A stretch of 26,077 nt of DNA from a virus, in IMG/VR virus record IMGVR_UViG_3300020578_000376, positions 1 through 26,077 of that record, one strand, 5' to 3'. Below the pieces are notes generated by a model. It saw only the letters and a list, made by a program, of their open reading frames with translations, had not been told where the DNA came from and searched no databases. A program made the position numbers and the translations under genes. Shown piece after piece: positions 1 to 26,077 of the stretch; within the stretch, counting starts at the first letter, position 1; each line of letters begins with the position of its first letter.

Positions 1-166
1 CACGATTAGGCTTTATCTCACGACAAAGCTTTTGTAGGCTTTTAATAGTTCCATATATTCCACCAATAGGATCACCCTTGGTAGATACAGCAGGATTCAT
101 AACATAATTGCGGATATAAAGATTATTGCCGTCAATAACCAATACACGTTTCTTATCGTTGCTCAT
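1..166 (-). CDS. 5'-3' exonuclease / flap endonuclease, N-terminal part (cut by window edge)
   Basis: Partial gene: it starts at the ATG at 166 and runs off the left edge after 55 codons. The visible N-terminus has a basic lead-in followed by VLVIDGNNLYIRNY, then GGIYGTIKSLQKL. A hydrophobic strand ending in D-G-N is how PIN/FEN-type 5' nucleases (T4 RNase H, the 5' nuclease domain of DNA polymerase I) begin, with the Asp binding a catalytic metal; the GG-x-x-x-G-x-x-x-S-L helix after it also fits. Such enzymes remove RNA primers and flaps at the replication fork. It follows the small coiled-coil gene with a 14-base overlap. The adjacent family A polymerase lacks a 5' nuclease domain, so this may supply that activity in trans. 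The remaining metal ligands are outside the window. Confidence 0.7.
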   Translation of the reverse strand, partial: MSNDKKRVLVIDGNNLYIRNYVMNPAVSTKGDPIGGIYGTIKSLQKLCREIKPNR

Positions 167-371
167 TCGGACAATTTCCTTTCCAATGATGCTCTTCAAT
201 ACATTGTCCTTGTACCGTTAATAACTCAAGTGTTAAAGACTCAACCTCTTTACGCAAATTAGCTAAATCGTCTGTCATGACTTTTATTTGAGTTTTAAGA
301 AAATCATTTTCGCTTTCAAGATTAGAAATATACTTCATAAAATGTAAACTAATTGTCATAATATTCATCAT
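153..371 (-). CDS. Small coiled-coil protein, function unknown
   Basis: A 72-residue reading frame without a recognised family. From about residue 15 to 55 it is a leucine/glutamate/lysine heptad pattern (for example DDLANLRKEVESLTLELL) that should form one coiled coil; the C-terminus has two Cys around a His-His pair. Three in-frame ATGs lie close together (371, 368, 359) and a GGGG tract stands directly before the first, so the exact start is uncertain. It overlaps the end of the preceding gene by 23 bases and the start of the 5' nuclease gene by 14, a packing typical of translationally coupled phage genes. It could be a small accessory subunit of a replication protein, but nothing shows that directly. 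Confidence 0.55.
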   Translation of the reverse strand: MMNIMTISLHFMKYISNLESENDFLKTQIKVMTDDLANLRKEVESLTLELLTVQGQCIEEHHWKGNCPNEQR

Positions 372-690
372 CCCCTAAATGCTTTTTACCAGCAAATGTT
401 TCTATGAGTGCAAATAGAACTCTACCTTCACTACTGACACCATTATGTTTTAATTTAGATACACGCTTATTTTTTAAACAATCGTCGCATGGAATATAAT
501 TAAAAGCTTCTAGATTCTTAAGAAGTTGTTTCTTATTTTTCTTTTTAGCAATCTCTGCTCTTATTCTTTCACCATGTCTGCCGTGCATATATGGAATAAT
601 ACAACATTGTGGAATATTAGAATATACTCCCTCAACGGCATCAAAAGCTTGCATTAATACTTCTAGTAGAAATTCATTACGTTTAGCCAT
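349..690 (-). CDS. Conserved-looking small phage protein with CC and CxxC motifs, unknown
   Basis: A 113-residue protein. I chose the ATG at 690, because GAGG lies a few bases upstream and the preceding stop is at 698-700; an in-frame ATG at 732 would lie inside the deaminase gene. The protein starts with a helical segment, has adjacent cysteines at 29-30, a lysine-rich stretch at about 49-58, and a C-D-D-C motif at 68-71, so a single zinc site is possible. The tail is acidic (GDDEYYDN). I do not recognise the family. It sits between the deaminase and a coiled-coil gene in a run of small nucleotide- and DNA-metabolism genes, which gives only weak guidance about its role. Confidence 0.6.
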   Translation of the reverse strand: MAKRNEFLLEVLMQAFDAVEGVYSNIPQCCIIPYMHGRHGERIRAEIAKKKNKKQLLKNLEAFNYIPCDDCLKNKRVSKLKHNGVSSEGRVLFALIETFAGKKHLGDDEYYDN

Positions 691-697
691 TTTGTCC

Positions 698-1120
698 TCA
701 GAACTTATAAGTTCCAACAATCTCATTATCAACCGTATAAAAGACCTTGCTGATGCCCCGCTCTTCCATTACTGCATGGCACATATTGCATGGTTTGCTC
801 ATACGATTTTCATCACCATTCTTTGAGCAGCGAGCAACATACATAACAGAACCTTTTGTAACGTGACGAGGAATATTTAAGAGCGCCTTGATTTCCGCAT
901 GGTACGTTGCGTTTCCTTTTTCTTCGGGACGATAATTCTTTCCAACTGAACAATACCGCTCTGAATTGATGCCCAAGCCAATAATGGCACCGCCACGCAC
1001 AACAACCGCACCATGTCTAAAATTACCATACGTAGAGCTAACAGCGAGCTTTTTAGCCAGCTGGAAGATACCTCCGAACCTTCTTTGATGCTTCAAATCG
1101 TGGAATGTGAATATCTTCAA
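698..1120 (-). CDS. Cytidine/dCMP deaminase family protein (N-terminus apparently split by a frameshift)
   Basis: Zinc-dependent deaminase of the cytidine/deoxycytidylate family. The frame shows the two catalytic signatures: H-A-E at residues 74-76 (His ligand and proton-shuttling Glu) and P-C-x-x-C at 110-114 (two Cys ligands), preceded by RHGAVVVRGG at 35-44, the usual first core strands. dCMP deaminases convert dCMP to dUMP for dTTP synthesis, though the exact substrate cannot be read from these motifs. In this frame the only start is a TTG at 1120 with a poor ribosome site, and the first 13 residues look unlike the family. A second frame begins at an ATG at 1166 behind a perfect AAGGAG and ends in residues that join naturally to RFGGIFQLAKKLA here if one base near 1082 is skipped. 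The intact product would then be about 155 aa. Confidence 0.75.
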   Translation of the reverse strand: MKIFTFHDLKHQRRFGGIFQLAKKLAVSSTYGNFRHGAVVVRGGAIIGLGINSERYCSVGKNYRPEEKGNATYHAEIKALLNIPRHVTKGSVMYVARCSKNGDENRMSKPCNMCHAVMEERGISKVFYTVDNEIVGTYKF

Positions 1121-1166
1121 TATCGTTGTGCTTCTTCACATAGCTCGTCGTCGCATCGGTATCCAT
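1053..1166 (-). other. 37-codon frame with strong RBS; probable original N-terminus of the deaminase
   Basis: This short frame starts at ATG 1166, six bases after AAGGAG (1173-1178), the best ribosome site in this neighbourhood, and stops at TAA 1053-1055 inside the deaminase gene. Its residues 21-28 read IPRFEASK; the deaminase frame then continues RFGGIFQLAKKL if a single A at 1082 is skipped (+1). I read it as the true N-terminus of the deaminase, separated by a one-base change, a sequencing error, or a programmed +1 shift at AAG-AAG-G. A stand-alone leader peptide coupled to the TTG start at 1120 is the alternative. Confidence 0.5.
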
Positions 1167-1207
1167 GTCCTTCTCCTTGGTTGGAACTACAAATACATAC
1201 TACCATA

Positions 1208-1429
1208 CTATTCTGTAGTTTCAACATCATTTAATAATTTTAAATGTTTTAGCTGTAAAGTAATAATCCAATTATTTTTTAAAAATGATACTTCCACCAA
1301 TCCATCTGGAAATATATGAGTTATTAACCCCAAATATTCAATTGGTTCAGCAGAAAGCGTATATGTCATTGGCCAAGCAACTAATTGACCAACTTTTGGT
1401 TTAAATTTACCTCTACGTTTGGATGCCAT
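1208..1429 (-). CDS. Small SH3-like basic protein, unknown function
   Basis: A 73-residue protein with a basic N-terminus (SKRRGKFKPK) followed by alternating short strands: VGQLVAWP, YLGLITHIF, LVEVSFL, WIITLQLKHLKLL. A 'V-G-x-L-V-x-W ... G-x-I-x-x-I-x-x-D-G ... V-x-V' pattern closing with an L-K-H-L motif is typical of the small SH3-fold proteins common in T4-like genomes, whose functions are mostly unknown. Its start overlaps the last 17 bases of the UV endonuclease gene, so the two are probably translationally coupled; GAGAC lies upstream of the ATG. The basic N-terminus would suit nucleic acid binding, but that is a guess. Confidence 0.6.
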   Translation of the reverse strand: MASKRRGKFKPKVGQLVAWPMTYTLSAEPIEYLGLITHIFPDGLVEVSFLKNNWIITLQLKHLKLLNDVETTE

Positions 1430-2342
1430 AATCTTGTCTCATTTTAATTAGAGCAAGATTTTTCATTTTAGCCTCAACATCGACATCAATAAGATTATCT
1501 TTCATAGCCGCTAACTGAATATCGGGAACATAATGAATATAATTTGAATGACTACGACGGTCACTAAAAGAGCCATTCATTTTGCTTGGTTCAGTATTAG
1601 AAAGATGTTGCAAAGGCTTTATCTTGCGCCATGTTTTTAGCGTTTCATAAAATGCATCTATGAGAGATAAATCGCCAGTTCCGAAAGAATGGTGATGACT
1701 ATCAAGAACAACAGGAACTCCTGTTTTTTCATGTACTTCAAGTAATTGTTTAACATTGAAACACCTTTCATCATTCTCAAATGTAAGACGGTTTTTAATA
1801 TTTGATGGTAACGTTTGTGTTACTTCAATAAGCTTCTGCATATTGCCACGTTTACCGCCATGAATATTGATAGCATAATAAGGTGTTTGGTCAAAACCCA
1901 TCATATCAAATATCCACGCATGGTATGCTAACTCACGAATGCTGTTTTCTATAATTCTGTCTGCGTTGCTATTGATGATTGTAAATTGGCCGGGATGCGT
2001 AGTTACACGAATACCGTGCTTGAAAAACAAACCACCTAGATAAGCCAATTTATTTATAAGTTTCTGGTCGTTCCTTGCCAAGTCGCCCGCAAATTCATAT
2101 AGGGGAAATAGTGAACTGGAAATACGGAATGATTTGATATTATTCTCAATCAACTTTGGAAAGAAACGAATATGCTCATCAACGTTATTATGATAAGTAT
2201 CTTTAATACGTTGTTCGCTATATTTTCCTGCACGATAAGCACCTAACTGCAAACTCTTTTCGTTAATAATGTTTTCTGTATAAACTGTGCCATTACGTTT
2301 CTTCTTAGTTTCTAGCCATTGGCAACAAACAGATAGGGACAT
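1413..2342 (-). CDS. uvsE: UV damage endonuclease (UVDE/UvsE family)
   Basis: A 309-residue TIM-barrel endonuclease that nicks DNA 5' of UV photoproducts and other distortions, starting alternative excision repair. Family motifs appear in the right order: FRISSSLFPL at 72-81, HPGQF at 116-120, NIHGGKRG at 159-166 with the metal-binding His, FENDE at 188-192, LDSHHH at 213-218 and the VEAKMKNLAL stretch at about 289-298. Known UVDE enzymes use Glu, Asp and His residues in these positions for a multi-metal site. Length matches bacterial UvsE. The ATG at 2342 follows GGAG. The gene stands directly after uvsX but behind a hairpin terminator, and overlaps the next small gene. T4 itself uses a different enzyme, DenV, for UV damage. 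Confidence 0.93.
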   Translation of the reverse strand: MSLSVCCQWLETKKKRNGTVYTENIINEKSLQLGAYRAGKYSEQRIKDTYHNNVDEHIRFFPKLIENNIKSFRISSSLFPLYEFAGDLARNDQKLINKLAYLGGLFFKHGIRVTTHPGQFTIINSNADRIIENSIRELAYHAWIFDMMGFDQTPYYAINIHGGKRGNMQKLIEVTQTLPSNIKNRLTFENDERCFNVKQLLEVHEKTGVPVVLDSHHHSFGTGDLSLIDAFYETLKTWRKIKPLQHLSNTEPSKMNGSFSDRRSHSNYIHYVPDIQLAAMKDNLIDVDVEAKMKNLALIKMRQDYGIQT

Positions 2343-2350
2343 GATTTCTC

Positions 2351-2391
2351 CAAATAGAAAACCGCACTAGTATTAGATTACACTAGTGCGG
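2351..2391 (-). terminator. Hairpin terminator after uvsX
   Basis: On the minus strand CCGCACTAGT and ACTAGTGCGG form a perfect 10-bp stem (2382-2391 with 2362-2371) around a 10-base loop, followed at once by TTTTCTATTT. It lies in the 72-base gap between uvsX and the UV endonuclease, and its U-tract ends close to the endonuclease ribosome site. It should end uvsX transcripts at least partly. Confidence 0.8.
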
Positions 2392-2414
2392 CTCTATCAG
2401 CAACAACTATTTTA

Positions 2415-3554
2415 TTAATTTAATTGTTCGCCTTGTTCTTCACCTTCAATATTATAGAAGTTCTTTGCATCACCTTCACGGGTATCAAATTTAACTACAA
2501 CTTCCCGATCCATGATATCAAGAACACCTTTTTTGAATGCATCTTCCTTCATTAAATCTTCCCAAGAGCTTTGCTGGAATTTTTTTGATTGTCCGTCAAT
2601 TTCAATTTCATACCAAGCACCTGTTTGTTTAATAAATGGTTTGATTGCTTCAAAGATGCTTTCATTATCAAGAACACCAATTGCCCCACCCCACATTATC
2701 TTGAATAGGCATTCACGACCAGCAGTTCCAAAGCGGGACTTCTCAAGCCTTGCCTTGACCTCGCTACCGACTTTATAGCCACGTTCGTCAAGAACATAAC
2801 TATCCTTGGCTTTACGTCCTGTAAGCCAAATGCGGAGGCTATAGGCATATGATAATGCCTTACCACCGGGAGTGGTATAGCGTTCGCTATCGGTAGCATA
2901 CTTGATGTTCTGAACCTGTAGGTTTGTCTTTAGTTGGTTAAGAACAAGAAGTGTGCTTTGACTATTGGCAATAGGTAGAATAAGTTTTGATAAACCCTTT
3001 GCAAGAATACGTGGCTTAACTGCCATAGAAGATTGTGGGTCAAAATCACCTTCTAAATCAGTCTTGCTTGGAGTTAATGCCATAGAATCCCATACAAATA
3101 ACATACGGTTTTGATTATTCTTTAATAGGTCTTCAATGCTTTCCAAAACATATTCTACATTTTCAGCCTGAACATAAAGAATTCTTGACATATCACACCC
3201 CGCTTTCTTCATGAATTCAGGGTCAATAGCACTTTCGGAATCAAAGTAAATAACATCAATTCCCATCTTTTGTGCATTAGCAGCTATCTGTGCTGCCATA
3301 TAGGATTTACCGCTACCTTCAAGACCAGCTAATTCGCTAATCTTTCCTACTGGAATACCTGCAAGCTTTCCACGGCAGATAATTGAATCAAGCCAACGTG
3401 AACCAGTTGGAATCCAATCTGTAACTTCTGTTGGATTATCGTCTTGTAAATCATATGCTACTTCACGACCACTTTTCTTATTTAATAAATCACGTAATTG
3501 TCCAATAGATACTTTACCAGCAGATTCTTTATTTTTATTTTTTGACATTGACAT
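2415..3554 (-). CDS. uvsX: UvsX, RecA-family recombinase
   Basis: A 379-residue RecA/UvsX strand-exchange ATPase that coats ssDNA for recombination-dependent replication and repair. Residues 77-84 (GLEGSGKS) are the Walker A loop, MLFVWDSMAL at 151-160 carries the Walker B Asp156, and LNQLKTN at 205-211 followed by TTPGGKALSYAYSLRIWL (227-244) matches the region around DNA-binding loop L2 of UvsX-type proteins. An N-terminal helical segment of about 60 residues precedes the core and the C-terminus is acidic, both usual. Length is close to T4 UvsX. GGAG lies upstream of the ATG at 3554; a second ATG two codons in is possible. Flanked by hairpin terminators, it follows the gp32-like gene, its normal partner. 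Confidence 0.95.
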   Translation of the reverse strand: MSMSKNKNKESAGKVSIGQLRDLLNKKSGREVAYDLQDDNPTEVTDWIPTGSRWLDSIICRGKLAGIPVGKISELAGLEGSGKSYMAAQIAANAQKMGIDVIYFDSESAIDPEFMKKAGCDMSRILYVQAENVEYVLESIEDLLKNNQNRMLFVWDSMALTPSKTDLEGDFDPQSSMAVKPRILAKGLSKLILPIANSQSTLLVLNQLKTNLQVQNIKYATDSERYTTPGGKALSYAYSLRIWLTGRKAKDSYVLDERGYKVGSEVKARLEKSRFGTAGRECLFKIMWGGAIGVLDNESIFEAIKPFIKQTGAWYEIEIDGQSKKFQQSSWEDLMKEDAFKKGVLDIMDREVVVKFDTREGDAKNFYNIEGEEQGEQLN

Positions 3555-3556
3555 GT

Positions 3557-3604
3557 TATCTCCAAAAAGGAAGAAGGGAACAAGTTTTATCCTGTTCCCT
3601 TCTT
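3557..3604 (-). terminator. Hairpin terminator after the gp32-like gene
   Basis: On the minus strand AAGAAGGGAACA pairs perfectly with TGTTCCCTTCTT (12 bp; 3593-3604 with 3571-3582) around a 10-base loop, and the 3' side runs into a pyrimidine-rich TTCCTTTTTGG. It lies between the gp32-like stop at 3628 and uvsX at 3554 and should separate the levels of these two transcripts. Confidence 0.8.
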
Positions 3605-3627
3605 TATACTATACTCTCATACCTTTG

Positions 3628-4404
3628 TTAAGCATCAAGAAGCTCTTGAAAGGCTTTATCAACCGCAGATGAATTCTTGACTGGGGTAGCGGCAGCAAAT
3701 TTCTTTGTTTCGCTTGAAGAAGCTTCGGCATCAGCGTCATTATCTGCGCTGGCAAGGTACTCGTCAAGAATGGTTGACACTTCTTGTGAAGTCTTGCGTG
3801 TGTGGAGCTTGTCGAAATCAGGAAGAGTCTCAAGCAATTCTTTGCACTCTACATCTGTTCCTTGACAAAGCTTACTGGTCTTACGAGCGGGCGTAATCTT
3901 TGTAGTTGGGAAAGATTGACCCGGAGCCTTAGCGGAGTGAATAGACAAATCAGTTCCAGCTTCTGGGTCGGTGATATCTCCGTAATCAGGGTTGAGAACA
4001 AGGTTGATAAGGTCTTGATAAGCATTTTTGCCATAACCCCAAACCTTTAAACCTTCCTTCTCTTCGCCACGTACAAGCACAGGAGAGAAGAAACGCTGAC
4101 GGGGAAGGAACTTCTTAGCCATCTTTGCAGATTCTTCGTCCTTTTCCTTATAGAGCTTGCTGGCAAAATCACATGCTGCACATTGATCGCCAAAGTTCTT
4201 CTTTGGACAAAGGAAGCCACCTTGTGTGCCTAATTCGTAATGGAACCAATACTCCTTAAACGGATCACCGTCTGGTGTTGGAACAATACGGAGTGAATAA
4301 TTTTGACCTTCCTTTGGACTCCAGAAAAGTGTCTTGCTGCCAGAACCGCCTTTATTTTGTAGTGCTTGAAGCTTTGCTTTCATTTTTTTTACGTCGATAC
4401 CCAT
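3628..4404 (-). CDS. gp32: gp32-like single-stranded DNA-binding protein
   Basis: ssDNA-binding protein that coats the replication fork and cooperates with UvsX and the polymerase. The core carries the T4 gp32 zinc arrangement: H55, then C66, C75 and C78 (H-x10-C-x8-C-x2-C, against H-x12-C-x9-C-x2-C in T4). The basic N-terminus (GIDVKKMKAKLQAL) fits the cooperativity arm, and the C-terminal third is a Ser/Ala/Asp linker ending in a short acidic helix, as in gp32. I start it at ATG 4404 (258 aa) because AAGGAG stands eight bases before it; an in-frame GTG at 4473 has no ribosome site. A terminator follows. Its codon choice looks GC-richer than that of the baseplate genes, as expected for an abundant protein. 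Confidence 0.9.
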   Translation of the reverse strand: MGIDVKKMKAKLQALQNKGGSGSKTLFWSPKEGQNYSLRIVPTPDGDPFKEYWFHYELGTQGGFLCPKKNFGDQCAACDFASKLYKEKDEESAKMAKKFLPRQRFFSPVLVRGEEKEGLKVWGYGKNAYQDLINLVLNPDYGDITDPEAGTDLSIHSAKAPGQSFPTTKITPARKTSKLCQGTDVECKELLETLPDFDKLHTRKTSQEVSTILDEYLASADNDADAEASSSETKKFAAATPVKNSSAVDKAFQELLDA

Positions 4405-4475
4405 GTGTGTTTCTCCTTGTTGGTCGGTAAATCTCCCGCCAACTGTTATGAACTGTAACACGGTGTGTGCCACAG

Positions 4476-4718
4476 TTAAAGTACAAAGTTTACATCTTCT
4501 TCTTTTACTGCTCCTTCAACTGTTTTCCAGTTAAAGATTCGGAATCCGCTTGCATCTAGATCCCAAACTAATTCCATGCCTTCATCTAAATTATGCCGCT
4601 GTTTACTACCCTTAATCTTACCGCTTACAAACTCACTTGGCAAGTCATTTAATTTTGCAAAATGAATATTTCTTACATCGCCATTCTTTTTTGTATAAGA
4701 AGCACGATAGCTTTTCAT
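4476..4718 (-). CDS. Small SH3-like beta-barrel protein, unknown function
   Basis: An 80-residue protein beginning MKSYRASYTKKNGDVRNI, with the conserved-looking stretches AKLNDLPSEF, GKIKGSKQ and GMELVWDLDASGFRIFNW. This layout, a strand pair, an 'x-L-x-D-L-P' turn, then 'G-x-E-L-V-W-D-x-x-x-x-G-F-R-x-F-N-W', is one I know from small T4-like phage proteins annotated as SH3-fold/DUF2693-type with no established role. Its ribosome site AGGTGA overlaps the TAG stop of the preceding gene, so the two are probably translated together. Position between replication genes suggests an early or middle gene. Function remains unassigned. Confidence 0.7.
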   Translation of the reverse strand: MKSYRASYTKKNGDVRNIHFAKLNDLPSEFVSGKIKGSKQRHNLDEGMELVWDLDASGFRIFNWKTVEGAVKEEDVNFVL

Positions 4719-4725
4719 TAATCAC

Positions 4726-5553
4726 CTATTGTTGGATTGCCTTACTATAATAAACCGTAAAGCAATAATCGGTATCTCCCGATGTCTTGTAGATAGTATA
4801 GGAAATTTTTGTGTTGTCAACTGCTTTGTTTCTTAATTTATCTTTTATTTCCCGCATTATTTTCTTATTTGTATTCAATGTTTCTTCGGTTAAAAAGAAA
4901 TGATAAACCTTATCATCTACTAAATTAAAATTGTACATATTTGCTTCGTTGTCAGTATGTAAATCATAAAATGCAAATGTACAAATTCTGCTGATTTCTT
5001 TTGGTTCCGAAAAATGATTAATTAGCGGCTCACCTTGAACGCTGCTTAAATTAAGAACAAAGTTATATATCATTTTTAGGTATGCCTCATAAATTTCAGT
5101 TATGGGCATTTCATTTAAAAGATGTTGTTCTACATTTTCTTCATTAACAAGAAACAATCTTTTAAATAAACCAGAACGTGTATATTCTTGAAATATATTA
5201 AAAGCCATACGGTCTTGTAATATACCCTGTCTACCAAGAAAATCGCTATTTGGTCTTAAATAAATAATTGTAATATCTTTATTTTTTATCTGCTGTAGTA
5301 TTTTCAAAGAGCAACTTAAAACATCACATTCGCCTGTTGTAATAAATAGTATTTCGTTGCAAACATCATTGAGAAAAGCGCTCATATCTGGAACGTTTTT
5401 TTCATAATCTTCTGGGCTTTTTTGCTTGGCCAAACTAAAGCAATTTTCACCCTCAATTTCTTTATCAATTAGCTTAACTTGGTAACTTTCGTTATTCTCA
5501 AATAATTCACCAATATCACATGCTTTTGGACCAAGACAAATAACTGTTTGCAT
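4726..5553 (-). CDS. Putative divergent FtsZ/tubulin-superfamily protein lacking the GTP signature loop
   Basis: A 275-residue protein whose layout follows the FtsZ/TubZ fold. It opens with a strand and loop MQTVICLGPKACDIG (1-15), like the T1 nucleotide loop. EILFITTG (67-74) then sits where FtsZ has its strand before GGGTGTG, but the loop here reads ECDVLSC. KNKDITIIYLRP (90-101) parallels the next strand and its proline, followed by an Arg/Ala helix, then KRLFLVNEENVE (131-142), parallel to the FtsZ 'LIVIPND' strand, and a long helix. The last 60 residues (KVYHFFLTEETLNTNKKIMR ... DYCFTVYY) resemble the FtsZ C-terminal alpha/beta domain. GTP binding is doubtful. The ATG shares a TAATG junction with the polymerase stop, indicating coupling. 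The fold is my inference from pattern only. Confidence 0.5.
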   Translation of the reverse strand: MQTVICLGPKACDIGELFENNESYQVKLIDKEIEGENCFSLAKQKSPEDYEKNVPDMSAFLNDVCNEILFITTGECDVLSCSLKILQQIKNKDITIIYLRPNSDFLGRQGILQDRMAFNIFQEYTRSGLFKRLFLVNEENVEQHLLNEMPITEIYEAYLKMIYNFVLNLSSVQGEPLINHFSEPKEISRICTFAFYDLHTDNEANMYNFNLVDDKVYHFFLTEETLNTNKKIMREIKDKLRNKAVDNTKISYTIYKTSGDTDYCFTVYYSKAIQQ

Positions 5554-6767
5554 TATTCTACCTTTAAATTTAGCTTTTTTAATTCACCATAATTTTTTCC
5601 TGCTTTTACGTTTACAGGAAATTTACCATATGGTGTGCTTTGCAGTATCTTAATTATCTCGACTATATCATTTTTTTCATCATTTGTTACGTCCAAAACA
5701 AATTCATCGTGAACCATAAATGATACAAAGCTTTTCTTGCCACGAAGATAATCATCAACCTTAATAATCTGTCGATGGAACATATCAATAAACGTAGATT
5801 GATTTAGGTATGATATTGCGTGATGCTCGTCAGCTTGCATTTTGCGACCATATGGCGTTTCAACATATCCATCAATCCAATATTTGTTTAGTAATGCCCG
5901 CTTATCATAAAGCTGTGCTAATTCCGCATCATATTGTATGGAAAGCGGAGAATGCGAGTTGTACAACCAAGCAGTTGCCGTTTCCTTTGCTTTAGAACGG
6001 TCTAGTTGCCCTTTAAAAACGTTTTCTGCACTCCAACCATGTAAGTCGCCTTCTGGTTGGCTTCGCCCGTTTAAAGCCAAAGCTGTGCGTAATTCGGCAG
6101 CATTCATATCAAACACTATAAACCAATCATTTTGTGGTTGAAGAATACTACGATATTGTTTTGGGAAAGTCAATATAGGAAATGAGCTTTTATTAACCGT
6201 CAATCTACCAGTTATGCTGGAAGACATATTATAGGAAATATTGTTTTTACCGTTTGCGACTTTACGGTAGAAATTCATTGCACCATCTTTCCAAAGCTTA
6301 TTCTGGATGCTCTCTAGCTTAATGTTCAAATCACGATTCTTGATATCTACAAGTAATTCTGTAAATCGCTTATAGAAATCATATTGTGCAGGTTTTGTAT
6401 AATTCTGAAATACATGCTCGCTAATTTGATTCCGTAGATGACAATATTCAATAAGAAAACGTTGCGGAGTCAAATCAAAGAAACAGTTTTCTCTTAATGA
6501 TACTTTTGATTCGATGCATGAGGCAATAATGCTCTTTAGCTTTTTATTTATTGCAGCCCAATCTTCCTTTAAGTATTCAGGGCAAACATCATCAAGAGTT
6601 TTACCGTCACAATATAGCTGTGCATAATCGATATTCTTGCCTTTTAGGAAAGCAGAATAAGACCATGTTTTGTCTAAGTTGTCAGGAAGTGGTTGGTGAA
6701 ACTGTAACTTGTTATCTGTGTAAAATCCCACGCATTCATTTTTATCGTCAAGAGTTTGAAATAGCAA
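5553..6767 (-). CDS. Short family A DNA polymerase (PolA-like), no exonuclease domain
   Basis: A 404-residue polymerase core. Family A motifs appear in order: SITGRLTVN (184-192); motif A FIVFDMNAAELR (216-227) with catalytic Asp220; an O-helix candidate R257-x3-K261 with Tyr269; ETPYGRKM (303-310), matching the 'G-R-R' element; LNQSTF at 321-326; and motif C MVHDEF (351-356) with His353-Asp354-Glu355. The first 150 residues show no 3'-5' exonuclease motifs, and there is no 5' nuclease domain. The O-helix residue equal to Phe762 of E. coli Pol I is Thr265, and the Gly after the Tyr is Asn. The start is TTG 6767 behind GAGG. Canonical T4 relatives use a family B polymerase; whether one exists elsewhere in this genome is unknown, so this could be the main replicase or an accessory enzyme. 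Confidence 0.85.
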   Translation of the reverse strand: MLFQTLDDKNECVGFYTDNKLQFHQPLPDNLDKTWSYSAFLKGKNIDYAQLYCDGKTLDDVCPEYLKEDWAAINKKLKSIIASCIESKVSLRENCFFDLTPQRFLIEYCHLRNQISEHVFQNYTKPAQYDFYKRFTELLVDIKNRDLNIKLESIQNKLWKDGAMNFYRKVANGKNNISYNMSSSITGRLTVNKSSFPILTFPKQYRSILQPQNDWFIVFDMNAAELRTALALNGRSQPEGDLHGWSAENVFKGQLDRSKAKETATAWLYNSHSPLSIQYDAELAQLYDKRALLNKYWIDGYVETPYGRKMQADEHHAISYLNQSTFIDMFHRQIIKVDDYLRGKKSFVSFMVHDEFVLDVTNDEKNDIVEIIKILQSTPYGKFPVNVKAGKNYGELKKLNLKVE

Positions 6768-6775
6768 GATATCCT

Positions 6776-8122
6776 CTAAAAGATTAAATCAGGTACCGTT
6801 TTTGAGCTAGCTATCTCTTTTACTACTTCTATATTTTGTTGTAAAGCAAAAATTACATTTTGTTTATCATTTTCTTTGAAATAATCATTTATATATTTTA
6901 AAGCAGAAAAATACCTTCCGACTTTTAAATAATTATCTGCTTCTCTTACTAAGTTATCAAACTGTTGTTGTCTTAGAGAAGTACCTGTTTCATAATTTCT
7001 TAAATAAGCATATAATCTTAACCAGTAACTATCATTAAAAGTTTTATAATATTTCTCTCTTTCCACCATTTCTCTTCTATTATAAACACTATAATTTATG
7101 TCACATGGCTGTAGCTGTTTATAATCAGGCATAAAATATGGATTATTATATGCTATAACATAATATATTTTCCAAAACATATCTTTTAAATAATTTATTT
7201 CTGACATAAAAACTGTTTTATATCTAAAATTATATAAATCACTGCTATTTTTAATATTATACCTTAACATATAACCAACGTGACCAGCATTATTACCCTT
7301 CATAGCAGGAGAATTTATATCTGCTATTATTCTCCACGGAACATTAACATCTATCATGAAACCAAATCTTTTACATGCATCAGCAAAAGTAGAAAAATTT
7401 GGATCATTAAAATATTTGTTATATTTTACGCTATCATCATCTGCTTTATCTTTAGCAATATCTATTATTAGACCACTAACAAAACTAGAAAAATTAGTTG
7501 AATAAACTAATGAAGTTTTAGTTACTGGAAAATTATTATTAATTTGTTTTTTAAGAAATTGAATAAATTTTTTATTAAAATCATGTGAATTTTTTATAGA
7601 AGAATTAACGCTTTGATTTGAATTAACATATCTATCAAATTCTGAACCTAAAAAAGACTGATTATTTTTTATATAAACATTTGGATCTACATAATATTTA
7701 TGAGCTTTTAAATTAAAAAAAGGACTATTTCTTGAAATTTTTCCTAACATAGCGGCTGTTGCCAGATACGCATTCATGTCATTAAAAGCATCTGCAACAA
7801 AATCAATTACTCTTGCATTTCCGTCATTAGCAGTAGGAATTTGTTTTAAAAAAGTTTCATCTAATAATATGGCATCTTTATTATTATTGTTTAAACCATG
7901 AAATGCATCTATAGTCAATAAATCTCCAAAAGGCACATTATCATTATTGCTATAATTTACATATGGAATAATTATTTCACTATAATATTGTCTATGAAAA
8001 AATAAATCTTTAATATTTGGAACAGAATTTTTACCTTTAGGAATTTGTATAATTGAATCAGACTCAAAAGCTTTTTCTGATTGAAATATATTTTTTAATT
8101 CTTTTAAATTATCTTTAGCCAT
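6776..8122 (-). CDS. Unknown protein of the baseplate block, probably virion-associated
   Basis: A 448-residue protein, very AT-rich, with strong Asn, Tyr, Phe and Lys bias. No enzyme motif is visible. A compact stretch at 246-274 (FADACKRFGFMIDVNVPW, then RIIADINSPAM) looks like the most constrained part; I recall similar segments in uncharacterised proteins of marine T4-like phages, but not their function. The remainder is predicted mixed helix and strand with two aromatic-rich regions (about 320-350 and 360-390). It starts ten bases after the hub-like 1050-aa gene and shares its base composition, which suggests a tail or baseplate component, while the next gene downstream is the polymerase. 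No signal peptide or membrane segment. Assignment to the virion rests on context only. Confidence 0.5.
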   Translation of the reverse strand: MAKDNLKELKNIFQSEKAFESDSIIQIPKGKNSVPNIKDLFFHRQYYSEIIIPYVNYSNNDNVPFGDLLTIDAFHGLNNNNKDAILLDETFLKQIPTANDGNARVIDFVADAFNDMNAYLATAAMLGKISRNSPFFNLKAHKYYVDPNVYIKNNQSFLGSEFDRYVNSNQSVNSSIKNSHDFNKKFIQFLKKQINNNFPVTKTSLVYSTNFSSFVSGLIIDIAKDKADDDSVKYNKYFNDPNFSTFADACKRFGFMIDVNVPWRIIADINSPAMKGNNAGHVGYMLRYNIKNSSDLYNFRYKTVFMSEINYLKDMFWKIYYVIAYNNPYFMPDYKQLQPCDINYSVYNRREMVEREKYYKTFNDSYWLRLYAYLRNYETGTSLRQQQFDNLVREADNYLKVGRYFSALKYINDYFKENDKQNVIFALQQNIEVVKEIASSKTVPDLIF

Positions 8123-8131
8123 ATATTTTCT

Positions 8132-11100
8132 CTAGCAAGCATTAATTGGTTTAACTATATTTTTAACTTTTTGTTCATCGCCCTGCTTCGTTGATTGCTT
8201 TATAACTTGTCCTTGGAAAGAGCATTTTAACTTTGTAACAAAGGATGTTTCGTTTATATCTGTCTTAACGTTAATTACCAAATAATATCCTCCAACTCCC
8301 AATTTATCTTGTAAAACTATATATTGATTATTAAACATATAATTTGGATGAATATAGATAAAGTCTCCGGGTCTGAATATATTATTACCATACATTTCTA
8401 TATTAGAATTATAATATTGTTTTATTGTAGTACCTTTTGCATCGCCCTCTCTTCTAGCTATCATTTCTCTTTGATAAGGAGCAGTCATTTTTTCAAAATT
8501 AATTCTTTTAATAATTCCTGATTCAACACCCATTCTAAAATGAAATACTCCTTTTTTAAGGTCGTCGGATTCATCACCTATTAAATTTTTAGGGAATTTA
8601 CTTGTGCAAACAATAAATAAATAATTTAAATAGTTTAACATTTTATGTGGTGCTTTTCCGCTTTTATCTTTTGATTCGTCCACTTTACCAGATTTAACTC
8701 CATTACCTTTTTTCATACCTTCAAGTCTAGATAAAGTTTTTTCATTTATTATTGGCATCCAGTTTCTTTTTTCGGCTTCTTCACCAGTTATAGGATCATT
8801 TCCGTCTATTGCATCAAATGTAAAAGAAGAGGTAGAAAATTTAATTGAAGCATTTATACCAGCTTGTTTACCAAACACGGAAGGACCAATAGCGGGATAT
8901 ATTAATTTATTAACTACGTCTTTAATAAATTGTATTACAGGATAACGCTCTAAATTTGGTCTAACCATATTTTCAATTAAAAATTCTTGTAATAAAGTTA
9001 AAGAAATTGGTATATCAGCGAGATTTGGATTTATCTGTTTCATTTCAGACAAAAATACTTTTGTTTCTTTATCTTCAGTTATTTTGGTTGGTATGGAAAA
9101 TGGTATATTGCCTACAACTATTTTAGGGGCATCTTCTATTGGACTTATGTTATTTAAGCACTCTAAGGCAATATCTAGTAAATCACCAAGAAAAACAAAT
9201 TTTATTCTATAAACTGGTTTATCTTCTTGGTATTTTTCCATTCTCTTATCTAACGATTCTATACCGATGGAAGCTAGATCATCTGGAGGTTTTTTTACTG
9301 TAGTAGTCGGGAACAAAGAATCAAAAAAAGATTTATCATCTCCAGTTGGAGGTTCCATTATTAAAGTTTCTATTTCTTTATCATTAAATAATTCTTCTAC
9401 TCCATATAAAGAGTTGTCTTTATTTAAGATTCTTTGTTTTATAGCCGATGAATTAGAATCATCTTTTGATTTAACGCCTAAAATTTCTGGTTTATACATT
9501 CCAATATAAATTTTTGGTTTATAATCTTGTTTTTTGTTCGTTGGCAAAGTTTCAATACCAGTTAAAAAATTAAATATACCATTGTAAATACTTTTTCTGG
9601 CTAATCTTAACATTTCTTGTAATTCTTCTTCAGACTTGCTTTCAAGTCCTGTAAGTTTTAAAGATTTGTATTGTTTTTTAAATTCTTCAATATCTTTTTT
9701 TATTTCTTCTTCAGATTTACATTCTTCTTTTTCTTGTTCCGCTTTTTCATCAATAGCTTTTTTCTTTTCAGATAAAAACTGTTTAAATAACTTATTTAAT
9801 AATCTTAAATTTTTTCCTTCATTATTAATGGCAAACAAATCAGCATCAGGAGATGACAAAGCAATATCTAAATGAGCATTGTAATTAATTTTTAAATTAA
9901 CTGTTCCTTCTTCATTAAAAGTTATATCGTGTGAATATGGAGCAAGACTTAAAACAACTCTGGAAGAGCTAATTGCTTTTATAACAGACTGTATTTGTTT
10001 ATCATTATAACCAGAATTAGATAATACATCTTTAACAGTTGTAATATCTACATTAGCATAGCCGCATTCAGCTTTTATTCTATAATATTTATCATTAAAA
10101 ATATCATTAGTATCTCCAACATATCTAGATGTTTGGTTTACTAAATCAGAATATGAAAAAGAAATATCTTGATACTTTCCTTTATCTCCATCGGGGGGAA
10201 TTTTTAAAAAACGGGAATCACCAAAACTTAAACTTATCTCTCTTACTAAATCAGCAGGATTTTGAAAAAATATTTCTAAAGTTGCATGAATATTTGTACT
10301 AACAGTTGATGGATCTGTTCCCCTATATTCATAATTAAAAGATTTTATACCAACAGAATGAAAAGTGCCTTTTCCACTTAAAATTTGTTCTATATTATGT
10401 CTTTCATGTTTAACAAATTCACTCGTATCAGAACCATAAGGAACAGGAGTATCATCAAACGGTATTCTCCAATCGTATCCCTTTGAAAATTGTCCTGCTG
10501 ATTGAGAATGTTTTGCAATAGGATAAAATGTTTTATATAATCTTATTGTAGGAATTAAGAGACTAAGTACTTGAGGAGGTAATTTTTTAAAAAAATACTC
10601 CATGTCATTATTTTTAGTAAAATTATTAGTTAAAAAAAAGTGTCCAGTTGGAGTGTCATCTTGATTTTCGTATCTTATAACGGTAAAATTTTTGTATTTT
10701 TTATTTTTAATTTTTTTATCTTCTTCTTGAGGCACTTTAAGTCCTTTATCTACAGAAGCTATTAATTCATTCATTGTAAGAATTAAAGCCGCTTGCTCGC
10801 CAAGACGGTTTTCTTTAAAGAAAACCGGGTTTTCTTTTATCTCAACTTGCTCTTTTGCTGTGCCGAGTGCTTGTTCGACAGTAGCTTTTGCGCCAGCTGC
10901 TGCTGTAGGAGATAAAGTTCCTCCCCCAGTTTCTCCAAGAGCTAGATTTATAGCTTCTTGAGTTTCATGAGCACTAGGTAACGCCCCGCCTGCTTGTGCA
11001 TATGTTGCAAGAGAATCATCCACAATCTGTTGTAATTGTTTTTTAATTTCACTATCTATTTGTGTTTGGTCTTTAGCTAGAGACTTAGTAAGAAACGTAT

Positions 11101-11284
11101 CTAATGCTATTTTATAAGCATTTTCTCCTCCACCGGCTACATCAAATTCTAGTCCATCGGTTAAATTATTTGTTAGTAAAAAATTTTGTAGTTGTGAAGG
11201 ATCTTCTTTTTTTTTCCCCAGAGCTTCTAAAAAAAGAGCAGATTTCTGTTGTAATTCTACATATTTTCCAGATGTTAATCCCAT
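8132..11284 (-). CDS. Large probable baseplate hub protein (1050 aa)
   Basis: The largest protein of the window. The N-terminal 200 residues are Ala/Gln-rich and helical; a long beta-rich region follows (for example FNYEYRGTDPSTVSTNIHA and ATLEIFFQNPADLV at roughly 315-355); a charged coiled coil lies near 510-570 (KKAIDEKAEQEKEECKSEEE); and the C-terminus ends with FRPGDFIYIHPNY, then GGYYLVINVKTDIN and FVTKLKC. A 'P-G-D ... Y-x-V-x-x-V ... T-x-L' ending is seen in tail hub proteins of contractile phages, where it closes the OB-like hub domain. The gene follows the LysM gp53-like gene, where baseplate hub or wedge genes are expected. No lysozyme motif was recognised. It could equally be a fused hub/spike carrier; the role is inferred. 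Confidence 0.5.
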   Translation of the reverse strand: MGLTSGKYVELQQKSALFLEALGKKKEDPSQLQNFLLTNNLTDGLEFDVAGGGENAYKIALDTFLTKSLAKDQTQIDSEIKKQLQQIVDDSLATYAQAGGALPSAHETQEAINLALGETGGGTLSPTAAAGAKATVEQALGTAKEQVEIKENPVFFKENRLGEQAALILTMNELIASVDKGLKVPQEEDKKIKNKKYKNFTVIRYENQDDTPTGHFFLTNNFTKNNDMEYFFKKLPPQVLSLLIPTIRLYKTFYPIAKHSQSAGQFSKGYDWRIPFDDTPVPYGSDTSEFVKHERHNIEQILSGKGTFHSVGIKSFNYEYRGTDPSTVSTNIHATLEIFFQNPADLVREISLSFGDSRFLKIPPDGDKGKYQDISFSYSDLVNQTSRYVGDTNDIFNDKYYRIKAECGYANVDITTVKDVLSNSGYNDKQIQSVIKAISSSRVVLSLAPYSHDITFNEEGTVNLKINYNAHLDIALSSPDADLFAINNEGKNLRLLNKLFKQFLSEKKKAIDEKAEQEKEECKSEEEIKKDIEEFKKQYKSLKLTGLESKSEEELQEMLRLARKSIYNGIFNFLTGIETLPTNKKQDYKPKIYIGMYKPEILGVKSKDDSNSSAIKQRILNKDNSLYGVEELFNDKEIETLIMEPPTGDDKSFFDSLFPTTTVKKPPDDLASIGIESLDKRMEKYQEDKPVYRIKFVFLGDLLDIALECLNNISPIEDAPKIVVGNIPFSIPTKITEDKETKVFLSEMKQINPNLADIPISLTLLQEFLIENMVRPNLERYPVIQFIKDVVNKLIYPAIGPSVFGKQAGINASIKFSTSSFTFDAIDGNDPITGEEAEKRNWMPIINEKTLSRLEGMKKGNGVKSGKVDESKDKSGKAPHKMLNYLNYLFIVCTSKFPKNLIGDESDDLKKGVFHFRMGVESGIIKRINFEKMTAPYQREMIARREGDAKGTTIKQYYNSNIEMYGNNIFRPGDFIYIHPNYMFNNQYIVLQDKLGVGGYYLVINVKTDINETSFVTKLKCSFQGQVIKQSTKQGDEQKVKNIVKPINAC

Positions 11285-11294
11285 ATTATTACCC

Positions 11295-11633
11295 TTATCC
11301 TAACATGTATTCTAAAACCAATTCTATTGGTGTTGGTACTTTTATTATATCACCATATTGAATATGAGATTCAGTTGGTTTTTGATTAAATTTAGCTATT
11401 ATCCACCAATCTTGAGGATCACCATAATATTTTTCTGCTAATTTATAATATTTATCGCCTTCTTTCCAAACATGTTGTATTATATTTAAATTAGAATATT
11501 GACTAGCATTTACATAACTAAAATTAGGACTAGCATATTGATCAATAAATTTAATGCCTCTTTCTTTAAACATCTTTTTATAAAGAGGCATGTCGTTGTT
11601 AACTATTCTTCTATTTCTGTATCGGTTTATCAT
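11295..11633 (-). CDS. gp53: gp53-like baseplate wedge protein with LysM-like domain
   Basis: A 112-residue protein. Residues 53-100 (HVWKEGDKYYKLAEKYYGDP, QDWWIIAKFN, then IQYGDIIKVP) form a LysM-type repeat: a W-x-E-G-D opening, an 'A-x-K-Y-Y-G-D-P-x-x-W-W-I-I-A-x-x-N' helix pair, and a final 'G-x-x-I-x-V-P' strand. T4 gp53 and related baseplate proteins of contractile phages carry this form of LysM, used to clamp the baseplate together rather than to degrade cell wall. The frame is open upstream to 11705, but I take the ATG at 11633, since the preceding gene ends at 11644 and the earlier ATGs lie inside it. GGTAAT upstream is only a weak ribosome site, so coupling with the previous gene is likely. 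Confidence 0.75.
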   Translation of the reverse strand: MINRYRNRRIVNNDMPLYKKMFKERGIKFIDQYASPNFSYVNASQYSNLNIIQHVWKEGDKYYKLAEKYYGDPQDWWIIAKFNQKPTESHIQYGDIIKVPTPIELVLEYMLG

Positions 11634-11643
11634 AAATATTTTA

Positions 11644-12459
11644 TTACCAATCAGCCACATTACAAACTTTGGACTGAGCAGCTGTCGCCCCTGCTTCTTC
11701 AACATCTGTTTTCGCTTCTTCAGGTTGATCTTCGCCTTGATTTTCTACCTGCTTAGCTTCTGCAAGCGCTTTAAGGTCTTTTTCTAGTTGATCTAAGCTA
11801 ACACTTTCTGAAATTTTTGGAGTATCGGGATATTTGTGTGGAAATGAATTTATATTTATTCTTGGTCTTAGTTTGCCATCAACTATCTCATTTCCTAATG
11901 AATGTTCGTGAATTATGTCTAGAGTCATAGATACAGAAAGTAACTTAGGAAAAAGCACACTATCTTCGTCAATAAAAAAACCGCTATCTATCTTAGGTTT
12001 AAAATCAAATCCTTGCATATAACATAATAAACCAGATTTTAATGTTTGATCATCATTAATTTCATCAGATTGTTTGGCATTAGAAATTAAATTAGAAAAT
12101 TTTATTCTAAACATTGGTGGAGAAGTCATTATAGCCGTACCAGCTACTCCATTACTATATATAGGGTACAATCCTCTTATGAGATAATCTATATATTTCA
12201 TATTAGTAGCTGCTTCATTAATAGAAGAATTTGGTATTTCAAAAGCCAATGTAATTGTTCTAGAAGTATTTTTAAAAGTAGAAATAGGATCCATTTTTCC
12301 ATAAATTGTTTCTTTTTTCCATTCACTTTTAAAAGAATCACTAAAATCAGTTATAAACGCAGGAAATTGTATATGCGGTTGTGAAGCGCTATAACCACCA
12401 TTAGAAAAAGAATAAATTTTTATTGTGTATGCAGCACCAGAAGAAAGAGGAAGTTTCAT
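11644..12459 (-). CDS. Putative tail-tube initiator/cap protein of the baseplate
   Basis: A 271-residue protein with a beta-rich core: FPAFITDFSDSFKSEWKKET (about 33-52), then IYGKMDPISTFKNTSRTITL, and a helix with IDYLIRGLYP. The 'F-x-A-F-I-T-x-F-S-D-x-F ... Y-G-x-M-D-P-I-x-T-F-x-x-T-x-R' pattern is one I associate with baseplate proteins that cap the hub and nucleate the tube in contractile phages, the job of gp48/gp54 in T4. The last 60 residues are acidic, Glu/Ala-rich and probably disordered, ending in VCNVADW. It has a good AGGAG site and lies between the tape measure and gp53-like genes, the normal place for such a protein. Homology to gp48 or gp54 specifically is not certain. Confidence 0.55.
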   Translation of the reverse strand: MKLPLSSGAAYTIKIYSFSNGGYSASQPHIQFPAFITDFSDSFKSEWKKETIYGKMDPISTFKNTSRTITLAFEIPNSSINEAATNMKYIDYLIRGLYPIYSNGVAGTAIMTSPPMFRIKFSNLISNAKQSDEINDDQTLKSGLLCYMQGFDFKPKIDSGFFIDEDSVLFPKLLSVSMTLDIIHEHSLGNEIVDGKLRPRININSFPHKYPDTPKISESVSLDQLEKDLKALAEAKQVENQGEDQPEEAKTDVEEAGATAAQSKVCNVADW

Positions 12460-12469
12460 TTTTTAACTC

Positions 12470-14938
12470 CTATGGATTATTTACAAACTTTCCACCAAGA
12501 ACATATGCTCGTAAATCTGGTCCATTTTCTATTCTAAGAATAACTGGCTGTTCTTTAGATTTTTCACCTGTAGCTTTATTTTTATCGCTTCTTAAAGAAT
12601 TTATTGCCTGTACCAACGCATCCTGATCTACTGATTTAGCACTTGCTTGTGCAATATAATATTTTTCAGCAGCAACAACAAATTCTTTGGCAGGTTTTAA
12701 GCTTTGTTCATTAACTGTACTACCTGTTTTTATTAATTCATTAACTGTTTGAGTTTTGTTTATTTCACTAATAGATTTTAGAGTATTAACTCTTGCATTA
12801 AATGAAGCATCTTCAGGAATTAATTTTATTGCATCAACTATCTCTCCAACGGCAGTCTTAATTGATTTCAAATTCTCTAAATTAATTGCCCTAGTAGTTA
12901 ATTCAGTTACAGCGGTTATCATTTTAGCAACACCCTCAGTAGCCATTTTTATACTATATCCAATTGATAATATGACTGCTGCGATTAATCCTAAACCTAT
13001 TGCACCAAAAGTTCCTGCTTTTCCAATAATTAGAATTGCAGCTGCTAATGGTACAGCGGCACTAACTATTACATAAGTAGCGATGGCAAAAGCAGCACTA
13101 AAAGCTATAACTGCTGTGGCAGCTGCCCAACCATTCTCTTTTAAACCAGCAAATGCAAGAACTATCTGAGCGATACCCCAACCAGCTAATGCTATTGCAC
13201 CACCGATTGATAAGAAAACGAATCCAAGAGCCATTAAACCACCAGCTGATAAGGTAGCAGCGCCGCCAATTTCTGTTATTGCTGCTGATACTACGGGAGC
13301 TTCGGCAGCCAATTCAACACTAGAAGTGATAGCAGTTCTTGATAAAAGCATTAAAGCTAATCTTGTAGTTGCAAGAAATTGAGTAAACTTAGCAAAAGAA
13401 AAAGCTATAGCTATAACAACAGCAATTGCCGTTGTCCAACCGGGAGATTCAGACAATAATTCAGCTATCCATTTTATTGCTTTTGCTAGTGGTTCAGCGG
13501 CAATTGCTAATTTACTGAACGCTAATTCTAATTGCCTTGTGGTAGAAGCAACTTTCATTTGTGCATCTTCTAGTTCTTTTTGCGTTGCTGCTTGTGCTTC
13601 CATAGCTTTTTGATCTTCTATTGAAAGTTCTTTAAATAATTTGCTAGCTTCGTTAACATCTTTTATTCCAAGAGAAGCAGCAATAGCTTTTTTCTCAAAT
13701 CTATCTAACGAATCCCAATTTTTTCCTGATGCTTCGAAAGCTTGTTTTAATAAATCAACACGCTCACTTTCAGTAGCATTCAGCATTTCTACGCTATTTA
13801 AATAAGTTCCACCTAATATAGCATTTAATTTTCCTGCCTTATCGGCTGCTCCTTCAAACGTATCAAATCCTTCACCGATAATACCTAACAGCGTAGTCAT
13901 CTCAATTCCAAGAGCTTTTGATTGTTTTTGTAAATCAAAAAATACTTCTTTTGATTTCATGCCATGACTAGCCAAAGCGGGAAGAGTAGCACTAAAATCT
14001 TTAAATGCTTTTGATGCGGAAATTCCTAATCCAATAGCAACGGTTGTTATTCTATCACTTAACTCCTTAAGTTGCTTGTCATTCATCCCTAATGATCTAG
14101 ATAAATCATTAAATAATTTACCTGTCATTTCGGCACTAACACCTAGATTTTCCATTTTGGCAGCATGTTGAGCTAAATCTTTTTGCGCTGGAGCGCTTAA
14201 AGCAGAAAATCTAGACATATTTTCAAAAAGAGCGGCAGTAGCTTTGCCCATCTCTCTATAACCAATAGCATATTTTTCAACACCTGAAAAAGATTCTTTA
14301 TTAATTAATCCAACCTTGCCCGTTGCTTTTGCTAAGGATTCATTTGTTTCAACCATTTCTTTAACTAGAGAGCCAATACCGGCAGCTATACCTTGCATTG
14401 AACGCATTTGAGTTATTTGCTTAGTATAACCCCCAGAAATAGCAGATAGGGCATTTTCAATAGTATCCCATGTTTGTTTTATTTTTTGTTGAGCCTCTTT
14501 TTGTCTTTCTAACTCGGCAGTTTGAACTCTATATCTTTTTATTAATTCATCGGCATCTTTTAATCTTTTTTCCTCATCTTCGGATAATTGTTGCCCAAGT
14601 TCCTTTTTAAGATTTAAATATTTATAGTCTAATAAAGTATATTCATATTGAGCCTTTTTTACTCTTTCGGAATCAGTTTCTGCTTTGAGTATCTCTCCTA
14701 AAATGCCTAATTCTTTTTCTATATCCTTTAATTGTTTTTCTTTTAATTGACGAGTTTCTTTGGCTAAATCTAAACGTGCTTGCTCGATTCTTAAGCTGTC
14801 ATTTAAAACACGTAATTCTTCTAAATATATTGGCTTTAGATCTTTTGCTGCTACTAGATAAGCCTGTTTAGCTTTTACTATTTTTTCTTCAATCTCTTTT
14901 ATTTGATCACTGGTTTCTGGTGTTTTCTCATCAGCCAT
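12470..14938 (-). CDS. Tail tape measure protein
   Basis: An 822-residue tape measure protein, the role gp29 plays in T4: it runs through the tail tube and sets its length. Residues 1-160 are almost pure charged heptads (coiled coil), 160-480 are long amphipathic helices with Ala/Gly/Ser/Lys bias, and about 500-665 is a run of hydrophobic Ala/Ile/Gly helices (for example TTAIAVVIAIAFSFAKFTQF) that look like membrane segments, as is common in tape measures that reach the host membrane. The C-terminus is soluble. It is the longest helical gene between the tube genes and the baseplate genes. It starts with a good AGGAA site, behind a terminator and a putative late promoter. It lies directly downstream of the gp26/frameshift pair, as tape measures follow chaperone genes. 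Confidence 0.85.
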   Translation of the reverse strand: MADEKTPETSDQIKEIEEKIVKAKQAYLVAAKDLKPIYLEELRVLNDSLRIEQARLDLAKETRQLKEKQLKDIEKELGILGEILKAETDSERVKKAQYEYTLLDYKYLNLKKELGQQLSEDEEKRLKDADELIKRYRVQTAELERQKEAQQKIKQTWDTIENALSAISGGYTKQITQMRSMQGIAAGIGSLVKEMVETNESLAKATGKVGLINKESFSGVEKYAIGYREMGKATAALFENMSRFSALSAPAQKDLAQHAAKMENLGVSAEMTGKLFNDLSRSLGMNDKQLKELSDRITTVAIGLGISASKAFKDFSATLPALASHGMKSKEVFFDLQKQSKALGIEMTTLLGIIGEGFDTFEGAADKAGKLNAILGGTYLNSVEMLNATESERVDLLKQAFEASGKNWDSLDRFEKKAIAASLGIKDVNEASKLFKELSIEDQKAMEAQAATQKELEDAQMKVASTTRQLELAFSKLAIAAEPLAKAIKWIAELLSESPGWTTAIAVVIAIAFSFAKFTQFLATTRLALMLLSRTAITSSVELAAEAPVVSAAITEIGGAATLSAGGLMALGFVFLSIGGAIALAGWGIAQIVLAFAGLKENGWAAATAVIAFSAAFAIATYVIVSAAVPLAAAILIIGKAGTFGAIGLGLIAAVILSIGYSIKMATEGVAKMITAVTELTTRAINLENLKSIKTAVGEIVDAIKLIPEDASFNARVNTLKSISEINKTQTVNELIKTGSTVNEQSLKPAKEFVVAAEKYYIAQASAKSVDQDALVQAINSLRSDKNKATGEKSKEQPVILRIENGPDLRAYVLGGKFVNNP

Positions 14939-14961
14939 AATTTATATTTCCTGTTTACAAA

Positions 14962-14969
14962 TAAATAGT
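14962..14969 (-). promoter_or_regulatory. Putative late promoter core before the tape measure gene
   Basis: ACTATTTA on the coding strand, 24 bases before the tape measure ATG and directly after a terminator hairpin. The same octamer stands before scaffold, gp13-like and sheath genes. T4 late promoters consist of little more than a TATAAATA -10 element, so a short AT-rich core is plausible here. Confidence 0.45.
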
Positions 14970-14973
14970 TCAC

Positions 14974-15008
14974 AAATAAAAAGAGCGAGAAAACTTTGTT
15001 TCTCGCTC
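14974..15008 (-). terminator. Rho-independent terminator after the gp26 frameshift extension
   Basis: On the minus strand GAGCGAGAAA and TTTCTCGCTC form a 10-bp stem (14983-15008) around a short loop, followed by CTTTTTATTT-type U-rich sequence. It begins six bases after the TAA (15014-15016) of the extension frame, so it closes the neck/tube unit right where the extended product ends, which itself supports that frame being coding. Confidence 0.88.
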
Positions 15009-15013
15009 AATAA

Positions 15014-15187
15014 TTACTTCTTTTTAAAGGAATCCGCTTCGGCTTTTAATTGCTCTAGTAATTTTTCAACAAACCATTTTCTTAAACCAACTGGTAGGTT
15101 ATAACTCTCAAAAAGAGAAAAACCACCATAATATTTTAAATAAAAAAATTGTTCATAAACATTTTGTTGATATTCATTACTTAAACC
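15014..15187 (-). CDS. Start-less C-terminal extension frame of the gp26-like gene (frameshift product)
   Basis: A 57-codon frame, +1 relative to the gp26-like gene, reading GLSNEYQQNV, YEQFFYLKYYGGFSLFESYN, LPVGLRKWFVEKLLEQL and a lysine-rich end. It has the aromatic and Leu composition of real protein and stops just before the terminator. It holds no ATG, GTG, TTG, CTG or ATN codon, and a TAG closes the frame immediately upstream of a T7 run (15188-15194). The only way in is therefore a shift between that TAG and the gp26 stop, on TTT-TTT-T. A +1 slip, or a -2 slip adding one Phe, gives a fusion of about 345 aa. Position between tube and tape measure genes matches G/GT-type tail assembly chaperones. 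Confidence 0.75.
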   Translation of the reverse strand, partial: GLSNEYQQNVYEQFFYLKYYGGFSLFESYNLPVGLRKWFVEKLLEQLKAEADSFKKK

Positions 15188-15197
15188 AAAAAAAGTC
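15177..15197 (-). promoter_or_regulatory. Probable programmed frameshift site (T7 run)
   Basis: The gp26-like gene ends GAC-TTT-TTT-TGG-TTT-AAG-TAA. The seven T residues (15188-15194) let the Phe tRNA re-pair perfectly after +1 or -2 movement, while a Trp codon follows in the zero frame. The target frame opens only at the codon before this run and has no start codon, so shifting is confined to these seven codons. Confidence 0.65.
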
Positions 15198-16052
15198 TAC
15201 CGTCAGCGGTACCTCCAATTCCCCTTCAAATTCACAACTTTTGCAAGTATAAGAATGACGCATATCTATACCTCTAACTAAATTTTGATGCATATTACGC
15301 AAATATTTAGAATCACCTGCTGGCATGGCGGAAATAGCATTTTCAACTGTTGGTCTATCCGTAACATCATTAATAGAAACAACAATTAATTTTAATTGTT
15401 CCATTAATAAAGAATCGCCTTCAAGGCCAGTTTTCTTGGTTTCGGAAAGCTTTAATAAATGTTTTTCTTCTCTTCCAGTGATTGCTCTACACTTTAAATT
15501 CCATTTTGTTTTTGGAAGTAGAACGCTGAAAAAACCATTTTCATCTACAGAAACAGGTTCTTGCTCATTCTCTGAGTCTAATTTCTCTAAAAGGTCAAAT
15601 GAGCTTTTTCCTTTTTGCATGCAAGATGGACAAGTAACTACAGTAGAATACTCAGAACCATAAGCAGATATTCTAGCAGCTAAAATAATCGCTCCACGAT
15701 CTTCGGCAGTTAAAGAATCGGTATTTATTCGTTTATCTACTACTAAAGATTGAATCAATTTATCTAATGCCACCCCCTTTTTTAATAGATTTCGTGAAGT
15801 AAGAATATCTTCTTCTTTTGCAGTCATTTGCTTTATTTCAAGTGTATCTTTATCCCGCAAAGGATGATTTACAGCATAAAATTTTCCTTTTGATGGCAAA
15901 GAGACAAATTCGGTTGGAACTATAAAGCTAAGTGGAGAACCGTTACCTACTGTAGTGTTTTCTGCTTGTTCTAATTGTTGTGGAAAATCTGAATCTTGGC
16001 GAAGAGTTTGTGCTCCTACGCTTCCTGCTAAACGATCTAAATTGTTACGCAT
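15177..16052 (-). CDS. gp26: gp26-like baseplate hub/tail assembly protein with zinc ribbon
   Basis: A 291-residue protein of the T4 gp26 baseplate family. Residues 49-56 (FVSLPSKG) and 70-95 (TLEIKQMTAKEEDILTSRNL, then LKKGV) match the family core 'L-P-S-K-G ... K-Q-M-T-A-K-E-E-D-I-L', followed by DRGAIILAARISAYG (118-132). Two Cys pairs, C141-x2-C144 and C270-x2-C273, should form one zinc ribbon. The central part (150-260) is helical with an insert. It ends VPLTVDFFWFK. In T4 gp26 is needed for hub assembly. Here it lies between tube and tape measure genes, the place of tail assembly chaperones, and its last codons hold the T7 run leading into the extension frame, so I infer that both a short and an extended form are made. 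AGG precedes the ATG. Confidence 0.82.
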   Translation of the reverse strand: MRNNLDRLAGSVGAQTLRQDSDFPQQLEQAENTTVGNGSPLSFIVPTEFVSLPSKGKFYAVNHPLRDKDTLEIKQMTAKEEDILTSRNLLKKGVALDKLIQSLVVDKRINTDSLTAEDRGAIILAARISAYGSEYSTVVTCPSCMQKGKSSFDLLEKLDSENEQEPVSVDENGFFSVLLPKTKWNLKCRAITGREEKHLLKLSETKKTGLEGDSLLMEQLKLIVVSINDVTDRPTVENAISAMPAGDSKYLRNMHQNLVRGIDMRHSYTCKSCEFEGELEVPLTVDFFWFK

Positions 16053-16111
16053 GTATAACCTACGCTTTCTTAAGTAATTATAACTGTATATAAAAATATG
16101 TTAAATAAAAA

Positions 16112-16942
16112 TTATTCTTCAGTTTGCGGTAAACCGGGAGAACCGGCCCAGAGCGTTTGATCGCCACCATTATAACCAAATGGCGTCTGCACTTCTCTTC
16201 CAGAATATCCTTCTCTTAATTTTCTTTTCTCATCTTGTGTTTGATAGCCAAATTTAACATCTTTTTCATCAAATTTGCTTGGGCTTACAGTGGATAGAGA
16301 GGCATTATCATATGTTATTGTAAAACTTATATCAACAAATTCATCACTAGCGTAAGAAAGAGTTCCATAATTAACGTTAGATATAAATGAGTTAGTTAAT
16401 TTCCATGTTTCTATTGTATTACCATTAGAATCAACTTGAATTAATTGAATACCTAAACAAGAATTTCTTTTAGCCACACTATACCCTAATCTTGGTGAGT
16501 TATGACCAGTAGAATATAAAAGATCATTCATAGTACTAGCTAAAGATTGAAAAAAATATTCAGAAGTAAATGAAGTTACATTTTCTCTTAGAGTAGCTAC
16601 TGTTCCTCCTTCAAAATCTTGTTGCCTAGAAACAGTTGAGTCATTGCCATAATTATCTTTAATAACACCAAAAAGTGTTTTTTTAGATGAAAATGGTTCA
16701 ATTTTATCAGACCTACCCATAGCAGAAACCATTTTTACAGTTATTGGTTTCCAAACGACATTTTTAGGATAATTAAAAGTTTGATTTAATAAAAGAAGAG
16801 GCACAGTATCTATATTATATTCTGGTTTTGAGCATTCCTTTAAAGCAAACCTATAAGCGTCTAATTCGGCATCGCCAAATAAAATATACCACCGGTTTTG
16901 CCGCATTGGTTCTTTGAGAGTAATATCAGTCCAAAATGACAT
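16112..16942 (-). CDS. Second tail tube-like protein (gp19 paralogue)
   Basis: A 276-residue paralogue of the preceding 196-aa tube protein. Both open with MSFW, share an R-x-x-R-W-Y-x-x-F strand, an 'A-L-K-x-x-x-K-P' helix, an 'L-N-x-x-F-x-Y-P' turn, and a C-terminal core (IQLIQVDSNGNTIETWKLTN here, IDIKQVNADGQVIERWVLNN there) followed by N-V-x-[FY]-G-[ST]-L-x-Y-A. This copy has about 35 extra residues in the middle and a hydrophilic 45-residue tail rich in Gly, Lys and Glu. In T4, gp19, gp48 and gp54 are related in fold, and tail terminators also share it, so this could be a second tube subunit, a specialised end-ring, or a decorated tube form. Weak ribosome site. Confidence 0.75.
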   Translation of the reverse strand: MSFWTDITLKEPMRQNRWYILFGDAELDAYRFALKECSKPEYNIDTVPLLLLNQTFNYPKNVVWKPITVKMVSAMGRSDKIEPFSSKKTLFGVIKDNYGNDSTVSRQQDFEGGTVATLRENVTSFTSEYFFQSLASTMNDLLYSTGHNSPRLGYSVAKRNSCLGIQLIQVDSNGNTIETWKLTNSFISNVNYGTLSYASDEFVDISFTITYDNASLSTVSPSKFDEKDVKFGYQTQDEKRKLREGYSGREVQTPFGYNGGDQTLWAGSPGLPQTEE

Positions 16943-16971
16943 AATGGTGGTATATAAATTATATATTATAG

Positions 16972-17562
16972 TTATGGAGAAGGTACAGGGAAATCAGGAT
17001 TTACAGCTGAATCATCTGGTTCGTTGGCAACTAATGCGGTAGCAGGATTTGCTAACTGCGCCCAATCATATCTAACAGTACAAACAATTTCTACTATATC
17101 TTCGTTAGCATAATCAAGAGAACCAAATGTTACGTTTGTAAAAAATGGATTGTTTAATACCCATCTTTCTATAACTTGACCATCAGCATTAACTTGTTTA
17201 ATATCTATAGTACGACCAATGGCTCCTGCAAATTTATTTTTGCCGATTGTCGCTACTTGATTAGGAGAATTAACATCTCTCGGAACTCCGTAACCGGCAT
17301 CTAATAATAAATTATTAACCACTTCAGTAGCATCTGGTTGTGTAATAGAAGCAAATGTCATTTGAATCGCTTCCCATTCAAGACGACCGGGATAATAAAA
17401 GCTATGGTTTAAATATTTGTGAGTTATTTCACCAACTTTAGCTTTTGGTTTTTCAACCTTTTTTAAAGCATATTGTAAGCCAGAAATTCCTGCGCCTGTA
17501 AATACAACGTACCATCTATGATTTCTTTTTGGTTCGGGACCAACGACACTCCAAAATGACAT
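16972..17562 (-). CDS. gp19: Tail tube protein (gp19-like)
   Basis: A 196-residue tube protein that polymerises inside the sheath. Features shared with gp19-type tubes are the N-terminal strand HRWYVVFTGAG, the helix LQYALKKVEKPKAKVGE, HSFYYPGRLEWEAIQMTFAS, and the C-terminal pair INVKQ-like strand plus WVLNNPFFTNVTFGSLDYA and a final IVEIVCTVRYDWAQL strand. It is a little longer than T4 gp19 (163 aa), with an extra Pro/Asp tail. It directly follows the sheath gene, as gp19 follows gp18 in T4, with a 65-base gap holding a perfect hairpin, and has an AGGAG site. As the shorter, more gp19-sized of the two paralogues and the one beside the sheath, it is the better candidate for the main tube subunit. 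Confidence 0.85.
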   Translation of the reverse strand: MSFWSVVGPEPKRNHRWYVVFTGAGISGLQYALKKVEKPKAKVGEITHKYLNHSFYYPGRLEWEAIQMTFASITQPDATEVVNNLLLDAGYGVPRDVNSPNQVATIGKNKFAGAIGRTIDIKQVNADGQVIERWVLNNPFFTNVTFGSLDYANEDIVEIVCTVRYDWAQLANPATALVANEPDDSAVNPDFPVPSP

Positions 17563-17581
17563 TTGTTTTATCTCCTAATAT

Positions 17582-17611
17582 CTGGTGACTACAATAATAT
17601 ATAGTCACCAG
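17582..17611 (-). repeat. Perfect inverted repeat between sheath and tube genes
   Basis: CTGGTGACTA and TAGTCACCAG form a perfect 10-bp stem around a 10-base AT loop, 20 bases before the tube ATG. No U-tract follows on the minus strand, so it is not a standard terminator; an RNase processing or message-stabilising hairpin that lets sheath and tube be made at different levels is more likely. Confidence 0.6.
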
Positions 17612-17627
17612 AATAAATATTTACTTT

Positions 17628-20435
17628 TTAATCAGCGAAACTTGCACCGGTATTAGAAATTACGAAGTCAAGAGCGATAAATTCAATTGCACGGGTTGGC
17701 TTCAATAAAATCTTAGCATATACTATATTACGGTCTACTAAATCTGGTGTAGTTGTAGTGTTGTCTAGTAATACACGGTATTCAGATAGACCAAATCTAG
17801 ATTGAACGCTGGCAAGGAACGGATTTGCTTGATCAAGGAAGCGTTTCCAAGTGATTTCAATGTTTGGATCAAACAATACAGTCTTTGCCATACGGCTAAT
17901 TTCTTTCTTCAAGTAAATCATCAAGCGACGAACGTTAATACGGTCTAATGCACTTGGAGTTACTTGTAATGTCTTTTGACCAAAGATTACAATTCCTTCT
18001 GCTGGGAATGAAGCGATTGGATTGATATTAGCTTCATATAGTGTATCGCGGTCTTTAGAGCTTAATCTAAGTGCTGTTTGTAATACTGGCAAGCCAGCTG
18101 CACCATCTGTTAATCCACCGCGATTAAAGCCAGCTGGTGCAAACCATAGTTCTGTCTTTCTTTGAGAAGAAGAGAAAGTACCCAAAGCTACTACAGAGGG
18201 GGGAACCCAAACTTTGTTATTATTAATTATATCTTTAACTAATACCCATGGGAAGAATGTGCAACCGTAGCTTGTATTCATATACTTTTTTACATTAGAT
18301 ACGGCTGTATTTATGATTGGCTTTCTATCTTTTGGTGCTTCTTTTTCTGGGTTATAATCGCCTTCGATATCTACTATTGCCAATGCATCACCACGTAATT
18401 CACATTTTTCAATAAGCTGACTATTTAAGCCGTTATTAGTAATACCGGGCATAGCAGCTAGATTCATTTCTACAACTTCTGGGTCTGCAATACTTTCAAT
18501 AGCTACTTTAATGCTATTATAAGCATAATTATCTGTATGGTCGCCAGTTGATAATAATTCATTGGCAAATGGTTCTTTTTTAGTTATATCTAAACCATCA
18601 AATCCATCGTACATCGGAACAATAAACTTATTAAATTTAGATAATAGTGTATCTATTCCTTTTGTGGCAGTTACAGATTTACCTTGAAATCTATAACCAG
18701 TAGTAGTTGAATATCCAGACGTAGTGGTGTTCCAGAAAGCACCAGAAGCTTCTATAAATTTTCCAGAGTTATCAACTGACGCGCTAATATCATCTAAAGA
18801 AAACAAATATTGGTAGACTCCGTTAGTTTCTGAAAAACCTGCTGATTTAGAACGAACATAATCAACATAATCTTCATTAGTCTTTCTAGAATTTGGCAAA
18901 GTTGTTTTTACACCCCATTCTAAACCCGCTAAAGAAGAAGCATAAGAATTTGTTTTATAGTCTAATAAAGGTATTACCGGCAAAGCAAAACTGGCCGTGT
19001 ATTCAGTGCCACTGGAAGTAATGACATTTTGTGGAAGGTCTAAATATGTCGCTAAAGGCTTTCCTGTTGTTCCAGAGCCAGTTACATACACGTTTTCATA
19101 TTCCGTGGGTCCGTAAAAACCAAAAGGTAATAATGAAGGTTCAGCCTTACCAGAATCTAAAGTTGGATCCATTTCAATACGAATGAATTTAGAATTATTA
19201 TTGTATGTTCCATATTCTTCAAAGGCTTGTTTTTCATAACTCCATTCTGTATATTTATCACCAATTCTTTTAGCAATATAATTTTCAGAAGATGGATCAA
19301 GATTTAAACCAGTATATCTTTCAAGATATTCTGGACGGATTTCATCGTCGGAAGCTTTTCTTATTGAAAGAGTAAATGTTCCATATTTTGTATATTCATT
19401 AGCCGGTAATTTAATTTCTTCGATTGCAATTTTTAAGTTTAAGCTTGACCATTCTCCTTCAGTTAAGCTAACAACTTTAAATAAGTTTTGTAATTCTGTG
19501 TATTGATTTTTTTGAGTAGGATCAGGTTTAAAAGAACTTGTTACACCTAAATGTTGAGAAACAATCCAACCAGTAGATGCATCTTTAGCATTTTGTTTTT
19601 GATTTTCAAAACCAGATAATTTTAATAAAATTACAGCCATAGTGTTTGTCTCACTGGGGCCATTTTTTAATCTAGCTTCTCCAATTTTAATGTTACCGAT
19701 ACCTAAACATTGCTTAACCCAAGTAGTATATGTTTCCCCAAGGAAATATTTTCTTGAGTCATAAGCAGTTGGATTAGTATTTAATACATTTCGAATATAT
19801 TTTTGTTTTGAATTTTCATTAAAATTGACACTAGAGGTAATTCCATTAATAACTACTCTTGTTTCGGCATAAGTATCATCTGCTTTTAGCCAAGTAGCAA
19901 GAACGGGATTAGCTAAAGAAGTATTAGAATCTAGATTTCTACCAACCAAACCAACGGTACCAAAAGAATAAATAATAGCAGCTAAGGCAGCTTTATTATT
20001 AAGTCCGCCAACTTTAGTAATATTTGTACCATCAGAAGTAGCAGGAGCAATAAATAAGCCATAGGCATGAGTTGTATCCCAACCAGCTTTACCACCAATT
20101 GCTTCTTCTGCTAAATGTTGATATCCACCTAGACGAACGAAAGTTACAGGAGAAGAGTTTCTTAAATAAGCTTGTGCCGCATAAGCAGCATAAGTGGGAG
20201 TTGTTCTATTGCCACTTCTCCAAACGTCACCACTCTTACCACCGGCTACTGGTTCGCCAAACACTTCTACGAAATCAGAAAAACTTTCTACTCTTACAGG
20301 ACGCATCATGGGTCCACGCAATGAACGACCAATAATAACTGGTCCTATTTCTTCTGGTAATCTTGGTAATTGTGAATTGTCGATTTCATTGACAAATACA
20401 CCGGGGCTTACAAATCTAAACTTAGAAACTGACAT
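17628..20435 (-). CDS. gp18: Contractile tail sheath protein (gp18-like), extra long
   Basis: A 935-residue sheath protein. The N-terminus (FRFVSPGVFVNEIDNSQLP and the following GPVIIGRSLRGPMMRPVRVE) is the standard 'S-P-G-V-x-x-x-E-I-D' opening that forms inter-subunit strands, and the conserved C-terminal domain is intact: NVRRLMIYLKKEISRMAK, ITWKRFLDQANPFL, FGLSEYRVLLDNT and VYAKILLKPTRAIEFIALDF. T4 gp18 has 659 residues; the extra 270 or so lie in the middle (roughly 150-560), a Ser/Thr/Tyr/Gly-rich region that probably forms additional outward-facing domains. AAGGAG precedes the ATG but is part of a CTCC/GGAG hairpin. A putative late promoter stands 59 bases upstream. The tube gene follows. 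Confidence 0.95.
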   Translation of the reverse strand: MSVSKFRFVSPGVFVNEIDNSQLPRLPEEIGPVIIGRSLRGPMMRPVRVESFSDFVEVFGEPVAGGKSGDVWRSGNRTTPTYAAYAAQAYLRNSSPVTFVRLGGYQHLAEEAIGGKAGWDTTHAYGLFIAPATSDGTNITKVGGLNNKAALAAIIYSFGTVGLVGRNLDSNTSLANPVLATWLKADDTYAETRVVINGITSSVNFNENSKQKYIRNVLNTNPTAYDSRKYFLGETYTTWVKQCLGIGNIKIGEARLKNGPSETNTMAVILLKLSGFENQKQNAKDASTGWIVSQHLGVTSSFKPDPTQKNQYTELQNLFKVVSLTEGEWSSLNLKIAIEEIKLPANEYTKYGTFTLSIRKASDDEIRPEYLERYTGLNLDPSSENYIAKRIGDKYTEWSYEKQAFEEYGTYNNNSKFIRIEMDPTLDSGKAEPSLLPFGFYGPTEYENVYVTGSGTTGKPLATYLDLPQNVITSSGTEYTASFALPVIPLLDYKTNSYASSLAGLEWGVKTTLPNSRKTNEDYVDYVRSKSAGFSETNGVYQYLFSLDDISASVDNSGKFIEASGAFWNTTTSGYSTTTGYRFQGKSVTATKGIDTLLSKFNKFIVPMYDGFDGLDITKKEPFANELLSTGDHTDNYAYNSIKVAIESIADPEVVEMNLAAMPGITNNGLNSQLIEKCELRGDALAIVDIEGDYNPEKEAPKDRKPIINTAVSNVKKYMNTSYGCTFFPWVLVKDIINNNKVWVPPSVVALGTFSSSQRKTELWFAPAGFNRGGLTDGAAGLPVLQTALRLSSKDRDTLYEANINPIASFPAEGIVIFGQKTLQVTPSALDRINVRRLMIYLKKEISRMAKTVLFDPNIEITWKRFLDQANPFLASVQSRFGLSEYRVLLDNTTTTPDLVDRNIVYAKILLKPTRAIEFIALDFVISNTGASFAD

Positions 20436-20444
20436 TATCTGATT

Positions 20445-20456
20445 CTCCTTTGGGAG
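20445..20456 (-). promoter_or_regulatory. Hairpin masking the sheath ribosome site
   Basis: On the minus strand CTCC-CAAA-GGAG folds so that the GGAG of the sheath gene's ribosome site is paired. The stem is only 4 bp, so the effect may be small, but the scaffold gene shows a longer version of the same arrangement. Confidence 0.35.
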
Positions 20457-20493
20457 TTAAAACAATAAAATTTATAGTCTTTTTGACTTAATA

Positions 20494-20501
20494 TAAATAG
20501 T
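20494..20501 (-). promoter_or_regulatory. Putative late promoter core before the sheath gene
   Basis: ACTATTTA followed by TA on the coding strand, 59 bases before the sheath ATG. A perfect 14-base palindrome, TATTTTGCAAAATA (20507-20520), lies six bases upstream of it and could bind a regulator. Part of the recurrent motif seen before four late genes. Confidence 0.45.
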
Positions 20502-20535
20502 AGTTCTATTTTGCAAAATACTATAATTGTTACTT

Positions 20536-21054
20536 TTATTTGGAATTAAACACACCTTCGCGTGCTTTAATACACTTAGCGACAATATCAAATTTATAAT
20601 CTATTTGTCCGAATAAATTTTTTGTTTCTGCAATGGTAACTATTTCATAAAAAGTATCACCGTAAAGAACAAAATCACCTTCACGAACATATAGATCTTT
20701 ATCTTCTGTTAAACGTCTACGATGAAATTTAACAGTAATATTAGTAACACGATCAATACCAAAAACTTTTGTTTCTGTTTTGCTTCCTTCCCATTCAACC
20801 ATAGCCTGAATTTCTATTGGAGAAAGAAAAGATTTTTGTACTGCTTCACCATATATTGGATGATAATTTGTATGTTCTCTGCTTATTGGATAATAAACTA
20901 TTGTTTGTCCAATGATTCTTTCTATTACTTCATCATTTATTTGTTTAACTAAATTACGTTCTTTTTCGCCAAGAAAAAGAGGTGGTGGTGGAGCTTCTGG
21001 CTGTTTAGCGATATTAGATGCTAAACTGTCTTTTGTTTTCTTTTTACGAGCCAT
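20536..21054 (-). CDS. gp14: gp14-like neck protein
   Basis: A 172-residue protein with a basic N-terminus (MARKKKTKDS), a proline stretch (APPPPLFL), and a beta-rich remainder: TIVYYPISREHTNYHPIYGE (51-70), IEIQAMVEWEG (80-90), FGIDRVTNITVKFHRRRL (98-115) and VREGDFVLYGDTFYEIVTIA (123-142), then FGQIDYKFDIVAKC. The 'Y-G-E ... F-G-x-D/E ... E-G-D-x-[VI]-x-[YF] ... F-E-I' order is that of T4-like gp14, which with gp13 forms the neck ring joining head and tail. T4 gp14 is longer (256 aa). It starts five bases after the gp13-like gene ends and has only GGA upstream, so it is probably translated by coupling. Confidence 0.65.
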   Translation of the reverse strand: MARKKKTKDSLASNIAKQPEAPPPPLFLGEKERNLVKQINDEVIERIIGQTIVYYPISREHTNYHPIYGEAVQKSFLSPIEIQAMVEWEGSKTETKVFGIDRVTNITVKFHRRRLTEDKDLYVREGDFVLYGDTFYEIVTIAETKNLFGQIDYKFDIVAKCIKAREGVFNSK

Positions 21055-21058
21055 TTAA

Positions 21059-22351
21059 TTATCCTACAAAAATAAGATTTGGAATAAATTGTTGTGTCTT
21101 AGAGGTATCTTCCATCATCTTTGCTCCGTCTTCACCAACTTTAACATATGTCATTTCAGTTAATTGAGTTTTTAATTCTTCACGTAACTTATCTTTTTCC
21201 TCTTTTCCTTCACTTATTAATTTGTCACCATTTAAAGTTACTGAATCACCCGGAATTGGAACTTTATCAAACTTGCTACGTATATGTCCTAACATTTCTT
21301 TTGCAGTAGCCAAAGCAAAACGACGAATCCATTGTTTTCCCATGCTATTTATTTTATCATATGGTAAATTTTGGAACGGTAAGCTATTAACGTTATTAAC
21401 GCCACCAACGGCACTAGATGCGTTATTATCACTTCCAGATAATGTTGTTTGTTCCCAAGCATTTGATCCTACGGTAAAATCAAACCAGAATTTTAAAGGA
21501 GAAGAAGAATTTGGAACAGGGAACAATCTTAATATATTGTTACGTAATTGATAAGACCAATGACTAACCCGTGTTTTAATTGCATCTTCATATGCCATCG
21601 CTTGTAACTTATTTTGCCAAGCTGGTATTATTTCAAACGTACTGTCATCGGCATATTGACCATATGTAGATAAGTTTCCAACAACATTAAGACCACCAAA
21701 ATAACCATAGAAATTCCAAGAAGCAGCAGCAGTTTTATAATATACTTTCATTATATTAATTCTTTTTCCGTCAACTTTCCAACCTTTTGCGGCAGCTGAT
21801 GCAGAAACTATATTTTGTAAATCATAATCTTGAGTACCAGCTGTAATGTCAAAGGAAGCAGAATATATCGGTTCATCTCCATTAACACCAACCATATTGT
21901 TTACTGCTAAAGATATATTTTTAGCATATGTAAATTGCATTTTTGGAAATGCCAACGAGGCATTGGCTAATTTTTCTGCGTTATCACCCGTTAACTGTCC
22001 ATCACTGTTAAAAGAACCAGTCTCTTGTCCTAAGAAAAAAGGTAATGAATTTTTTGCCTGATGCAAATTTATAATATATGAATATTCCAAGCACGCTTCT
22101 TCATAGGCAGAATGAATTTGTGTTTCAACTAATTCTATATCTAATACATCACCGCCAAGCTTTTTATATGTAAATGCTACTTGTTCAACAGAACCGGTTT
22201 TATACGCAGCTATTTGTTGTTCATCCCAATAATCGGTAGATACATAAACACCAAAAGGTAAAGTTTGTAAAGAAACATTTTCTGTATTACCAGTTGGAGG
22301 TAATATAACTTTGCTCATTTGTGAAACAGGTGAAAAATTAGGAATTGCCAT
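21059..22351 (-). CDS. gp13: gp13-like neck / head-completion protein
   Basis: A 430-residue protein. Residues 65-100 (LGGDVLDIELVETQIHSAYE followed by EACLEYSYIINLHQAKN) match the connector helix pattern 'L-G-x-x-V-L-x-I-E-L-x-x-x-Q-I-x-x-A-Y-x-x-A-L-x-x-Y' that I associate with gp13-type neck proteins and related head-tail connectors. The middle is beta-rich with many Gly, Ser and Asn, and a C-terminal helical part (SMGKQWIRRFALATAKEMLG) follows. T4 gp13 has 309 residues, so this one carries about 120 extra, mostly central. GAGGAATA precedes the ATG, with a putative promoter 26 bases upstream and a terminator beyond it, so it opens its own block after the capsid genes. Assignment is by pattern and position. 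Confidence 0.6.
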   Translation of the reverse strand: MAIPNFSPVSQMSKVILPPTGNTENVSLQTLPFGVYVSTDYWDEQQIAAYKTGSVEQVAFTYKKLGGDVLDIELVETQIHSAYEEACLEYSYIINLHQAKNSLPFFLGQETGSFNSDGQLTGDNAEKLANASLAFPKMQFTYAKNISLAVNNMVGVNGDEPIYSASFDITAGTQDYDLQNIVSASAAAKGWKVDGKRINIMKVYYKTAAASWNFYGYFGGLNVVGNLSTYGQYADDSTFEIIPAWQNKLQAMAYEDAIKTRVSHWSYQLRNNILRLFPVPNSSSPLKFWFDFTVGSNAWEQTTLSGSDNNASSAVGGVNNVNSLPFQNLPYDKINSMGKQWIRRFALATAKEMLGHIRSKFDKVPIPGDSVTLNGDKLISEGKEEKDKLREELKTQLTEMTYVKVGEDGAKMMEDTSKTQQFIPNLIFVG

Positions 22352-22376
22352 TATTTATTCCTCGGAAATAGTATAG

Positions 22377-22384
22377 TAAATAGT
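22377..22384 (-). promoter_or_regulatory. Putative late promoter core before the gp13-like gene
   Basis: ACTATTTA on the coding strand, 26 bases before the gp13-like ATG and just downstream of the capsid terminator. A near copy (ACTATTTC) follows eight bases later on the coding strand. Shared with three other late-gene leaders in the window. Confidence 0.45.
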
Positions 22385-22406
22385 TTTAATTATGCTCTTT
22401 CTTCAC

Positions 22407-22440
22407 AAATAAAAAACCCCACTACCTTTCAGTAGCGGGG
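22407..22440 (-). terminator. Rho-independent terminator after the major capsid gene
   Basis: On the minus strand CCCCGCTACT and GGTAGTGGGG pair over 10 bp (two G-U pairs) around a GAAA tetraloop, followed by TTTTTTATTT. It stands 26 bases after the capsid stop and is the strongest terminator in the window. Confidence 0.95.
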
Positions 22441-22465
22441 CAAAGATTTTAACCTCTTTTAATTA

Positions 22466-24256
22466 TTAACCTTCTAAGTCTTCTACAACTACCAAGCCGT
22501 ACATGTCTGGGCGAACCATTGCCTTACCATAACGTGTTAATACTGCCTTACGAGGTGAGAAGGTGTTTGGATCGAAGATGGTTGGTGTGCTTTGTAGTGG
22601 TACGTATGGTGCATATACGTAACCGCTTTCTAAGAAGCTTCCACCCTTACGACCAACAAGAATTACGTTGCGGAGGAAATATGGGTGAACAATGATATCC
22701 CACTTCTTATTTAAATCACCTACCTTTACTGCACCTACGGTGCCCTTTTCTGCATCGTTTGTTACAGAAGCGCGGAAGCCGCTGGTGAATTCAAGAACGT
22801 TAGCAACTTCTGGTGAGCAAACAAGGAAGTTTGCACCACCGCGAAGTGTCTTACGGTGAATGAGTGCTGATACATCGTTGATTGTTTCAACGAGTGTTTC
22901 GTACCACATTGATACGTTACCAGTGAAGTCTGGAGGAGCTACAGCATTGTTTTGATCTTGTAATGCTACACCGGTTGAACGATTTACGAACTTACCGGGA
23001 CGACGGCTCCAATACTTAACACCTGCTGTTGCACCCTTAACTAGATCGTTCAAGATTTCTTGATCGATTTCAAGACCGATTTGTTCAGAAAGAATGCTTG
23101 TTAATTCAACTTCTGCATCGAGGTTGTGGTAAGCATTTAAATCTTGACCTAATTCTGGGGTCCATGCTGCCTTGAGCTTACGGGTACGAGCAGTGATAGA
23201 GAAGCTGTCAACCTTTAATTCAACTTCTGGAATTTCAGAAGAATTTTCAAAAGTCCATGGTAAATCAGCCTTAAGAGCACCAAGGGCATGATTACCTACG
23301 CCTACCAAATTATCTTTAATTGGGTAGGAAAGTAATGCATGTGAACCGCTTAATACTGTTGCCTTGGCAGAGGTTGCACTTGGAGTTGCAATTACTAATT
23401 GCAAGTACTTAGTACCAGATACGTCACCTTGTGGTAATACGCCCTTACCAGTTACTACGTCAGTCAATCTACGTACTACAACAGCGCCGCTTGCCATGGC
23501 AGAACCGGTGGCATCATTTACAGCTGCCCCGCCGTCTGCTGCTGCTTGTGCAAGAGAAACAGCGAATACATCTTTTTCTGCCAATAATGCACTTTGTGAA
23601 AGATCACTAAGAGCAACACGTAATACAGAAGCGGATGCATATGTTACAGTATCTAATAAATCTGGATCCCAACGAATTAATCCCTTTTGTAAGTCAGAAG
23701 AACCAGAAAGAGCAAATGCTGTTAATTGAACTACACTAGCAGTTGGTACGAATGTGTGATAACGTGAAGTGTTATAACCATTTGCTAAATTGTAGAAACC
23801 CTTTTCTGTTTGTGCGCCGTCTAAGCGAACACCACCAGTGATTTCTACACCAAGACGATCACCAAAGAAGGAAGAACCTGTTTCAAATACGCGGTCGCCT
23901 ACGTTACCTACTGCTGTACCACGCTTGAAATCCATGAAGAATACAAGTCCTGATGGTAAGCTCATTGGTTGTACGCTTACGAGATCGTTAGCAATTAAGC
24001 CAGCGAATACACGGCGAACGATAGGGAATGCCACTGCTGCAAAGCCTTGTACGTCACCAGAAGACATTGTGTTAGCTTCGCGGAGTAATTCTTTAGCTTG
24101 GTTTTCTAATAATACTGCCATTGTGCTGCGTTCACGTTCTGACTTTAAACCTTCCAAAAGACCAGACTTTTCCCACTTACCTACTACTGCTTGTGTTTCT
24201 ACTAACATGTTGCGTTCGACAGAACCTTCTGTCAAACGTTCTAATACGTTACTCAT
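22466..24256 (-). CDS. gp23: Major capsid protein (gp23-like)
   Basis: A 596-residue HK97-fold capsid protein of the T4 gp23 family. The N-terminal 60 residues are helical and acidic, like the gp23 delta region removed during maturation; L58-R59-E60 followed by Ala is a good candidate for the gp21-type cleavage (after L/I-x-E), at nearly the same place as in T4. Then come FAAVAFPIVRRVFAGLIAND and VSVQPMSLPSGLVFFMDF (about 72-112), matching the gp23 'M-V-R-R ... D-x-x-x-V-Q-P-M-x-x-P-x-G' core, the long helix LTSILSEQIGLEIDQEILND, and PYVPLQ near the end. It is about 75 residues longer than T4 gp23, with an Ala/Ser/Val-rich insert around 200-310. Strong AAGGAG, GC-richer codons than its neighbours, and a strong terminator fit very high expression. 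Confidence 0.95.
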   Translation of the reverse strand: MSNVLERLTEGSVERNMLVETQAVVGKWEKSGLLEGLKSERERSTMAVLLENQAKELLREANTMSSGDVQGFAAVAFPIVRRVFAGLIANDLVSVQPMSLPSGLVFFMDFKRGTAVGNVGDRVFETGSSFFGDRLGVEITGGVRLDGAQTEKGFYNLANGYNTSRYHTFVPTASVVQLTAFALSGSSDLQKGLIRWDPDLLDTVTYASASVLRVALSDLSQSALLAEKDVFAVSLAQAAADGGAAVNDATGSAMASGAVVVRRLTDVVTGKGVLPQGDVSGTKYLQLVIATPSATSAKATVLSGSHALLSYPIKDNLVGVGNHALGALKADLPWTFENSSEIPEVELKVDSFSITARTRKLKAAWTPELGQDLNAYHNLDAEVELTSILSEQIGLEIDQEILNDLVKGATAGVKYWSRRPGKFVNRSTGVALQDQNNAVAPPDFTGNVSMWYETLVETINDVSALIHRKTLRGGANFLVCSPEVANVLEFTSGFRASVTNDAEKGTVGAVKVGDLNKKWDIIVHPYFLRNVILVGRKGGSFLESGYVYAPYVPLQSTPTIFDPNTFSPRKAVLTRYGKAMVRPDMYGLVVVEDLEG

Positions 24257-24277
24257 TTTTATATCTCCTTAAGATAG

Positions 24278-25618
24278 TTATTTTTTAATACCCGCTAGGG
24301 CCTTCATTCTGTCAGCCATTAAATCGTTTATTGAATTATTGGCAGACTTTTTTACTGCAAATGGCGTAGCAGCTCTATTTAATGTTTCGCGGAGAGATTG
24401 AGGGGCTTCTTTGTCCTTGCTCATGTTTTCTACCGCATTTTGAAGCGTTTCATAGATTGTTTTCGCCTCTAATACACTATCTGCTTTAGAAAGTGATTCG
24501 ACAATTTGATTTTTTTGTCGCTCATTCAAGGAGATATTTCCTAGAGCTTTATTAGTGTATAAAAGTTTTGCATTAATTAGATTCATCTTTTCAAGCTGTT
24601 CTTTTAATGCTGATAATGATTGTAGTGCATCACTGTTTAAAGATTTTAGCTTTTTATTTTCTTGCATTAAATCTTTCATTTTTTCTAATTCGGCAGCACG
24701 TTCTTCGGTTGCCTTTTCATCACGGGCAGCTGCCAATTCTACATTTCGTTGTTCACGTTTTTGCGTTTCTGTTGAACCCATGTAACCGTCACTTAAATTT
24801 CCTACTTTTAGATCAATACGAAGAGACTCTTCTAATTCTGCTAGCTCTTCTTCTGTTAATTCTACTTCTTCTTCCAAATTTGGTTCCATGGTGGATATTG
24901 TTTGTTCTTTTCCTGTTTTACGAGCATCAGCAGCTCGTTGTTTAGCGGCATCTCCTAGTAGCTGATAACCAGCTGCCTCTCTAGTGGCAATAGCAGCTGC
25001 ATCTTCTTCTAATTCAATTTCCTCTAATTGAGGAGGGGAGTCGCTGTCGGTTATTTCTTCTAATTCTTCTTCGTCGTTTATTTTAATAACTACATCAACT
25101 CTTTCTTTTTCCCCCGAACCATCAACTGTCGGATCAGCAGCTCCTGCTGCTAAAGCATCGCTATCAGGATTTTGACTTAATAAATCGCTAGCTTCTTCTT
25201 GATAACCTAACATTTCATTTAAGGTAGAACGAATTTGATCAAAATTAATTGTAATCATTTCGTCTTCATCACTGTCAGAAAAAGAATCAGGTACTTTAGA
25301 AAAAGCACTATCTTTATTATTTTCTAAACCAGAAACACCATTAGAAGACGTAGGATCTAATGCAGCTGCTGATAAATCAGGAGTTTCTTGTTCAGGAGTT
25401 GACCCTCCACCGGCAGGGGAAACATCGGTAGTTGGGGGTGGAGTAGCATTTAGTGTTGCTGGCTGAGTAGCTACTTCCTCTTGTTCTAATAGTTTTTGAA
25501 CTGTGTTATTAAATTCATGACTATATTTTTCTATTAATGCATTTTGTGCATTTTTTATAGCTACTTCTTTTAGGGCAGCAGCATCAATAATCGCTTGTTG
25601 TAACAAATCAGATGACAT
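24278..25618 (-). CDS. gp22: Prohead core scaffold protein (gp22-like)
   Basis: A 446-residue protein directly before the major capsid gene. The N-terminus (LLQQAIIDAAALKEVAIKNA) is helical, followed by a disordered Pro/Thr/Ser region (about 50-105), a long acidic part (about 110-275, with runs such as EEEVELTEEELAELEESLRI), and then a coiled coil and helical end that resembles T4-like scaffold C-termini: LEKMNLINAKLLYTNKALGN, then ISLNERQKNQIVESLSKADS. Scaffolds of this type form the prohead core and are degraded by the prohead protease. T4 gp22 is shorter (269 aa); the acidic linker accounts for the difference. The AGGAG site lies in a small hairpin and a putative late promoter stands 44 bases upstream. 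Confidence 0.8.
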   Translation of the reverse strand: MSSDLLQQAIIDAAALKEVAIKNAQNALIEKYSHEFNNTVQKLLEQEEVATQPATLNATPPPTTDVSPAGGGSTPEQETPDLSAAALDPTSSNGVSGLENNKDSAFSKVPDSFSDSDEDEMITINFDQIRSTLNEMLGYQEEASDLLSQNPDSDALAAGAADPTVDGSGEKERVDVVIKINDEEELEEITDSDSPPQLEEIELEEDAAAIATREAAGYQLLGDAAKQRAADARKTGKEQTISTMEPNLEEEVELTEEELAELEESLRIDLKVGNLSDGYMGSTETQKREQRNVELAAARDEKATEERAAELEKMKDLMQENKKLKSLNSDALQSLSALKEQLEKMNLINAKLLYTNKALGNISLNERQKNQIVESLSKADSVLEAKTIYETLQNAVENMSKDKEAPQSLRETLNRAATPFAVKKSANNSINDLMADRMKALAGIKK

Positions 25619-25625
25619 TAAAAAA

Positions 25626-25643
25626 TCTCCTGTGTGCAGGAAA
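25626..25643 (-). promoter_or_regulatory. Hairpin masking the scaffold ribosome site
   Basis: On the minus strand TTTCCTG-CACA-CAGGAGA folds into a 7-bp stem with one G-U pair and a CACA loop, placing the AGGAG of the scaffold gene inside the stem; a T6 run follows. It could limit scaffold translation, act as a protein-binding operator, or be a weak terminator. Confidence 0.45.
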
Positions 25644-25661
25644 AGACTAATACTTTTTATT

Positions 25662-25669
25662 TAAATAGT
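25662..25669 (-). promoter_or_regulatory. Putative late promoter core before the scaffold gene
   Basis: ACTATTTA followed by AATA on the coding strand, 44 bases before the scaffold ATG, embedded in a perfect inverted repeat TTTAAATA-ATAC-TATTTAAA. It is one of four such sites preceding late genes. Confidence 0.45.
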
Positions 25670-25691
25670 ATTATTTAAACCAAAATGACAA

Positions 25692-26000
25692 TTATTGTGC
25701 TGTTTCCGCACGTTTAGCGATTTTTTTCTTTTTCTTTTTAGCTGTTTCATTATTAATTTCTGCTAAAGTATCTAAATTAGCTTTTTGAGCATTTCGCTTG
25801 TATTGTAATTTTCTTTGACGTTCTAAAACACTTGGCTTATCAAAGCGCTTTGTATAAGAGCAATTATCGTAAAGATATTGCGTAAGAGATTCTTTACTGC
25901 AAGCTTTTAAAAATCTATTAATAATTAATTCATTATTTTCTATAGAAGGCTGTAAACCTTTTGGTAATCTAGTTTCTAAATTAACGGGACGCTTACTCAT
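25692..26000 (-). CDS. bS21-like ribosomal protein homologue
   Basis: A 102-residue basic protein. Residues 23-73 match small-subunit ribosomal protein bS21: NELIINRFLKACSKE corresponds to the 'R-F-K-R-x-C-x-K' helix, KRFDKPSVLERQRK to the 'R-x-F-Y-E-K-P-T-x-x-R-K-R' turn, and a lysine/arginine-rich helix follows. bS21 normally has about 70 residues; here there is a 20-residue N-terminal extension and a C-terminal KKKKKKIAKR tail. bS21 sits beside the anti-Shine-Dalgarno end of 16S rRNA and aids initiation, and homologues are known in phage genomes. The gene lies between an unidentified gene and the scaffold, so it is probably expressed late with the capsid genes. The ribosome site upstream of the ATG is weak. 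Confidence 0.75.
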   Translation of the reverse strand: MSKRPVNLETRLPKGLQPSIENNELIINRFLKACSKESLTQYLYDNCSYTKRFDKPSVLERQRKLQYKRNAQKANLDTLAEINNETAKKKKKKIAKRAETAQ

Positions 26001-26003
26001 ACT

Positions 26004-26077
26004 TTACTCTTTTACTTTCTTGCCATTCATGGCATTTAATGTTTGTTTCCAAACTTGTTTATTTTCTAATAACCTGC
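26004..26077 (-). CDS. C-terminal end of an unidentified protein (cut by window edge)
   Basis: An open frame enters from the right edge and ends at TAA 26004-26006, four bases before the bS21-like ATG. The 23 visible residues read RLLENKQVWKQTLNAMNGKK then VKE, a basic helical tail. In T4-like genomes the gene before scaffold is the gp21 prohead protease or a small core protein, so one of these is expected, but the visible part carries no diagnostic residue. Confidence 0.6.
   Translation of the reverse strand, partial: RLLENKQVWKQTLNAMNGKKVKE

Follow-up and report, generated by a model that had tools for sequence, protein, structure and literature searches.

A probable +1 ribosomal frameshift at UUU_Y in the gp26-like tail assembly chaperone gene of Far-T4-type phages

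Phage lambda makes a short and a long tail assembly chaperone, G and GT, from a single gene that precedes the tape measure gene, and the long form arises by a -1 shift on GGGAAAG. T4 is regarded as an exception to such G-T frameshifting (Atkins et al. 2016). A 26,077-nucleotide stretch of viral DNA, referred to here as the window, carries a gp26-like gene of the T4 type whose end is overlapped and continued by an open frame with no start codon of its own. Is this extension a real part of the protein, and if so, by which event and in which direction is it joined to the gp26-like part?

The gp26-like frame, on the minus strand, ends GAC TTT TTT TGG TTT AAG TAA (15197-15177) and includes a run of seven T residues (15194-15188) near its end. 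The +1 frame over the same bases reads ...TTT TTT GGT TTA AGT AAT GAA TAT... and runs for 57 codons from GGT to AAG (15187-15017) up to a TAA stop (15016-15014), while the -1 frame closes at once at the gene end. Neither ATG, GTG, TTG, CTG nor any ATN codon occurs in frame in the extension, and several relatives likewise have no start there. Because a TAG at 15199-15197 blocks the +1 frame, a shift into it must occur 3' of that codon. The T run, the start-less +1 frame and its upstream block had been pointed out in a reading made from the sequence alone, and each of them is found as described; so is the terminator that it placed just past the extension, since a terminator-like hairpin begins at 15008 and the stop ends at 15014. 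The features are collected in Table 1. The chaperone gene sits between the tail tube gene and the tape measure gene, the latter placed by position and synteny: the isolates have the order sheath, tube, chaperone, tape measure, and the syntenic gene is annotated as tape measure in immuto 2-6A, SP-15 and LIS04. Sequence similarity of the presumed tape measure protein to the Mel-JY01 and immuto genes is weak or absent.

Table 1. Features of the chaperone locus (positions in the window)
Feature	Position	Strand	Remarks
TAC-N, gp26-like tail assembly chaperone (putative), short form	15177..16052	-	291 aa; 0-frame stop TAA at 15179-15177
TAC-C, +1-frame C-terminal extension	15014..15187	-	57 codons + stop; same register in 79 relatives
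Shift site GAC TTT TTT TGG	15186..15197	-	Conserved TTT_Y
TAG closing the +1 frame upstream	15197..15199	-	Read from the sequence
Terminator-like hairpin 3' of TAC-C	14983..15008	-	Pattern scan: stem of 10 bp followed by a T-rich tail
Presumed tape measure protein	12470..14938	-	822 aa; position and size only
Tail tube (gp19-like) gene just 5' of TAC-N	16112..16942	-	phrog_4542 tail tube, E 7e-17
SD-like GGAGGT	15211..15216	-	17 nt from GGAGG to T run
5' stem-loop TACCG-CTGA-CGGTA directly 5' of the shift site	15198..15211	-	Candidate stimulator; terminator scan and folding

Two other observations on the gene content of the window are recorded here. After the sheath gene, two adjacent and similar genes (16112-16942 and 16972-17562) both begin MSFW, and the first matches the tail tube family, which suggests a duplication of the tube gene. 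In the replication and repair part, a gene for a UvdE-type UV endonuclease (PF03851; 1413-2342) lies beside RecA/UvsX-like and gp32-like genes.

TAC-N belongs to the family of T4 gp26 and gp51 (PF12322, T4_baseplate; 55.5 bits against a cut-off of 24.5, E 8e-15) and also matches phrog_150 'baseplate hub' (E 3e-13). Separate AF2 models were made of TAC-N and TAC-C. The TAC-N model (pLDDT 82.6) resembles gp26/gp51-like viral models, such as the SP-15 baseplate hub (E 1.8e-15); 59 viral models were matched at E <= 0.001, the named ones being mostly baseplate hub (assembly) proteins, and a search of the PDB with the same fold gave no match. The TAC-C model is helical (pLDDT 78.7). As for the phage itself, a Gp23 tree of eight rows separates the window, immuto, Mel-JY01, LR756508 and RM378 from T4 and a cyanophage with split support of 100/100; RM378 is on a long branch, and the position of the window within its group is weakly supported. 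By this marker, the window falls on the side of the Far-T4 phages (PMC4360716).

The gp26 neighborhoods of related phages were compared, as had been proposed in the sequence-only reading. We fetched 80 viral contigs encoding relatives of the gp26-like protein, 79 of which include the 3' end of the gene, and all 79 have the extension in the +1 register, at identities down to 51%. They collapse to 57 distinct loci, and two records encode a protein 100% identical to that of the window. In every one of the 57 loci TTT_TGG is invariant, the 0-frame stop follows after 12 or 15 nt, counted from the first base of the slip codon, and the extension, where complete, is 56-91 codons long; the dual-coding junction (FFW/FFGL) is conserved together with the slip codon. 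The same register is found in 60 of 60 distinct loci of the clade of Flavobacterium phage immuto, with the sites TTT CTT TGG, TTT TTT TGG, TTT CTA TGG or TTT CTT TAC, in the Rhodothermus isolate RM378 (TTT TTT TGG), in the isolate Mel-JY01, which has the arrangement of RM378, in isolates of immuto, and in seven of seven contigs binned in bacterial assemblies. Three more distant phages, SP-15, LIS04 and GXN1, appear to be +1 with TTT_Y. Across the wider clade, TTT_Y is present in the shift window of all 142 loci, against 0.48% of codons in the rest of the gene. A TGG after the slip codon is usual and dispensable (TAC and TTC replace it in one locus each, L136 and L284). Thus the +1 extension does follow the site throughout the window's clade, whereas the expectation that it always follows a homopolymer fails, since loci with TTC TTT TGG, TTT CTT TGG or TTT CTA TGG keep the same register. 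The perfect T7 run is present in the window, but the conserved feature is a TTT with C or T after it. By these site patterns, the rule common to the clade is that tRNA-Phe slips +1 from UUU to UUY.

Selection acts on the extension as on a protein. Across 28 freshwater-type loci, the extension has a pN/pS of 0.21 when read in the +1 frame; read in the other two it gives 1.00 and 1.66, and the end of TAC-N gives 0.58. By this measure the extension is under purifying selection in the +1 frame only. The presence of the frame in all 79 relatives together with this ratio excludes a chance frame.

The locus is very probably a Far-T4-type tail chaperone gene with a short form and a minor, +1-shifted long form made at UUU_Y. 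Most ribosomes would terminate at the 0-frame stop and release TAC-N; a minority would slip forward by one base while peptidyl-tRNA-Phe is on the UUU that precedes a pyrimidine (here UUU_UGG), skipping one T. The slip would take place at UUU_U, either at 15191-15189 or at 15194-15192, and the product, TAC-NC, would have about 345 aa and the junction ...VDFF-GLSNEY.... By analogy with lambda gpG and gpGT, TAC-N may coat the tape measure protein, and the C-terminal domain of TAC-NC may recruit tube subunits. The earlier proposals of a C-terminal extension on a protein of the gp26 type, encoded immediately before the tape measure position, and of a programmed frameshift that joins it, both hold on the comparative evidence, the latter by the register, the TTT_Y site and the pN/pS values. 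The sequences themselves show the two frames, their conservation and selection, the register, the site and the protein family; that ribosomes make the shift, how efficiently they do so, and that the product acts as a chaperone are inferred.

The sequence-only reading had left the shift as +1 or -2, and it is the +1 part that was borne out. If ribosomes shifted by -2 on the T7 run, as is known from phage Mu, one extra Phe would be added (DFFF-GLSNEY), and the sequence of the window by itself permits this. We consider it very improbable: seven window-group loci read GAC TTC TTT TGG and nine loci of the LR756508 group also read TTC TTT TGG, so that two bases back the codon would be UCU, with a T run only four long in the former, and the register is unchanged, as it is at immuto-group sites of the form TTT_C, which have no such run. 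UCU cannot re-pair with the Phe anticodon, yet the GAC/GGC TTC TTT TGG loci keep the register, and this resolves the ambiguity to +1.

No better placed is transcriptional slippage, by which RNA polymerase would drop one T so that the fusion is in frame in some mRNAs. The hairpin before the T7 run could favor it; however, loci with TTTT only (TTC TTT TGG) or TTTC keep the arrangement and are too short for known polymerase slippage, and the use of GAC rather than the run-lengthening GAT before the run (55/55 against 15 expected) also counts against it. The codon concerned (window 15195-15197) is GAC, rarely GAA and never GAT in the window group, even though GAT is used more often in general; the missing GAT would be accounted for by selection to keep the T run from growing.

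Equally small is the chance that the extension of the window is a separate gene with its own or coupled initiation. Such an arrangement does occur nearby: in two loci (L269 and L274) the extension is a separate ORF started by ATG, in another register and with an extra N-terminal stretch of about 25 residues, and in LR756511, where the extension is likewise ATG-started and in another register, the stop of the chaperone and the start of the extension overlap; the marine loci, moreover, have an in-frame ATG 18 nt into the extension. In the window and several relatives, however, ATG, GTG, TTG and near-cognate starts are all absent in frame, a stop lying a few codons 5' of the site shuts the +1 frame, and the dual-coding junction and the slip codon are conserved. 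An own start codon for the extension is thus a property of these side lineages and not of the window's own clade; L269, L274 and LR756511 look like a third route, in which the C-terminal domain was split off. An error of sequencing or assembly, or a decayed gene, is a negligible prospect in spite of the error-prone nature of homopolymer runs, because 57 distinct loci, independently sequenced isolates and homopolymer-free loci all agree in register and the extension is under purifying selection.

In the GenBank record of Mel-JY01 the extension is given its own CDS starting inside the chaperone gene (L083:3264-3500), and in that of immuto 2-6A it is annotated only as a fragment (L085:3333-3443). 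A +1 frameshift at this site corrects the annotation of the clade, whose GenBank records miss the extension or give it a false start.

What, then, might move the ribosome forward? Synonymous over-conservation was calculated for 90 testable TAC-N columns with the expected codon use taken per locus, the z-scores being descriptive because the sequences share relatedness. The six most over-conserved columns all fall in the eight codons that lead up to the slip codon: CCG (49/57 against 7.2 expected), GAG (56/56 against 14.9), GAC (55/55 against 15.1), GTG, GCG and CTG. The slip codon itself is TTT in 57/57 against 39.4 expected; in the extension, no stretch of codons stood out for synonymous over-conservation. 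The conserved element 5' of the shift site reads TGGAGGTNCCGCTNACNGCGGAC, and GGAGG occupies its position in 54 of the 57 distinct loci, against 2 of 2679 background 12-nt windows. The stem TACCG-CTGA-CGGTA of the window folds at -5.0 kcal/mol, where synonymous randomisations average -0.57 and none of 200 was as stable. Over the 57 loci, the 24 nt immediately 5' of the site reach -4.9 kcal/mol against -2.0 for synonymous randomisations, with 51% of the loci individually significant; at 24 segments farther upstream in TAC-N only 0-12% of loci are significant, so the last 24 nt alone have a marked folding excess. The stem-loop exists in two registers and is not kept in every locus, being individually significant in 39% of the freshwater loci and 69% of the marine ones, and the excess is weaker in the immuto group (25% of loci). 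Base-pair covariation cannot settle its structure because codon constraints fix most of the paired positions. No marked stimulatory structure was found downstream, where 24-nt windows are near background and longer ones only slightly over-folded.

SD elements known to stimulate shifting sit 3 nt upstream of the site for +1 and 9-14 nt upstream for -1, and the 5' stem-loop of T4 gene 60 has been proposed to pull the mRNA 5'-wards (PMC5009743). The 17-nt spacing of the window fits neither the +1 nor the -1 rule, so that neither explains a role for the SD-like element. Both this element and the stem-loop may be stimulatory; of the two we would take the stem-loop, as a hypothesis, to be the better candidate for the forward push.

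A different solution was found in the cyanophage-type relatives of Sf-FS3. There the extension is in the -1 frame in 56 of 56 distinct loci, after an invariant TTTTTTC, and an SD-like GGAGG lies about 10 nt upstream of the site; the pattern also occurs in the isolates P-RSM4, phiM7, ValKK3, IC12, RL38J1 and phiAS5. As in the window, these phages (Sf-FS3, P-RSM4, phiM7) combine a PF12322 TAC-N with what is likely a homologous extension; the shift, however, is -1 at U_UUU_UUC and comes with little 5' folding excess (15% of loci, mean energies equal), whereas it is +1 in 57/57 window-group and 60/60 immuto-group loci. Several isolate records annotate the short -1 ORF as gp51 'baseplate hub assembly catalyst'. 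The 'gp51' ORFs inspected (P-RSM4, phiM7, Sf-FS3 and Cygsa01) are the -1 frame of gp26, and in the first three this ORF comes after the poly-T site. T4 has genes 26 and 51, both matching PF12322 like the window TAC-N, but as separate genes on opposite strands with no frameshift, while the window has one shifted gene. The family matches gp26 and residues 1-201 of gp51, and gp51 has a further C-terminal part of 48 aa. When the extensions were aligned by hhalign, window and immuto gave 97.5%, immuto and cyanophage 62%, window and cyanophage 29%, and the cyanophage extension and the gp51 C-terminus 89%; the window extension against the gp51 C-terminus directly gave a non-significant 0.3%, so that the link runs via the cyanophage extension. 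These values make it likely that the cyanophage-type and Far-T4 extensions are homologous. The extension family (window 15017-15187) also weakly matches DUF6760 (PF20546; 19 of 34 members, best E 1.6e-4), which might help to find C-terminal chaperone domains in other systems; a DUF6760 search of three bacterial assemblies gave no match.

Among other +1 systems, prfB (release factor 2) also slips onto UUU, and a few prfB species have UUU_U; it differs in using CUU_U with a stop codon and an SD 3 nt upstream, whereas the window has UUU_U followed by UGG. The +1 frameshifts in tail genes of HSTV-2 and Listeria phage PSA concern unrelated genes or hosts, and the slip in PSA takes place at a proline codon.

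Vladimirov, Gautam & Davidson 2022 (Virology 566:9-15) reportedly identified tail assembly chaperone genes in T4-like phages; frameshifting is said there to be conserved in several T4-like groups, with T4 using genes 26 and 51. Later papers state that the short and the long chaperone are encoded by separate genes in some T4-like phages (PMC10885494), and that in TAC-N genes of T4-like phages poly-T stretches are recognised as -1 signals (PMC12846349). The systems so described resemble the window in having a gp26-type TAC-N with an extension reached by a poly-T shift near the gene end, and differ in being reported as -1 where the window is +1 at UUU_Y. Thus the view, also put forward in the sequence-only reading and supported by our comparison, that gp26-type proteins are the tail assembly chaperones of the T4 group is already established and not new, as is the use of frameshifts by some T4-like groups. 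What looks new is the +1 direction together with its 5' element, unless Vladimirov et al. 2022 covers Far-T4 phages.

One homologous chaperone would therefore be provided in three ways: by a +1 shift in Far-T4 phages, by a -1 shift in the cyanophage type and by two genes in T4. A tentative and rather doubtful idea is that the upstream element sets the direction, the Far-T4 stem-loop zipping behind the ribosome and pulling the mRNA 5'-wards to give +1, as proposed for gene 60, and the cyanophage SD at about 10 nt pulling backwards. If this were true, the same two protein domains would be joined by opposite shifts. The family would thus offer a natural experiment on frameshift direction, for which cultured phages (RM378, immuto and Mel-JY01) exist.
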